Assembly (NCBI GenBank): GCA_016795155.1
Contig: JAEUIE010000029.1
Coordinates: 62,001-126,000, forward strand
Length of the DNA: 64,000 nt
From: Planctomycetia bacterium
GTDB taxonomy: Bacteria; Planctomycetota; Planctomycetia; Gemmatales; HRBIN36
Direction: 5' to 3'
This document shows positions 1 through 64,000 of this stretch, in pieces. The position numbers and the translations under genes were made by a program. Position 1 is the first letter of the stretch; every line of letters begins with the position of its first letter. Below the pieces are notes generated by a model. That model made no database searches, had not been told where the DNA came from, and saw only the letters and a program-made list of their open reading frames with translations.

Positions 1-2215
1 CCCACCACTGTAAGTGAATGGACTGCTACCAGTGATCTGAAGGGTGCCTACAGAGCTAAGGAAAACCAAATCTCCAGTACCAGCCCCCATGTTGGATATG
101 CTGGAAACACTGAGGATGCCCCCTGAGATTTGCGTAACTGAATGGGTATTGTTCCCCGTCAGGGTCAACGTCCCGCTGCCCAATTTGTTCAGGGTCAATG
201 GCTTGGATACGCTACCATCTTGCAGTGTGCCATCGAACGTGCTGGAGACATTACCATTGCCGACGCGCAAGATGCCACCGACATTGGTTGCGGGATTGTT
301 GATGATCGTTCCCGTACCGGCCAAAGCTCCAACATTGACAGACAAACCATTCACATCCAGCGTGTTAACAGCGTTGACCGTCAGGCTGTTAGTGCCAGCC
401 CCCAGGGCACTGGCGTTACCCAGGATGACGGTCGAACCCGCTGCTCCCGCCAGGTTGGTGCCGCCGTTGTAGGTGTTGGCTCCGCTGAGAATCAGCGTGC
501 CGGCACCGAGTTTGGTGAGTCCGCCGGCACCACTGATAAGACCACTATGGGTGAGAGTCGTGCTGCTGGCCACATCGATACTGCCACCAGGGGCATTGAG
601 CGTGGTGCCACGGGCAGTGGTGAAGGTGCCGGTGGTTTGCAGCGTGCCGCCGTTGAAGGTGAGTCCGCCGCTGCTGTTGCCCAGGTTGCCATCTCCTGCC
701 ACCCTGAGGATTCCGGCGTTCAGGTTGGTGCCCCCGGTGTAGGTGTTGGCTCCGGAGAGGACGAGGGTACCGGCACCGAGTTTGGTCAGGCTGCCCCCTG
801 CACCCAGGTTTTGGGAAACGGTGAAGGTGTTGGCAGCGTTGGCAATATCGAAGCCGCCGCCGTTGGTACCCCAGGTAATGGAGCGAGTGTTGTTGGTAAA
901 GCTGGTGCCGGTGACTTGCAGCGTGCCGCCGTTGAAGGTGAGGGCGCCGCCGCCGCCGCCGCCGATGGTGCTGCCCAGGTTGATATTACTGCTCACACTC
1001 AGGGTGCCGCCGTTAAGGAAGGTGCCACCGCTGTAAGTACTATCTGTATTTGTCAGCGTAAGGGTGCCCGGGCCGGCTTTGGTGAGACTTCCAGAATTTA
1101 CTAATTGCCAGCTAAAGGTGATGGTGTTGGCGGGATCAGTAATCTCGACCGTCCCGGGAGCGGTTAAGTAAACAATACCGTCGTATGTAAAACCACTGCT
1201 GCCAGTGATTTGCAGGGTGCTTCCTGAGCTCGAGAATTTCAGGCTACCTGTGGCCCCCAGGTTGCTGCTGCTGGCGACACTGAGGATGCCCCCTGAAATT
1301 ATCGTGTTATTATGTGTATTGTTCCCCGTCAGGGTCAATGTCCCGGTGCCCACTTTATTCAGATTCAACGGCTTGGATGCGCCAGCATCTTGCAGGCTCC
1401 CGGCAAAGGTGCTGGAGACATTGCCCTGACCCACTGAGAGGTTTGCTCCGAAAGATGGATGATTATTGATGATCGTTCCCGTCCCGGTCAAGGTTCCGAC
1501 ACTGACACCATCTCCAGCAAATTGGCCATTCAGATCGAGCGTATTGCCAGCGTTGACCGTCAGGCTGTTGGTGTTGGCCCCCAGGGCGCTCGGGTTACCC
1601 AGGATGACGGTCGAACCCGCTGTTCCCGCCAGCGTCGTCCCTCCGGTGTAGGTGTTGGCTCCGCTGAGAATCAGCGTGCCGGCACCCAGTTTGGTAAGTC
1701 CGCCTGCACCACTGATGAGACCACTATGGGTGAGAGTCGTGCTGCTGGCCACATCGATGCTGCCACCGGGGGCATTGAGCGTGGTGCCGCGAGCGGTGGT
1801 GAAGGTGCCGGTGGTTTGCAGGGTGCCACCGTTGAAGGTGAGGGCGTTTGCAGCGGCCCCGAGGTTGTTATCCGCCCCCACGCTCAAGGTACCAGCATTT
1901 AGATTCACCCCGCCGGTGTAGGTGTTGGCTCCGGAGAGGACGAGCGAACCGGCACCGAGTTTGGTCAGGCTGCCACCTGCACCCAGGTTTTGGGAAACAG
2001 TGAAGGTGTTGGCAGCGTTGGCAATATCGAAGCCACCGCCGGTGGCACCCCAGCTAATGGAGCGAGTGTTATTGGTGAAACTGGTACCATTGACTTGTAG
2101 CGTGCCGCCGTTGAAGGTCAGTCCGCCGGCGGCGTTGCCCAGATTACTATTACTGCTCACACTCAGGGTGCCCGCACTGAGGCTGGTGCCACCGGTGTAG
2201 GTGTTATTGCCAGAG
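1..2215 (-). repeat. Two-copy intragenic duplication, about 1.17-1.18 kb per unit
   Basis: Within the beta-strand-repeat gene, the block around 140-1060 recurs around 1310-2200 at an offset of about 1170-1180 bases (roughly 390 codons). Examples are the identical stretch ending in GAATCAGCGTGCC at 479 and 1658, and the near-identical stretches around 540-610 and 1718-1790. Offsets differ slightly between markers, so the copies contain small indels. This is duplication inside one coding frame, not a mobile element. Confidence 0.75.
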
Positions 2216-3234
2216 AGCGTCAGGGTTCCTGTCAGCGTTTTCTCCAGGGCAAAGCCACCACTGATGACTCCGGAGACTGTGGCTGAGGAGGATGTCCCTA
2301 TACGGCTGTTACCGGCGAGGGTGACACTTCCGGTGACTGTCGAACCGCTATCCATTCGCAGGGCACCGAGACTATTCGCGCCTTCCAGCCAACCGATGCC
2401 GTTGAGCGTGAAGTTATTGGAGTACGTTCCAGATTGCATGAATATCTGGCTGCCGCTGTTGACGGTGACGGCAGCGGTGCCCAGTTGATTCTGATTATTG
2501 ACGACGACGCGGGCACCATTGCCGCCGGGGCTGCCGACTTGCAACGTACCAGCTAAGCTGCTGTTATTGATGCCCGTGAGGATGTACGAGGATTGGTTTG
2601 CGACTCCCGTACCGATAAAGTTCAGTGTCCCGGTGCCGGTAAAGCTTGTCGTCAGTGTGTGTTGATCGTTCCGGAAGTAACGCAGGGTGGTGCCGGAATT
2701 GATCGTGGCTGTCCCGCTTCCCAGGCTGCCGGTATTGGAACCATTGCCGACCTGTAGCGTCCCGCCGGTAATGGTTGTGCCGCCGGAGTAGGTGTTGTTG
2801 CCGGAGAGGACCAGCGATCCCAGTCCCGTTTTTGTCATCCCGACGCTGCCAGCGAGGACCGAGTTGATGTTGGCAGTTAGCCCGGTGGCCACCCGGATTT
2901 CCCCGGCAACCAACCCTGAAGCACTGCTGCCCCCGGAGACCAGGGTAATGGTTCCCGAATTGAGGGTGTATGCCCCCGAAGTAAAGGAAATGCCAAAGGC
3001 GGAGACGGGACTGACCGTGATCGGATTCTGATTAGCTCCGGCAAAAATCGCGGTTTGGCCGTTTTGCCAAAGTCCGGACCAGTTACTGGAAACCAAATCC
3101 CAATTACTGTTGGCTGCCCCGGTCCAGGTGGTATCCTGAGACCAGGCTTGCCCCATGGGTAGAATACCTAAGACACATCCAAACAACAATTTACGACGGA
3201 TGTGGCTCAGAGACAGAAGGCGTTTCTTCGACAT
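1..3234 (-). CDS. Autotransporter-associated beta-strand repeat surface protein (3' end outside window)
   Basis: An open frame of 1078 codons runs from an ATG at 3234 off the left edge without a stop, so the C-terminus is not visible. The first 32 residues form a basic then hydrophobic signal peptide ending near GQAWS. The rest is Gly/Thr/Ser/Asn-rich and carries at least eight repeats of the form G-x-G-T-L-x-L-S-G-x-N-T-Y-x-G-G-T, followed by G-T-L-x-V. This is the passenger-associated transport repeat (TIGR02601-like), which builds beta-helical stalks of secreted proteins. Planctomycetes often carry very large proteins of this type. Function and anchoring cannot be read without the C-terminus. 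The start lies 275 bases from the neighbouring sigma gene start region and both are on the minus strand. Long plus-strand open frames here are artefacts of the repetitive composition. Confidence 0.85.
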   Translation of the reverse strand, partial: MSKKRLLSLSHIRRKLLFGCVLGILPMGQAWSQDTTWTGAANSNWDLVSSNWSGLWQNGQTAIFAGANQNPITVSPVSAFGISFTSGAYTLNSGTITLVSGGSSASGLVAGEIRVATGLTANINSVLAGSVGMTKTGLGSLVLSGNNTYSGGTTITGGTLQVGNGSNTGSLGSGTATINSGTTLRYFRNDQHTLTTSFTGTGTLNFIGTGVANQSSYILTGINNSSLAGTLQVGSPGGNGARVVVNNQNQLGTAAVTVNSGSQIFMQSGTYSNNFTLNGIGWLEGANSLGALRMDSGSTVTGSVTLAGNSRIGTSSSATVSGVISGGFALEKTLTGTLTLSGNNTYTGGTSLSAGTLSVSSNSNLGNAAGGLTFNGGTLQVNGTSFTNNTRSISWGATGGGFDIANAANTFTVSQNLGAGGSLTKLGAGSLVLSGANTYTGGVNLNAGTLSVGADNNLGAAANALTFNGGTLQTTGTFTTARGTTLNAPGGSIDVASSTTLTHSGLISGAGGLTKLGAGTLILSGANTYTGGTTLAGTAGSTVILGNPSALGANTNSLTVNAGNTLDLNGQFAGDGVSVGTLTGTGTIINNHPSFGANLSVGQGNVSSTFAGSLQDAGASKPLNLNKVGTGTLTLTGNNTHNNTIISGGILSVASSSNLGATGSLKFSSSGSTLQITGSSGFTYDGIVYLTAPGTVEITDPANTITFSWQLVNSGSLTKAGPGTLTLTNTDSTYSGGTFLNGGTLSVSSNINLGSTIGGGGGGALTFNGGTLQVTGTSFTNNTRSITWGTNGGGFDIANAANTFTVSQNLGAGGSLTKLGAGTLVLSGANTYTGGTNLNAGILRVAGDGNLGNSSGGLTFNGGTLQTTGTFTTARGTTLNAPGGSIDVASSTTLTHSGLISGAGGLTKLGAGTLILSGANTYNGGTNLAGAAGSTVILGNASALGAGTNSLTVNAVNTLDVNGLSVNVGALAGTGTIINNPATNVGGILRVGNGNVSSTFDGTLQDGSVSKPLTLNKLGSGTLTLTGNNTHSVTQISGGILSVSSISNMGAGTGDLVFLSSVGTLQITGSSPFTYSGG

Positions 3235-3341
3235 GGCAGCGTTCCAGCAAGCGATAAAGAAATAATTCCCTATCTACTTATTGCAACGCGTGTGACAGCA
3301 TTTTGGAAAAAATGTTCTGTCGGGTTGGGCCGAAGGGGCCG

Positions 3342-3959
3342 TTACTGAATCAATTCGCCTATTTCCTGCTTCAAACGGCGTAAGATTCTCGATTTCGCCT
3401 GTCGAATGGCGGAGGGGGAGACGCCCATTTCTTCAGCGACCAGAGCTGGCTGCTGGCCATCAATGACAACACGCCAAAATGCCCGCCACGTCACTTCTTC
3501 AAATTCTTTCCGGACCAGTTCCAGGGCCCGGTGGTACAGATCATTCAGCATGACAGCACTGTCTTCATCAAGCCCTGGATCGGACTGATGTTGTGCAACA
3601 TTGTGGATGAACAGCATAGCTTCGGTGCCACCACTGGCTTGCGGCTGCTTGCCCGTTTTTCGGAAGTACATCAGCACTTGATGGTTGACTATACCTCGCA
3701 ACCAGCCACGAAAGGTATCTTCCGGTTTCTCTTTGCGGAAATGCTGCAACGATTGGGAAGCAGCATGGAACACTTCCTGCACAACATCATCGGAATCTGA
3801 TTCCTGCACACCCCGGCGCTTTACCCAGTGCAGCACCAGGGGCTGGTAGAGTTCAGCCAACCGTTTCCAGGCATCTCCATCGTTTTCACGCAACCGAGCC
3901 AGTAGACTTAAGGAAGTCTTCTGGCTGGTATTCGTGCGATTTTCGCCTGGTGCTGACAT
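3342..3959 (-). CDS. ECF-type RNA polymerase sigma factor, kinase-linked (pair 1)
   Basis: This 205-residue protein has region 2 (around residues 30-100, including DDVVQEVFHAA and FRGWLRGIVNHQ) and region 4 (around 150-200, ending in an HTH with SAIRQAKSRILRRLKQE). It lacks regions 1 and 3, as ECF sigma factors do. The E-x-T-W-x-A-F-W motif before region 4 is the signature I associate with planctomycete ECF factors encoded beside Ser/Thr kinases. It is divergent from the kinase that begins about 100 bases away, so the pair could share a control region. It would direct core RNA polymerase to a small regulon, possibly including the neighbouring surface gene; that target is inference. The sigma factor at 39918 is the same subtype. 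Confidence 0.88.
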   Translation of the reverse strand: MSAPGENRTNTSQKTSLSLLARLRENDGDAWKRLAELYQPLVLHWVKRRGVQESDSDDVVQEVFHAASQSLQHFRKEKPEDTFRGWLRGIVNHQVLMYFRKTGKQPQASGGTEAMLFIHNVAQHQSDPGLDEDSAVMLNDLYHRALELVRKEFEEVTWRAFWRVVIDGQQPALVAEEMGVSPSAIRQAKSRILRRLKQEIGELIQ

Positions 3960-4061
3960 CCACGTTTCCTGTCAATCCCGGTGCTGTCACACCAGATGCA
4001 ATTATGATAATGGTGGAATGCACCGCTGGCATACCTTTATCTTGATTTGAGTTCACAAGAC

Positions 4062-7000
4062 ATGCCCTCCATGGATTCGTGTCCCACACCGGAGAAACTG
4101 CTGGCACTCCAGTTGGGAGAGCTGGATGAACTCACCAGCGAAGAATTGTTTCAGCACGCAGAGAACTGTCCAAGCTGCCTCAGCAACCTGGAAAAGTTGG
4201 ATGGAGTCTCCGATTCAGTCATCCAGGTGTTACAGCAGAAAAGTCTTTACCAAGACAATCGGGCATTGGAGTCATCCCGGGAAGTACCGCCTTCTGGTGA
4301 AATGCCTCGATCACTCGGGCGATATCAGATACTCGAGGAAACCGGGCGTGGCGGCATGGGTGTGGTTTACCTGGCCTGGGATACCTCCCTGAAGCGCAAA
4401 GTAGCCATCAAGATGGTGGTCAGTGGAAAGTATGGAGGAAAACAGGAAGAACAGCGATTCCTCAAGGAAAGCGAGGTGGTTGCCAGGCTACAGCATCCCA
4501 ACATTGTCCAGATTTATGAAGTAGGGCAACATCAGCAGTTACCATTCCTGGTGCTGGAGTGGATCGAAGGGGGGACACTGTCCCACTATCTGTGGTCGCA
4601 CAAACTGGCTGCACGAGATGCCGCGGCTTTGATTGAACAGCTTGCTCGCGGGTTGCACTATGCCCATACCCTGGGGATCGTTCACCGTGATGTGAAGCCG
4701 AGCAATATCCTTCTGGCGACTCGCTCTGGCGCTTCCAGCATCAGTTCAGCCATGCTCTCAGTCAACCAGACAGCAGAGCAGCGAGCCAGAATCTCGCAAG
4801 CAGATTTACCGATCAGTGAGTTCATCCCCAAGATCACAGATTTTGGTTTGGCCAAGTTAGTGGATGACAATACGGCGTTGACTCAGACAGGTCAGGTGAT
4901 GGGGACGCCGAGTTACCTTTCACCGGAACAAGCTCGCGGCAACAAACAGATCGGCCCGGCCACCGATATCTACGGTCTGGGAGCTATTCTCTATGAACTC
5001 CTCTCCGGTCAGCCACCACACGTTGCCAGCACATCGATGGAGACGGTGCTAAAGGTCATTCAGGAAGAGATCAAGCCGCTATCTCAGATCGGCAAACCCA
5101 TACCCCCGGACCTGGCGACGATCTGCCATAAGTGCCTGATGCGTGATCCGGGCAATCGCTATGCATCAGCCCTGGACCTCAGCAACGATCTACAGCGGTT
5201 TCTGCGAGGCGAGCCTATTTCCGCTCGCCCGGTTACCAGTTGGGAACGTCTCTGGTTCTGGTCGCAACGTAAGCCTGCTTTGGCTGCTACTATTCTGATA
5301 GCTCTGCTATTTCTTCTCGTCGGCAGTGTAGTCTCTCTGTTCTTTGCCATTAACGCCAACTTCCATGCTGAGGAAGCCACCAAACAAGCACAGCGTGCCG
5401 ACGCGGCCAGCAGGCAAGCGATGGAGGAGCGTAAACTGGCTCATGCACAATCGGCATCGTTACTCTTTAACCAGGCCATGACACTCGCCGAAGGTGGCAA
5501 GATCGATCAGGCAATCCCATCGATGCTGCGCGCCTGGAAACTGGTACCCGAGGAAGATACCGCCTTTCAGAATGCCATTCGTCTGAATATCGATGCATGG
5601 CTGCAATATGTACCACGGGTGCTCTGGCAGCACGATCTCCATGACGAAAGGGTACTGTGTTTCATTAATGGTGGCGATGAACTGTTGACCTGGAAGGATG
5701 GGTTCTTTCTTCGCCGCGATACCTACACGGGCAAACTGAACGAGCGCGTCAAACTCGATGCCATCAACGAACCGCTCAACATCACTTCAGTGCCGGATGA
5801 AAACCGATTCGCGTTGATCGATGCAAAAGCCGTTCCCGGTCTCCGCATAGGCTATCTCTTTGATGCGAAGACCCTGCGACCCCTGGGCAAGCCCATCACC
5901 ATGATGAAGGAAGGCAGGAAATATGGCTTCTGTCGTATCCATTTCCTGGACGATCCAGATCTGGTTGTTGTCCGATCGGAGTTACTTGATGTACCTATGA
6001 ACAAAAGGAGTATCCTCCAGGCATTTCACATCAAAGATGGCACACCAGCTGGCCCAGAAATCATTGGCAGTATTCTTGGTGTCTTGGAGCCATTAAAGTC
6101 TGCTGACGGCACATGGCTCGTTCTCGAAGGCGATGCTGACGGCAACCACAGGTGCAGAACACTACTGACCGGAAAGGAGATGTCTCAGGAAACTGTTATG
6201 CAGTATCCATCCATCCATTCACCTGCCCGGAATATCGTTCATCTTAGTGCAGCATCATTAATGGGCGGGCAATTGTATCTTCAGAATGGCAAGTATCGCC
6301 CTTGGTCCCCCCGCTCGTTCAATAAACATCCCAATGGCGTAATCGGGCTGGCCTTCGAATCAAACAAGACTCTTCGCTTTTATGATTTGGCGGATCAACA
6401 GCCGTATATGACTACCATTACTTCGCTTCCCAGTGCCCAAAGCAGCCTGATGAATCCATCAAATCCCACGCTTGCTCTTTGCAACTCAAACCTCATCAGA
6501 ATGTATGATGAGGCAAGAATGTTACACTCACCTGAGGTCATCAAGAATCAGGCAATAAAGCTGGAATCGCCGTTTAGCAGCGCGTCCCTGAGCCCTGACC
6601 AGAAAAGTCTGATTCTGATACAGCAACGACAGAATTCGACCCGTGCCTTCCTGATGCGTACGGACACAGGTGATTACTACGGCACTGCAATTCACGATGT
6701 CGAAATTCTGCCTACCTGGAGTCACGACAGTCGACTGGTGGCACTAGCCTCCAATCATGCACGAACGGCACATCAGATCAAGGTGGTCGATGCCATAACA
6801 GGCCGCTTGCTTCACACCATTAACGAGGTGCCGCAATACGTCCATTCATTGGCCTTCAGCCACGACAAACGCTACCTGGCGATTGGTATGGTAGCTGGCA
6901 TTTTGCTGTATGACTTTCAAGAGAACAAGTTTCTTAATCAGCAAGATTATGCTGTACCTCTGAGCTTCCGTCATCCTGGCCCAGTTATCACCCTGTCGTT

Positions 7001-8018
7001 CACCGAGGACGACAAGCAACTTCTGTCAGCAACTCGACACGGTTGGAGTACTCAGCCGGGCTTCCGGATTTGGGACATGAAAACGGGTTCAGCAGTAAAT
7101 GAACTCGTTCCGACATCATATGCTCCATTGATCCGTCTCGATCAGAAACAGCAACAGATTTGCATGATCGACCTGAAGCAGGCTGAAGTCACACGGTTCT
7201 CGATGAATGGAAAGGTGCAGGGTAATGCAAAACGTCTGGAAAAGTATGAACTGCAGGAAGTCAGCTTAGAAAAAAACGAAAGCAGCCTTGCACTCAATCA
7301 GAGTTTGACACGCCTGGCGGTGGGCAACACGGAAGGGGTGGTTGGGCTATGGAACCTGGAGAACGGTACTCGCATTGGTGAGTACCAGGACCACAACGAT
7401 ATTATTCGGCAGATGATCTTCAGTCCTGATAACCGCTGGCTGGCCATTGGTGTTGGAACTCATCGCGTTCGTATCCGTGACGCCATCACTGGTCTGGCAG
7501 TCGGGCCAATCATTCATAACCACCATCGCATTCTTACCTTAAGATTCAGTCCCGATAGCCGTTCGCTCCTGATCATGGATGAGAGTGGCATCGCAAGTAC
7601 CTGGCCGTTACCTGGACCATCTGATCATGATCGCACCTGGTATGAACAATATGCTGAGGCATACACCGGGACTGCCCTGACCCAGGAAGTGCCACGCTGG
7701 CTGAGTACTGACGAGTTATCCCAGCGACGACAAGTATTGGCAGGGTTTCCGAATACTGCTCTTCGTTCGAAATCGCAGCGGTATCGCGAGCAGGCACTCG
7801 AATACTGGAGACGCCGACTCGATAAAGCTGCACTCTACTATCTGGAAAAGTGGTCAACATCTGAGCCTGACAATCACCAGCCACTCCTGATCCAAACCGA
7901 AATCTACCTGGCAACCAGCAACATGAAGTTAGCGGACCAATGTCGAAAGGAACTGATCAAGCGAGGCAACGAAACTGAGGTCGTGAGACTTTATCGAAGA
8001 TACAACATCGATGATTGA
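4062..8018 (+). CDS. Membrane Ser/Thr protein kinase with N-terminal zinc-motif and C-terminal WD40-like domain
   Basis: The protein is about 1318 residues. The N-terminus contains H-A-E-N-C-P-S-C, the H-x3-C-x2-C pattern of zinc-binding anti-sigma (ZAS) domains. The kinase domain follows, with the glycine loop GRGGMGVVY near residue 90, VAIK, HRDVKPSNILL near 208, and DFGLA about 50 residues later than HRD predicts, because of a Ser-rich insert. It also has GTPSYLSPEQA. One membrane helix lies near 410-430. The remaining 850 residues contain several degenerate WD40-like blades (for example FSPDNRWLAIGVG) and a TPR-like tail. The sigma gene at 3342-3959 is divergent, suggesting the kinase controls that sigma. 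The upstream in-frame TTG at 4047 is an alternative start; neither has a strong ribosome site. Confidence 0.9.
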   Translation: MPSMDSCPTPEKLLALQLGELDELTSEELFQHAENCPSCLSNLEKLDGVSDSVIQVLQQKSLYQDNRALESSREVPPSGEMPRSLGRYQILEETGRGGMGVVYLAWDTSLKRKVAIKMVVSGKYGGKQEEQRFLKESEVVARLQHPNIVQIYEVGQHQQLPFLVLEWIEGGTLSHYLWSHKLAARDAAALIEQLARGLHYAHTLGIVHRDVKPSNILLATRSGASSISSAMLSVNQTAEQRARISQADLPISEFIPKITDFGLAKLVDDNTALTQTGQVMGTPSYLSPEQARGNKQIGPATDIYGLGAILYELLSGQPPHVASTSMETVLKVIQEEIKPLSQIGKPIPPDLATICHKCLMRDPGNRYASALDLSNDLQRFLRGEPISARPVTSWERLWFWSQRKPALAATILIALLFLLVGSVVSLFFAINANFHAEEATKQAQRADAASRQAMEERKLAHAQSASLLFNQAMTLAEGGKIDQAIPSMLRAWKLVPEEDTAFQNAIRLNIDAWLQYVPRVLWQHDLHDERVLCFINGGDELLTWKDGFFLRRDTYTGKLNERVKLDAINEPLNITSVPDENRFALIDAKAVPGLRIGYLFDAKTLRPLGKPITMMKEGRKYGFCRIHFLDDPDLVVVRSELLDVPMNKRSILQAFHIKDGTPAGPEIIGSILGVLEPLKSADGTWLVLEGDADGNHRCRTLLTGKEMSQETVMQYPSIHSPARNIVHLSAASLMGGQLYLQNGKYRPWSPRSFNKHPNGVIGLAFESNKTLRFYDLADQQPYMTTITSLPSAQSSLMNPSNPTLALCNSNLIRMYDEARMLHSPEVIKNQAIKLESPFSSASLSPDQKSLILIQQRQNSTRAFLMRTDTGDYYGTAIHDVEILPTWSHDSRLVALASNHARTAHQIKVVDAITGRLLHTINEVPQYVHSLAFSHDKRYLAIGMVAGILLYDFQENKFLNQQDYAVPLSFRHPGPVITLSFTEDDKQLLSATRHGWSTQPGFRIWDMKTGSAVNELVPTSYAPLIRLDQKQQQICMIDLKQAEVTRFSMNGKVQGNAKRLEKYELQEVSLEKNESSLALNQSLTRLAVGNTEGVVGLWNLENGTRIGEYQDHNDIIRQMIFSPDNRWLAIGVGTHRVRIRDAITGLAVGPIIHNHHRILTLRFSPDSRSLLIMDESGIASTWPLPGPSDHDRTWYEQYAEAYTGTALTQEVPRWLSTDELSQRRQVLAGFPNTALRSKSQRYREQALEYWRRRLDKAALYYLEKWSTSEPDNHQPLLIQTEIYLATSNMKLADQCRKELIKRGNETEVVRLYRRYNIDD

Positions 8019-8198
8019 TAGTGGGAAATATGCTCATCGTTGTTCCACAGGAACTAGTCATGCGCGAAATGGAAGAGTTGAGTATTGTAGGAGGACACGA
8101 GAGGGGACACAGCCCACTCATGCTCAGCAAAGGCCTAGAAAATCAAGTTGAAAGCTACATGTAACCAAGGGATACGTTGCCCCTTAGTCATCCATAAG

Positions 8199-10940
8199 CT
8201 ACTTTCCCCCAGTATGAAGGATCAACTGCTCCGCTTCCTTTCGCAGAATATGGTAGATCCACTGTTCGCGGGTTAGTGCATTGGTAACTTTCCAATCGAA
8301 GTTGTGCAGGGCCTCGTTGAGCAGATGCTTAGCCTGGCGGTCGTTACCTTGCTTGAACGAGACCATTGAGAGAACCAGTTTGGGAGCTGGTGGCAGAACT
8401 CCAGATGCTTTGCCCTGAAGGATGAGAGCTGCCTCATCAAATCGATCAAGTCGATACTCAGCCAAAGCATAGGCAAATAGAAAGTAGGGTTCCACCCAGT
8501 CGGGAATTGTTTTCTTGTCAGCGCTGAGAGCCTGAATGATCAACTTGCTGCCAGTTTTGGATAATGCCGATGAGTTTGAGAATAGTAAACAGGTTCTTCC
8601 TAACCGTTCACAATCACGAGGATCATTCGGAGAACCGAAGTGTTTCAGCAGGAAGTTGCAGGCGCGGGTGTACTCAGCAGAATCGTCTAGGAATAGACAT
8701 AACTCAGCGTAACCATCCCAATCCTCGAAGTTGGTTGAACGGCCTTGCAGTAGGCTCCGCCAATACTCCTTCGCTTCCTGAGGTTTGCCCAGTTGTATCA
8801 GGTAACCCACCACTGCACGACGGATATCACTCAACTCAGGCTTCACAGCAAGCACCCGTTTCCATTCGTCGATAGCCTGCTCCGTTTTTCCCAAAGTGGC
8901 CAATGAAGTACCAAGGCTGATTCTTGCTATGTTGAATCCGGAATCTACATTCAGAGCGCGACGAAAATAGGGGATTGCTTCTACATCTTGCTTAAGCTTG
9001 GCATGGCAGATGCCGAGCTTATAGTTCACCCACGATGAATCAGGCCGCACCGCCAGAGCAGCACGCGAGTAACTCAAGGACTTCATAGTGTCCAGATTCT
9101 CGAGCAAATGGCAGAGTTCGAAGTTTACCCAAAAGTCGCTTGGGTGCTGTCGCTGAACACGTTCGAGAAAGGAAGTAGGATCACCTCCCAATCGCCGCCA
9201 GCGCGTGCCAAAAGCCACCATAAGGGTAACAGGTTGTGCCGCCACTTCGGCATCCTCGGCGAGTGCCGGGAAGTTTTCTTTCTTCGCCCAGCCATCGGTA
9301 TCGCGTATCCTATCACGCCAGGGATCGGGATCTAAGCGTCGAGCAACACGCAACACCCAATCGCGTTCCTTTTTCTCGGCACATGCTGCCCAGTCGTCGA
9401 GAGCCGCGACTAAGGCCTTTCGAACCGGTGAATGCAACATTTTGTCAGCTGTGATTTCTGGATCATCTTGATATGTGCCAAGGTCAGCATTAAGGAAAAT
9501 AGCTTCATACTGCTTACTTGATGCGGCATAATTGATGTTGCCATTATCCTGCAGGCGGTCGCGACCCAGGCGGACCGAATCGAGTTCTTCGACCAGGCTC
9601 AGCTGTGAACGAGCTTGTTCGATCTTGTCCTGTAACTCCGGATCGTCGGTGTGGGCATCTTGCAGTACGGCACGTGCTTCGGCGAAACGGTTCTCTTGCT
9701 GCAAGCGGGACATGTAGGCCAAGCGATCCGTCCATCGGGCTGATTCAGCCCGATGCCTGACACGATATTCCTGTTCTCTCCAAAGGGCACCCAAGGCAAT
9801 AACACAGAGGAGGACGGCGGTCAGGATCAAGCCGGTGGTTGAAGGATGTCGATGTATCCAGCGCCAGGTTCTTTCTGTACGACCCACCGGACGGGCATGA
9901 ATTGGTTCACAACGAAGGAACCGATGAAGATCGTCCGATAACTCGTTCGCTGAGCGGTAGCGATGATCTGGGTTTTTGCGAATGCATTTAAGAGCAATAG
10001 TTTCCAGATCTTTGGGTACTCTCGGATTGAGCCTGGAAGGAAGTACCGGCTCTTCTGAAATGACCTGCCTCTCCGTTTCTGAAGCAGTCTCGCCTCGAAA
10101 TGGCGGACGCCCGGTGAGCATTTCATAGAGTATCGCCCCAAGCGCGTAGATATCTACCGTGGGACAAATGGAGTTGGGCTGCCCCAATGCCTGTTCGGGA
10201 GCCATGTAGCTTGGCGTTCCCAGTTTGGCCCCACTCATTGTCAAATCGGAATCATTACTGAGCTTACGTGCCAATCCAAAGTCAGTGATTTTGAGTGTAC
10301 CATCGCTCGTGAGAAGAATATTCGATGGTTTCAGATCACGATGAACAATGCAACTCGCATGGGCAATGGCCACTGCATCAGCAAGAAGAATGGCTTTCTC
10401 TGCAGCCTGCCTGGTTGGAAGGGGTGTACCAGCCAATGCCTGGGCCAGGCTGCCACCTTCGACAAACTCCATCGTGTAATAGGGTTGGCCCTGATTCTCA
10501 CCTACATCATAAATCTGGATGATATTTGCACTGTGAAGCGATGCCACCGCTTCTGCTTCACGCTGGAATCGCTCCTGTTCGATGCTTCCTCGATAGGTCA
10601 TGCCCAGCAGCATCTTGAGGGCCACGATACGGTTGAGATTCAACTGCCTGGCCTGGTAGACAACTCCCATGCCCCCTTGGCCAAGTACAGACAGGATTTC
10701 GTAGCCAGGTATTTGTAGTGTGTTGATGGATCGGTTTAAAGTAGGAGACGAAGGGCCATTCCTTCCATCGGTTGAGCTTGGGAAGAAGGCATCAAGCTCG
10801 CCCTGTAACCGAAATACTTTCTCCCAGCGAGCCTGGACTGCAGGCAACAGTTCGGGGAAATCCCTGCAAACCTCTTCTGGGGTCAGCTCAGATTCGAGTA
10901 ACTCCTCTACCAGCTCATTAATCCGTGGATCATCAGTCAT
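8199..10940 (-). CDS. Membrane Ser/Thr protein kinase with C-terminal TPR repeats (pair 2)
   Basis: This 913-residue protein begins with an acidic helical region (E-L-L-P-A-V-x-x-R-W) common at the start of planctomycete kinases and lacking a zinc motif. The kinase domain spans about 80-345: glycine loop GQGGMGVVY near 88-96, Lys109 in VALK, HRD at 200-202, DFG at 220-222, GTPSYMAPEQ at 241-250. A single membrane helix lies at about 369-388. The C-terminal half has helical TPR repeats, for example the segment around LGICHAKLKQDVEAIPYFRRAL, suited to protein docking. Its ATG overlaps the stop of the upstream sigma gene as ATGA (10937-10940), so the two are translationally coupled. The substrate is unknown; phosphorylation of the co-expressed sigma factor is the obvious inference. 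Confidence 0.9.
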   Translation of the reverse strand: MTDDPRINELVEELLESELTPEEVCRDFPELLPAVQARWEKVFRLQGELDAFFPSSTDGRNGPSSPTLNRSINTLQIPGYEILSVLGQGGMGVVYQARQLNLNRIVALKMLLGMTYRGSIEQERFQREAEAVASLHSANIIQIYDVGENQGQPYYTMEFVEGGSLAQALAGTPLPTRQAAEKAILLADAVAIAHASCIVHRDLKPSNILLTSDGTLKITDFGLARKLSNDSDLTMSGAKLGTPSYMAPEQALGQPNSICPTVDIYALGAILYEMLTGRPPFRGETASETERQVISEEPVLPSRLNPRVPKDLETIALKCIRKNPDHRYRSANELSDDLHRFLRCEPIHARPVGRTERTWRWIHRHPSTTGLILTAVLLCVIALGALWREQEYRVRHRAESARWTDRLAYMSRLQQENRFAEARAVLQDAHTDDPELQDKIEQARSQLSLVEELDSVRLGRDRLQDNGNINYAASSKQYEAIFLNADLGTYQDDPEITADKMLHSPVRKALVAALDDWAACAEKKERDWVLRVARRLDPDPWRDRIRDTDGWAKKENFPALAEDAEVAAQPVTLMVAFGTRWRRLGGDPTSFLERVQRQHPSDFWVNFELCHLLENLDTMKSLSYSRAALAVRPDSSWVNYKLGICHAKLKQDVEAIPYFRRALNVDSGFNIARISLGTSLATLGKTEQAIDEWKRVLAVKPELSDIRRAVVGYLIQLGKPQEAKEYWRSLLQGRSTNFEDWDGYAELCLFLDDSAEYTRACNFLLKHFGSPNDPRDCERLGRTCLLFSNSSALSKTGSKLIIQALSADKKTIPDWVEPYFLFAYALAEYRLDRFDEAALILQGKASGVLPPAPKLVLSMVSFKQGNDRQAKHLLNEALHNFDWKVTNALTREQWIYHILRKEAEQLILHTGGK

Positions 10941-11554
10941 ATCACCATCTCGGTAGATCCATCAGGCCGTAGGTCGCTCAATTTGTCAGCAAGAATCAAC
11001 AGGCCTTTGTTCAGCCTTCGTTGTATGGTCTTCTGCGATACGCCCAGTACACGGGCAACTTCGGAGTATTGCAATCCCTGGATGCGTATCAAGTTGAACA
11101 CCTCACGCTCCACTTCCGGCAACTCATCAATGGCTTCCAGCATTCGCTGGGCATTCACCGTGACGGCGGAATTACTGCTGTCCTGGATCATTGCCTCGGG
11201 CGAGGAAAGCGTCGGTATCCATGTATCTAAGCGTCGAGCCAGGTCATTCAGTTCCCAGCGTATATGCTGACTCGCCAGACCGAAGAACTCTCTCACAGTG
11301 TGGGGCCTGGCTTCATGCATGGCTTTGAGTAACCGTTCCACAACTGCACTCAGCATTTCATCAGCCTGCAGATTCAGTGGTGGTTTGGTGAGACGCGGAT
11401 AGCTGCGAAAAAGAAAGTGTGAGCAGAGTAGCCTGAGCCGATGCACGGAACGGCCAAGCAGTTCACGCACAATCGGTTCGACCGGCTTGTTGCCATCCAG
11501 TTCATTCAAATAGCGCTGAACGGCAGCGGTAGTCTGTTCTTCCTGCATGAGCAA
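10937..11554 (-). CDS. ECF-type RNA polymerase sigma factor, kinase-coupled (pair 2)
   Basis: The 205-residue protein has a diverged region 2 (around 60-115, including ADEMLSAVVERLLKAM and REFFGLASQHIRWEL) and a clear region 4 (around 140-190) with LPEVEREVFNLIRIQGLQ and an HTH reading SEVARVLGVSQKTIQRRL. It belongs to the planctomycete ECF-like families found with Ser/Thr kinases, but to a different subtype from the factors at 3342 and 39918. The stop codon is embedded in the start of the downstream kinase (ATGA), so the kinase is its likely partner. The 174-base gap to the divergent hydrolase operon at 11729 holds the promoters of both. Confidence 0.85.
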   Translation of the reverse strand: MLMQEEQTTAAVQRYLNELDGNKPVEPIVRELLGRSVHRLRLLCSHFLFRSYPRLTKPPLNLQADEMLSAVVERLLKAMHEARPHTVREFFGLASQHIRWELNDLARRLDTWIPTLSSPEAMIQDSSNSAVTVNAQRMLEAIDELPEVEREVFNLIRIQGLQYSEVARVLGVSQKTIQRRLNKGLLILADKLSDLRPDGSTEMVI

Positions 11555-11728
11555 GTTCGGTAGTTAAGCTCAAAGAAACGACGGTGTGTCCACCCCTTAC
11601 GCTTAGTTGCACAAAGGCAGTGCTGATTTATGAATTACCAGCACGCGTGAGAAGATTCTCCTGTTCGCTGATCATCAAGACAGCACGGTTCAACATGACA
11701 GGCTTGATATATTCCGGAGGGTTACCCT

Positions 11729-12367
11729 ATGGCGGGCCATAGCTATCGGCAGGGACACAGCGCACTACTCTTGATTGATCCCTATAACGACTTCCTTTCC
11801 GAAGGTGGAAAGCTCTGGCCAATGCTGGCCGCCGTAGCATGCGAAGTCAATCTGTTGGACAACCTTCGTAAGGTGGTTTCCGTATTCCGTCAGTCAAAAT
11901 GTCCAGTCTTTATTGTGCCCCACCATCGCTTTGAGCCTGGTGACCTTGATCAATGGGATCATCCCACTCCCTATCAACTGGGCTCCGTGCAAGCCCAGGT
12001 TTTTGCCAAGGGGTCGTGGGGAGGAGACTGGCATCCTGAGTTTGCTCCGCAGCCTGGTGATATTGTGGTCAAAGAGCATTGGGGATCGAGTGGTTTTGCG
12101 AACACAGACCTGGGCTACCTCCTGAAGCAACATCGGATCAGGCATGTGATCCTGATCGGTTTAATTGCCAACACATGCATTGAGACAACCGCTCGCTTTG
12201 CAGTCGAACTGGGCTATCACGTAACGCTGGTACGTGATGCCACAGCGGCCTTGAGTCAGGAAGCCATGCATGCCGCTCATAACATCAATGCTCCTACCTA
12301 TGCTCACAAGGTGATGAATACCGCGGAGCTGGTTCAACTGATGCAATCGGAGGAGGTGATTTCATGA
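11729..12367 (+). CDS. Isochorismatase-family cysteine hydrolase
   Basis: This 212-residue cytoplasmic enzyme has the family triad: Asp17 (LLIDPYNDF), Lys115 (VVKEHWGSSGF) and Cys150 (LIANTCIETTAR). Members hydrolyse amides or vinyl ethers such as nicotinamide, N-carbamoyl compounds or isochorismate. The substrate here cannot be assigned. A strong ribosome site (CGGAGG, about ten bases before the ATG) marks the start. It is the first gene of a same-strand operon of eight genes reaching 18212, and its stop overlaps the next ATG as ATGA. A second member of the superfamily lies at 15137. Confidence 0.88.
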   Translation: MAGHSYRQGHSALLLIDPYNDFLSEGGKLWPMLAAVACEVNLLDNLRKVVSVFRQSKCPVFIVPHHRFEPGDLDQWDHPTPYQLGSVQAQVFAKGSWGGDWHPEFAPQPGDIVVKEHWGSSGFANTDLGYLLKQHRIRHVILIGLIANTCIETTARFAVELGYHVTLVRDATAALSQEAMHAAHNINAPTYAHKVMNTAELVQLMQSEEVIS

Positions 12368-13218
12368 CAACTACTGCCAGAAACGTGCCGACACAGTTTG
12401 TTCAGACGCGAGGGAGAACCCTGGCGTATCGACGAATTGGCCAGGGACCCCCTCTAGTGCTTTGTTTAAGGCTTCGTGGTGTTATGGATGTGTGGGACCC
12501 TGCCTTTCTGGATGCACTGGCTGCACACTTTACCGTAATCACGTTTGACTACACTGGATTGGGACAATCTTCTGGTGAACCGGATTACCACCGGGAAGCG
12601 CTGGCACAGGATGCCAAGGATTTGATCGATTCGCTTGGTATGGATCGTGTAATTATTGGTGGCTGGTCATTGGGTGGATTGGCAGCACAAGTTTTCGTGG
12701 CTCGGTATGCCGAACGAGTCAGCCATGCAATACTGATTGGGACAGGGCCTCCCGGCAAGCAACCATACGCTGTTGACCCTATATTTATGCCAACTGCCAT
12801 GAAGCTTCACTACACGTTGGAGGATGAGTACATTCTGTTCTTTGAGCCGGCCTCCGACGCGAGTCGCCGAGCCGCTAAGGCTTCACACGATCGCATTGCT
12901 TCACGCCAGACAGATACCAGTCCGATTATTCCAGAAGCGACATATCTCAAACTTGTCAGAGAATCAAGTAGTCCGGAAGCCATCTTTGCCGACCCAGAGC
13001 AGTTCTACTTCAGAACACTGTCGCAAACCAAGGTGCCCATACTGGCAATCTGTGGTGATCACGACATCGTATTTCCTGCGGAGAACTGGTATGCACTCAA
13101 TCGCCAATGGCAAAGCCTTTCTGTTCTGACTTTCCCGCAAGCTGGACACGGCCCGCAGCATCAGCATCCAGAGTTGTGTGCGGAAACAATCGCTTCGTTT
13201 GTTCACCACATAAAGTGA
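12364..13218 (+). CDS. Alpha/beta-hydrolase fold protein
   Basis: This 284-residue protein has the nucleophile elbow G-G-W-S-L-G-G (Ser102). The late acid lies in CGDHDIVFPAENW and the catalytic His in AGHGPQHQHPE. The usual HG oxyanion dipeptide after the second strand is replaced by LRLRG, followed by VMDVWDPAFLDALA. I recognise this variant from a subgroup of small hydrolases, so loss of activity is not implied. Hydrolysis of a small ester, epoxide or C-C bond is possible and the substrate is unknown. It overlaps the upstream isochorismatase-family gene by four bases and is followed after 36 bases by a second hydrolase. Confidence 0.85.
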   Translation: MTTTARNVPTQFVQTRGRTLAYRRIGQGPPLVLCLRLRGVMDVWDPAFLDALAAHFTVITFDYTGLGQSSGEPDYHREALAQDAKDLIDSLGMDRVIIGGWSLGGLAAQVFVARYAERVSHAILIGTGPPGKQPYAVDPIFMPTAMKLHYTLEDEYILFFEPASDASRRAAKASHDRIASRQTDTSPIIPEATYLKLVRESSSPEAIFADPEQFYFRTLSQTKVPILAICGDHDIVFPAENWYALNRQWQSLSVLTFPQAGHGPQHQHPELCAETIASFVHHIK

Positions 13219-13254
13219 CAGAAATACTGTGAGCACAACGATTGGGGTACAAGC

Positions 13255-14088
13255 ATGAGTACGATTCGAACAAAAGACGGCACACAGATTTACTACAAGG
13301 ACTGGGGCCAGGGACAGCCCATCGTCTTCAGCCATGGCTGGCCACTTAGCGCCGACGACTGGGATGCCCAGATGTTCTTCTTTGGACAGAAAGGATTTCG
13401 CGTTATCGCTCATGACCGCCGAGGCCATGGACGGTCTGACCAGACTTGGCTTGGCAACGAGATGGATACCTATGCAGATGATCTCGCTACTCTGGTCGAA
13501 TCGCTGAATCTGAAAGATGCCATCCACATTGGTCACTCCACGGGAGGTGGCGAAGTGGCTCGTTACCTGGGTCGACATGGTACACAGCGGGTTGCGAAGG
13601 CTGTGCTGATCGGTTCGGTACCGCCGATTATGGTGAAGTCACCCAACAATCCCGTGGGTTTGCCTCTGGAACTATTCGATGGCTTTCGAAAATCACTACT
13701 GGCAGATCGTGCCCAGTTCTTTCGCGAAGTGCCCTCAGGGCCGTTCTATGGCTTCAATCGTCCAGGTGCCAAGATATCGCAGGGCCTGATTGATAATTGG
13801 TGGCGGCAAGGCATGATGGCTGGAGTCAAAGCGGTTTACGACTGCATCAAAGCCTTTTCCGAAACGGATTTCACTGAAGATTTGAAGAAGATCAACATAC
13901 CGACACTGATCATGCATGGCGATGACGATCAGATTGTGCCTAATGCCGGTTCAGCTATGCTTTCCAGCAAGCTGGTCAAAAACTCCACACTTAAAGTCTA
14001 TCCCGGGTTCGATCACGGTATGTGCTCAACCCGTCATGAGATCATCAACAATGATCTTCTTAAGTTCATTCAGGGAGGCACTCTATGA
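13255..14088 (+). CDS. Alpha/beta hydrolase, non-haem (cofactor-free) chloroperoxidase-like
   Basis: This 277-residue protein matches the cofactor-free haloperoxidase / aryl esterase group. It has [11 protein letters not shown] (oxyanion HG), the [10 protein letters not shown] strand, the nucleophile elbow GHSTGGGE (Ser95), the acid HGDDDQIVP (Asp225) and the catalytic His254 in PGFDHGM. Such enzymes are esterases that can also make peracids from acetate and H2O2; halogenation is a side reaction. The product stays cytoplasmic, as no signal peptide is seen. It is in the hydrolase operon and overlaps the following membrane-protein gene by ATGA. The native substrate is unknown. Confidence 0.88.
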
Positions 14089-14603
14089 TTATCGGCATGA
14101 ATCCGCTGACATTCATCCACGTCGTTATCAGCCTCGTGGCTATTGCTACGGGCTTCGTCGCACTCTACGGTCTGCTCAATAACAAGCGACTTGAAACATG
14201 GACAACCATCTTTCTGGCAACCACCGTAGCCACCAGCGTAACGGGGTTCCTATTCCCTTTCGTGAAGTTCCTGCCTTCCCATGCGTTTGGAATATCATCC
14301 CTGCTCATACTGCCGGTTGCCTACTATGCCCGCTATGTACAACGACTCGTGGGCCGTTGGCGATGGGTGTACATCATCTCGGCAATGCTGGCTCTTTATC
14401 TCAATGTCTTTGTGCTCATCGTGCAGGCATTTCTCAAGATACAGGTGCTTCACGATCTGGCTCCGACACAGCAGGAACCGCCATTCCTGATCGCTCAACT
14501 GGCAAACCTTGTGATCTTCATGACGCTGACAATTCTGGCAATCAAGCGGTTCCAACCAGTGCAAGTTGTTCCAGGAAATACTGGTGAAATACGCACCGCC
14601 TGA
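14085..14603 (+). CDS. Small four-helix membrane protein, function unknown
   Basis: This 172-residue protein has about four hydrophobic segments: near residues 8-28, 40-62, 68-86 with a basic loop after it ([12 protein letters not shown]), 93-115, and a final one near 135-155. It ends with a short basic tail. I do not recognise a family or motif. It overlaps the upstream haloperoxidase-like gene by ATGA, and a second in-frame ATG lies four codons downstream. Its place between peroxidase-like and Dps genes suggests a role at the membrane in the same stress or detoxification programme, which is inference. Confidence 0.8.
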
Positions 14604-14673
14604 TGTGCTTGCCTCTTCGCAGTTATGCTGCTTTCCCATAGAGCAAAGGCAGGAACACTTCAAGAGTAACAGC

Positions 14674-15156
14674 ATGCACAAGACCAAGAATGATCTGCCT
14701 GAGAAAACTCGACAGGCCTCCATTGAACTGCTCAATGCCAGGCTGGCCGATGCCATTGATCTGCAGTCGCAGACCAAGCAGGCACACTGGAACGTAAAAG
14801 GCCCAAACTTCATCGGGTTGCACGAGTTGTTTGATAAGGTCAATGAAGCTGTAGAAGACTATGTGGACGATCTTGCTGAGCGTGCTGTTCAACTGGGAGG
14901 TGTTGCTGAGGGCACCGTTCGGATAGCATCCAAGCGATCCTCATTGGCAGAATACCCGGCTGGCACCACCAATGGCCACAGCCACGTTGAAGCTCTTTCT
15001 TCAGCATTAGCAGCTTTCGGAAAGTCCGTCCGCCAAGCCATCGACGAGGCTGACAAGCTTGGCGATAAGGATACTGCTGATCTCTTTACCGAGGTTTCTC
15101 GTGGTATCGATAAATGGCTCAGATTTTGGAGTTATCATGGCAATTGCCAAACGTAG
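14674..15156 (+). CDS. dps: Dps family ferritin-like DNA-protection protein
   Basis: The 160-residue protein has the Dps ferroxidase residues with correct spacing: His38 (QAHWNVKG), His50 and Asp54 (GLHELFD), and Asp65/Glu69 (DYVDDLAER). Dps forms dodecamers that oxidise Fe(II) with H2O2 and store iron, protecting DNA. The preferred start is the ATG at 14674, since translation from an earlier in-frame codon at 14566 adds residues unlike any Dps. The C-terminus diverges (RFWSYHGNCQT in place of the usual helix end) and overlaps the next gene by 20 bases. It sits inside the hydrolase operon, linking that operon to oxidative stress. Confidence 0.93.
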   Translation: MHKTKNDLPEKTRQASIELLNARLADAIDLQSQTKQAHWNVKGPNFIGLHELFDKVNEAVEDYVDDLAERAVQLGGVAEGTVRIASKRSSLAEYPAGTTNGHSHVEALSSALAAFGKSVRQAIDEADKLGDKDTADLFTEVSRGIDKWLRFWSYHGNCQT

Positions 15157-15826
15157 CGAAAAAGGTCTTCTCACCCACGAAAACTGTGTGGTCACCATCA
15201 TCGATCTGCAACCGCAGATGTTGTTCGGCGTCTGCAACTTCGACAGGCAATCGATCATCAACAATAATCTGGTGCTGCTCAAGGCATCGAAAGTATTTGG
15301 TGTGCCAGTCGTTTTGAGCACCGTGGAGACTAAAGGCTTCAGTGGCAACATGTGGCCTCAGATCCAGGCCATTTATCCACAGCAAAAGCCCATTGAGCGT
15401 TCTTCGATGAACTCCTGGGATGACGAAAACTTTGTTGCTGCCGTAAAGAAGACAGGGAAAAAGAAAATCGTGTTAGCCGGACTGTGGACAGAAACGTGTG
15501 TTGCCTTGCCAACCATCCAGGCGATTCATGATGGCTACGAAGTGTATGTTGTGGAAGACTGTTGTGGCGATGTCAGTGCCCTGGCACATGACAATGCCAT
15601 GAAGCGCGTCATACAGGCTGGCGCCAAGCCCGTTACAGCACTTTCGGTGATGCTGGAATGGCAGCGTGACTGGGCACAAAAAGACACCTACGATGCTGTC
15701 ATGGACATTGTAAAGAACCACTGTGGCGCTTACGGTGTAGGCGTTGAATATGCCTACACCATGGTCCACAAGGCTCCAGAAACAAAGTTTCCGGAATACA
15801 AAGTACCTGTCTCTTCTGCTCATTGA
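15137..15826 (+). CDS. YcaC-like isochorismatase-superfamily hydrolase
   Basis: This 229-residue enzyme has Asp23 (TIIDLQPQM), Arg88 (PIERSSMNSW) and Cys121 (LWTETCVALP). The pattern and spacing match the YcaC branch, where Arg replaces the usual Lys. It also has the family stretch VEDCCGDVSALAHDNAM. YcaC-type proteins form large ring assemblies, and their physiological substrate is not established. The start at 15137 overlaps the end of dps by 20 bases and is preferred to an in-frame codon at 15059, because the N-terminus MAIAKRSEKG resembles homologues. It is the second isochorismatase-fold enzyme of the operon but is only distantly similar to the one at 11729. Confidence 0.88.
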   Translation: MAIAKRSEKGLLTHENCVVTIIDLQPQMLFGVCNFDRQSIINNNLVLLKASKVFGVPVVLSTVETKGFSGNMWPQIQAIYPQQKPIERSSMNSWDDENFVAAVKKTGKKKIVLAGLWTETCVALPTIQAIHDGYEVYVVEDCCGDVSALAHDNAMKRVIQAGAKPVTALSVMLEWQRDWAQKDTYDAVMDIVKNHCGAYGVGVEYAYTMVHKAPETKFPEYKVPVSSAH

Positions 15827-15834
15827 ACCCAACC

Positions 15835-16404
15835 ATGCAGCAACCGGAACCTGTCACGATTCTGATCACTCGTCTCGTACGTGCCGGATAGGAACAGTCC
15901 TTTGAGGAAAAAGTAAAAGACTGGATCCAGCGAGCACTGAAATTTCCGGGCTATCTTGGGGTGCACATGCTTCGCCCCATGCCAGGCAGCAGGGAATACG
16001 GGGCAGTCATCAAATTCAATTCCAGAGATGATTGGCATGCATTTCGTGATTCTGCCGAATATCGTGGGTTTGTGGAATCACTGCGCCCTATGCTCGAAAC
16101 CGAGCCGAAAATTGAAACGATCTGCGGACTGGAAAGCTGGTTCACACCTCTGGGCCAACAATTCACTCGTGTACCGCCGCGCTGGAAAATGGCCGTGGTT
16201 ACCTGGGTTGGCGTTTCGCTGACGGTCTATATCGTCAGTTGGTTGCTCAGTCCGATGACAAATCACTGGCCCACGTTGCTTGCCTACATGTTTGCCAACG
16301 CCGTGGTGGTTGCCGGACTGACCTGGATTGTCATGCCTCTTCTCAATCGAGTGTTCCGTCCCTGGTTATTGCCTGCCCATCGGCCTGTAAGTGGAGTCCA
16401 CTGA
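15835..16404 (+). pseudogene. Membrane-anchored antibiotic-biosynthesis-monooxygenase (ABM) domain gene broken by in-frame TAG
   Basis: Reading from the ATG at 15835 gives EPVTILITRLVRAG, the first strand of an ABM-type ferredoxin-like fold. A TAG stop follows at 15889-15891, codon 19. The same frame then continues without interruption to 16404 with EQSFEEKVKDW, FPGYLGVHMLRP and a C-terminal part with two membrane helices (MAVVTWVGVSLTVYIVSW and a second near the end). The complete frame would be 189 residues, the normal size for this domain-plus-two-helices architecture. A single base change from AAG, CAG or GAG explains the stop. Restart at the ATG at 15961 would make a protein lacking the first third of the ABM domain. 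It could also be a sequencing error or readthrough. Confidence 0.8.
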
Positions 16405-18212
16405 TGCACACACCAGATCTGATCTTGCATAACGGCAGAATCACCACCCTGGATGCGAGCAAACCCGAAGTGACTGCAGTGGCCATTGCGGCCAACAGGT
16501 TTTCTGCAATTGGCGATGATGCGGAGATACTACGCCTGAAAGGAAATGCTACGAAACTGATCGACCTGGGTGGGCGGCGTGTTATTCCGGGATTAAACGA
16601 TTCGCATTTGCACCTGATTCGAGGCGGGCTGAACTACAACATGGAGCTGCGATGGGATGGCGTGCCTTCACTGGCCGATGCCCTACGTATGCTGAAAGAG
16701 CAGGCCCAGCGAACGCCTCCGCCACAATGGGTGCGTGTTGTTGGTGGCTGGACAGAGTTTCAGTTCGCTGAGCGCAGGCTACCTACTCTGGACGAAATTA
16801 ATGCGGTTTGCGCTGATACACCGGTCTTCGTTCTGCATTTGTATGATCGTGCGTTGCTCAACGCCGCAGCCCTGCGTGCCTGTGGCTACACGAAGGACAC
16901 GCCTAATCCTCCAGGTGGTGAAATCCAGCGTGACAAGTTAGGGAATCCGACAGGCCTACTCATCGCCAAGCCAAACGCCATGTTACTCTATGCAACGCTG
17001 GCCAAGGGGCCGAAGCTGCCAGCTGAATATCAATTGAACTCGACACGGCAGTTTATGCGAGAACTCAATCGCCTGGGGTTGACCAGTGTGATTGATGCAG
17101 GTGGTGGTTTCCAGAACTATCCCGAAGACTACCAGATCATGGACGAACTGCACCGTCGGGGCGAGATGACGGTGCGAGTGGCATACAACCTTTTCACTCA
17201 GCACCCCAAACAGGAATATGACGACTTCGCCAAATGGATCGCCATGACCAAACCTGGTGCCGGCAGCGACTTCTACCGAATGAACGGTGCAGGGGAGATG
17301 CTGACATTTTCCGCTGCAGACTTTGAGGATTTTCTGGAACCCCGTCCCGATCTTTTTCCATCACTCGAAGAAGAGCTTACTCGCGTTGTTGGCCTGCTGG
17401 CTAAACATCGCTGGCCATTCCGACTGCATGCAACCTACGATGAATCAATTTCGCGGTTCCTCAATGTCTTTGAAACAGTAAATCGTGATGTTCCTTTTGA
17501 TGGCTTGCGTTGGTTTTTTGATCATGCAGAAACAGTAAGCGAACGCAACCTGGATCGCATCAGGGCTCTCGGTGGCGGAATTGCTGTCCAGCACCGCATG
17601 GCTTACCAGGGTGAGTACTTCATCAATCGGTATGGCGCAAAGGCAGCAGGCAATTCGCCGCCCATAACAAAGATGCTGAAAACCGGAATACCTGTTGGAG
17701 CAGGCACCGATGCCACACGCGTAGCCAGCTACAACCCTTGGGTCTCACTCTATTGGATGGTTGCTGGCAAGACGGTTGGGGGTACAACGCTCTATTCCGA
17801 AAACAATCGATTAGACCGCCTCGAAGCCCTTCGAAGATACACCCAAGGAAGCGCGTGGTTCTCAGGTGAAGAAACAAACAAAGGCGCCATTACACCTGAA
17901 CAACTGGCAGATGTAGCTGTGTTGAACAATGACTACTTCACTGTGCCCGAAGAAGAAATCAAACGCATCGAATCGATACTCACCATCGTCGATGGTAAAG
18001 TGGTATATGGAGCAGGTACCTATGCCACATTATCACCGACTGTTCCACTCGCAATGCCCGACTGGTCGCCGGTGAAACACTATGGCGGCTACCATCGTTC
18101 AGCTATTCAACCAAAAGGAGCATCAATAGCGGGACATAATCTGATGGCAATGCTTGCCCCCTGCTCAAGCGCCATCTGGGGTACGATGGGCTGTGACTGT
18201 TTTGTGTTTTGA
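16404..18212 (+). CDS. Amidohydrolase family protein (YtcJ-like, amidohydrolase 3)
   Basis: This 602-residue metal-dependent hydrolase of the TIM-barrel amidohydrolase superfamily has the N-terminal beta-sandwich (DLILHNGRITTLD), the H-x-H metal site in NDSHLHLIRGG, later ligand candidates in RLHATYDESI and FFDHAETVSE, and the Asp in PVGAGTDATR. The C-terminus ends WGTMGCDCFVF, close to the Cys-Cys aromatic tail seen in this subgroup. The substrate is unknown. Its ATG overlaps the stop of the ABM gene by one base (TGATG), so it is the last gene of the coupled operon. An in-frame codon far upstream (16239) is rejected because it would lie inside the ABM gene. Confidence 0.9.
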   Translation: MHTPDLILHNGRITTLDASKPEVTAVAIAANRFSAIGDDAEILRLKGNATKLIDLGGRRVIPGLNDSHLHLIRGGLNYNMELRWDGVPSLADALRMLKEQAQRTPPPQWVRVVGGWTEFQFAERRLPTLDEINAVCADTPVFVLHLYDRALLNAAALRACGYTKDTPNPPGGEIQRDKLGNPTGLLIAKPNAMLLYATLAKGPKLPAEYQLNSTRQFMRELNRLGLTSVIDAGGGFQNYPEDYQIMDELHRRGEMTVRVAYNLFTQHPKQEYDDFAKWIAMTKPGAGSDFYRMNGAGEMLTFSAADFEDFLEPRPDLFPSLEEELTRVVGLLAKHRWPFRLHATYDESISRFLNVFETVNRDVPFDGLRWFFDHAETVSERNLDRIRALGGGIAVQHRMAYQGEYFINRYGAKAAGNSPPITKMLKTGIPVGAGTDATRVASYNPWVSLYWMVAGKTVGGTTLYSENNRLDRLEALRRYTQGSAWFSGEETNKGAITPEQLADVAVLNNDYFTVPEEEIKRIESILTIVDGKVVYGAGTYATLSPTVPLAMPDWSPVKHYGGYHRSAIQPKGASIAGHNLMAMLAPCSSAIWGTMGCDCFVF

Positions 18213-18486
18213 TCCTTGAACTGGTGTAATAAGTGGTGACCGGGATTGGTTAAACTGCGTAAGTCTAACTGAAAACTAAACTTAGAACGCCTTGCCACCA
18301 GGCTCATAATCCCTTGGTTGCAGGTTCGAATCCTGCTGGGCCCATTAGACATTTTTCTTGCTTGAACTTTTCTGACATAGTGAACCGCTGAAGTCCTTTT
18401 AGATGGAATGCCGATGAAACAGGAAAAGCTATCGCTAATGCGCTGCTGTCACAGCTTTGGCATCCACGTCGATAAGGGCTGTGGCC
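18213..18486. other. Intergenic region with tRNA fragment, between hydrolase operon and barrel gene
   Basis: This 274-base stretch contains no convincing gene. Its only clear element is the 3' half of a tRNA-Met at 18303-18344. I see no complete tRNA, no integrase, and no -24/-12 promoter for the barrel gene that follows. Confidence 0.6.
18303..18344 (+). other. 3' fragment of a tRNA-Met gene (anticodon loop to discriminator), probable attachment-site scar
   Basis: The sequence reads anticodon loop CTCATAA, 3' anticodon stem TCCCT, variable TGGTT, T-stem/loop GCAGG-TTCGAAT-CCTGC, acceptor TGGGCCC and discriminator A. The 5' half (acceptor GGGCCCA, D-arm, AGGGA stem) is absent: the bases before the loop are ACCAGG, which cannot pair with TCCCT. 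A tRNA piece running from the anticodon loop to the 3' end is the standard footprint of tyrosine-recombinase integration. No recombinase is visible in the window. It is therefore not a functional tRNA. Confidence 0.75.
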
Positions 18487-19653
18487 ATGGAAGTACTTAC
18501 TGGACTGTTGTTATTGACATGCATTTTGGATGAGACGCAACAAGCGGCAAGTGATCCTGCGCCTGAGGTCGGGTGGCTCATGCAGTCGCTGGCCGGCACA
18601 CGGGCAGGATGCTGGCTTAATGCCCATCAAACAACCATCAGTGGCTGGAGCAATTTCTCATTCACCGGTAGTTCGGCTGGGCAGGATCAACTGCCGATGG
18701 GGTTCAACTATCAAGCCAATGAGTTTCTGTTGCAACAGAACTGGTTGAGGATCGATAGACCACTCGATACCGAAGCCAAGACCCCCTCATGGGGCTACCA
18801 TGCTGATCTGATTCTGCCCGGCAGTGACTACCGCTTCACAGTCGCACGTGGACTGTGGGACAGCCAGTTGACTGCCAACAACGGGCAACCCAATACTTAC
18901 GGCATCGATCCCGTCCAGTTCTATGCCCAGTGGTATCTGCCTGAGTTCGGACAGGGACTGGAAATCAAAGCTGGTCGCTTCTTCGCTCAGTATGGAGTGG
19001 AGAGCATTGATGCCTCGCTCAATGCCCTGGCTTCGCGTTCGTATACGTTCATCTACAATCCGTTCACCCACACTGGTGCAGTCACCACTCTGAAACTGAA
19101 CGACGACTGGAGTGTGCAGAATGGCATCGTAACCGGCTCCGATGTCTTTATTGATTCAGCAGCAAACCCCACCTACATCGGCAGTATCAAATGGGCGCCG
19201 AAGGATGGCAAAGCCAGTGCCCTCTTCGCAGTGATCCTCGGCAATGGTCAGTTCGATGTTTCTGAGAACTTCCACAACCCACAAATATTCGATCTGGTCC
19301 TCACCTACAAACTATCTGACAAGCTCACCTGGACCGGCGAAGGGCTCTACGGATTTACCAATGATGTCCCAGGCATCGGCTACGCGAATTGGTATGGCAT
19401 CGTCAACTATCTGACCTACCAGGTCTGCGACACTCTCTCAGCCACCACACGTGTCGAATTCTTTGATGACATACAGGGACAGCGAACAGGTTACGCCGGG
19501 CTTTATTCGACAGTGACGACGGGCTTCACCTACAAGCCCAAGCCCTGGCTCTGGATTCGCCCCGAAGTACGTTATGATCACAACGATGCCCGGCCATTTG
19601 AAGGGGAATCGAAGCTGATCACCGCTGCCTTTGATGTACTCATACGCTGGTAA
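18487..19653 (+). CDS. Outer-membrane beta-barrel protein (porin-like)
   Basis: The 388-residue product has a short hydrophobic leader (EVLTGLLLLTC) and then alternating hydrophobic/polar strands rich in aromatic residues (WGYHADLILPG, YGIDPVQFYAQWYLP, EIKAGRFFAQYG). It ends with a terminal strand finishing in LIRW. This resembles the outer membrane beta-barrel family often annotated as BBP2 / DUF1597. It converges on the kdp genes, and a hairpin lies between the two stops. Passage of potassium across the outer membrane is a guess from position only. Alternative starts are GTG at 18481 and TTG at 18457. The leader ends in a possible lipobox (LLTC), which would be odd for a barrel. Confidence 0.82.
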   Translation: MEVLTGLLLLTCILDETQQAASDPAPEVGWLMQSLAGTRAGCWLNAHQTTISGWSNFSFTGSSAGQDQLPMGFNYQANEFLLQQNWLRIDRPLDTEAKTPSWGYHADLILPGSDYRFTVARGLWDSQLTANNGQPNTYGIDPVQFYAQWYLPEFGQGLEIKAGRFFAQYGVESIDASLNALASRSYTFIYNPFTHTGAVTTLKLNDDWSVQNGIVTGSDVFIDSAANPTYIGSIKWAPKDGKASALFAVILGNGQFDVSENFHNPQIFDLVLTYKLSDKLTWTGEGLYGFTNDVPGIGYANWYGIVNYLTYQVCDTLSATTRVEFFDDIQGQRTGYAGLYSTVTTGFTYKPKPWLWIRPEVRYDHNDARPFEGESKLITAAFDVLIRW

Positions 19654-19662
19654 AGGAAGTAA

Positions 19663-19688
19663 GGGGATCGGCTGTCACGTCGATCCCC
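19663..19688. terminator. Hairpin between convergent barrel and kdpC genes
   Basis: An eight-base perfect inverted repeat, GGGGATCG at 19663-19670 and CGATCCCC at 19681-19688 with a ten-base loop, lies between the stop of the barrel gene (19653) and the stop of kdpC (19718). It has no long T-tract on either side, so it may act as a bidirectional or factor-dependent terminator. Confidence 0.55.
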
Positions 19689-19717
19689 TACCCCAGCGAC
19701 TGGCTGAATCCAGTCAA

Positions 19718-20275
19718 CTATCGTTGTTCAGCGAAGGATTTCTGCAGTACCAGATTGAGTTCGAGTACCTTCACCAGTGGTGGACAACCTGCCAGGCCAA
19801 ACATTGGTTCATAGGCGTGTTCTTTCAGCAATTTGTCAATGATCGCTTCTGTTTGCGATTCCTGTTGCTGAGTCTTCCTGGCCCACGCCTGTGCAATGCG
19901 TTTCATCTGTAGCTGTGCATTCGCCAAGGTGATGTGGGGGTCCAACCCCGAGCCGGATGCAGTTACAGCATCAGCAGGTATAGTGCCGGTTGACTGGAGG
20001 GTCTTGAGCGCAGCTACCACTCGTTCACGGAGTTTGGGATTGTTCGCCCCTAGGTTGGAACCACCCGAGCCAGCAGCGTTGTAATCCACTGCAGAAGGAC
20101 GTGGCTGAAACCACTCATCCCCCTTGAACGGTTGAGCGATGAGACGGGAGCCGATAACAGTGCCTTTCGCATCAGTCAGCAAGCTGCCTGCAGCCTGGCT
20201 TGGGAATAGTCCCATTCCAATGAGAAACAGCAAGAGTGGATAGCCGATGCAGCACAGCAGCACCGTACCGGCCAC
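19718..20275 (-). CDS. kdpC: Potassium-transporting ATPase KdpC subunit
   Basis: This is the KdpC subunit of the KdpFABC high-affinity K+ pump. It has an N-terminal membrane helix (LLCCIGYPLLLFLIGMGLFP), then KGTVIGSRLIAQPF, a conserved SAVDYNAAGSGGSNLGANNP block, DAVTASGSGLDPHITLANAQ, and a long helix. This start is the GTG at 20275 (185 residues). The frame is open upstream to a TGA at 20324-20326 and would add ISHFRAQLILV, which resembles normal KdpC starts. The only codons available there are ATT (20308) or ATC (20305), preceded by AAGGA at proper spacing. The gene is separated from kdpB by an extra small membrane-protein gene. Confidence 0.92.
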   Translation of the reverse strand: MAGTVLLCCIGYPLLLFLIGMGLFPSQAAGSLLTDAKGTVIGSRLIAQPFKGDEWFQPRPSAVDYNAAGSGGSNLGANNPKLRERVVAALKTLQSTGTIPADAVTASGSGLDPHITLANAQLQMKRIAQAWARKTQQQESQTEAIIDKLLKEHAYEPMFGLAGCPPLVKVLELNLVLQKSFAEQR

Positions 20276-20280
20276 AAGAA

Positions 20281-20598
20281 TCAGTTGTGCACGGAAATGG
20301 CTGATAATTGCGGTATTCCTTCTTCAGCAAGAGTATTGTTCGTGTCGATTTCCATGGCTCCACCGGTGATGGCACCAGCTGCTGTTCCAAGAATGATCAG
20401 GGCGACATAGTCCCAGTAAATGGAACCTGGACAGAGCATGAACGCGAAGAGCAGACCAGCCATCCCGCCAATGCCCGACCAGAGTACTATCACTGCGAGC
20501 ACCTCGCCCTCACGAGTAAGCTGGCTCCAGATACTGACAGGTGCGTTCTGAGCATCATTCCAAGTGGTCGAAGAGTCCCAGGTAGAAGGCGTGATCAT
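20281..20598 (-). CDS. Unrecognised small membrane protein inside the kdp operon
   Basis: This 105-residue product has a soluble N-terminus (about 35 residues, Trp-rich) and two hydrophobic segments: VLAVIVLWSGIGGMAGLLFA near residues 36-55 and DYVALIILGTAAGAITGGAM near 65-85, with glycine zippers. Its ATG at 20598 overlaps the kdpB stop by one base (TGATG). It ends five bases before the GTG proposed for kdpC, or overlaps kdpC if the non-AUG start is used. The coupling argues that it is translated as part of the kdp operon. I know no standard Kdp subunit of this kind. It could be an accessory or assembly factor for the pump; that is inference. Confidence 0.7.
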   Translation of the reverse strand: MITPSTWDSSTTWNDAQNAPVSIWSQLTREGEVLAVIVLWSGIGGMAGLLFAFMLCPGSIYWDYVALIILGTAAGAITGGAMEIDTNNTLAEEGIPQLSAISVHN

Positions 20599-22748
20599 CA
20601 GGCACCCCATACTCCAGCAAGAACCATGTCAATCAGCTTGATGCCTACGAAAGGCACCAATACCCCGCCCAATCCCCACACCAGCAGATTGCGTCGCAAC
20701 AGTGCATCGGCACCGACCGGACGGTAAGTCACACCCTTGAGTGCGATTGGTATCAGACAGGGAATGACGATGGCGTTGAAGATCACCGCTGACAGAATGG
20801 CAGACGTCGGCGAAGCCAGATGCATGAAATCGAGGGACTTCAGCCAGGGCAACGTGTCCGCAAAGAGTGCAGGAACGATGGCGAAGTACTTGGCCATATC
20901 GTTGGCGATGCTGAACGTGGTGAGAGCCCCACGGGTCATCAGCAACTGTTTTCCTACTTCCACGACTTCGATGAGCTTGGTCGGATCGCTATCAAGATCG
21001 ACCATATTCCCTGCTTCTTTGGCTGCCTGGGTACCACTGTTCATGGCCACGCCGACATCAGCCTGGGCGAGGGCCGGTGCATCATTGGTGCCATCGCCCA
21101 TCATGGCTAACAGCTTGCCCCCTGCCTGCTCGCTACGAATGTAGGCCAACTTGGCTTCGGGAGTCGCCTCCGCAATGTAGTCATCTACGCCGGCCTGCTC
21201 AGCGATATGCTTGGCAGTCAGTGGGTTGTCGCCAGTCACCATGACGGTTTTCAGGCCCATTCTTCGGAGTCGTTCGAAGCGATCACGGATGCCGGGCTTC
21301 AGAATGTCTTCGAGCACTACCATACCTGCGATGCGGTTGCCTTCGCAAACCAGTAGTGGTGTAGCACCTTGTCCGGCAGCCTGCTTGGCTTGCTCTTGAA
21401 CCACTTCAGGAGTGGTGCCGTGATTGTACTTGATATATTTCAGCACCGCATCGATAGCCCCCTTGCGAATGCTCTCACCATTGGGAATATCGACCCCACT
21501 CATGCGGGTTTGAGCACTGAATGGGACAAAGTGAGCATTGGCCGGAGGTTCCGCAGCCATGATGTTAACACCGGGTTGTCGCCGGTAGAGTTCGACAATG
21601 CTCTTGCCTTCCGGCGTCTCATCAGACGCTGAAGCCAGGGTTGCCAAGCGACCCACTTCGACAGCGCTGTAATCCCCGAAGGGCACGAAGCGGGTTGCCC
21701 GGCGATTCCCCATGGTGATCGTGCCGGTCTTATCCAGAAGCAGCGTATCGACATCGCCCGCCACCTCGACCGCTTTGCCACTCTTGGCGATGATGTTGGA
21801 CCGAAGAGCCCGATCCATTCCTGCAATACCAATCGCAGCGAGCAAGGCACCAATAGTGGTAGGAATCAGGCAAACCAGCAGTGCCACCAGCGTCGGGATA
21901 TCGGTACCCAGGCTGGAGACTGCAGGCACCCCATTGAAGTCAGCCATGTACTGCTCAGCATGACGTGCCAGTGGCCAGAGTGTTGCTGTGACGATGAGGA
22001 AGATCAGCGTGAAAGCTGCCAGAACAATGGAAAGTGCTATTTCATTGGGTGTACGCTGCCTCTTGGCACCTTCGACGAGGGCGATCATCTTGTCGAGGAA
22101 AGATTCGCCTTGCTTGACCGTCACTTTGACGAGGATGCGATCGGAGAGTACTCGTGTACCACCCGTTACACCAGAACGGTCGCCACCCGCTTCACGAACC
22201 ACCGGAGCAGACTCACCGGTGATGGCTGATTCATCGACGGATGCAACGCCTTCGACGATTTCTCCGTCAGCAGGGATCAGTTCACCTGCCACCACCAGTA
22301 CCACATCACCCTCTGCCAGTTGAGTAGAGACGGTGGTCTCCAAATGCTTCTCACTTGCAGCCGAGAGAGAGACCACCTGTTTGAGTCGAACCGCAGGTGT
22401 TGCCTGACGTGTCTTTCGCAAAGCATCGGCCTGGGCTTTACCCCGTGCTTCTGCCAGTGCTTCTGCAAAGTTGGCAAACAGTAGCGTGATGATGAGCCAG
22501 GCATTGAGCGTCATTAAATAGCTGAGCGGTACCTGAGTTGCTTCCGGGTTGAACACCGCAGCGAAGGTGTAAAGGAGGGAAAGAAAAGTTCCCACCTCGA
22601 CCACGAACATCACCGGGTTCTTCCAGAGAATGTCAGGCCGTAGCATCACGATGGAACGCCAGGCAGCGACCTTCAGCAACTCAGGTGCGAAGATGCTTAA
22701 GCTGCGACTTTGACGGCGAGCCAATTTCGGCTCATTCACAGCGATCAC
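20598..22748 (-). CDS. kdpB: Potassium-transporting ATPase ATP-binding subunit KdpB
   Basis: This 716-residue P-type ATPase catalytic subunit couples ATP hydrolysis to K+ uptake through KdpA. It has DESAITGESAPV (actuator domain), the phosphorylation motif LLLDKTGTITMGN with Asp near 339, the KGA nucleotide-binding motif in IRKGAIDAV, VVTGDNPLTA and MMGDGTNDAPALAQADVG. The start is the GTG at 22748: it is preceded by AAGGAG with six bases of spacing and follows the kdpA stop after ten bases. An earlier in-frame codon (22796) would lie inside kdpA. The protein is slightly longer than the usual 680-700 residues. Confidence 0.97.
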   Translation of the reverse strand: MIAVNEPKLARRQSRSLSIFAPELLKVAAWRSIVMLRPDILWKNPVMFVVEVGTFLSLLYTFAAVFNPEATQVPLSYLMTLNAWLIITLLFANFAEALAEARGKAQADALRKTRQATPAVRLKQVVSLSAASEKHLETTVSTQLAEGDVVLVVAGELIPADGEIVEGVASVDESAITGESAPVVREAGGDRSGVTGGTRVLSDRILVKVTVKQGESFLDKMIALVEGAKRQRTPNEIALSIVLAAFTLIFLIVTATLWPLARHAEQYMADFNGVPAVSSLGTDIPTLVALLVCLIPTTIGALLAAIGIAGMDRALRSNIIAKSGKAVEVAGDVDTLLLDKTGTITMGNRRATRFVPFGDYSAVEVGRLATLASASDETPEGKSIVELYRRQPGVNIMAAEPPANAHFVPFSAQTRMSGVDIPNGESIRKGAIDAVLKYIKYNHGTTPEVVQEQAKQAAGQGATPLLVCEGNRIAGMVVLEDILKPGIRDRFERLRRMGLKTVMVTGDNPLTAKHIAEQAGVDDYIAEATPEAKLAYIRSEQAGGKLLAMMGDGTNDAPALAQADVGVAMNSGTQAAKEAGNMVDLDSDPTKLIEVVEVGKQLLMTRGALTTFSIANDMAKYFAIVPALFADTLPWLKSLDFMHLASPTSAILSAVIFNAIVIPCLIPIALKGVTYRPVGADALLRRNLLVWGLGGVLVPFVGIKLIDMVLAGVWGA

Positions 22749-22758
22749 GGGTAACTCC

Positions 22759-24462
22759 TTATTTGCCGAATGGCATAGTGCCAAGGTGTTCTGCAACTGG
22801 TCCTAACGCAGCGACGGGAAGGAATAACAACGCACCGACCAGGATGATGGTACCTAGCAGCACGAATCCAAAGGTGAGCGTTTCGGTACGAAGGGTTCCG
22901 GTGGTAAAGGGAGTTCGCTTCTTAGCTGCCAGCGATGCAGCCAGGGCAATCGGGGCAATGATCGGCACAAACCGGCAGATGAGCATCACCAGCCCTGTAG
23001 CAATGTCCCAAATCACAGCTCGTTGATTGCTTGGCAGCTTCTCAGGATTGCGGAAGTCGTCAGCGGTGCCAACCGTATCAGCCAGACCTTCGAAGCCTGA
23101 ACCATTGTTCGCGGAGGCGGACGAGAATTCGTAGAGCATTTCGCTCAGCCCATGGGGGCCAGGGTTGTTCACTGCACCGGTACCCCAATCGCTGATGGCT
23201 GCGATACCTGTCGGAACCAGGATCATCAGCGGATGGATGAGGAGTGCCAGCATAGCCAGCTTCATTTCGCGGGCTTCCACTTTCTTGCCCAGGTATTCCG
23301 GGGTCCGTCCTACCATCAGGCCAGCCAGGAAGACCGCGACAATGAGATAGACCAGAAAGTTGATCATCCCCACACCAACGCCACCGAAGATGCAGTTTAG
23401 CCACATGCCTGAAAGTGGTGTCAACCCAGAAAGGGGGTTCAGGCTATCGTGCATGCAATTGACGGAGCCGTTTGAAGTGCAGGTGGTAATCGCTGCCCAC
23501 GTTGGGCCAGCTGAAGGACCAAACCGAAGTTCTTTCCCTTCGAGGTTGCCGTTAATTTGATCCAGTGGCAGTGAATGCAAACCGGGGTTAGGCTGCAACG
23601 TATCGGTGGCGATACCCCAGATGAGGAAGGTCACCAGGAACAGAAGCATCACTCCAAAGAGAAGTGTCGCATGCCGTTGGGCTTTCAGCATGTTGCCAAA
23701 GAGGAACACACAAGCCATGGGGACGAGGATGATGGAGATACATTCGAGATTGTTTGTCCAGGCAGAAGGGTTTTCAAAGGGATGGCACGAGTTCGCACCG
23801 AAGAAGCCACCACCATTGGTTCCCAATTGCTTGATAGCCACGATGGCTGCCACGGGGCCACGGGCGATGGTTTGGTCACCAACAGCCAGCGTCTTCACCG
23901 CCGCAGCGCCTTCCAGTGTCATGGGCACACCACCTGCCAGCAGGAGTACACCAACGATGATAGACAGAGGCAAAAAGACCCAAACGACACCGCGCCATAA
24001 ATCGACATAGAAATTGCCTACGTCTATATCACCCCGCAAGGCACGGATGATGACGAGCAGCGCAGCCAAGCCGATAGCAGGTGTCACGAACTGCTTCCAG
24101 CAGATGAAGAAGAGCTGGCTGAAGTACGAAAGATGCACCTCGCCGGAATAGTGCTGGAGATTCGTGTTGGTCAGGAACGATGCGGCAGTGTTGAAGATCG
24201 TCGTCGGTGCCAGCATCCCCTTGTTATCAGGATTGAGTGGCAACCACGGCTGAAGCAACAACACCAGGAAGCCAATCACAAAGACGAGCACATTGAAACT
24301 CAGCATCGCCAGGCAATACTGCTTCCAGTTCTGTGCACCGGTATCGAGCTGCTTTTCAAGCCAACCTTGTGCAGGACGATCCAGCACTTTCGTGAGATAA
24401 CGACCGAGTGGAATCGAAAGAAGTACAGCTACGAACACTATCAGCAATGGCAGCAGCCACAT
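22759..24462 (-). CDS. kdpA: Potassium-transporting ATPase KdpA subunit
   Basis: This 567-residue channel-like subunit of KdpFABC belongs to the superfamily of K+ transporters with four selectivity-filter segments. Recognisable parts are NTAASFLTNTNLQHYSGE, GTNGGGFFGANSCHPFENP, GVGVGMINFLVYLI and ASANNGSGFEGL. About ten membrane helices are visible. It follows kdpF after 12 bases and precedes kdpB after ten. The length is normal for the family. Confidence 0.97.
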   Translation of the reverse strand: MWLLPLLIVFVAVLLSIPLGRYLTKVLDRPAQGWLEKQLDTGAQNWKQYCLAMLSFNVLVFVIGFLVLLLQPWLPLNPDNKGMLAPTTIFNTAASFLTNTNLQHYSGEVHLSYFSQLFFICWKQFVTPAIGLAALLVIIRALRGDIDVGNFYVDLWRGVVWVFLPLSIIVGVLLLAGGVPMTLEGAAAVKTLAVGDQTIARGPVAAIVAIKQLGTNGGGFFGANSCHPFENPSAWTNNLECISIILVPMACVFLFGNMLKAQRHATLLFGVMLLFLVTFLIWGIATDTLQPNPGLHSLPLDQINGNLEGKELRFGPSAGPTWAAITTCTSNGSVNCMHDSLNPLSGLTPLSGMWLNCIFGGVGVGMINFLVYLIVAVFLAGLMVGRTPEYLGKKVEAREMKLAMLALLIHPLMILVPTGIAAISDWGTGAVNNPGPHGLSEMLYEFSSASANNGSGFEGLADTVGTADDFRNPEKLPSNQRAVIWDIATGLVMLICRFVPIIAPIALAASLAAKKRTPFTTGTLRTETLTFGFVLLGTIILVGALLFLPVAALGPVAEHLGTMPFGK

Positions 24463-24474
24463 GAGATCAAGCTC

Positions 24475-24555
24475 CTAGAACCACTCTGGTCGCAGCAACG
24501 CTGCCACCAGATAGGCAAGTAGAAAGAGGGTCAGGATGATGGTGATCCAGATCAT
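24475..24555 (-). CDS. kdpF: KdpF small subunit
   Basis: This 26-residue peptide (MIWITIILTLFLLAYLVAAL then LRPEWF) is a single membrane helix ending in the L-x-R-P-E-x-F tail typical of KdpF, the peptide that stabilises the KdpABC complex. It lies 12 bases upstream of kdpA. A ribosome site AAGGTG precedes the ATG. Confidence 0.88.
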   Translation of the reverse strand: MIWITIILTLFLLAYLVAALLRPEWF

Positions 24556-24564
24556 GTCAGCACC

Positions 24565-24660
24565 TTAAACCCGTTCGCAGAATCGGACGAAGGCGATCAT
24601 GCCAGCCAGGGCGACGAGGCCCAGAAGCAACATCCCAACGTACCAGGGAAGGAAATCCAT
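24565..24660 (-). CDS. 31-residue membrane micropeptide, first gene of the kdp operon
   Basis: The reading frame encodes MDFLPWYVGMLLLGLVALAG followed by MIAFVRFCERV, one membrane helix with a basic end. A CCGGAG ribosome site sits seven bases before the ATG, and the stop lies nine bases before kdpF. It is not KdpF itself, since it lacks the RPE tail, but it has a similar size and topology. Its start lies about 20 bases downstream of the predicted transcription start of the sigma-54 promoter at 24691-24706. The function is unknown; it may be a second small pump subunit. Confidence 0.65.
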   Translation of the reverse strand: MDFLPWYVGMLLLGLVALAGMIAFVRFCERV

Positions 24661-24690
24661 GATGCACTCCGGTTGAACCTCGTGATGGAA

Positions 24691-24706
24691 TGCACGGAGC
24701 GTGCCA
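24691..24706 (-). promoter_or_regulatory. Sigma-54 (-24/-12) promoter of the kdp operon
   Basis: On the minus strand the sequence is TGGCACGCTCCGTGCA. The consensus is TGGCACG-N4-TTGCA/T, so all bases match except one T of the -12 element. The GG and GC pairs are ten bases apart, as required. Transcription would start near 24680, about 20 bases before the first kdp micropeptide. An NtrC-type activator is encoded divergently. Confidence 0.82.
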
Positions 24707-24769
24707 ATGGCTTGGAGTTATCGAAAGGTGCTTGGAACTAGGGCGATTGATGAGGCACGTGGAAAGTGA

Positions 24770-24811
24770 ATCGTGCAAGTTGCATGGTGGATCGTGCGGA
24801 TTGCAAGATGG
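24770..24811. promoter_or_regulatory. Tandem 21-bp repeats with dyad cores, candidate enhancer for the NtrC-type regulator
   Basis: Two adjacent 21-base units (24770-24790 and 24791-24811) match at 16 of 21 positions. Each contains a dyad: TGCAAGTTGCA at 24774-24784, a perfect inverted repeat around one base, and TGCGGATTGCA at 24795-24805, imperfect. The centres are 21 bp, or two helical turns, apart. They lie about 100-120 bp upstream of the kdp start and 120-140 bp upstream of the regulator's start, the normal position for enhancer-binding protein sites. Confidence 0.65.
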
Positions 24812-24843
24812 CTGACATCAACATGGTTGAATACGAGAACAAA

Positions 24844-24868
24844 CCCCTCACCCCGGTGGAGAGAGGGG
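24844..24868. repeat. REP-like hairpin in the kdp divergon
   Basis: CCCCTC at 24844-24849 pairs with GAGGGG at 24863-24868. The sequence CCCCTCACCCCGGTGGAG resembles the C-rich/G-rich intergenic palindromes scattered through many bacterial genomes. It lies between the enhancer-like repeats and the regulator promoter. No role is evident. Confidence 0.45.
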
Positions 24869-24891
24869 AGTAAGTGAAATTGTCACTCGGC

Positions 24892-24907
24892 TGGCATAAG
24901 AGTCGCA
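24892..24907 (+). promoter_or_regulatory. Sigma-54 (-24/-12) promoter of the kdp regulatory operon
   Basis: The sequence TGGCATAAGAGTCGCA has a perfect TGGCA -24 block and GCA in the -12 block, with GG and GC ten bases apart. It is weaker than the opposing kdp promoter because the bases before GC are TC instead of TT. Transcription would begin near 24918, before the TTG start of the regulator at 24938. This would make the regulator autoregulated. Confidence 0.65.
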
Positions 24908-24937
24908 TAATAATGGAATGCACTCAGAGGGGAAGCG

Positions 24938-26272
24938 TTGCGTCTTTTGATTGTTGATGACGAAGTCAGTTTGCGGCGAACCTTGCGACTGACACTGGAG
25001 AGCATGAAGCATCAGGTAGCGGAAGCTGCCAACGGTGCTGCTGCGCTCCATCTCGTCAGCAAGGAAGACTTCGATATCATCCTCGTCGATCTGAAGCTAG
25101 GCCGCGAATCGGGTCTCGATGTGTTGTCGCAATTGCTGCAAAGCAATCCCACCGCAGGCATTGTGGTGATGACTGCCTATGCTGGTATCGATACTGCAGT
25201 GGAAGCCATGCGGCGGGGAGCGTTCGACTATCTCCCCAAGCCGTTCACTCCGGAACAACTGCGACTCCTACTGAACCGCTGGCAGGAACTGCGTGGCTTA
25301 CGCAGTGAAGTCAACAATTTACGTGAACAAATTAGGCGAGCGCTACCTGAAGTCGATCTACAGACCGTTGTGCCTGCGATGCAATCTGCACTGGATACAG
25401 CCTTCCAGGTGGCACCATCGGAAGCAGCGGTGCTGCTTCGTGGCGAAAGTGGTACAGGCAAAGGGGTGCTCGCCCGGGCCATCCATGCCAAAAGCAAGCG
25501 GGCCAATGCTCCATTCATCACGGTGCATTGCCCCAGTCTCTCCGCTGAGCTTCTCGAAAGCGATCTCTTTGGCCACGTCCGTGGGGCGTTCACTGGAGCA
25601 TTTGAAACCACTCAAGGCAAGGTCGCAGCAGCGGAAGGTGGCACTCTCTTCCTGGATGAAATCGGCGACTTGCCTATAGCACTACAACCCAAGCTGCTTC
25701 GCTTCCTGCAAGAGAAGGCATACGAGCGAGTGGGAGATACGCAGACCCGCATCGGCGATGTACGCATCATCACAGCCACCAATCGCGATCTGGAAGCAGC
25801 GGTTCGTGCGGGTATGTTCCGCGAAGACCTGCTCTATCGACTCAACGTCATCGAGATCACCCTGCCTGCCCTTCGTGAACGTGTACCAGACATCGCTGTA
25901 CTCGCCAAAAACCTGCTGGCATTCTTCGCTGAGCAGGCAGGCAAGCAGGTGACCGGGTTTACTCACGAAGCATTGGCTGCTCTGGAACACCATCGCTGGC
26001 CCGGCAACCTGCGTGAACTTCGCAATGCCATCGAACGGGCAGTGATCCTGGCAAGTGATCAGGAGATTGGCCTGACACAGCTTCCAGTTCCAGTAACAAA
26101 ACTGCACAAGGGGGAGATGTTTCAGTTAGGAGGCAACGTCACCCTGGAGGAACTGGAAGCGGAGCATCTGCGTTTGGTGCTTTCACGTGCAGCATCGCTG
26201 GAGGAGGCAGCAAGTATTCTGGGTATAGATGTCTCCACGCTGTATCGCAAACGCAAGAAGCTGGGATATTAA
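24938..26272 (+). CDS. NtrC-family sigma-54-dependent response regulator of the kdp locus
   Basis: This 444-residue protein has a receiver domain (residues 1-120; Asp51 in LVDLKLGRESG and the acidic pair in IVDDE), then an AAA+ domain (about 140-370) with Walker A GESGTGKGVLAR. It also has the sigma-54-contacting GAFTGA loop, Walker B GGTLFLDEIGD and the sensor region ITATNRDL. A Fis-type HTH ends the protein (EEAASILGIDVSTLYRKRKK). The start is the TTG at 24938 with a GAGGGGA ribosome site. Neighbours are a histidine kinase and KdpD-like sensor downstream and the divergent kdp genes. It therefore probably replaces the OmpR-type KdpE and activates both sigma-54 promoters. The DNA site is probably the dyad pair at 24770-24811. 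Confidence 0.92.
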   Translation: MRLLIVDDEVSLRRTLRLTLESMKHQVAEAANGAAALHLVSKEDFDIILVDLKLGRESGLDVLSQLLQSNPTAGIVVMTAYAGIDTAVEAMRRGAFDYLPKPFTPEQLRLLLNRWQELRGLRSEVNNLREQIRRALPEVDLQTVVPAMQSALDTAFQVAPSEAAVLLRGESGTGKGVLARAIHAKSKRANAPFITVHCPSLSAELLESDLFGHVRGAFTGAFETTQGKVAAAEGGTLFLDEIGDLPIALQPKLLRFLQEKAYERVGDTQTRIGDVRIITATNRDLEAAVRAGMFREDLLYRLNVIEITLPALRERVPDIAVLAKNLLAFFAEQAGKQVTGFTHEALAALEHHRWPGNLRELRNAIERAVILASDQEIGLTQLPVPVTKLHKGEMFQLGGNVTLEELEAEHLRLVLSRAASLEEAASILGIDVSTLYRKRKKLGY

Positions 26273-26284
26273 TTGGGAGGTCGG

Positions 26285-28114
26285 ATGCATACTACGCTTC
26301 GACGCCGGTTGCTGCTGATTATCGCTCCAGTGTTCTTGCTGTTGATCGTTACAGGCGGCATCGGTGCGTGGATCATTGTCTTACTTGGCCAACGCAGCAG
26401 CACTATCTTACGGGAGAATTATGACAGTGTGCGGGCCATGACGAGGATGCTGAGTGCACTGGAGCGTATCGACGAAGCACATCGTCAGGCAGCTTCCGGT
26501 ATCAGTGGCCAGATGCGTGCTCTCCATCAACAAAGCTGGGCTGAGTTTGACCAACAGATGTCGATCGAAGAGAACAATATCACCATATTGCCTGAAGAAC
26601 AGCAGCTGGTCGCATTACTGCAGCCTGCGGCAAAGCGATATCGTCAGATGAGTGATACCTACCTGGTACAGCCTGATAAGCAATTACTCATCTCGCTGAC
26701 CGAGCAACACGCCGAAGTCGTATCGCTGGCCTTACAGATTCGTGATCTGAATGATACCCATATGTATCTGGCCAGCCAGGCAGCGCGAACGACTGCGCAA
26801 CGGGCCATCGTCGGGATTTGTGCTGGGCTGATAGTCGCCCTCGCAATCGTACTGCTGGCCTTATGGTGGATGGATCGCACCGTCGTCGTTCCCCTGAAGG
26901 CGATGCGGGATGCCGCTCGCTCCATAGGCCAGGGTGAATTGCAGTTAGTAGTGCCCGTACTTAGTCATGATGAAATCGGTGATTTGGCGAACGAGTTCAA
27001 CGCTATGACGCGCAAACTCCGTGGCTACAAGCAGTCAGATCTTGAAACACTTCGCCTTGCCCAGCAAACCCGTCAGGCGACCATTGATTCGTTCCCCGAT
27101 CCAGTCATCGTGCTCAATCCGCAAGGACAGCTTGAATCAGCCAATCCCGCTGCTCAACAACTTTTCGGAATTAGCTCACCCAGTCCTGATAATACAGGGC
27201 CACACTGGGTACCTCCTGAGCAGTTGCAGAAAATGGTCGAGAATGCCCGCACACAACGACTTAACATAGAAAGCAACAGTTTTCGTGACGTTGTGACATT
27301 TCGCTTCAGCAATGAAGAACGTGCCTACTTACCGCAAATCCGGCGGATCGAATCGCCAGAGCAGGCTTACCTCGGCACTGCTGTGGTTCTTAACGATGTC
27401 ACTCGGTTTCGGCTTCTGGACAAGTACAAAACTGATTGGGTTGCTACGGTCAGCCATGAACTGAAGACGCCCCTTACCAGCGTTCGTTTGGCGGTGCATG
27501 TGCTGCTGGAGGAAGTGGTTGGCTCTCTAAATCCGAAACAGATAGAACTCCTGCTCGAAGCACGTGACGGCACCGAACGGCTCTTCAAGCTCATCGAACA
27601 ATTGCTTGCACTGGCTCGGCTGGAAGACTCGGCGGAGCTTTTGCAGCGAGAAATGGTGGATATTCGTGCATTATTGCAATCATGTATTGATGAGGTGCAA
27701 TCGCGGCTGGATGACAAGCAGCTTGAATTCACATTGGATGTCGCTCCACGCATGCCTTTGTCCTTCCTCGATCCCATTCGACTCAAGCGGGCTGTGTCCA
27801 ACCTGCTCGATAATGCGATTCAGTACACACCGCGAGGGGGGAGAATCATGCTACGAGCAGAACCGACATCGACCAACCATATTAAACTCACGTTGAACGA
27901 TTCCGGAGTGGGCATCCCTGCTGAGTATTTACCGAAGGTCTTCGACCGTTTCTTTCGCGTCCCAGATCAGGATCAAACCCCGGGCACTGGCTTGGGCCTG
28001 GCCATCGTGAAGGAAATCGTCGAAGCACACGGTGGAGAAATCGCCTGCGAAAGCCAGTCGGGTCAAGGTACCGCATTTATCATCACGCTGCCAACGAGCG
28101 GGGGTGCGGAATGA
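26285..28114 (+). CDS. Sensor histidine kinase (HAMP-PAS-HisKA-HATPase)
   Basis: This 609-residue membrane kinase has a helix near 9-34, an extracytoplasmic helical domain of about 135 residues, a helix near 172-196, HAMP (197-250) and PAS (about 265-380, with DSFPDPVIVLNPQG). HisKA follows with the phospho-acceptor His391 in VSHELKTPLTSVRLAV, then HATPase_c with NLLDNAIQYTP, DSGVGIP and GTGLGLAIVKEIVEAHGG. The start is the ATG at 26285 after GGGAGG, 12 bases past the regulator's stop. It overlaps the KdpD-like gene by ATGA. It should phosphorylate the NtrC-type regulator. The extracytoplasmic ligand is unknown. Confidence 0.93.
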   Translation: MHTTLRRRLLLIIAPVFLLLIVTGGIGAWIIVLLGQRSSTILRENYDSVRAMTRMLSALERIDEAHRQAASGISGQMRALHQQSWAEFDQQMSIEENNITILPEEQQLVALLQPAAKRYRQMSDTYLVQPDKQLLISLTEQHAEVVSLALQIRDLNDTHMYLASQAARTTAQRAIVGICAGLIVALAIVLLALWWMDRTVVVPLKAMRDAARSIGQGELQLVVPVLSHDEIGDLANEFNAMTRKLRGYKQSDLETLRLAQQTRQATIDSFPDPVIVLNPQGQLESANPAAQQLFGISSPSPDNTGPHWVPPEQLQKMVENARTQRLNIESNSFRDVVTFRFSNEERAYLPQIRRIESPEQAYLGTAVVLNDVTRFRLLDKYKTDWVATVSHELKTPLTSVRLAVHVLLEEVVGSLNPKQIELLLEARDGTERLFKLIEQLLALARLEDSAELLQREMVDIRALLQSCIDEVQSRLDDKQLEFTLDVAPRMPLSFLDPIRLKRAVSNLLDNAIQYTPRGGRIMLRAEPTSTNHIKLTLNDSGVGIPAEYLPKVFDRFFRVPDQDQTPGTGLGLAIVKEIVEAHGGEIACESQSGQGTAFIITLPTSGGAE

Positions 28115-29229
28115 CGCCAAACCGCGACCCTGAACACTTTCTCGGCCTCATTCGCTCGCAGCAACGCGGAAAACTGAAGATATACCTCGGCTTCGCTCCC
28201 GGTGTCGGCAAAACCTACGAGATGCTTCAGGAAGGCCAGCGGCTGCAGAAGCAGGGAATCGATGTCGTCGTCGGAATCCTGGAAACACATGGCCGTACCG
28301 AAACGGCAGCACAGATTGGCACCCTGGAGCTAATACCTCGCAGAATGGTGGAGTATCGGGGAGTAAAACTCGAAGAACTGGACCTGGAGGGTCTACTTCG
28401 ACGCAAGCCTACCGTGGCACTCATTGACGAACTGGCTCACACGAACGCTCCAGGCTCTCGCAACAGCAAACGTTATCAGGATGTAGAAGAAATCCTGCGG
28501 GGTGGCATCCATGTCATTACCACTCTCAACATCCAGCACATCGAAAGCCTCTACGATGTGATCGAACAATTCACCGGCATCAAAGTTAAGGAACGCGTGC
28601 CGGATCATGTGCTTGCTCAGGCTGATCAGATCATTAATGTCGATGTCGCCGCCGAGGATTTACAGGACAGGCTGAAGCAAGGCAAAGTCTATCCACGCGA
28701 GCGTGTCGAACGCGCCTTGGCGAACTTCTTCACCGCGGAGAATCTCAGTCGTCTGCGTGAACTTACCCTGGAGGAAATTGCTTCTGCTCTCGATCGTCAG
28801 CGCCAGCAGCGTACCGGGACTACCGTCAATGCTTCCGACCGCGTGATGGTCTGCCTCAGTTCCCGCAGTCCTAACCTCCATCGGCTCCTCCGCAAGGCTG
28901 CACGCCTGGCAGATCGCTTCAACGCACCCCTTTATGCTGTCTATGTGCAGACGCCCCGTGAAGCCATGGACAAAGTCGATGCCGCATTGCAGCGGCAGAT
29001 CACGGAAGCCCAGACCCTTGCTCAGCAACTCGGCGCTATTCCGATGCAGTTCAAAGGTGAGACATTCGAAGCCACCGTGGCAGCTTTCGTTGCCGAGTAC
29101 AACATCACTCATATCGTCATGGGCCGTTCCCAGCTTCCCTGGTATCGTCGCTGGTTTGGCAACTCCCCCGTGGAACGATTGCTGTCCCAGGTGCCCATGG
29201 TCGATGTGACTTTGGTGGATGTGAAGTAG
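28111..29229 (+). CDS. Truncated KdpD: sensor ATPase plus universal stress domain, no kinase
   Basis: The 372-residue protein matches the cytoplasmic N-terminus of KdpD. It has Walker A GFAPGVGKTYEML (Lys34), the conserved GILETHGRTET, Walker B VALIDELAHTNAPGSRNSKR and the ITTLNIQHIESL block, then a UspA-like domain from about residue 245 with the nucleotide motif MGRSQLPWYRRWFGNSPVERLL. The four-helix membrane region and histidine kinase of full-length KdpD are absent. The frame ends naturally after the Usp domain, so this is a stand-alone sensor protein. It overlaps the histidine kinase gene by ATGA and probably acts in trans on that kinase. Short KdpD forms are known in other phyla, such as cyanobacteria. 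Confidence 0.93.
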   Translation: MTPNRDPEHFLGLIRSQQRGKLKIYLGFAPGVGKTYEMLQEGQRLQKQGIDVVVGILETHGRTETAAQIGTLELIPRRMVEYRGVKLEELDLEGLLRRKPTVALIDELAHTNAPGSRNSKRYQDVEEILRGGIHVITTLNIQHIESLYDVIEQFTGIKVKERVPDHVLAQADQIINVDVAAEDLQDRLKQGKVYPRERVERALANFFTAENLSRLRELTLEEIASALDRQRQQRTGTTVNASDRVMVCLSSRSPNLHRLLRKAARLADRFNAPLYAVYVQTPREAMDKVDAALQRQITEAQTLAQQLGAIPMQFKGETFEATVAAFVAEYNITHIVMGRSQLPWYRRWFGNSPVERLLSQVPMVDVTLVDVK

Positions 29230-29236
29230 CGATTGA

Positions 29237-29296
29237 TCAGTACTGACCACGGAGTTTGTTTACGATCTCTTCTGCCGTGTGCATCTTACTCTTCAT
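29237..29296 (-). mobile_element. IS3-type transposase OrfA remnant (first 16 codons)
   Basis: On the minus strand, a strong ribosome site (AAGGAGGGAAAAGG) precedes an ATG at 29296 encoding MKSKMHTAEEIVNKLRGQY and then TGA. The part MKSKMHTAEEIVNKLR resembles the N-terminus of IS3-family OrfA proteins (K-x-x-H-T-x-E-x-I-V-x-K-L-R). The rest of the element is missing. The similarity is short, so the call is tentative. Confidence 0.45.
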
Positions 29297-29405
29297 GTCC
29301 TTTTCCCTCCTTCTAACCAGGTCAGTTGCCAGCTAAAGCCGATTTCTGTCTTACTTACTTTCAATCAGGTTGGAATATTATCTCACACTGGGTGAAATTG
29401 TCCGT

Positions 29406-29433
29406 ATATGTCCGATTATGCATGACATATGTC
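29406..29433. promoter_or_regulatory. Palindromic operator candidate upstream of the acetyl-CoA operon
   Basis: Three copies of the half-site ATATGTC or its complement occur in 28 bases: ATATGTC at 29406-29412, GACATAT at 29424-29430 and ATATGTC at 29427-29433. The last two overlap to form the perfect palindrome GACATATGTC. It lies about 115 bases before the ATG of the synthetase gene, in a stretch otherwise without genes. The binding protein is unknown. Confidence 0.4.
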
Positions 29434-29545
29434 GTAAAATAAACGATAGTAAGGCATTCCAGAGGCTGTCGCTGCTGGTTTGCAGTCATGGTATCATGCC
29501 GTATTGAGCTTTGACATCTACTCACTTGTCCGTCAAGGAGTCACG

Positions 29546-31306
29546 ATGCACTGGCAACCGATTCAAAAAAAGAAGATGGCTTCCGGCCTTCTGCCTAATC
29601 TGCCTGATTATGACCAAGTGCGTGCTTCCTTCTCCTGGGATAAAGCACGCTGTGAAATCACTGGGTTGCCTGATGGTGGAATTAACATTGCTTATGAAGC
29701 TGTCGATCGCCATGCTACTGGTTCACGACGAGATCATGTAGCGATTCGCTGGCTTGGCAAAAGTGGTGACACACAAGAGATCACCTATCCTCAACTCAAA
29801 GAGCGTACCGATCGCTTTGCCAATGCATTGCAACGATTAGGCGTTACTGCAGGTGATCGAGTCTACGTGCTGGCAGGCCGTATTCCAGAACTATATGTTG
29901 CCGCTCTTGGAACATTGAAGTTGCGGTGCGTCTTTTGTCCCTTGTTCTCGGCATTTGGACCAGAGCCGATCAAATCGCGACTGAATATTGGTGGTGGCAA
30001 AGTCCTGCTCACTACGGACACGCTTTACCAGAAGAAGATTGCTGGCATTCGCTCAGAACTTCCATCACTGGAACATGTGTTGCTTGTGAAAACCTCAGCT
30101 AATTCAGCTGATATTCCAGGAACGCAAGATCTTCATGCCTTATTAGGTGAAGCAAGTGACTCGTTCACCATACCTCCAACTCAGCCGGAAGATCCTGCTC
30201 TGCTGCATTTCACCAGTGGTACGACAGGAACCCCCAAAGGAGCTGTGCATGTTCACAACGCTGTCATCGCACATTACGTAACAGGAAAGCTGGCATTGGA
30301 CCTCCATCCAGAGGACATCTTCTGGTGCACCGCAGATCCAGGCTGGGTAACGGGTACCTCCTATGGAATCATCGCCCCATTAACCATTGGCGTCACGTGT
30401 ATCATTGATGAAGCTGACTTTGATGCAGAGCGATGGTACCGCATCCTGCAGGATCAGCGCGTTTCTGTCTGGTACACTGCCCCGACAGCTATCCGAATGC
30501 TGATGAAGGCTGGATTGGATGTTGTCAAAAATTACCACTTTCCGCAATTACGATTTCTGGCAAGTGTGGGCGAACCACTGAACCCGGAAGCGGTGGTTTG
30601 GGGACAGGAGGCTTTTGGCATACCGTTTCATGATAACTGGTGGCAAACTGAAACAGGCGGCATCATGATTGCCAATTATACCAGCATGGATGTGCGTCCA
30701 GGTTCGATGGGTAAGCCTTTGCCAGGTGTTGAAGCAGCAATCGTTCAGCAGGATGCATCTGGCAAAGTAACGGAAATCACTATTCCAGATACCATGGGCG
30801 AATTAGCATTGCGTCCTGGTTGGCCATCCATCTTCAGATCTTACTGGAAGGAACCAGCCCGTTATCAAAAGTGCTTTGTGGATGGATTTTATCTCACCGG
30901 TGATCTCGCCAAACGCGATGCTGATGGGTATTTCTGGTTCGTCGGCAGAAAAGATGACGTCATCAAGACATCGGGACATCTGATTGGCCCGTTTGAAGTG
31001 GAAAGCATCCTGATGGAGCATCCAGCGGTTGCTGAAGCGGGAGTTATCGGCAAACCGGATCCTGTGACTCTGGAAATCGTCAAAGCCTTTGTCGCATTAA
31101 AACCCGGTCACCAGCCCAGCGACGAACTGCGGCGTGAGCTTCTAGGCTTCGCTCGCAAACGACTTGGCGCGGTAGTAGCTCCTAAAGAAATTGACTTCCT
31201 CACAACCTTGCCCAAGAACCGGGCTGGCAAGATCATGCGACGACTTTTGAAAGCTCGAGAACTCGGTTTGCCTGAAGGCGATACTTCCACTCTCGAATCA
31301 AACTGA
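29546..31306 (+). CDS. acsA: Acetate--CoA ligase (AMP-forming acetyl-CoA synthetase)
   Basis: This 586-residue member of the ANL superfamily activates acetate to acetyl-AMP and then acetyl-CoA. The motifs are [17 protein letters not shown] (P-loop, near residue 220), [24 protein letters not shown], the hinge [18 protein letters not shown], and the C-terminal catalytic lysine Lys562 in [11 protein letters not shown], which is the usual regulatory acetylation site. The size and motifs fit the AcsA branch, as in Bacillus. The start is the ATG at 29546 with AAGGAG ahead; an in-frame TTG at 29480 is less likely. It leads an operon of six genes around 2-oxoacid oxidation, so another short acid is possible as substrate. 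Confidence 0.88.
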
Positions 31307-31329
31307 TCTCTACGCAAACGAGGTTCACA

Positions 31330-32442
31330 ATGACTACGGCACCTTTTGTCTGGGAAAAGTACTGTGATGAACTCGGACCTGAAAAGGTGGTTCATCTCTA
31401 TGACCCCCAGATAGGAATGCGTGGATTTGTAGTAGTTGACAACACTGCGTGTGGGCCAGCCATCGGTGGTGTACGCATGGCTGCTGATGTAACCATGGAT
31501 GAGGTGTTCCGCCTGGCACGAGCGATGACTTTGAAGAATGCTGCAGCAGGGCTGCCACATGGTGGTGGCAAAGCAGGGATCATGGCGGATCCGAGAAGCA
31601 GCGACAAGGCTCGTTTGATTCGCAGTTTTGCACGGAGCATTCGAGAGATTACCAGCTATATCCCAGGGCCGGATATGGGGACCGATGAAAGCTGTATGGG
31701 TTGGATACGGGATGAGATTGGCCGCTCGGTGGGACTGCCACGAGTACTGGGAGGTATTCCTCTCGATGAATTGGGTGCAACAGGTTTCGGCCTGGCTCGT
31801 TCTGCTGAAGTGGCAGCACCGTTCTGTCAGCTGAAGCTTCAAGGTGCCAGGTTGGCTGTGGAAGGATTCGGCAACGTCGGACGACCGGCAGCTCAGCGAC
31901 TCGCTGAGCTAGGTGTCAAACTGGTAGCTGCCAGTGATTCAAAGGGGGCGATCTACCAGGAACAAGGAATCGATGTTGAGCAGCTGATTGCTGCCAAACA
32001 TCAATCTGGCAGTGTTACAGGGTATCGACAGGGTACTTCTATTAAACCGGATGATCTCTTTTCCGTTCCATGTGACATCTTGATCCCCGCTGCCCGTCCA
32101 GACTGCATTCATGCTAAAAATGCAGCATCCATTCAGGCGAAGCTGATCCTGCAGGGGGCAAACATCCCTGCAACTTCTGAAGCTGAGACATTGTTGCATC
32201 AACGTCGTGTTGTGATCGTGCCGGATTTCATCGCCAATGCTGGTGGTGTGATTTGTGCTTCTGTCGAGTATCATTCAGGAACGCAAGGTATGGCGTTTGA
32301 CACGATTGCTCAGAAGATTCGTGAAAATACTCACGATGTACTTACACGCAGCAAGGCTGACAAAGTGGAACCACGACAGGCAGCTATTGATCTTGCCAGA
32401 GAACGTGTACGAAGTGCCATGCTACTTCGCAAGAAGGACTGA
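31330..32442 (+). CDS. Glu/Leu/Phe/Val dehydrogenase family protein
   Basis: The 370-residue enzyme interconverts an amino acid and its 2-oxoacid with NAD(P). The substrate-binding and catalytic lysines lie in ARAMTLKNAAAGLPHGGGKAG (second Lys at 81). PGPDMGTDES carries the catalytic Asp, and the Rossmann loop is VEGFGNVGR. The length, shorter than the usual 410-450 residues of glutamate dehydrogenases, is closer to leucine/valine dehydrogenases. It lies 23 bases after the synthetase gene and three bases before E1 alpha. An amino acid deaminated here could feed the 2-oxoacid dehydrogenase genes downstream. The substrate cannot be read from the sequence. Confidence 0.88.
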   Translation: MTTAPFVWEKYCDELGPEKVVHLYDPQIGMRGFVVVDNTACGPAIGGVRMAADVTMDEVFRLARAMTLKNAAAGLPHGGGKAGIMADPRSSDKARLIRSFARSIREITSYIPGPDMGTDESCMGWIRDEIGRSVGLPRVLGGIPLDELGATGFGLARSAEVAAPFCQLKLQGARLAVEGFGNVGRPAAQRLAELGVKLVAASDSKGAIYQEQGIDVEQLIAAKHQSGSVTGYRQGTSIKPDDLFSVPCDILIPAARPDCIHAKNAASIQAKLILQGANIPATSEAETLLHQRRVVIVPDFIANAGGVICASVEYHSGTQGMAFDTIAQKIRENTHDVLTRSKADKVEPRQAAIDLARERVRSAMLLRKKD

Positions 32443-32445
32443 TCC

Positions 32446-33438
32446 ATGCCTGACTTGAAAAAGACTGATCAAATAACCGCACAGGAAGGCTTGGGCTTGT
32501 TAAAGACAATGCTCTTGATTCGTCGCTTTGAAGAACAGTCCGCTGAGCAGTACTCCAAGGGAAAAATCCAGGGCTTTCTCCACCTCTACATTGGTGAGGA
32601 AGCAGTAGCGGTGGGAGCGATCCCTTGTCTGAAGTCAGAAGACGCCATCATTTCCACGTACCGTGAGCATGGCCATGCATTGGCTCGAGGTATCAGTGCT
32701 GGTGCTATCATGGCTGAAATGTTTGGCAAGGCCAATGGATGCAGCCGGGGTCGTGGTGGTTCGATGCATATCTTTGATGCCAGCAAGCGATTCTTCGGTG
32801 GTAACGCAATTGTTGCAGGTGGTTTGCCATTGGCAGTTGGTATGGCACTGGCTGACAAGATGCAACGGAATGATCACGTCACGATGTGTATCTTTGGCGA
32901 TGGAGCGGTTGCTGAAGGTGAGTTCCACGAGTCACTGAACTTGGCTGCTCTCTGGAAGTTACCTGTACTCTTTCTCTGTGAAAACAACGATTATGCCATG
33001 GGAACCCACCTGGTGCGTCATCAGGCACAGGCTGATATTGCTGCTAAAGCAAAAAGCTATGGCATGCCTGCTGAGGTGATTGATGGAATGGATATCCTGG
33101 CTGTGCGAACGGGTACACAATCCGCTCTTGATTCGATTCGCAGCGGCGAAGGTCCTTGTTTCCTGGAAATGCGTACGTACCGGTTCCGTGCTCACTCGAT
33201 GTACGATGCTGAACTTTATCGAAACAAGAATGAAGTGGAGGTGTGGAAACAACGTGATCCCATACAGCTGTTTATCACCTATTTGACATCCGCCGGATTA
33301 ATGAATGCGCAGGATCTACAACTTCTGGAAGATCGTGTGGCAGAGGAAATAAGGCAAGCAATCGAGACCGCAGAGACGGGTCCCTGGGAGCCAATAGAAG
33401 ACCTGCTCAAAGACGTTCACACTCCGGAATCAATATGA
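32446..33438 (+). CDS. 2-oxoacid dehydrogenase E1 alpha subunit (pyruvate / acetoin type)
   Basis: This 330-residue thiamine-diphosphate subunit has the entry segment [20 protein letters not shown] and [14 protein letters not shown]. The ThDP motif is [20 protein letters not shown]...NN, and the phosphorylation-loop region [16 protein letters not shown] follows. The [10 protein letters not shown] wording is that of pyruvate and acetoin dehydrogenases more than branched-chain enzymes. It overlaps the E1 beta gene by ATGA, as expected for an alpha2beta2 complex. It decarboxylates the 2-oxoacid and passes the acyl group to the lipoyl domain of E2 encoded at 34411. Confidence 0.93.
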
Positions 33439-34418
33439 CCAGTATGACCTTTCGCGAAGCCATTCGAGCAGCACTGCGAGAAGCTCTGCTTAACGATCCG
33501 AAAGTCTTTCTCTTAGGGGAAGACGTCGGTCGCTACGGTGGTGCATTTGCCTGTAGTAAAGGTTTGTATGAAGAGTTTGGACCTGAACGCATACGGGATG
33601 CTCCACTCTCGGAATCTGGATTCGTGGGAGCTGGTATTGGTGCTGCGATTAATGGTATGCGCCCGATCGTCGAGATTATGACGGTCAATTTCAGTCTGCT
33701 CGCACTCGATCAGATACTGAATAATGCTGCCATACTCCGCCACATGTCGGGAGGTCAAGTCAGTGTTCCGGTGGTGATTCGGATGTCAACAGGAGGAGGC
33801 CGTCGTGTGGCTGCTCAACATTCCAACAGCCTGGAATGCTGGTATGCTCATATCCCGGGTATTACAGTTTTGGCACCTGCGACGGTAACAGATGCTCGGT
33901 ACATGTTGCGTCAGGCACTTCAGGAGCCTGATCCTGTTTTTATCTTTGAGCATATCATGCTGCTGCCAGTAACTGGTGAAGTAGATGAAACTGCTTCACC
34001 CATGCCGCTGCGGCAGGCAGCCATTCGCCGACCCGGCAAAGATATCTCGCTGATTACCTATGGTGGATCGCTCCCCAAAGTGATGAAGTCAGCTGAGACG
34101 CTATCCAAACAGGGTATTGATGCTGAAGTGATTGATCTTCGAGTGCTGCGTCCATTGGACATGAAAACGATTCTTCAATCCATTTCCAGGACACACCGTG
34201 CGGTAATAATCGATGAAGGGTGGAAAACAGGTAGCCTTGCAGGAGAGATCAGCGCGCAGATCATGGAACAAGGTTTCTACGATCTCGATGCCCCTGTTGC
34301 TCGTATCTGTTCAGCCGAGGTGCCTATACCTTATGCCATGCACCTGGAGGATGCAGCACTTCCTCAGTCTGAAACGGTAGTCAAAACTGTTGTGGAGATA
34401 ATGAATCGTCATGGCTGA
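33435..34418 (+). CDS. 2-oxoacid dehydrogenase E1 beta subunit (pyruvate / acetoin type)
   Basis: This 327-residue partner of the E1 alpha subunit has the N-terminal transketolase-like pyrimidine domain, with [39 protein letters not shown] and [19 protein letters not shown]. The C-terminal domain includes [33 protein letters not shown] and IIDEGWKTG. The usual FDQI / NQ motif appears as [18 protein letters not shown]. The start overlaps the E1 alpha stop by four bases, and the stop overlaps the E2 start by eight. Confidence 0.94.
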
Positions 34419-35574
34419 TTTCATCATGCCGAAACTGGGATCAGATATGACCGCAGGCACCCTGGTTGCCTGGCGAAAGAAAGTTGGTGATACACTCCAG
34501 CGTGGCGATATCATCGCTGAAGTTGAAACCGAAAAGGGTACCATCGAAGTTGAGTGTTTTACCAGCGGAGTGCTGACTAAACTCATCGTGCAACCAGGCG
34601 AGAAGGTCGAGGTAGGGGCCATTCTCGCCATCATTGATGATGGAATATCTTCACCCAACGCAGCTACAGTGCCACCAGTGCCAGCTTCGATCAAGCCACC
34701 TGAGAGTAAACCATCTGACTTCGTTCGAGTACAAACACCCCCCGATGCAGGTAATCGTCAAAGAATATCACCAGCAGCACGGGAGTTGGCAAAAAAACTC
34801 CAGGTGGATGTGTCAGTTCTTCAAGGAACGGGGCCGCAAGGCGCTATAACACGAGAAGATGTGGAACGAGCCGCGTCAGCATCTGTGCCTGTTGCACCTA
34901 AAGAAGATCGGCAGGCCAGGCTGCGTGAAACGATTGCAGCAGCCATGTCTCGATCAAAACGTGAGATACCACACTACTATCTGGCCACGACCATCGATTT
35001 GCAGTCAGTCATGACTTGGCTCGCTGAGGAGAATGCAAAGCGTCCTCCCACGGAACGTCTGCTTGCCATTGCGTTGCTCATTAAGGCTGTTGCCCTGGCA
35101 TTGAAGGTTACGCCGGAATTGAATGCCACCTGGGACGGAACCAGGGTGCAACTGAAAAATGAAATTCACACCGGTGTTGCTGTCGCACTTCGAAAGGGCG
35201 GCCTGATAGCTCCTGCTGTTCATCATGCTGACCAACTGACTGTAACTGAACTCATGACCAGAATTCGTGATCTTGTCAATCGCGCGAGAGCTGGAACGTT
35301 GCGCAGCTCAGAACTGGCTGATCCAACCATTACTGTGACCAATCTGGGAGAGCAGGGGGTTGAGTCTGTATACGGTGTCATCTATCCACCACAGGTTGCG
35401 ATTGTCGGATTCGGCAAAATAGTGGAAAGGCCCTGGGTAGTTGACGGGCAACTGGTGGTTCGGCCAGTCGTCACAGCTACGCTGGCTGCAGATCATCGCG
35501 TGAGCGATGGACACAGTGGAGGGCGCTTCCTTTCTGCCGTCGATAAACTGTTACAGGAGCCAGGCAAATTATGA
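34411..35574 (+). CDS. 2-oxoacid dehydrogenase E2 (dihydrolipoamide acyltransferase)
   Basis: The 387-residue protein has one N-terminal lipoyl domain with the lipoylation site Lys42 in [11 protein letters not shown], and a Pro-rich linker. A peripheral-subunit-binding domain follows near 117-150 ([20 protein letters not shown] then [16 protein letters not shown]). The catalytic acyltransferase domain ends with [18 protein letters not shown], where H-R-x-x-D-G is the active site. It transfers the acyl group from lipoamide to CoA. It is short for an E2 because of the single lipoyl domain. No E3 lies in this operon, so a shared lipoamide dehydrogenase from elsewhere must serve it. It overlaps the ACP gene by ATGA. 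Confidence 0.93.
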
Positions 35575-35828
35575 ACGCAGATGAGATCAAGGCGATTGTC
35601 TTTCAGCAACTGTGTGCTGTTGCTCCGGAAACAGAACCATCTCAGGTTCAGCTGCAACAGAACTTACGGGATCAACTCGACCTGGACTCGGTTGATTTCC
35701 TGAACTTTATCATTGGACTACATAAACAGTTCAAGATCGACATCCCTGAAAAGGACTATCCCCAGCTCATGACGATCGAGAGCTGTGTCAGTTATTTGTC
35801 CAAGAAACAATCGAGCGCAACAACCTGA
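35571..35828 (+). CDS. Acyl carrier protein in the 2-oxoacid dehydrogenase operon
   Basis: This 85-residue acidic protein has the phosphopantetheine attachment motif LDLDSVDFLNFI (Ser40) and the four-helix ACP pattern. It is not the fatty-acid ACP of the fab cluster, since it lacks fab neighbours. The ATG overlaps the E2 stop (ATGA), so it is made with E2. It may receive an acyl group derived from the complex or be loaded by the synthetase at 29546; both are inference. An ACP as the last gene of an E1-E2 operon is uncommon and its use is not established to my knowledge. Confidence 0.88.
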   Translation: MNADEIKAIVFQQLCAVAPETEPSQVQLQQNLRDQLDLDSVDFLNFIIGLHKQFKIDIPEKDYPQLMTIESCVSYLSKKQSSATT

Positions 35829-35846
35829 TAGTTCAAGAGCGAGGCT

Positions 35847-35970
35847 TTAACTTATCAGTTCCTTGATGGGATCGCCGTTCACCAGATATTGAGGACGACC
35901 GGTTGGATCATTGATGGTGACTTTGGTCGTGTCAGTTCCCATGACGTGGTACATATCCCCGCCTTCTCTT
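35847..35970 (-). pseudogene. C-terminal remnant resembling a DUF1501 protein
   Basis: On the minus strand a short frame between a TGA and the TAA at 35847-35849 reads DMYHVMGTDTTKVTINDP followed by TGRPQYLVNGDPIKELIS. The pattern G-R-P-x-x-L-V-x-x-G-x-P-I-x-E-L near a C-terminus is typical of planctomycete DUF1501 proteins. The remaining 400 or so residues are absent. The short similarity makes the call tentative. Confidence 0.45.
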
Positions 35971-35994
35971 CATTTGCGTTTCAAACGATACGTT

Positions 35995-36237
35995 TCAGGT
36001 CTTGACCATCATTCCGCTTTCTCCGGGGTGGGCAAAGAGTAATTGCTGAGCAGAGATGCAAATACCGTGGAGCTGCAGCGGAGCATGGCAGAACAGCATC
36101 ACCAGGCACAAAAAGTACAGCAAGCCCTCCAGCACTTTGGGCCAGGGGCGACCGGTAACTGCCTGCTAGCAGCAGCGTCACGATCGTGATCATCCCCACG
36201 CGGCCAGTCGGAAAATCCGATTTCTGTTCTTTGCCAT
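35995..36237 (-). pseudogene. Small membrane-protein gene with two compensating frameshifts
   Basis: A strong ribosome site (AGGAGG, nine bases before the ATG at 36237) starts MAKNRNRIFRLAAWG and then meets TGA. The adjacent frame continues with MITIVTLLLA. The original frame resumes after a TAG with TGRPWPKVLEGLLYFLCLVM and ends ...HPGESGMMVKT at a TGA. Together these would make about 80 residues with two hydrophobic segments. Three in-frame stops fall within about 30 bases, which fits a pair of small indels. The family is not recognised. From 36254 to 36460 I see nothing. Confidence 0.4.
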
Positions 36238-36460
36238 GGAAGTTTGCCTCCTAGAAAAGTAGTCCGCATACCCTTAACCCACCTGATGTTTGACTCAAGA
36301 TCAACTTGAGCTTTGCGCGCAGGGAAGGATATCCCGCGAATCATCTCACATATCCAACGTGTCGAGGAAGCGTAGTTGATTCACCTTAAATCATTTGCAT
36401 TGATAGGATTAATAAAATAGAGTTACTTGTCCTCTATCTCCTTTTCCTTGCCTTCCTCTG

Positions 36461-37645
36461 TTGGTAAATACTGTGGTTGCGATCAACGTAGTGCTGGTGG
36501 GTGTCCCCGACGATGTATTCCAGGATGTTCAGAGGGTGCTGGACAAGTTTGAAATTGCAGTTCAAGGTAGATACTCGAATGCTGAGGAATTGCTGGAACA
36601 GAAAAAACAATTGAGCTCACAACGGATTCTGCTGATCGCTCAGGCCAACCAGGCTTCCGATGCCCAGCATATTCAACAACTGCATGACACATTTCCAGGC
36701 TGGCCGATAATTGCCCTGATTCAGGAGAAATCTGAACCTAACCTGATCCTGGCGGTGAACCGGGCCGGTGCCGATCAAATTGTCACGATTCCCATGCATG
36801 CCGATGATCTGGAAGCAGCCCTCAGTCTGATTCATCAGCGGTTCGTCAAACAGGTGCCAAACTCCACCGTCATCTCCATCTCCGGCAGTGTTGCAGGGTG
36901 TGGCGTTTCCACACTGGCACTGAATCTCGCTGATATCATTGCTCATGATTATCGCCAGCATACCCTGCTGATCGAAACGGCGCAACAGATGGCGACCCAG
37001 GCCATCAATCTGAATATCCGCCCACTTACGACGGTGACAGATCTTCTGATCGATGAGGGTTCACTGGACGCTACCCGCATCAAGAAAGCAGTGATTCATG
37101 TCGATGCCCGCTTTGATGTGCTGGCAGGGCCCATGGACATTACTGCTGCAGGCACTGCGCTCAAGGGCATGCCGAAACTGATTCACGCAGCGCGCGAGAT
37201 GGCAGATGCACTCGTGATTGATGTCATGGCCAACTTCGATGACACCCATTTTCAAACGCTCTGGTCCTCCGATCAGATTCTTCTGGTATTGGAACAGACG
37301 ATACCTTCCATTCGAGCTGCCAACATGATGAAGGATGCTCTTTTGCGAGCGCGTCCGCCCAAGAAAGTACAGGTCGTCGTCAACAAATATGATCCTGCGA
37401 TCACCAATTACACGGAAGAAGCCATCAAGGAACTGCTGCAGGTGCAGCGGATCCATACCATCCCCGATGATCGCAAGCATGTGCTGCTCGCTGCCGCTGA
37501 AGGCAAGCCACTGAGAAAACTCGATGGCAACCTGCCCATTGTCAAAGCCATGCGCCAGCTTACGGGCCACCTGCTGGGCTTTGCTGAAACGCACGAGCGA
37601 TCCCACGGTCTGCTCAACCGCCTGACCCGCTTCCTGCATAGCTGA
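36461..37645 (+). CDS. CpaE/TadZ-like pilus assembly ATPase-fold protein
   Basis: The 394-residue protein has an N-terminal receiver-like domain (about 8-125) lacking a clear phospho-acceptor, and then a MinD/ParA-type domain. Its P-loop is SGSVAGCGVSTLALNLA. The signature and catalytic lysines of K-G-G-x-G-K-S/T are missing, as is frequent in CpaE/TadZ. The other strands (LLIETAQQ, ALVIDVMANFDDT, ILLVLEQTIPSIRAANMM, VQVVVNKYDP) fit the fold. TadZ proteins place Tad pilus machinery at the pole. The start is TTG at 36461 (GTG at 36473 possible) with no good ribosome site. It lies 44 bases upstream of the CpaF-type ATPase. Confidence 0.82.
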   Translation: MVNTVVAINVVLVGVPDDVFQDVQRVLDKFEIAVQGRYSNAEELLEQKKQLSSQRILLIAQANQASDAQHIQQLHDTFPGWPIIALIQEKSEPNLILAVNRAGADQIVTIPMHADDLEAALSLIHQRFVKQVPNSTVISISGSVAGCGVSTLALNLADIIAHDYRQHTLLIETAQQMATQAINLNIRPLTTVTDLLIDEGSLDATRIKKAVIHVDARFDVLAGPMDITAAGTALKGMPKLIHAAREMADALVIDVMANFDDTHFQTLWSSDQILLVLEQTIPSIRAANMMKDALLRARPPKKVQVVVNKYDPAITNYTEEAIKELLQVQRIHTIPDDRKHVLLAAAEGKPLRKLDGNLPIVKAMRQLTGHLLGFAETHERSHGLLNRLTRFLHS

Positions 37646-37689
37646 CTATTCTTCAGCTTGTTCACACTTGCAACATCCGGACATTCTCC

Positions 37690-39126
37690 ATGGAACTTCA
37701 GAAGTACATGACCGAAGTGTTCACCAGGATTGGTGAACAGGATACTGACAGGAATAAACATGCCGATAATACGCCAACCACCCCGCAGGTTCCCGAACCG
37801 ACGGCGGAACCTGAAACCGTCATGATGCTGCATCCGGTAGATCCCCAGGACATCTACCAGGTTGCCAAGAAACACCTGCATAAGAAGATCATTCAGCGGA
37901 TCGATCCGGCAGAACTCGAACGCATTCCGGAGCAGTCGCGTCGAACGGAACTGAAGCAACTGGTGGAAAGTATGGTCGAAGCGGATACGCATCCGCTCAA
38001 CCCTCTGCAGCGAGCGACATTAATCGAAGAACTACTGGACGAGATGCTGGGTTTCGGCCCCCTGGAACCCATCCTGCGCGAGCCGAATGTCAACGATATT
38101 CTGGTCAATGGCTGCAACACCATGTTCATCGAGCAGGCGGGGATTCTCAAGGAGATCCCCAATCCCTTTTCCAGCGACAGCCAGTTGATGGAAATTATTC
38201 AGCGGATCATCAGCCGGGTCGGGCGAAGAGTCAATGAAAGTTCGCCCATGGTGGATGCACGCTTGCCCGATGGCTCGCGTTTCAATGCCATTATTCCTCC
38301 TCTGGCGCTCGATGGCCCCCTGGTCAGTATTCGCCGATTTGGCGCCAGGCCGCTTCGCCTGGAGGATCTGCTGAATTTCAAATCACTCACCGGTGATATG
38401 GCCCGTTTTCTGGAAGCAGCCGTGCAGGCCCGTTTGAACATTATCGTTAGTGGTGGCACAGGCAGCGGGAAAACGACGCTGCTGAATACACTGTCGGCCT
38501 ATATTCCGCATCGCGATCGCATCGTCACCATTGAAGACGCCGCTGAACTGCAGTTACAGCAGCGGCATGTCTGTCGGTTGGAATCACGTCCGGCCAATAT
38601 TGAAGGCCGGGGGCAGGTTACTATTCGCGAGCTGCTGCGCAACGCGCTGCGCATGCGTCCGGACCGCATCGTCATTGGCGAGTGCCGTGGCGCGGAAGCA
38701 CTCGATATGCTCCAGGCCATGAATACCGGACATGATGGTTCTCTCACCACTCTCCATGCCAACAGCCCGCGCGATTCCCTGAGTCGACTGGAAACGATGA
38801 TCATGCTGGCCGGGCTAGAACTGCCTATCTCTGCCATGCGGCAACAGATCTGCTCGGCAGTAAATCTGGTGGTGCAGATAGAAAGACTGCCCGGCGGGGC
38901 TCGCAAAATCACCAGGATCACCGAATTGACGGGTATGGAAAGCGAAATTATCACCATGCAGGATCTGTTCATCTTCAAGCAACTCGGTGTCAATGCAGTG
39001 GGCAAAGCCTATGGCCGTTTTGAATGTACTGGCATCCTGCCACATCACTTGCACAAGATTAACGAAGCTGGTATCCACCTGCCCGGAGAAATGTTCCGAC
39101 AACGCATCATGCTGGAAATCAGTTGA
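37690..39126 (+). CDS. CpaF/TadA-type secretion ATPase
   Basis: The 478-residue hexameric motor ATPase of Tad/type IV-like pili has an N-terminal all-alpha region and then GFGPLEPILREPNVNDILVNG. Walker A is VSGGTGSGKTTLLNTLSAYI (Lys near 261). It also has the arginine-rich FGARPLRLEDLL, the Asp box VTIEDAAELQLQ, Walker B-like RPDRIVIGECRGAEALDMLQ, and the His box TGHDGSLTTLHANSPRDSL. All catalytic boxes are intact. No TadB, TadC, pilin or secretin gene follows; the downstream DNA is an IS relic. The pair may be cut off from its original operon or work with components elsewhere. Confidence 0.93.
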   Translation: MELQKYMTEVFTRIGEQDTDRNKHADNTPTTPQVPEPTAEPETVMMLHPVDPQDIYQVAKKHLHKKIIQRIDPAELERIPEQSRRTELKQLVESMVEADTHPLNPLQRATLIEELLDEMLGFGPLEPILREPNVNDILVNGCNTMFIEQAGILKEIPNPFSSDSQLMEIIQRIISRVGRRVNESSPMVDARLPDGSRFNAIIPPLALDGPLVSIRRFGARPLRLEDLLNFKSLTGDMARFLEAAVQARLNIIVSGGTGSGKTTLLNTLSAYIPHRDRIVTIEDAAELQLQQRHVCRLESRPANIEGRGQVTIRELLRNALRMRPDRIVIGECRGAEALDMLQAMNTGHDGSLTTLHANSPRDSLSRLETMIMLAGLELPISAMRQQICSAVNLVVQIERLPGGARKITRITELTGMESEIITMQDLFIFKQLGVNAVGKAYGRFECTGILPHHLHKINEAGIHLPGEMFRQRIMLEIS

Positions 39127-39241
39127 TCCTAGATTTTCCAGACATAACCGAATGCCCACTTGAGCGATTCCACTTCAGTTGATTATTACCGCCTGGGACA
39201 CCAGCTGTCGGCCTCGTGAGGTCTTTAGGGTATCCAACTGA

Positions 39242-39566
39242 GCGGAATCATTTGCTGCCATGGTGCGCGACAAGAAGCAGGTGTCCTTGGGTGCTTGGCT
39301 GCACGAAGCCGAGTGATCCTAGATCCGTGAATTGTGTGCCTTCGCGATAACTCTTCGGCGTGATGAGCAAGCAGTACGTGCCGCTCTATCTCTTCACTGG
39401 ATTAATGGACCCGTCGAAGTGCATGTGAACCGCTTGAAGTTCATCAAGAGTTTGATGTTCGGAAGAGCCAAGTTTGATCTGCTCAAGGCGAGAGTGCTAG
39501 TGCATAAGTAGAAGCAACTGAGTAACGTCGGAAGACTATTGGCTGCACCATACTTGCGGGAGTACC
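39242..39566 (+). mobile_element. ISL3-family transposase relic
   Basis: A frame with internal stops reads AESFAAMVRDKK, VSLGAWLHEAE, then TGA-x-TAG, IRELCAFAITLRRDEQAVRA, ALSLHWINGPVEVHVNRLK, FIKSLMFGRAKFDLLKARVL and stops at 39511. The N-G-x-x-E-x-x-V-N-R-L-K-x-x-K-x-x-M-x-G-R-A block is the C-terminal signature of ISL3 transposases. The following TTGCGGGAGTACC resembles an ISL3 right terminus. Everything before about 39240 has been lost, so the element is dead. Confidence 0.75.
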
Positions 39567-39604
39567 GTAAAAGTGCAGCGCGTGATGGGGTAAAAGTGTA
39601 ACGC

Positions 39605-39772
39605 TTAAGGGTTAAAGATAACCAGCTGGGAATCGCTGTTCACCTGAATGAATCCATTGTTGAGGTAAGTACCGCCGCTGTAGGAATAGTTACCGGTGAG
39701 TACGAGCGTACCGGTGTCAGTCTTGATCAGGCTGCCCATACCGTTAATGTTGCCGACATGGGTTTTCTTTGG
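39605..39772 (-). pseudogene. Fragment of a beta-strand-repeat (PATR) surface protein
   Basis: The minus-strand frame from 39772 to the TAA at 39605-39607 reads INGMGSLIKTDTGTLVLTGN, YSYSGGTYLNNGFIQVNSDS and QLVIFNP. This matches one unit of the repeat found in the gene at 1-3234 (G-T-L-V-L-x-G-x-x-x-Y-S-G-G-T). No start or further repeat remains. It lies between the ISL3 relic and the sigma factor gene at 39918, so a larger surface-protein gene once stood here. Confidence 0.7.
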
Positions 39773-39917
39773 TTACAGGTTGTTGCTCATTGAAGAAGCT
39801 GTAGCCCGATTTGGGCTGAGAATTGTCTAATTTATGATTACAATATTTGATTTCCTCACCAAAACCAATCAGGTATTATGATTGTTGAGAACTTGTCTGA
39901 AATAACAGGATGGATGC

Positions 39918-40475
39918 ATGTTACACACCCCTGTCAGCTTGCTCGATAAGCTGGCAAATCCACAAGCAGAGGAGGCGTGGCATAGGTTTGTTGATCTCTA
40001 CACACCTTTGCTCTATCACTGGGCTCAAAAAATGAGCATTCCAGCCAGTGATATCAGTGATTTAATCCAGGATGTGTACGTGCATCTGCTGAAGGAACTT
40101 CCTGAATTCCAACTGAGTCGCCGTGGCCATTTTCACGGCTGGCTACACGCAGTTTTTAGAAACAAGGCTCTGGAGTGGTTGAGAAAACGCCATAAGCATC
40201 CGATCAATGGTCAACTATCAGATGTATACGGCAGCGAATCGCTTTCTGCTTTGGAAGAATTGGAGTACCGCAAATACCTGACAGAAAGAATTATGCAAAT
40301 CCTGAAAGATTCATTTCCGGAAACCACTTGGAAAGCTTGTTGGGAATCAGTAGTCGCAAATCGTCCAGCTGACCAGATAGCCACTGAGTTGGGAATAACA
40401 ACCAACATGGTTTATTTAGCTAAGTCACGTGTACTTCGACAGTTACGAGAAGATTTAACAGGCTTGCTGGATTGA
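39918..40475 (+). CDS. ECF-type RNA polymerase sigma factor, kinase-linked (pair 3)
   Basis: The 185-residue protein has region 2 (about 20-85, with DISDLIQDVYVHLLKELPEF and FHGWLHAVFRNKALEWLRKR) and region 4 (about 125-180, with FPETTWKACWESVV and the HTH ATELGITTNMVYLAKSRVLR). It shares the E-T-T-W-x-A-x-W signature with the factor at 3342, and both partner kinases carry an N-terminal H-x3-C-x2-C motif. It lies 146 bases before the kinase on the same strand. The giant RHS gene follows the kinase, making that gene the first candidate for its regulon. Confidence 0.88.
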   Translation: MLHTPVSLLDKLANPQAEEAWHRFVDLYTPLLYHWAQKMSIPASDISDLIQDVYVHLLKELPEFQLSRRGHFHGWLHAVFRNKALEWLRKRHKHPINGQLSDVYGSESLSALEELEYRKYLTERIMQILKDSFPETTWKACWESVVANRPADQIATELGITTNMVYLAKSRVLRQLREDLTGLLD

Positions 40476-40621
40476 TTAAATCAGCTTTGATCTGAACTCA
40501 CGCTGCGGTAGTGAAATACTTGGGTGAAGTATTAGATTTTCTGACAGACTTTTCCTAGTCTGCGCATCTTCTGTTGTGATAGCGTGAATTATGTCCTGAT
40601 CTAGATACAGGAAATCAAGTG

Positions 40622-43387
40622 ATGAAAATGGAATGTTGCCCATCTCATCATATTCTGCATGAGTTTGTATTTGGGGTATTGGATAAACAAGAAAGTGTTT
40701 CGATTGAAGAACACATTCTGACGTGTACCAGCTGCGCTAATCAACTTGGTACTATCTCCCAATGCGATCCAATCATCGAAACACTACGTGAGCAGTGGAC
40801 CAGGCCTGCCTTCACCATACCAGAGGAAGTTCAGCCAATTCAGCGTCAACTGCATGCAGCTTATAACCAGATTACAACCAGGGTCTCGTTGCTGCATGGA
40901 GTTTCAACCAAATCCAGCTTATTGAAAGACTATCATGATCTTCCGGATATGGACGGAAATGCCGATCAGTCAGATAAGCTGATGCCGGACAAAATAGGAC
41001 ACTATGTCTTACAGGATAAACTTGGGACAGGTGGAACGGGTGAAGTCTATCGTGCCTGGGACGAAACACTCGGGCGTTATGTTGCAATCAAAATAATTCT
41101 GGATCGCAGAGTCTGGCATTCGCAACATATTGAACGCTTCACTTCCGAGGCTGGTACACTTGCTCGGCTGGCGCATCCTCAAATTGTCCAGATTTACGAA
41201 GTGGGTGAAGAAGCAGGTCGCGCCTACCTCGTTCTCGAGTATTTGCCGGGTGGCGACCTGGCAACACTATTACGTGGGGAGCCACAGAATCCTGAAGATA
41301 GTGCATTCCTGGTAGCGCAACTGGCGAGAGCCGTGCATCACGCTCACTCGCAGGGTATCATCCACCGTGATTTAAAGCCTTCGAACATCTTGATTGAGAA
41401 ACCTGTCGATGCAGTGAAAACATTACCTTCACGTCTGTTGAAAGACTTGCGCTGCAAGATTGCAGATTTCGGACTCGCCAAGCGAATGGAAGTACCTGGA
41501 AAGACTGAGTCCGGGACTGTTTTAGGGACTCCAGGCTATTTGGCTCCAGAGAACCTGATGAAGCATCCTGATGAAGCGACACATGGTCCAGCCAGTGATA
41601 TCTACTCACTAGGTGCCATTCTCTACGAACTTCTGACAGGCCGTCCTCCCTTTCGAGGTGAAACGGTTGCTGAAACTCTGGTGCAGATTCAGACTGAATT
41701 GCCTCTTTCACCCAGGAAATTGCGTCCCGGGCTCTCGCGTGAACTTGAAACAATCTGCATGCACTGTCTCGATAAAGAACCTCAGCGTCGATACGCTACC
41801 GCGCTGCAACTGGCAGAAGACCTGGATCGTTTCCTCATGCATGAACCCATCATGGTACGTCCTGCCAATGTGATGGAACGTGCCATGAAGTGGGCTCGCC
41901 GCAAGCCTGCACTAGCTGCCCTGGCCATCGTGCTACTGGCTTCGCTGGCATTGCTGACGGTAGGTGGTATCAGCTACGAGCGGCGGCTACAGGCAGCATT
42001 GCTGAGAACTGAATCTGAGCGAGACCGGGCTGACTCCAATTACCGAAGTGCTCGAGAAGCTCTGGAACGTATGCTCCAGAAATTGGATGATCCGCGACGT
42101 GCCAATGTGCCTCAACTGCAGGCTCTTCGTCGGGAACAACAGCATGAGATTGTGCAATTTCTTCAGACCGTTACTGCCAATACCAGCAACGATCCCAAGA
42201 TCATGAGGGATGTTTCCAAGGCACTGTATACATCCGGACGACTTCGTCTGGTTCTTGGAGAGTTGGAACAAGCCCGTCAGGATCTTCAGCGATCCATTAC
42301 CCTTTTAAGAGAATTGCAACAGCAATCACCTGATGATTCATCGCTACGATTGGATATGGCCGGCAGCCTCCAGGCTCTTGCCGTCACCTACCCAATGGGA
42401 AGCGAAAACCTGCGATTGAATGAGGAAGTCCTCGCTATTCAGACAAAAGTGGCTTTGGAGCAGCCGGAAAATCGCGACATCCAGCGTATGTTGGCCATTA
42501 CCCTCCACAATCAGGGTTCCAACTACATCAGTCTGAAGCAATTAGATAAGGCCGAAGAGTTTCTTCTGAAGTCTATCAAGGTACTGGAGCACATTTCAGT
42601 TGATGTAAACAGTGCACCACAAATTGAATTTGCTGAAACAGAAGTCAATCTCAGTCTGGTGTATGAATCTTTGAAGAAGCCTGAACAGTCAGAACAATTC
42701 TACCTGAGAGCGCTCAAGCGATTTGAATCGATACTACAAAACGACCCTCAGAATATTCGCGCGCAGATCAGCTTGAGTGGCTTGCGAGTCAATCGGGCCA
42801 ACATGCTTGCTTCCAAAGGCAGAAACACAGAAGCTATGACATTGCTGGATGCCAATCTTCACGATTTACAAGCTCTGTTGCAGAGAGAACCGGAGTTCCG
42901 AGATGTAAAAGAAAGGTTGTTTGAGACCCAGGGGACTCGAGGCAATATCCTCGGCCCTCAAAAAAGACATCATGAAGCTGCCGCCGCTTTTCTGGATGTG
43001 GTCCGTTTTGCTGATCCGCGCGAAGCCAACTACTATCAGTTGTTTGTTGCCAGCAATTGGGCAATGGCAGGGGAATATCGTCTCAGTTTGGAAGCATGCA
43101 AACTGGCCGGTCAGTATGCTGGATTGAACTTTGAGCAGAAAGCATACCTGGCCATGACGTACTGCCGCAATGCTGCACAGATTGTGAAAGACACCACGAT
43201 TTCAACCGCCGAAAAGGATAAACAGATTCAGCAATGCAGTCATCAAGCGCTTCACTGGTTATCAGAAGCAAAAAAACAGGCTGGAGCAGCAGCCTGGATT
43301 CGATTGAAACAATCACTATCCCAGGATGCCATGTGGCTGCCAATTCGTGAACACCTGCCTGCATGGGACTGGGTCAAGCAGTCGTAA
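40622..43387 (+). CDS. Membrane Ser/Thr protein kinase with N-terminal anti-sigma-like zinc motif and TPR repeats (pair 3)
   Basis: This protein of about 921 residues begins with CCPSHHILHEF and EEHILTCTSCANQL, the H-x3-C-x2-C signature of ZAS anti-sigma domains. The kinase domain has a glycine loop GTGGTGEVY near 134, Lys157 in VAIK, HRD near 248-250, DFGLAKRM and GTPGYLAPENL. One membrane helix (ALAIVLLASLALLTVGGI) follows near 430-450, then a coiled segment and TPR-like helices to the C-terminus. ZAS-kinase fusions imply that the kinase binds the cognate sigma factor and releases it on activation; this is inference from architecture. Its stop lies directly before the next reading frame, so it is co-transcribed with the giant protein. 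Confidence 0.9.
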   Translation: MKMECCPSHHILHEFVFGVLDKQESVSIEEHILTCTSCANQLGTISQCDPIIETLREQWTRPAFTIPEEVQPIQRQLHAAYNQITTRVSLLHGVSTKSSLLKDYHDLPDMDGNADQSDKLMPDKIGHYVLQDKLGTGGTGEVYRAWDETLGRYVAIKIILDRRVWHSQHIERFTSEAGTLARLAHPQIVQIYEVGEEAGRAYLVLEYLPGGDLATLLRGEPQNPEDSAFLVAQLARAVHHAHSQGIIHRDLKPSNILIEKPVDAVKTLPSRLLKDLRCKIADFGLAKRMEVPGKTESGTVLGTPGYLAPENLMKHPDEATHGPASDIYSLGAILYELLTGRPPFRGETVAETLVQIQTELPLSPRKLRPGLSRELETICMHCLDKEPQRRYATALQLAEDLDRFLMHEPIMVRPANVMERAMKWARRKPALAALAIVLLASLALLTVGGISYERRLQAALLRTESERDRADSNYRSAREALERMLQKLDDPRRANVPQLQALRREQQHEIVQFLQTVTANTSNDPKIMRDVSKALYTSGRLRLVLGELEQARQDLQRSITLLRELQQQSPDDSSLRLDMAGSLQALAVTYPMGSENLRLNEEVLAIQTKVALEQPENRDIQRMLAITLHNQGSNYISLKQLDKAEEFLLKSIKVLEHISVDVNSAPQIEFAETEVNLSLVYESLKKPEQSEQFYLRALKRFESILQNDPQNIRAQISLSGLRVNRANMLASKGRNTEAMTLLDANLHDLQALLQREPEFRDVKERLFETQGTRGNILGPQKRHHEAAAAFLDVVRFADPREANYYQLFVASNWAMAGEYRLSLEACKLAGQYAGLNFEQKAYLAMTYCRNAAQIVKDTTISTAEKDKQIQQCSHQALHWLSEAKKQAGAAAWIRLKQSLSQDAMWLPIREHLPAWDWVKQS

Positions 43388-43420
43388 ATGATGTCTCACA
43401 CCGAGACACAGGAGTATTTT

Positions 43421-46400
43421 ATGTTCAAGGTCAAGGGAAATCGTGCAGCCAGCCGTAGTTGCAGAATATCCAGCATTACTAAATCATATCGTCCTTATGT
43501 TGAATCGCTTGAAGAACGTCTGTTGCTTGCCAATGACTTGTATCGTGTGCCCGGAGTCTTGGGCGAAACGGTTAAGCTGCAGTTCACTCTGAGTAGCAAA
43601 ACCAGCACGGCCAATAACGAACTGGGCATCTATCTGGTGGACGACTCTCTGGGACGAGTCAATGGAATATTGCCGAACCAGACAGGATATGCGCAGGCCG
43701 CTGCCTCGCGTGCTCAACAGTTGTTCGCTGATTCTGCTACCGTTGGAACCAGGCAGGAAATCGTTGCTGAAGCTGGACAGCAGTTTGGGTATCTCCTGGT
43801 TAAGCGGGGTTCGTTGCAGGAGTGGAGTGAGTCGAATCCTGACAATCTGCCACAGCAATCTCCATTGCTTTTATTTTCCTTTGATGGAGCAAATCCGGAA
43901 CTTCGCGATGCTGTGCGCACCAAAAGCCTGACGGCTGATACTACCCAGGTGCGCTGGGAAGATTCCCTGACCGCTGCCGGACGATTGTTTAATGATCAAA
44001 CCTTTAGCATCAAGCCGGTTCGCGAGTCTGTCCTGCAGATTCCGGGACAGCCAGGGCAGACCGTAGCCACCCATTTTACTCTGGCAGCGCGCTCTGCAGG
44101 CTACCGCAACGAAGCAGGGTTTTTCCTGGTGGATGATGCAAGTGGTTCGATCAACGGAATCATGCCTGGGGATGCTGGTTACGCGCAAGCAGCGCTAATG
44201 AGCGAATCCAGACAGGTAATCTTCAGCAAGAACAGTCGAGTCGGTACCTCGCGCAAGGTTAGTCTGCCCTCGCAAAGTTTCGTCGTGTTCTACATGGTGC
44301 AGAACAGCACCACAGCAGAATTTCTCAACAAAAATCCTGGTAACCAGCGAGGGCAGGGGCCATTGGCATTCTTCTCCCTTCAGCAAGCCAATCCAGACCT
44401 GATCAACCATCAAATATGGTTTAACTTCAAATCGTTTGGATTTGAAGACATTTTTGGTGGAGGAGACAGAGATTTCAACGACATCCTCGTGAGATTCACG
44501 ATGTCGAATCCCCAGGGTCCGGTAGTACCGCCTGAGAGTAATGCACCTGTGATCTCGGCAGCATTGTCTCAGGATACAGCACCAGGCGGGACCACCAATA
44601 ATGATACCATCACATTCAACCCGCAGGTGCAGGGTACTGTAACTGATCAAAGCCGTATTACTTCTTTTCGTGCAGGACTTGATAGCGCAACGTTGCAGCA
44701 GTTCGTCAACCTCACATCACGTCTCAACAGCAACGGTAACTTCGTTATTGACCGCAGCTTGCTGAATCAATTGGCGGGCGGTGTACTATCTGATGGTGAA
44801 CATACACTCAAGTTGATAGCCAGCGATCAATTCAACAATACTTCAGCTATTTACACCGTACCTTTCGTTCTGGACTCGCAAATTGCCTTGACAGTTGATT
44901 TGGCTGGTGATTCAGACACTCCACCCGTTGGCGATTTGAAAACGTCGCTGTCAGTCATCAATCTTACCGGGCAAACTGATCCAGGTGCTGTTGTGGAACT
45001 GGTGGGTAGCGCCATGACTACCATTGCCAACAGTCTGGGGAGTTACACCCTCACAGGAATAGGTTTATCCATTGGTAACAATCTTTTCTCCATCAAAGCC
45101 ACGGATATTGCTGGTAATGAACGCATCAGCAATATAACGATTGAACATGAGCCGCCAGGCGATTGTGGTTTTGATGATGAACTGACTGGATGGATTGTCG
45201 AAGAACTCGGCGGCAGTCTGGCTGGTAAGGGCACCGTCTCTGTGCTCGGCGGCTCTGCAACTATTCATGAAGGTGATTCCTATCTGGTCAGTCTTTCCAA
45301 AGACTTCATCGTTCCAACCAATGGCACAGCCCGACTGAGTATCGAGTTTTCGACACCGCAGTTTGATTCCACTGCCGTCGCGCGTTTGCGAGACGCTTTC
45401 GAGATTGCCTACGTTGATGCAACTGGTAACAGTCTTGTTTTGCCTTTCTCCATAACGCGAGATGCGTATTACAACGCAACGGAAGGCTTGTCACCGCTGT
45501 TGGCTGCGGGCGTGTTTGAAAGTCAGGGCCGATTGAATGTCAACCTGGCTGGAATCGCTCCCGGTACCACAGGCCGACTTTATCTTCGCTTGTTCAATAA
45601 TGATGGTGACACACAATCACAAGTCACTATCCATTGCGTCAGGCAGGAGCAAGATCCTGGCTTGACTCCGCCCAGTGCAACCTTCTCGACAGCAACTCCG
45701 CCAACGCCATCACCTATCTCTGTTGATATCAGCAATCTGTTAAATGTAAGTGGCAGCATTCACGGGGTGTATGGCCAAAGCAGTTACTTTGCCAACAACG
45801 ATACTGCATATTCTACCCTTGCGCTGAAGAATATCGGCAGCTATGGTATTGGGGGGCCAGTTCTTGTTGTTATCGATCAACTCTCTGATCCTACTGTGGT
45901 GCCTCAGGGAATTGATGGCATTCTCCCTGATGGCCGGGGCTATTACAACTTCACGAGTCAGTTAAATGATGACAAGCTGGAACCAGGAAATACGAGTCAA
46001 GCCAAAGCATTGAGGTTTTATTCACCTGACAACAAACCCTTCACGTATCAGTTAACCGTGTTGGCGCAGGCGAATCGTGATCCTGAATTTGTTTCTCATG
46101 CGTTACCGGACGTCATGGTAGGTCGCACCTATCGTTATGCTGCTCAGGCAGTCGATCCAGATGGCGATACAGTGTCGTATCAACTAATCGCTGGGCCAGT
46201 TGGAATGTCGTTGCATCCAGCCACGGGGCAGGTGATCTGGATTCCTTCGCTTGAACAGATTGGTAATCACACAGTTATTCTTCAGGCAAACGATGGTCGA
46301 GGCGGTTTAGCGACACAGCAGTTTACTATTGCGGTGCGTGAGACAATTCCTAATCGTCCACCCATTATAACCAGTACACCAGTCGTCGATGCCTATGTCA

Positions 46401-49400
46401 ACAATATCGGCGCACCTTCAAACCTTCAGTACCGCTACGATGTAAAGGGCTTTGATCCAGACTTTGATCCGACCAGTTTCAGTCTGACAATATTCCCCGC
46501 AGGGATGACGATTAATGCCAGTACCGGCGTCATTACCTGGACACCCACCGGTCTGCAACTGGGCGATCATGCAGTCAAGGTCAAGCTCAGTGATGGCCGT
46601 GGTGGTGAGGCTGAACAGTCTTTCACGGTAACCGTGCATAATCCCAACGATAACAATGTTCCCCTCTTCGTAAGTGTTCCTCCCACACAGGTCGTCTCCG
46701 GACAAACTCTGCGTTATGATTCACTGGCCATTGATCCTGATGAGGATGCCATCAGCTACAGTGTTGTCAATGGCCCGGCAGGGCTGGTGATTCATCCGGA
46801 AACGGGCATCGTTACCTGGAATACATCCGGAGCCATCATTGGAAACCATCTAATCACGTTGAAGGCCAGCGATGGCAAGGGTGGGGAGGCCTTACAGACG
46901 TTTACTGTTAATGTGCAAGCCGGCCCAGGCGGCACGATTAGCGGCCGCAAGCTTCAGGAAGGAGTCATTGAGTTTGCTGTTCCTGCCACATCGCATCCAT
47001 GGTTGGCAGGAATGCCCAATGAAACGGTTACTGTCACTGGCGATAGTGCTCCGGCACAATCTCCTACTCTGGCTGGTATCTCGGTGACACCTGGGCAGGT
47101 GCTCAATTTTCTCAGTGTAGGCTCTACCAGTGTTGAACCGAATACATCCTATACTCCTGATGGCACTCGCGGCTACTTTTTAGCCATAGGTGAAGAGAAT
47201 GGCATCAGTACCGTCATTGCCCCGTACGCCAGCGTTCTTGCTGTCTTTCTGGGTGATGACCGACCAGATCAGACACCTGCTCCCGAATTGCTGATGTTCA
47301 ATGATGATGGGAACGTTCCAGGCGGCATCAACTATACTTCATTGTCCCCACTGCTCAAGCAGGTCTTCTTTATTGGCGATGGACGAACCAATACCGGTGT
47401 CACCCAGCAGATCACTGTTCCTGCTGGCGCCACCAGACTCTTTATCGGTATTGCCGATAACCCTTCCTATGCCAACAACAACGGCAACCTCTCGGTGCTG
47501 GTCTCCGCTGGCCAGATGATTGCTCCCATTCTGCTTAACGAAACTGAATTCAGCCCGGCGAATTGGACGTTTGCACAAGGGCCAATTCATGACGGCAACC
47601 CATCACTGAGTGGACCCAATGCAGTCACGATTGAACACCGTACCACCGGTGGCAATCCCGGAGCTACTCAATACATCCGGGAGTTCATGCGAGTTGGTGA
47701 TTTCATCAGCACCATCGGCAGCAGTAATAATCTTATCTATACACCACAAACCCAGGGTGCCATTCACAGCATTGATGCCTCGGTTGATCTGATGCAGAAC
47801 CATGTCGAAGAACCTGGGCAATACCCGGCGGGCACGGTCTGGAAGATCATGATTGAACAGAATGGTGTTCGCTATTATGACAAGCAGTTGCGAGTAGGAC
47901 TCAACAATTTTGACGAATGGAAGACCTTCACCGCCAGCGGCCTCCGTGAAACCGATTTCGATACCAATGTCATGGTTGGTTTTACAGGTGGTACCATCCC
48001 CAGTGAACCTGACGGTCAACATCCTGATTTCTCCGCCAATGCTGCGCCGATGACATTTGGCTTCGTTGACTGCAATGCTGGGGGTGGGCCTCAGGGTGCT
48101 CCGCTCAGTACTGCAGTCCTGATCGACAACCTCAACATAATCATCAATCGTCAAACACCCACGACGGGGCTTTCAAGCTGGGTCGTCTATCTCGACCAGA
48201 ACAACAACGGTGTCCGTGATCCTGGAGAACAATACCAGGTTACCGATGGACAGGGAAACTACCAGTTCAGCAACCTGCCAAGTGGTCAGTACATCGTTCG
48301 AGAAGATGCCCAGCCGATTGCCTCGCAATCGTATCTCTACTCCGATGGTGAGTTCGCACCTGCACACTGGCAGGATAGCACCGTCTTCCTTCGCGATGGC
48401 AATCCTTCTCTATCAGGCCCGTTGGTAGTAGGTCCTTCACTGCGCACGACAGGTGGCAATCCTGCCAACTATCGCTACCAGGCCGATGACTTCCGAGTGG
48501 GCGATTGGATTGCTACGGCCAGCATCAATTCGACAGCGATTTATGATCCGCAAGTACAGGGGGCCTTGGCCAGCGTCGATTTCTCCATGGATGTGATTCA
48601 ATTTCCACCGGTTCTGCCTGGTCAGGGTCCGGGCGGAACTGCATTTGTCATCGCATTGCGGCAGAATGGTCAGCTTTATTTTGGGACACCCTTTGGCAAC
48701 GGCTCCACAACCTGGCGAAATTACACAACAAACGGTATGACAGCCGAAGACTTTGATATCGCGATCGTCCCCGAAGAGCGACTGGGCAATCATCCAGATT
48801 TCTCCGCCAATGGGGCGCCGATCGAATTTGGTTATGGTCACTGGATTAATGGTTTTGGCACACCGGGCTTCAGGCTGCTGAATGAATTTGGCGTCGATAA
48901 CTGGGCAGTGACAGTACAGAACATTGGACAAACAGGTTTATGGGAACAAGTCAGTCCGTCGAATCCTTCATTCCACAGTGTTGATCTCGCAGCAGGGGCA
49001 ACAGCTACAGGAATGGACTTTATCAATCGACGACTGGCCGATGCAGGGCCGGAATTTACTTCCGAGCCTATACGCACTGCACAAGTGAATGAACTGTACC
49101 TGTACAACGTTGAAGCAATAGGTTCTGGCGGCATTACTTACGATTTGCCTCAGCGACCGGCAGGCATGGCAATCGATCCTGTAACAGGCTTGCTGGCCTG
49201 GCGGCCTGGCGAAGTACAGGAAGGCATGCAGAGTGTTGTCATTCGCATTCGCGATGGTCAAGGCAGAATCGCTCTCCAATCATTCTCCATTGATGTCAGT
49301 CCGGGAAATACTGCACCAGCGTTTATTTCAAATCCTGTCTTGCAGGCTGCATTGAATCGCCCATGGCAATATCGTGCCCAGGCCGTTGATGCTGATAACG

Positions 49401-52400
49401 ATCCATTGACTTTTGCGTTGGTCAATGGTCCCACGGGTTTGACTGTCTCCAGCAGTGGATGGGTCACCTGGACTCCATCAGCAGGCCAGCTCGGAACTCA
49501 TCAGGTACAGTTGCGTGTCAGCGACGGGCAGGGTGCTGAAGCATTCCAGCAGTTTACCCTCTCCGTAGCAGCCTCCGTTCCCAATTCTGATCCGGTATTG
49601 ACGGGAACTCCACGCACCCAGGTCCGCATCGGCGATCAATATTTCACCCAGTTCACCGGCTGGGATGCAGAAGGCGATCCCCTCCATTATTCATTACCAT
49701 CGGCACCTGCTGGAATGTCGATCAATAACGAAGGCCAAATCACTTTTATTCCTGATGCCGGTCAGTTTGGTTCGCATTCTGTAACAGTGCGTGTTGAAGA
49801 TGGACAGGGTGGCTCGGCTGAAAAGAGTTTTGTGCTGAATGTTGTCGGGCAGGAAGTCAATCACGCACCAGTCATTACCTCAACTGCACCCAGTGCAGCT
49901 ACGGTTAACCGCACTCTGCGCTATGCACCATCCTTCACTGATGCTGATGGCGATCCGGTTATCTGGTCACTGGTTTCCGCACCGGCAGGCATGGGAATAG
50001 ATCCAATCACTGGTACTATTCTCTGGCGGCCTGCTGTCAATCAGCTTGGTACTCATACGGTAGTTCTGCAGGCAATTGATCCCAAATTAGCCAGCACAAC
50101 ACAGACATTTTCCATCGTTGTGCGTGGAAACAACACGCCACCGGTTATTCTCTCGAGTGCCATCACCGAAGCAGCAATCCAGCAGGATTATGAGTACCGG
50201 GTACAGGCTCAGGATGCAGAAGGGGATCAACTAGTTTATTCCCTTACCACTGCACCGGCTGGCATGGTGATCAATCCTGATTCCGGCATCATCACCTGGA
50301 CTCCTGCCAGCGGACAAACAGGTAATCACAGTGTTCAGGTGACTGTCGCCGATGAGCAAGGCGGACAAGCTGTCCAGAACTTCACTGTCGTTGTGAGTGC
50401 AACAGGATTCAATCGATCGCCAGTGATCACTTCGACTCCATTACTGAAAGCTTCTTTCAATCGGCTTTACAGCTACCAGGTGGAAGCAGTAGACCCTGAG
50501 AACGATGCTATCACCTTTGCACTGCTCAGTGGCCCTTCTGGCATCTCGATCAATAGCACAACAGGCCTCCTCACTTGGACACCCACACCTGCCCAGTTTG
50601 GTTCACACCTGGTAACGGTGGGTGCCCGTGACTCCAGCGGGGTGTACGGTCAGCAGACCTATCGCATCAGCGTCATCGAAAATCAGGCGCCTGTTATCAC
50701 TTCGTCTCCGAAAACAACAGGAACTTCAGGGACGTTGTATCTTTATGATGTTCTGGCGAGCGACCCTGATGGCGATACTCTCACCTACAGCCTGACTCAA
50801 TTCCAGGCAGGCATGACCATCGATGCTCAGGGAAGAGTTCGTTGGATGGTACCGCAGGCGCAAGGATCCGTGGATATCGGCATTACCATTACTGATGGTC
50901 GAGGCGGTGTAACCAACCAGACCTATCAACTGACTGTCACGGGAGATACTCAGGCTCCACAGGTGAGTGTCAGTGTCGATCCCAATCCGGCGGTCATTGG
51001 CAATGCCGTGCTGATGCGGGTGAATGCTACTGATAATGATCGTATTGCTTCGCTGCAATTGCGTCTGAATGGCACCATTATTCCGCTAGCTGCTGATGGC
51101 ACCGCCATGGTGGATGCAGTCGCAGCTGGCAATTTTCCCATCGAAGCTATCGCCACCGACGCTGCTGGTAATCAGGGTGTTTTCACGACCAATCTGGTTG
51201 TGGTGGATGAAGATGATCCCACCGGTGAAGGGCCTGATATTGTCATCAGCAGTCCCAGTGACAACGCCAATGTATCATCCGTTGCCGACCTGATAGGCAG
51301 CATCAGCAGTGCATCAGGTGTCAGTTTCTGGACCGTTTCCATCGCTCCTTATGGGGGGACGGAATTCCGCCAACTGGCATCTGGTACCGGTGCCGTCACA
51401 AATGATGTACTGGCAGTTATTGATCCAACACTTTTGGCCAACGATCAATACATCGTTCGTGTTATTGCACGAGATAGTCTCAATCGCAGCAGCAAGATCG
51501 ATGTTGCCATCAATGTGCAAGGTGAACTCAAGCTTGGTCGGTTCCGCCAGGAGTTTATCGATCTGACCATTCCGCTTGCGGGTATTCCCATTGAGATCCG
51601 CCGAGTCTATGACACATTGAATTCCGGCATTCAGGGTGACTTTGGTTATGGCTGGTCGCTTTCGATTGCAGATCCACGCATACGTGAAACGGTACCTCAG
51701 AACATTGGTAACGGATTCTTTGGCCCTGAAGCAGCACCATTTAAGGAAGGAACCAAAGTCTACCTGACAACGCCGAACGGTAAGAGGGTGGGCTTTACGC
51801 TGGCCATGGATGCCATCAGCGTGCCCTTCTTTGGCATCTTTTACCGTCCGCGTTTTGTTGCTGATCCTGGTGTATTTGAAAAACTCGATGTTCTGACACA
51901 GCCGGGCAATGCCTTTGGCGATCTCTACGTCAAACTGCCCGATGATACTTTCACATTGCCCATGGCCATTTTTGGGGGTCGTTTCAATCCCGATAGCTAC
52001 AACCTGACCATGACGGATGGAACCATTTACCGTTACAACCAGCATACTGGATTGAGAGAAGTAGTGGATCCGAATGGCAACACACTAACCTTTGGAGCCG
52101 ATGGTATCACCAGCAGTCTGGGAGTCAGTATTCAATTTCTCCGTGATGCCAGGGGGCGGATTGCGGAAATCATTGATCCCAGTGGAAAGAGTCTGCGTTA
52201 CACCTATGATGCAGCAGGTAATCTGGTTAACTACTCAGACCAGCTACATCAGCAGACGCAGTATCAGTATCTTGCCAGTCCTGCTCACTACATTTCCCGG
52301 CTGATTGATCCGCGAGGTAACACGGCATTGGAAATGCAATACGATCCGATTACCGGACGTGCTACCGGCCTGGTTGATGCATCCGGCCTTCCTGTGATTT

Positions 52401-54817
52401 CCACTTTTGATGTGGAGACCATGACTGAATCCTTCATGGACAGACGAGGCAATACCACCACGGTACGCTACGATGCGCAAGGCAACATGACTGAAATCAT
52501 TGATGCCGATGGCGGTCGTACCTTGAATATTTACGACAACCGTTCTTTGCTGCTTTCCACTACAGATGCCAACAACCACACCACGCTCTATTCCTACGAT
52601 GAACGAGGCAATCGTACCTCTGTGACAGATGCATTGGGCAATCACACTCAGTTGGAATATGACCTTGGGAACAACCTGATCCGTAGAACGGATGCACTCG
52701 GTCAATTCCTCACCTTTGTCTACGATAATCATGGTCGTTTGATTACCCGTATCGACCAGCGCGGTGTTCTTTACACTACCGAGTATGATTCCTCTGGGCG
52801 TATTATTGCCCGAACTGATGCTGCCTGCTGTGGAGGCGAACGTAGGGAATACGAGTATGATCAGCCATTCAATCAGCCAACTCGCGTAATCTATGCAAAT
52901 GGTGCGGTTGAGCAGTATTCGTATGACAGCAATGGACTTCTTGTGCAGTTCACGGATGGCAACCAACTGATTACTGAGTTCACTTACAATGATGCGGGTT
53001 TGCCTGTTTCCATAACCAATTCTGCAGGGCAGTTGACTCGGTATACCTACGATGCCAATGGCAACATCGCATCCCTGACGGATCCATTAAATCAGCGGAC
53101 CGAATTCCAATATGATACGCTGGATCGATTGATTGCCGTGATCGACCCCAATCAGCAGCTGACCCGGTATGAATATGATGCTAATCACAATCGATCAGCA
53201 GTAATCGATCGCAATGGCAATCGTATTTCGTTTGAATATGATCGGATGAATCGGCAAATACAGGAAACCTGGTGGACCAATAACGCGGTACATCGCAACA
53301 TCTATACCACATATGATGCCATAGGAAATCGCCTATCCATTTTCGATACCGATGCCTACCTGCAGTTTGAATACGATGCTCTGAACCGAATGGTTCGTGC
53401 CGATGATGGCAGCCTGAACGGTAAACCACAAACCATACTGCAGTACACTTACGATGCAGTAGGCAATCGCATCAGCACCAGTGATAACCGGGGTGTGGTT
53501 GTGGATGCACTCTTTACTCCAAGCAGAAAAGTGGAGCAGTTGCAATGGCAGGGCGGCGGAATCAATGCAGTAAGAATGGATTTTGAATACGATTCAACCG
53601 ATCGTGTCAGACACATTAATCGCTATGCTCAACTACTGGCGACGCAGCCGATCAGCAGTACTCAATTCACCAGGGATAGTGTTGGAAATCTCACCGGCAT
53701 TACGAATCGGAATGCTACTGATGCAGTTCTCAGCAGCTATACCTACGGTTACGATGCTGGTCGCCGTTTAGTCAGTTCAATGATCAACGGCATTCAGACA
53801 AATTATTCCTACAACTCTATAGGGGAACTCGGCAGCGCTGATCGTTCCATCGGACAGGATGAATCCTACACTTTCGACAGCAATGGCAACCGAGTGCAGT
53901 CTCACCTGCATGGAACCTACTCGACTGGCTCAAACAACCAGGTACTCTCCGATGGCGTTTACAGTTACACCTACGACCTGGAAGGCCAACTGCAGACAAA
54001 AACCACGTTGGCCAACGGTGATGTCACGACCTATTCGTACGATCATCGCCATCGATTAATCGATGTCACCACGCGCTCTGCCGGAAACATCATCCTGTCG
54101 ACAGTGACCTACCGATATGATGCACTGGATCGGCGGTTTGCACAGATCAATAACGGCACCACGGTATTTACATCCTTTAACGACCTGAATGTATGGGCTG
54201 ATTATGCCGCAGACGGCCAGGTTCTTGCTCGCTACCTGACAGGAAGTGAACTGGATCAGATGTTAGCCCGCTATCGACCAGGAACTGGAGTCGTCTGGTA
54301 CCTGAGCGATTCGCTGGGAAGCGTTCGCGACATGGTCAGTTCAGATGGCACACTGCTGAATCGCATCACCTACGACAGCTTTGGCAATGTGTTGTCGCAA
54401 ACCAATCCCTCTGCAAGCGATCGCTTCCTTTTCACCGGGCGTGAATACAATGCTGACACAGGACTCTACTATTATCGTGCCCGATTCTACAATCCCCAGT
54501 TGGGCCGCTTCATCAGCCAGGATCCCATCAAGTTCAAGGGCGGCGATGCGAACCTCTATCGGTATGTGGGAAACAACCCGCTGTCGTTCACCGATCCCAC
54601 TGGGCTGACAGCCACGGTTGAATACAGCAACATCCAGAAGCTCAAAGCGTTGGAGGCCCATTATTTGCGCAGACAGATTATCAATGGCAAGCAGGCAGCG
54701 TGTCTGCTCCGATTTGGCTTTGGTATTGGTGGCGATCTCCTGGGATTGCCATCTTTGCCGGGGCAGACTTATGCTGAATTTATAATCTGCATGCAACAGG
54801 CATGGATTGTACCGTAG
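43421..54817 (+). CDS. Giant surface protein: DUF4114, Ig/cadherin-like repeats and RHS/YD repeats
   Basis: The protein has about 3798 residues. The N-terminus holds a basic segment and VESLEERLLLA, the planctomycete extracellular-protein motif. Two DUF4114-like domains follow, the second with FEDIFGGGDRDFNDILVRF. Next come an Ig-like part, three He_PIG/cadherin-like domains (N-x-P-x-x-x-S-x-P, D-x-D-G-D), a possible lectin-like domain, and two copies of an unnamed domain around an SdrB-like segment (DQNNNGVRDPGEQ). Seven more He_PIG domains follow. From about nt 51540 an RHS/YD region contains many Y-x-Y-D-x-x-G-N-x repeats. It ends with the core FTGREYNADTGLYYYRARFY and FTDPTGL. The tip of about 65 residues is of unknown type. 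The start ATG 43421 is preferred for its AGGAG site; 43388 is possible. It is probably exported and anchored, perhaps for adhesion. Confidence 0.92.
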   Translation: MFKVKGNRAASRSCRISSITKSYRPYVESLEERLLLANDLYRVPGVLGETVKLQFTLSSKTSTANNELGIYLVDDSLGRVNGILPNQTGYAQAAASRAQQLFADSATVGTRQEIVAEAGQQFGYLLVKRGSLQEWSESNPDNLPQQSPLLLFSFDGANPELRDAVRTKSLTADTTQVRWEDSLTAAGRLFNDQTFSIKPVRESVLQIPGQPGQTVATHFTLAARSAGYRNEAGFFLVDDASGSINGIMPGDAGYAQAALMSESRQVIFSKNSRVGTSRKVSLPSQSFVVFYMVQNSTTAEFLNKNPGNQRGQGPLAFFSLQQANPDLINHQIWFNFKSFGFEDIFGGGDRDFNDILVRFTMSNPQGPVVPPESNAPVISAALSQDTAPGGTTNNDTITFNPQVQGTVTDQSRITSFRAGLDSATLQQFVNLTSRLNSNGNFVIDRSLLNQLAGGVLSDGEHTLKLIASDQFNNTSAIYTVPFVLDSQIALTVDLAGDSDTPPVGDLKTSLSVINLTGQTDPGAVVELVGSAMTTIANSLGSYTLTGIGLSIGNNLFSIKATDIAGNERISNITIEHEPPGDCGFDDELTGWIVEELGGSLAGKGTVSVLGGSATIHEGDSYLVSLSKDFIVPTNGTARLSIEFSTPQFDSTAVARLRDAFEIAYVDATGNSLVLPFSITRDAYYNATEGLSPLLAAGVFESQGRLNVNLAGIAPGTTGRLYLRLFNNDGDTQSQVTIHCVRQEQDPGLTPPSATFSTATPPTPSPISVDISNLLNVSGSIHGVYGQSSYFANNDTAYSTLALKNIGSYGIGGPVLVVIDQLSDPTVVPQGIDGILPDGRGYYNFTSQLNDDKLEPGNTSQAKALRFYSPDNKPFTYQLTVLAQANRDPEFVSHALPDVMVGRTYRYAAQAVDPDGDTVSYQLIAGPVGMSLHPATGQVIWIPSLEQIGNHTVILQANDGRGGLATQQFTIAVRETIPNRPPIITSTPVVDAYVNNIGAPSNLQYRYDVKGFDPDFDPTSFSLTIFPAGMTINASTGVITWTPTGLQLGDHAVKVKLSDGRGGEAEQSFTVTVHNPNDNNVPLFVSVPPTQVVSGQTLRYDSLAIDPDEDAISYSVVNGPAGLVIHPETGIVTWNTSGAIIGNHLITLKASDGKGGEALQTFTVNVQAGPGGTISGRKLQEGVIEFAVPATSHPWLAGMPNETVTVTGDSAPAQSPTLAGISVTPGQVLNFLSVGSTSVEPNTSYTPDGTRGYFLAIGEENGISTVIAPYASVLAVFLGDDRPDQTPAPELLMFNDDGNVPGGINYTSLSPLLKQVFFIGDGRTNTGVTQQITVPAGATRLFIGIADNPSYANNNGNLSVLVSAGQMIAPILLNETEFSPANWTFAQGPIHDGNPSLSGPNAVTIEHRTTGGNPGATQYIREFMRVGDFISTIGSSNNLIYTPQTQGAIHSIDASVDLMQNHVEEPGQYPAGTVWKIMIEQNGVRYYDKQLRVGLNNFDEWKTFTASGLRETDFDTNVMVGFTGGTIPSEPDGQHPDFSANAAPMTFGFVDCNAGGGPQGAPLSTAVLIDNLNIIINRQTPTTGLSSWVVYLDQNNNGVRDPGEQYQVTDGQGNYQFSNLPSGQYIVREDAQPIASQSYLYSDGEFAPAHWQDSTVFLRDGNPSLSGPLVVGPSLRTTGGNPANYRYQADDFRVGDWIATASINSTAIYDPQVQGALASVDFSMDVIQFPPVLPGQGPGGTAFVIALRQNGQLYFGTPFGNGSTTWRNYTTNGMTAEDFDIAIVPEERLGNHPDFSANGAPIEFGYGHWINGFGTPGFRLLNEFGVDNWAVTVQNIGQTGLWEQVSPSNPSFHSVDLAAGATATGMDFINRRLADAGPEFTSEPIRTAQVNELYLYNVEAIGSGGITYDLPQRPAGMAIDPVTGLLAWRPGEVQEGMQSVVIRIRDGQGRIALQSFSIDVSPGNTAPAFISNPVLQAALNRPWQYRAQAVDADNDPLTFALVNGPTGLTVSSSGWVTWTPSAGQLGTHQVQLRVSDGQGAEAFQQFTLSVAASVPNSDPVLTGTPRTQVRIGDQYFTQFTGWDAEGDPLHYSLPSAPAGMSINNEGQITFIPDAGQFGSHSVTVRVEDGQGGSAEKSFVLNVVGQEVNHAPVITSTAPSAATVNRTLRYAPSFTDADGDPVIWSLVSAPAGMGIDPITGTILWRPAVNQLGTHTVVLQAIDPKLASTTQTFSIVVRGNNTPPVILSSAITEAAIQQDYEYRVQAQDAEGDQLVYSLTTAPAGMVINPDSGIITWTPASGQTGNHSVQVTVADEQGGQAVQNFTVVVSATGFNRSPVITSTPLLKASFNRLYSYQVEAVDPENDAITFALLSGPSGISINSTTGLLTWTPTPAQFGSHLVTVGARDSSGVYGQQTYRISVIENQAPVITSSPKTTGTSGTLYLYDVLASDPDGDTLTYSLTQFQAGMTIDAQGRVRWMVPQAQGSVDIGITITDGRGGVTNQTYQLTVTGDTQAPQVSVSVDPNPAVIGNAVLMRVNATDNDRIASLQLRLNGTIIPLAADGTAMVDAVAAGNFPIEAIATDAAGNQGVFTTNLVVVDEDDPTGEGPDIVISSPSDNANVSSVADLIGSISSASGVSFWTVSIAPYGGTEFRQLASGTGAVTNDVLAVIDPTLLANDQYIVRVIARDSLNRSSKIDVAINVQGELKLGRFRQEFIDLTIPLAGIPIEIRRVYDTLNSGIQGDFGYGWSLSIADPRIRETVPQNIGNGFFGPEAAPFKEGTKVYLTTPNGKRVGFTLAMDAISVPFFGIFYRPRFVADPGVFEKLDVLTQPGNAFGDLYVKLPDDTFTLPMAIFGGRFNPDSYNLTMTDGTIYRYNQHTGLREVVDPNGNTLTFGADGITSSLGVSIQFLRDARGRIAEIIDPSGKSLRYTYDAAGNLVNYSDQLHQQTQYQYLASPAHYISRLIDPRGNTALEMQYDPITGRATGLVDASGLPVISTFDVETMTESFMDRRGNTTTVRYDAQGNMTEIIDADGGRTLNIYDNRSLLLSTTDANNHTTLYSYDERGNRTSVTDALGNHTQLEYDLGNNLIRRTDALGQFLTFVYDNHGRLITRIDQRGVLYTTEYDSSGRIIARTDAACCGGERREYEYDQPFNQPTRVIYANGAVEQYSYDSNGLLVQFTDGNQLITEFTYNDAGLPVSITNSAGQLTRYTYDANGNIASLTDPLNQRTEFQYDTLDRLIAVIDPNQQLTRYEYDANHNRSAVIDRNGNRISFEYDRMNRQIQETWWTNNAVHRNIYTTYDAIGNRLSIFDTDAYLQFEYDALNRMVRADDGSLNGKPQTILQYTYDAVGNRISTSDNRGVVVDALFTPSRKVEQLQWQGGGINAVRMDFEYDSTDRVRHINRYAQLLATQPISSTQFTRDSVGNLTGITNRNATDAVLSSYTYGYDAGRRLVSSMINGIQTNYSYNSIGELGSADRSIGQDESYTFDSNGNRVQSHLHGTYSTGSNNQVLSDGVYSYTYDLEGQLQTKTTLANGDVTTYSYDHRHRLIDVTTRSAGNIILSTVTYRYDALDRRFAQINNGTTVFTSFNDLNVWADYAADGQVLARYLTGSELDQMLARYRPGTGVVWYLSDSLGSVRDMVSSDGTLLNRITYDSFGNVLSQTNPSASDRFLFTGREYNADTGLYYYRARFYNPQLGRFISQDPIKFKGGDANLYRYVGNNPLSFTDPTGLTATVEYSNIQKLKALEAHYLRRQIINGKQAACLLRFGFGIGGDLLGLPSLPGQTYAEFIICMQQAWIVP

Positions 54818-54972
54818 CTGTCCCGAGTTACCATTCAACACATTTGTTGCTGAATGAAAGGTGTATTGAATTCGGGCATAATAAGCTTGGATTTCCGGAT
54901 ATTGGAAATCTGGAAGAGGTTCTGTGACAAGTCTGACACAATATACACTACAGGCAGGAATACCAGTGTGTC

Positions 54973-56931
54973 TTACAATGCCAGTGACAACCAGAGGTAC
55001 TGCTGGCTGGTGGTTGTTCCATTAGGATACGTATTGGTCGAAGGATTGCCGGGTGTGGGATAAAGTGGTGCCTGGTTGGGATTGAGTACAACTGATCCGA
55101 CAGGGTCGCTGATATTGTCGCCTCGAAGCAGGATATCAGCCGGCTGATTGCTGGGATTCACTCGAACACGATACTCGCCGGGTTGGAGGAGCAGGGGAGC
55201 ATTGCTGGCTGCTGGTCCAGACGTGCTGAGAGAGTAGAGCACCTGGCCACTCAAAGTTTCAATCGTTAAAGTGGCAGCAACGTTGTTGCTGGTGGAAAGC
55301 AGAAGGTGAAACAGTTGTGGTCGTGCCAGGTAAAGTGTACTGGTTGCTCCAGAGACGGGAACTGTCCCCTGCAACAATGTAGAAAGCGTGGTAGCTGATC
55401 TGCTGAACTGTGCCTGGAACTGATAATTTCCCGTCGCTGATTGGCCGGGAGCATTCGCTAGACGGAAATAATAATCATTGTTGGAGCGCAAGCCAGTAAC
55501 CTGCAGAACCATGACTCCATTGCCGTTGCTCAGTACGGTAAGAGGAACTGGAATCTGCTGCTTATCCAGTAGCTGCACATCAGGCATGACGCCGTTGATG
55601 GTGTAGGGGGTTATCGTCAGAACCAGATTAGCGAGGTTGGTGCTGCTCAGTCTTGGAACACGGACGCGGTAGAAATCGACATCTTCCTGTGCCTGTAAAC
55701 TGCCAATCTGCTGGAAACTGGTGGTCAGCGAATTGATGCTGACCAGTTTTTCTGCAGTGGCCTGGTCTTCGTTGGTCAGGTCATCTTCATCAAAAAGATC
55801 GTCCTCGTGATCATCAAAGAAATCATTTAGATCATCCTGGCTGAAGCGATCAAATGGGCCGGCGAGAATCTGTCTGATGGAATCCAGCGAAGTGGTCAAC
55901 TCGGAATCGAGTGTAATCGCCAGCCCGAATCTGCCCGAATTAAAAACTCCCACAGGAGATGCTGCTTCCACCCGAACATAGTATTTGCTGCCAGGTACCG
56001 ACGCAGGCAATGTGATAACAGATTCAGTGCCACCTGATGCAGCCTGCACGGTAGTCTGAATCAGCCTGCCACGTTCATCAAGCACGCTGAGTCGTGGATT
56101 CATAAGCGATATTCCACGGGTCAGCACTCTGAAGCTGAGTGGCCCTGTGTAATCTTGCGGGCTTCTGAATTCAAAAACATCGATATCAGTGCTGCGTGCG
56201 ATATCTCCAAATGCAACGAGTGGAGTGGAACCTGTCCAGGCGTCATCACCCGAATCTTCATATTCAATCCTGGTGGCCAGCTTGGTAGTTCCGTTGCCCT
56301 TGCCGGGCTTTTCGTTCAGATCAGGCAGGCGTGATCCATACAGAAAAGTAATGGCAGAGACATCGCTGGCTGCCAGTCCAGAGCGTTTACCCTGAATGGT
56401 TTGATACATCACCGAGCGCTTATCAGTCGATCCGCCCATGCCGAATGCATGCCCTACTTCATGCAGAAAAACAGTGTAGAGGTCCGTCTGCTGCAACTGG
56501 AGATTCGCCTGGCTATTGAAGATGATGTCACTTGCCCAACTGCTGTTGCCATAACTGTGTGGTGGAATGCCAATGGCCAGTACATTGCTTGCCATCGGCT
56601 TGGCAGCAATTCGGATAGTGCCAAAAGGGGCGTTACCTTCCAGCGGTGCAGGCGTTCCCAGTGCAGTACCGTTGTCACTTACCAGGCCGACATTGATGTT
56701 GGTCACTCTGGTCCAGGTCTGGACGGCTCGAAAAATTTCATTTTGCCAGGTAGAGGTGGACATCAACTGGTTCAGTGTCTGAAACAGGTTGCTGGGTGTG
56801 CCACCAACATCAGTGCCATCCGGCACGAAGCTCAACGTCGTATGCATCGGGTCTGATAGGGGAATCCCGAAGGTAGCTGGTACCTGGCGATCTTCAAGAG
56901 ATTCCACATTCAGACGAACCTTACGAGCCAT
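54973..56931 (-). CDS. Matrixin-like exported metalloprotease with altered zinc site
   Basis: This 652-residue protein starts with VESLEDRQVPA, the planctomycete extracellular motif. A zinc-peptidase domain follows with FLHEVGHAFGMGG (His157, Glu158, His161) and the Met-turn RSVMY. In matrixins the pattern is H-E-x-x-H-x-x-G-x-x-H/D; here the third ligand is Gly (MGGS in place of LGHS). Asp in STD may substitute, or the enzyme may be inactive. The remaining 450 residues include an acidic DDLNDFFDDHEDDLFDEDD stretch and beta-sandwich domains resembling pre-peptidase C-terminal domains (DVDFYRVRVP). The ATG has GAGG seven bases upstream. It converges on the giant RHS gene. Confidence 0.85.
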   Translation of the reverse strand: MARKVRLNVESLEDRQVPATFGIPLSDPMHTTLSFVPDGTDVGGTPSNLFQTLNQLMSTSTWQNEIFRAVQTWTRVTNINVGLVSDNGTALGTPAPLEGNAPFGTIRIAAKPMASNVLAIGIPPHSYGNSSWASDIIFNSQANLQLQQTDLYTVFLHEVGHAFGMGGSTDKRSVMYQTIQGKRSGLAASDVSAITFLYGSRLPDLNEKPGKGNGTTKLATRIEYEDSGDDAWTGSTPLVAFGDIARSTDIDVFEFRSPQDYTGPLSFRVLTRGISLMNPRLSVLDERGRLIQTTVQAASGGTESVITLPASVPGSKYYVRVEAASPVGVFNSGRFGLAITLDSELTTSLDSIRQILAGPFDRFSQDDLNDFFDDHEDDLFDEDDLTNEDQATAEKLVSINSLTTSFQQIGSLQAQEDVDFYRVRVPRLSSTNLANLVLTITPYTINGVMPDVQLLDKQQIPVPLTVLSNGNGVMVLQVTGLRSNNDYYFRLANAPGQSATGNYQFQAQFSRSATTLSTLLQGTVPVSGATSTLYLARPQLFHLLLSTSNNVAATLTIETLSGQVLYSLSTSGPAASNAPLLLQPGEYRVRVNPSNQPADILLRGDNISDPVGSVVLNPNQAPLYPTPGNPSTNTYPNGTTTSQQYLWLSLAL

Positions 56932-57055
56932 GCTATTGCCTCAAAAAATAATGGCACACTAAGAGTAGTCGAAACGATGCAATCGATCCGCCATCTATTT
57001 TTCAGTTTATTCCCTGCCACAAGGCTGATAACACCGAAAACTGGATAAAAATAGA

Positions 57056-59998
57056 TTATTTTGCATATCGTTTCTGTAGGTGCTGAAAATCATGGCGGGA
57101 ACGTATTAAATTCAGGTCTGGATCGCTATTCAGATACTCTTTTCCAAATTGTTTCTCCAATGCCAGAGTCAGGTAAGCCAGAGCGGTAAACGCGTCGGAT
57201 GCCTCTACCTTACTTGTAAGAGCATAAACACAACCTATCTGGTACAACGTCAATGGCTTCGGGGCCGCTTCCAGCGCTAAGGCTTGTTGCACATCCTGGA
57301 TGGCAGGATTTCGTTGGCCAAGCCTGGCGTGATAAACCGCACGCGAAGCATACAGAAGTGAGGATTCTGGAATGTGCTTGATCGCTCGAGTCAGCACTTC
57401 CACTGCAGCTGCAGGTTGCTGCCGTTGTTCTCCCAAAATCTCTGACTGATTCTCGTAGGCAGGAAGATAGAACGGTGCGATGGTTTCTGCCTCACGAAAT
57501 GCCTTCAGTGCCTCATCAAACTTGCCTTCTACACGCAGTGTTACCCCACGAACGACATGTTCCACTTCATTGCGTGAAGGCAGTTGAAACCCCTTCCGAC
57601 GATCTGCCTCAGCACCTTTGACATCGCCCTGCTGACGTTTCAGGTCTGCCTTGAGAAACCAGAGACGCTGCTGGTCAGGATTATCCGAGAGTACTTCGTC
57701 AAGAGTTTTAATCGCGGCAGGCAGATCCCGCAAGTTCCAATAAGCCAGTGTCATATCAGGCAGCACTTCAGCAGAGGCTGCTCCCAGAAACAGAGCATGC
57801 TTCAGGTCTGCCAGTGCCTGCGGGTATTGCTGCAGTTGCAGTCGAACTTTGCCTCGATAATGCCAGGTGACCGCATCAGCAGGGTCGAGTGCTAATGCCG
57901 TTTCAAATCCATGCAACGCATCCTGCAGTTGTCCTCCACGTGCATGCAGCAATCCGGAAAGGAACCATGCACCAGACCAGCCCGGTTCACGCTCTATCAG
58001 TAGCTGTACCAGTTTCTGTGCATCATTCCATTGCCCCTGATCCAGTTGAAAACTGGCAAGCAGACCTAGTTCCCGCGAATGCAATGAATCTATCGGTATC
58101 TGCTGGAGCGATTGCATAACGGCTTGGGTAGGGCCTTGCTCCAGTAATCGACGCTGCCATTCAACCAGCGATGATAATCCAGTGTTATCGCACCAGGGAA
58201 CTGCCTTGCTGTTGGCTTGTAAGGCCTTCTCATGGAGAGCCAGTTTTTCTGATTCATTTTCAGCTCGCACACTTTGAAGCTGGTAGAGCTTGGATTGAAG
58301 GAGCCTGCCGTGCACCATCAATTGAGGTAACTTGTTCTGCTGAAATGGAGTGAGGAATGTCTTGTTCCAGTTGGTCTGCAAAGCCGCATCAAGTGAAGTG
58401 GCAGTTGGTCCCAGTTGCGTTGGCCACACCGATGTCGCAATACGGTCTGCCTGTTGTAACTGCTGTTCTGCATCTGCGAAACTGGTTTGAAACATCAGCC
58501 GTTGGTCACTCTGCCAGCGGCGATAACCCATGTATCCTGCAACCAGTGTAAGCAGCAGACAGAATAACAGTATGCCGCGGCGCATCATGCCGGGATTCCG
58601 CTGCCTCCATTTGAAAATGCGCTCAGGAATGGATCGATCCGGTGCATATTTTAAAACCTGGTGCTGTAGTTGTCGCTGCAGATCGATATGTAATTGAGCT
58701 GCATCTGCGTAGCGGTTTGCTGGATCAATAGCGAGACACCGCGAGATAATGCTGGCAGTAGCAGGACTGATAGCAAGACAGGATTCCAGTAATGATGGCG
58801 GTGCGTGTTGTCGCTGTCTGGCCAGCTGCGTGAGATATTCAAGAAGGTTTTTCTCATCGAGGTGAGGGTAAGCTGGTTTGCCACTGAATAGTTCGTACAG
58901 AATCAATCCCATTGCATAAACATCAGCCTGTTTGGATCCGGTAGTGCCTTTCCCTTTGACCAGTGAAGTCAGTTGTTCTGGAGCCAGGTAGGGTAAGGTG
59001 CCGGCCATGCTTGACAGGGTTCCCTGTTCATCAAGATGAACCGCCAGGTTAAAGTCCAGTAGCAATGGTTCGCCATCGAAACTCAGAAGGATGTTGGCTG
59101 GCTTGATGTCACGATGAACAATGTCGTTGGCGTGAGCATGTGCCAGACCGCCAGCTATTTTTTCAGCAAGGAGCAGCACGATGCCGGAATGCGTAAGTTG
59201 TTTCCATGCATCAGACGCGGGAGAGTTTTCGTCAAGAAACTTTGTCCACACCGTCGAATCATGTGGCATCGGCCGCTGCTGCATCGTTTTCTGAACATCG
59301 CTCAGGGTAACCTTCCCCAGGTAAGGCATGCAAATGGCCTGCCACGTCCGTGTTTCATGCACCGAGTAGATCGGCATGATGTTGGTATGCCGCAATTTTG
59401 CCAGTGTTTGCGGCTCCTGGAGCTTGCGCGATGTGAGTTTCAGCGCAACCTGACGATCCGACAGGCTTTTCTGGCGGGCCAGGTACACTTTGCCAAAAGT
59501 TCCCTGTCCCAGTTCTGACTCAAGTGAAAAATCCAGAAACTCACTGCCAATCGCAGGCATCTCTTGGCCGGTGAATCCTGTTTGGGCACTTCCGAATTCT
59601 GTACTTGGTTGCTTCAGTGTGTGCTGATCAAAACCACTTGCAGCAGATTGGGATACTGGCCATTCTCGCGTCGAGATGCGATACAGTCTGTGATATTCTG
59701 CAGCAGAGGGAGTTTCGCCTGCTCGTTGCCGCTGACGGTATTCTTCAAAAGCAATCGCAGTGAGTGCTGATTCATCTTGGCGGAGCGAGGGGAATTCCTG
59801 GAGATACTGATCCAGACTCTTGGGTTGTTTTTCCTCCCAACTGTACTCCAAATCGACACGAATCAACTCGGTCAAAATCGCTGAAGACTCTGCTGTCTGG
59901 TGCGTTGGCAGGAAATCCTGAAGCTTCACATTCCGATTACGTGCGCGCTGCTTCTCGAAGGATTCGATCACACTGTCCAATGCTGTGACAGCCATCAT
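57056..59998 (-). CDS. Membrane Ser/Thr protein kinase with TPR repeats and DFN motif (pair 4)
   Basis: This protein of about 980 residues has an N-terminal planctomycete kinase leader (ELIRVDLEYSWEEKQPKSLD...YLQEFP). The kinase domain has glycine loop GQGTFGKVY near 165, Lys187 in VALK, HRDIKPANILL near 295, DFNLA near 315 with Asn replacing the Gly of DFG, and GTLPYLAPEQL. The DFN variant keeps the metal-binding Asp. A helix near 475-495 (GILLFCLLLTLVAGYMGY) is followed by extensive TPR repeats such as AVTWHYRGKVRLQLQQYPQA. The start at ATG 59998 follows GGAG; GTG 60001 and ATG 59995 are alternatives. It is 37 bases downstream of its sigma factor gene. Confidence 0.9.
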   Translation of the reverse strand: MMAVTALDSVIESFEKQRARNRNVKLQDFLPTHQTAESSAILTELIRVDLEYSWEEKQPKSLDQYLQEFPSLRQDESALTAIAFEEYRQRQRAGETPSAAEYHRLYRISTREWPVSQSAASGFDQHTLKQPSTEFGSAQTGFTGQEMPAIGSEFLDFSLESELGQGTFGKVYLARQKSLSDRQVALKLTSRKLQEPQTLAKLRHTNIMPIYSVHETRTWQAICMPYLGKVTLSDVQKTMQQRPMPHDSTVWTKFLDENSPASDAWKQLTHSGIVLLLAEKIAGGLAHAHANDIVHRDIKPANILLSFDGEPLLLDFNLAVHLDEQGTLSSMAGTLPYLAPEQLTSLVKGKGTTGSKQADVYAMGLILYELFSGKPAYPHLDEKNLLEYLTQLARQRQHAPPSLLESCLAISPATASIISRCLAIDPANRYADAAQLHIDLQRQLQHQVLKYAPDRSIPERIFKWRQRNPGMMRRGILLFCLLLTLVAGYMGYRRWQSDQRLMFQTSFADAEQQLQQADRIATSVWPTQLGPTATSLDAALQTNWNKTFLTPFQQNKLPQLMVHGRLLQSKLYQLQSVRAENESEKLALHEKALQANSKAVPWCDNTGLSSLVEWQRRLLEQGPTQAVMQSLQQIPIDSLHSRELGLLASFQLDQGQWNDAQKLVQLLIEREPGWSGAWFLSGLLHARGGQLQDALHGFETALALDPADAVTWHYRGKVRLQLQQYPQALADLKHALFLGAASAEVLPDMTLAYWNLRDLPAAIKTLDEVLSDNPDQQRLWFLKADLKRQQGDVKGAEADRRKGFQLPSRNEVEHVVRGVTLRVEGKFDEALKAFREAETIAPFYLPAYENQSEILGEQRQQPAAAVEVLTRAIKHIPESSLLYASRAVYHARLGQRNPAIQDVQQALALEAAPKPLTLYQIGCVYALTSKVEASDAFTALAYLTLALEKQFGKEYLNSDPDLNLIRSRHDFQHLQKRYAK

Positions 59999-60035
59999 CA
60001 CTGGTTCTCCATCCAGCCCTATTGAGCCAGCACGA

Positions 60036-60641
60036 TCAGTTTTCTTCCATCAGGATGGTTCCCAGCTTCGCTCTGAATTCCTGAAGAACTCGTTCTACCG
60101 ATCGCTTGGATCGTCCTGTTTTTTGTGCAATATCCTGAACTTCATGTCCTTCGATGCGATGCTGGATGATGTCTCGCGTAGTGGAGGGCATGCTTGAAAG
60201 AGTCTCGTCGATCACCATGTTCAGGATGGACAGCGAGACCTCATCGCCTTCGCCAGGCTGTTGCACTGCATTCTGAAGCACATCACTCCCCTGGGTCGCT
60301 CTACTGTCTCTCCTGGAAGCGTGATGCCAGGCTCCGGTTCTGCGTATTTTGTTAAGTGCAATAACCAGAAACAGCTTCCAGAGTTCGTCTCCTTCGGGTA
60401 CATGGTAATGGCCTTCAGCGGCTCGCCGAAAGAAGGTGCGAAAGACGGACTGTACGATATCTTCCGGATCAATGCGTGTTCGCAGATCACCAGCGGTTTG
60501 TCGAGTGGCGAGGTTGCGGAGTCGATCGGCATAGCGGAGATACAACTGGGTTGCTGCATCGTCCTGTCCACGATGCAGTTCGATCAGCAGAGAACGGTCG
60601 GATGTTGCTTTCTTCGACAACTCCGTTTCATCCTGCGACAT
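60036..60641 (-). CDS. ECF-type RNA polymerase sigma factor, kinase-linked (pair 4)
   Basis: This 201-residue sigma factor starts at ATG 60641 (MSQDETELSKKATSDRSLL), preceded by GGAG with six bases of spacing. An in-frame start at 60764 would add 41 residues unlike the family. Region 2 (about 25-100) reads YLRYADRLRNLATRQ, DPEDIVQSVFRTFFRRA and LWKLFLVIALNKIRRTGAWH. Region 4 (about 150-195) reads IIQHRIEGHEVQDIAQKTGR and SKRSVERVLQEFRAKL. It is the subtype usually paired with kinases bearing the leader seen in the downstream gene. Together they form one minus-strand operon. Confidence 0.88.
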   Translation of the reverse strand: MSQDETELSKKATSDRSLLIELHRGQDDAATQLYLRYADRLRNLATRQTAGDLRTRIDPEDIVQSVFRTFFRRAAEGHYHVPEGDELWKLFLVIALNKIRRTGAWHHASRRDSRATQGSDVLQNAVQQPGEGDEVSLSILNMVIDETLSSMPSTTRDIIQHRIEGHEVQDIAQKTGRSKRSVERVLQEFRAKLGTILMEEN

Positions 60642-60784
60642 GGCTAACTCCGGTGTCTGGATGCGCACCCATTCAGTTCCATGTCGATTAGTATAGGTGT
60701 ATCCAGCCCGTTCTCGGCCACCTCTTTCGTTTTCAGTTGGTATTCGATGCTGCACCGTTTGCATCTGGTTAAGTCACCATAGAC

Positions 60785-60810
60785 AAGGCACGATACCACT
60801 ATCGTGCCTT
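60785..60810 (-). terminator. Perfect 11-bp hairpin after the RTX gene
   Basis: AAGGCACGATA (60785-60795) and TATCGTGCCTT (60800-60810) form a perfect stem with a four-base loop. It lies 23 bases past the stop of the minus-strand RTX gene and upstream of the sigma gene at 60641. It has no long T-run, but its position and stability fit a terminator. Confidence 0.65.
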
Positions 60811-60832
60811 GATTCCGGTTGAACCATCCTGG

Positions 60833-61990
60833 TTAACCGACGGCTTCTACCTTGCTGGCTACCATGGTTGAAGCGGTAAATCGAGCTTCTCCGCGGTCTC
60901 CAACCTGGAAGGCGCTAAGCGGCACATGGATGTCGTTTCGTTCAATTTTCGTATTGCCATCCACCAGTACGGTTACGATATTGCCGTTCTGCTGACGGAT
61001 CGAAACACTGTTCGATGTGACAGAAGTGATGATGCCTTCCACGCGGGACTGGCCCGTTTGGCTGCCGCCACCACCATGGTCATCACCATCTTCGCCTGAT
61101 TCCAGCTTGAAGGCATTTCGTGTAGTTCCATCAAAACGGGCTTCAGCCGGATCACCAATGGTGAAAGCACTCAGGGGTACATGTACCCCATTTTTCTCGA
61201 GTACCGTAGATGCCGTTACGAAGAACTGGACATCGACACCCGATACTGTCTGAATGGTGACGCTGTTTCCATCGATGGCAGTCAGCGTGCCTTCCACTCT
61301 GACCAGTCCATCGACCTGCTGAATACCTTCGTTGCGATCACAGTCATTGAAACTGTCGCGGCTGTCGCGAATAGTGTTATCCAGGCCTCTACCTCCGCTG
61401 ATGCGATCTACTCCCAGATCGCCGTTCAAACGGTCATCGCCGTCTTCACCTGAGAGCGAATCGTTGCCTGACCCGCCATTGACATCATCGTTGCCACTAC
61501 CGCCGCGTATCAGATCGTTTCCTGAATCGCCGAGCAGTCGATCATCACCAGCTTCACCTGTCATGCGATCATTACCGCTGTTTCCAGTCAGACGATCATC
61601 ACCCAAGCCACCAAAGAATGTATCGGCTGCTGCACCGCCAGTCAGCACATCGTTACCATTGCCGCCATAAGCGGTTGAGCCAATGCTGCTGTTGTTAGTG
61701 AAGGAATCATTACCATCCAATCCCTTGAAGACCAAACCGCGCACTTTGGACAGAGGGAAGGTGACGGAAGTACTGTTCAAACTGATCGTCACATCCCTGC
61801 CAGAAACAGAGATTGTGGAGCTATCATCCTGGGTTGTTCCTTCAATAGTGACGATGCCCAGCGAATTGCGAAGAATGCCCGTTGCGGGAACGATACGTTC
61901 ACCGAGAGATTCAACAGAAAGGCGTGTCTGACGAGGTTTGCCGGCAGAACGGTCAATTTTCGTGCGTAAGAAATTTACTAATCGTTTCAT
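60833..61990 (-). CDS. Exported RTX-repeat protein with two DUF5666-like domains
   Basis: The 385-residue protein begins with a basic segment and VESLGERIVPATG, the planctomycete extracellular motif. About 80 residues of beta-rich sequence follow, then roughly ten RTX nonapeptides of the type G-G-x-G-N-D-x-L-x (for example GGNGNDVLTGG and GDSGNDLIRGGSGND), which bind Ca2+ as a beta-roll. The C-terminal part has two similar beta-barrel domains, V-E-G-x-x-x-x-x-x-x-N-S-V-x-I...V-P-L-S-A-F-x-x-G-D-x-x-E-A-R-F, matching DUF5666. They are separated by a Gly/Asp linker. AGGAG lies six bases before the ATG. No enzymatic domain is visible; calcium-dependent surface attachment is the likely role. Confidence 0.85.
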   Translation of the reverse strand: MKRLVNFLRTKIDRSAGKPRQTRLSVESLGERIVPATGILRNSLGIVTIEGTTQDDSSTISVSGRDVTISLNSTSVTFPLSKVRGLVFKGLDGNDSFTNNSSIGSTAYGGNGNDVLTGGAAADTFFGGLGDDRLTGNSGNDRMTGEAGDDRLLGDSGNDLIRGGSGNDDVNGGSGNDSLSGEDGDDRLNGDLGVDRISGGRGLDNTIRDSRDSFNDCDRNEGIQQVDGLVRVEGTLTAIDGNSVTIQTVSGVDVQFFVTASTVLEKNGVHVPLSAFTIGDPAEARFDGTTRNAFKLESGEDGDDHGGGGSQTGQSRVEGIITSVTSNSVSIRQQNGNIVTVLVDGNTKIERNDIHVPLSAFQVGDRGEARFTASTMVASKVEAVG

Positions 61991-62360
61991 GGAAAGCTCC
62001 TGAGATGGTTATCCGGTCAATGGGAGGAGTAGAATCCGCAACCAGCGTCCGCCAGAATAATTTGTGAAATTCCACAATTGCAGTTAATGCACCAATGTTG
62101 GATAGATTCCCATTTTGCTCAGATTTCCTTGGAAATGAGTGTGTCCTTCCGAATTATGCAGCGGTTCTCTTGGGCAATCATAAAAGGTTATCAATCAAAT
62201 AAAGTACCTTGTTTCTGCGATTGTTTCCTTCGTACTTTTTTAACATTCAGGGTTGCATAAGGCGCGGGCTTAGATCATACTCAAGCATCTGTCAGTTTAT
62301 TTCCTGCCTTGCTTCCTGCTTATTTCCCACCTGAGACACGTTGCCGGAGTTGATGTCGAG
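61991..62360. other. Intergenic region between divergent genes, no gene seen
   Basis: The region is AT-richer than its neighbours and separates the start of the RTX gene (minus) from the start of the haem protein gene (plus). It must contain both promoters. I see no gene, RNA or convincing repeat in it. Confidence 0.6.
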
Positions 62361-64000
62361 ATGAAACGTGCTTCGTGCCGATTCAGGCACCTATTCCTGA
62401 ATTTGTCGCGGCTCATTCTGCTGTTCATGGCGCTCAATTCAACTGCATCCATTCGAGCTGACGAGAGGTTCATCAGCTTTAATAACGATGTCGTACCCAT
62501 CCTCACCAAGGCGGGGTGCAATGCCGGCGTCTGCCACGCCAAAGCTGGTGGTGGTCAGAATGGCTTTCAACTCTCGCTGTTAGGATTTGAACCAGCGGAA
62601 GACTATGAACACATCGTGTACGAGAGTCGTGGTCGACGACTGTTGTTCGGTAATCCCTCCCAGAGCCTGCTGCTACTCAAAGCGTCCGGTCAGGTGAGAC
62701 ATGGTGGCGGGAACCGATTGCCTAAGACTTCAGAAGGATATGCGACTATCCGCGACTGGATCAGCCAGGGGGTGCCGAAAGATACTGCGACGAGTCCGAA
62801 ACTGGTCTCGGTCGAGCTTGAACCAAAGAAGGGCGTGCTGCACCGACAGGCTACTCAACAACTGAAAGCCTTGGCACGTTACTCTGATGGCAGCATTCGT
62901 GATGTCACCAATATGTCTCTTTTCGAATCGAACGACAAAGCACTGGCTGAAGTCTCCAGCACTGGCCTGGTCAAGGTGGCCGACTTGCCCGGCAAGGTTT
63001 CGGTCATGGTTCGCTATCAGGGGCTGGTGGCGGTGTTCAATGCAGCTATTCCTCTGGGAGCTACTGTCGAAAGTCTGCCTCGTTCAAACAACTTCGTCGA
63101 TACCGCGGTCTTTGCCAATCTGAAAGAACTGGGGATACCCCCATCCCCCGTGTGTGATGATGCTACCTTCCTGCGCCGTGTCACCCTCGACATTGCGGGC
63201 CGCATCCCCACCGAGAAGGAAGCACAAGCGTTTCGCTCGAGTAAGAACCCCGACAAGCGTAACCTGTGGATCGATGAACTACTCAAGAGTCCGGACTATG
63301 CTGACTTCTTCGCCAGCAAATGGACAGCAGTGCTGAAGAACCGGCGGGATGATACCAGCGACCTGCTTTCTAACTTCGCTTTCCATGCCTGGGTGCGTGA
63401 CAGTCTGCTTTCGAACAAGCCTTACGACCAGTTTGTCCGTGAACTACTGGCAGCGACCGGTACCGTCATCGATAACCCGCCGGTAGCCTGGTACAAGCGG
63501 GTGAAGGAGCCGAAGGATCAGATTGAGGATGTCGCACAACTCTTCCTGGGCGTGCGGATGCAGTGTGCCCAGTGTCATCATCACCCGTTTGAACGCTGGA
63601 GCCAGGACGACTACTATTCATTGGCTGCATTCTTCGGGCAGGTCGGACGAAAGCCCTCTGGCACTCGTGGTGAGGATTTGATCTTCCACAAGCGGGGCAT
63701 GGCGACCGCTACCAATCTCAAGACTCGTGCAGCACTCAAGCCTGCAGCGTTCGGCGATCAGGTTTCTGCGATTGCACCCGATGAAGATCCCCGGTTAAAG
63801 TTGGCCGACTGGATGAAATCGCCGAAGAATCCCTTCTTCGCCAAGGCCCTGGTGAACCGGTACTGGAAGCACTTCTTCCAGCGTGGGCTCATCGAACCGG
63901 AAGATGACATCCGCGAGTCGAACCCCGCATCCAATCCGGAACTGCTGGCTGCACTTGAGAAGCACTTCATTGAAAGCGGCTACGATTTGAAAGAACTGGT
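62361..64000 (+). CDS. DUF1549/DUF1553 planctomycete cytochrome-like protein (3' end outside window)
   Basis: The frame is open from ATG 62361 to the window edge (over 546 codons). A signal peptide (LFLNLSRLILLFMALNSTAS) leads to a haem-binding-like motif AGCNAGVCHAK (C-x4-C-H, as in PSCyt-type domains). A Big2-like domain follows (LEPKKGVLHRQATQQLKALA, YSDGSIRDVTNM). Then comes DUF1549 (DATFLRRVTLDIAGRIPTEK) and a second cysteine motif MQCAQCHHHPFERW, beginning the DUF1553 part (NPFFAKALVNRYWKHFFQRG). These periplasmic proteins are abundant in planctomycetes and are often encoded next to DUF1501 genes, probably just beyond the window. The function is unproven; polysaccharide-related redox or hydrolase roles have been suggested. 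Confidence 0.9.
   Translation, partial: MKRASCRFRHLFLNLSRLILLFMALNSTASIRADERFISFNNDVVPILTKAGCNAGVCHAKAGGGQNGFQLSLLGFEPAEDYEHIVYESRGRRLLFGNPSQSLLLLKASGQVRHGGGNRLPKTSEGYATIRDWISQGVPKDTATSPKLVSVELEPKKGVLHRQATQQLKALARYSDGSIRDVTNMSLFESNDKALAEVSSTGLVKVADLPGKVSVMVRYQGLVAVFNAAIPLGATVESLPRSNNFVDTAVFANLKELGIPPSPVCDDATFLRRVTLDIAGRIPTEKEAQAFRSSKNPDKRNLWIDELLKSPDYADFFASKWTAVLKNRRDDTSDLLSNFAFHAWVRDSLLSNKPYDQFVRELLAATGTVIDNPPVAWYKRVKEPKDQIEDVAQLFLGVRMQCAQCHHHPFERWSQDDYYSLAAFFGQVGRKPSGTRGEDLIFHKRGMATATNLKTRAALKPAAFGDQVSAIAPDEDPRLKLADWMKSPKNPFFAKALVNRYWKHFFQRGLIEPEDDIRESNPASNPELLAALEKHFIESGYDLKEL

Follow-up and report, generated by a model that had tools for sequence, protein, structure and literature searches.

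A tandem pair of dyad-symmetric sites at positions 24770 to 24811 of the window, which is the whole 64-kb stretch of DNA that was analysed, is probably the upstream activating sequence (UAS, or enhancer) of an NtrC-family regulator encoded next to it at 24938 to 26272. Judging from the sequence, this pair would drive the kdp operon and, in this genome, also the operon of the regulator itself. The array is a new and well-conserved case of an arrangement that has precedents, with NtrC-type control of kdp and dual sigma-54 promoters both already known elsewhere.

The array, its promoters and the neighbouring genes

Direct reading of the two units, ATCGTGCAAGTTGCATGGTGG (24770 to 24790) and ATCGTGCGGATTGCAAGATGG (24791 to 24811), reveals identity at 16 of 21 bases. 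The first unit contains a strong and perfect dyad, TGCAA-G-TTGCA (TGCAAGTTGCA, 24774 to 24784), which is the sole exact TGCAANTTGCA within the 64-kb window and is where the NtrC-type regulator is predicted to bind. The second unit contains a weak dyad, TGCGG-A-TTGCA (TGCGGATTGCA, 24795 to 24805), which is imperfect, with three of five arm pairs, and keeps the TGC-N5-GCA core common to both. The dyad centres, at 24779 and 24800, are spaced by exactly 21 bp. An earlier note on this DNA, made from the sequence alone, had claimed a tandem 21-bp repeat with dyad centres two helical turns apart, and both claims agree with these readings; its description of both units as TGCAA-N-TTGCA dyads is exact for the first, but the second shares only the core.

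The array is located between two sigma-54-type -24/-12 elements, one directed toward the kdp operon and the other toward the regulator gene. The kdp-facing element, TGGCACGCTCCGTGCA (24691 to 24706, minus strand), matches 11 of 12 consensus positions, which is the joint best score in the window; between its end and the first small ORF downstream lie 30 bp, and between its -24 edge and the distal dyad 99 bp. The regulator-facing element, TGGCATAAGAGTCGCA (24892 to 24907, plus strand), matches 9 of 12 positions, and the near dyad is 97 bp from its -24 edge; it is the weaker of the two promoters in the window, and about half of the relatives lack it. Both distances fall within the range expected of a UAS, which consists of at least two dyads with a -24/-12 promoter approximately 80 to 150 bp away, and the placement at enhancer distance from two promoters proposed earlier is thus borne out.

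On the plus strand, the gene at 24938 to 26272 (start codon TTG) encodes a response regulator with a receiver domain, an AAA+ domain and a Fis-type helix-turn-helix (HTH) domain (Pfam PF00072, PF00158, and PF02954, respectively) and has GAFTGA at residue 216. These domains, together with the one sigma-54 gene in the genome (PF04552 match of 1e-59), identify it as a sigma-54-dependent regulator of the NtrC family. The same strand encodes a histidine kinase with HAMP, PAS, HisKA, and HATPase domains (26273 to 28114) and a separate KdpD N-terminal sensor domain with a Usp domain (28111 to 29229). On the minus strand, the kdp transcript opens with the ORF of a 31-amino-acid predicted membrane peptide (24565 to 24660), which is kept in relatives; then come kdpF (24475 to 24555; 26 amino acids), kdpA (22759 to 24462), kdpB (20598 to 22796, given as the longest ORF, whose true start may be internal), and kdpC (19718 to 20275). 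A kdp transcript start at 24706 to 24691 is credible because this promoter immediately precedes the opening ORF of the operon, the one that encodes the approximately 30-amino-acid peptide and is followed by kdpF.

This peptide, with a sequence of roughly MDLxxWxPxxxLLGLAxxGLMFAFVxACDKV, is encoded upstream of kdpF by the leading ORF of most kdp transcripts and was present in relatives L057 to L072, L107 to L110, L164, L174, and L178. The 31-amino-acid peptide of the window had no match in Pfam or NCBIfam, and the conserved peptide might represent a small subunit of Kdp that has not been described before. At the other end of the operon, KdpC matches were split in two pieces in several loci (L060, L065 to L070, and L072), which suggests a large insertion within kdpC.

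Conservation of the dyads at kdp

The regulator was searched for in 60 related genomes, and larger regions were then fetched and mapped. The divergent arrangement of kdpA and the regulator gene is shared with 13 relatives (regulator identity of 58 to 71%), and TGCAANTTGCA with at most one mismatch occurs in all 14 of these divergent gaps, the window included. A second copy of the dyad lies at exactly 21 bp in most of the 13 relatives. Together with four loci without an adjacent regulator gene, these gaps make up a first set of 18 kdp loci. The dyad is present in 18 of 18, and a tandem pair at 21 bp with at least 11 of 12 core positions is present in 14, whereas each of the remaining spacings between 12 and 45 is represented by 0 to 3 loci. 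In a motif-free scan covering all 3-mer dyads, gaps of 0 to 12, and spacings up to 60, TGC-N5-GCA at 21 bp ranked first and was exact in 8 of 16 non-redundant loci.

A second set, consisting of 10 further divergent gaps from other genomes, was obtained by a class-wide search in which the motif was not used. This set also peaks at 21 bp, with a mean of 10.2 of 12 positions versus 8.17 ± 0.23 in shuffles; one of its members, L160, carries a pair of perfect dyads spaced by 23 bp. When 24 loci are profiled position by position in the kdp orientation, the result is TGCAwnTTGCAa, nine bases, and TGCrrnTTGCAa; the dyads are rich in information, and the positions outside them carry little. The dyads are kept together with the promoter in the activator-bearing relatives, the distance from the kdp-facing -24 element to the distal dyad being 108 to 113 bp in 18 of 26 loci. 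The 99 bp measured in the window is about one helical turn shorter. Among the loci with atypical distances (76, 98, 99, 124, 131, 131, and 185 bp), helical phasing of the promoter is suggestive at best (R = 0.54, n = 7). The earlier note had advised looking for dyad pairs upstream of kdp in regulator-bearing genomes and had held that loss of the dyads in relatives keeping the -24/-12 elements would speak against an enhancer. Instead, both the dyads and the 21-bp spacing persist upstream of kdp in relatives with the divergent regulator arrangement, in this taxonomic order and in neighbouring ones.

The array also remains in place where the regulator genes have moved. In genomes G038 and G047, the regulator-kinase cluster is located on another contig, accompanied in G047 by the KdpD N-terminal domain gene. 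The kdp loci of both genomes (L107 and L108) retain the dyads and the sigma-54 site, and no such dyad was found upstream of their relocated regulator genes (L062 and L063). In G055, the regulator alone has been relocated, and the array, with dyads and sigma-54 site kept, has the kinase gene on one side and kdpA on the other (L110). Since the dyads stay at kdp in all three genomes, the array tracks kdp, its conserved target.

One-way and two-way arrays

The distance between the array and the regulator gene differs among loci, and the presence of a regulator-facing promoter differs with it. The array is 91 to 230 bp from the gene in nine loci, namely the window (132 bp), L057, L058, L059, L061, L170, L175, L177, and L178. 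A regulator-facing sigma-54 site with a score of at least 11.9 was found in all nine, for a chance of approximately 0.05 to 0.1 per locus; the eight loci other than the window thus hold counterparts of the element at 24892 to 24907 and, as far as sequence can tell, share with it sigma-54 promoters facing both ways. In the 13 loci in which the array is 13 to 41 bp from the regulator gene, no convincing regulator-facing site was found, the best score being 8.7. In the closest relatives with complete gaps (L057, L058, and L059) and in L169, the regulator-facing site scores 13.5 to 14 and lies 39 to 76 bp from the start codon. On the regulator tree, L057, L058, L059, L168, and L169 form a group with the window (97% support), and four of its six members are two-sided. 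The contigs of the other two end close to the gene, L169 having a good site (13.5) and L168 having none. A second two-sided group on the tree contains L061, L170, L175, L177, and L178.

The suggestion that one array could serve both directions is therefore well supported as a prediction for the window, holding for its clade and five more distant loci, but it is not universal, as the 13 relatives without a regulator-facing site indicate. Since the arrays of those relatives abut the regulator gene and lack such a site, the conserved job is taken to be kdp activation, with sharing limited to certain clades. An array that serves kdp only, even in the window, would agree with these 13 relatives, with the persistence of the dyads at kdp after separation of the genes, and with the modest consensus match of the plus-strand site; the regulator operon would then use another promoter, of sigma-70 type or constitutive, and the element at 24892 to 24907 would be a chance match or a relic. 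This is unlikely, however, because L057, L058, L059, and L169 keep the regulator-facing site and because every one of the nine loci with space for it possesses one.

The proximity of the dyads to the regulator start codon in the 13 relatives, 13 to 41 bp, is such that a bound protein could block transcription, and negative autoregulation by PspF is a precedent (PMC7229158). Repression of the regulator gene by the array is thus plausible in these one-sided relatives. As an account of the window, in which the array would repress the regulator gene in a PspF-like manner while activating the divergent target, it is decidedly unlikely, because activation is the better fit where 132 bp and a sigma-54 site separate the array from the gene.

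Activation by the adjacent regulator presupposes that this protein reads the dyads, which is a prediction; the reader might instead be a different paralogue of NtrC or some dimeric regulator unrelated to it. The genome contains about ten strong sigma-54 activator genes. Perfect dyads occur at kdp in G026 (L109), a genome in which an orthologous regulator was not found, perhaps owing to an assembly gap or to replacement of the regulator. In addition, no dyad was found in co-directional regulator/kinase/kdp loci (L039, several of L149 to L167, L184, and the deltaproteobacterial L040 and L041), nor in those of the Isosphaeraceae type, and the orthologous regulators of the dyad-less co-directional loci have a similar HTH. 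A different reader is nevertheless very improbable, since the dyads accompany kdp where the regulator exists and are absent from kdp in nine genomes that lack it but encode other NtrC paralogues. The kdp loci of these nine genomes, which are from the same taxonomic order and have no orthologous regulator, served as controls, and their upstream regions contained no dyad at up to one mismatch and no 21-bp signal (8.44 versus 8.38). They belong to a different kdp lineage (KdpA identity of 40 to 45%), and the co-occurrence of dyad and regulator is thus partly a matter of shared ancestry.

Two further groups of loci were observed. A sister regulator subfamily (48 to 50% identity; L073, L074, L075, and L076) has its own kinase and lies near a distant P-type ATPase that is not kdp; dyads are absent from these four loci, and the subfamily may control another cation pump. 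In other families of the class (L151, L171, L172, and L180), dyads lie upstream of the regulator gene, and kdpA is 2 to 4 kb away or not nearby. The dyad pair of L151 is spaced at exactly 21 bp, and the genes between regulator and kdpA in these loci may be further targets.

Chance expectation was estimated by shuffling and by pattern searches. The tandem score was matched in 0 of 5,000 dinucleotide shuffles of the 277-bp intergenic stretch, and a perfect dyad arose in 3 of 5,000. A motif-blind version, requiring a perfect 5+1+5 dyad with a 16/21 tandem copy, was matched in 0 of 3,000. Genome-wide, the pattern TGC-N5-GCA/N10/TGC-N5-GCA occurs 5 times in 5.28 Mb, or approximately 0.0003 expected times in a given 277-bp gap. 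That the units arose by chance or by a recent local duplication without function, as an identity of just 16 of 21 bases across so short a stretch might allow, can be dismissed given the shuffles and a 21-bp spacing kept across many genera with low information outside the dyads, and this comparative evidence together with the shuffles rules out simple duplication. A wider regulon was also looked for. Five of the other whole-genome matches to the pair pattern were retrieved, two from the genome of the window and three from relatives, and all five lie within ORFs and were taken as chance.

Predicted circuit and known systems

In the proposed mechanism, the split KdpD-type sensing system (26273 to 28114 and 28111 to 29229) would signal potassium need, and the phosphorylated regulator would bind as two neighbouring dimers, one per dyad, lying two turns from each other on the same helix face. 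Its AAA+ ring would then assemble and loop to sigma-54 polymerase at 24706 to 24691, opening the kdp promoter and switching on the 31-amino-acid ORF and kdpFABC. The bound array may also loop rightward to 24892 to 24907 in this genome and those closest to it, which would result in positive autoregulation of the regulator operon at low potassium.

A literature search brought up no publication that deals with the element, and none on how kdp is controlled in this group of bacteria. One of the two closest precedents comes from Desulfovibrio vulgaris Hildenborough, whose kdp operon is bound and regulated by DVU3334, a regulator of the NtrC type (Rajeev et al. 2011, PMC3333781), in a system that has a split KdpD (PMC3333781; PMC4641369). 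The window has the same gene content, with an NtrC-type regulator containing GAFTGA, a KdpD split such that sensor and Usp domains are apart from the kinase, and kdpFABC as the target. A binding motif has been reported for DVU3334, and orthologues are found in Syntrophobacter fumaroxidans. However, DVU3334 is co-cistronic with kdp, whereas the window regulator is divergent. Its deltaproteobacterial relatives, L040 and L041, are without TGC-N5-GCA in their upstream gaps and have a different recognition helix (VTLWRRRK, compared with STLYRKRK).

The other of the two, the zraP/zraSR (hydHG) system of enteric bacteria, resembles the window in that a target and a two-component operon have sigma-54 promoters and an NtrC-type regulator, but its target and signal are different. 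The ZraR site is also not known to follow TGC-N5-GCA, and the window regulator scores 348 bits with the NCBIfam ZraR model, far under the cut-off of 760. Both sigma-54 promoters of that system are under one regulator, ZraR (PMC3844500; PMC7657598), and they are 168 bp apart in Salmonella (PMC3844500). Escherichia coli KdpDE controls the same pump operon and has the KdpD sensor domain, but it involves no sigma-54 enhancer, KdpE being a winged-helix regulator that acts on direct AT-rich half-sites (PMC3264566). Control by an OmpR-type KdpE, or a KdpE site, was rejected for the window, where the adjacent regulator is of NtrC type and not winged-helix. In pspF/pspA and norR/norVW, the activator gene is divergent from a sigma-54 target, with the activator sites between them. 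These two systems resemble the one-sided relatives; in contrast to the prediction for the window, the activator gene is not activated via the array, and neither is a two-component potassium system.

The array and its circuit provide a concrete predicted binding site for sigma-54 activator control of the potassium pump in this bacterial group, and they would explain how kdp is controlled where an NtrC-type regulator replaces KdpE. The clean split between two-sided and one-sided loci offers a comparative system for the gain or loss of an enhancer shared by divergent promoters. We tentatively suggest, as a possibility that is still rather doubtful, that the array moved relative to the regulator gene in evolution, being a two-way switch with positive feedback in some lineages, that of the window among them, and an abutting, one-way and possibly repressing element in sister lineages. 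If this is true, the moved array would be a natural series of changes in the sign of feedback within one circuit.
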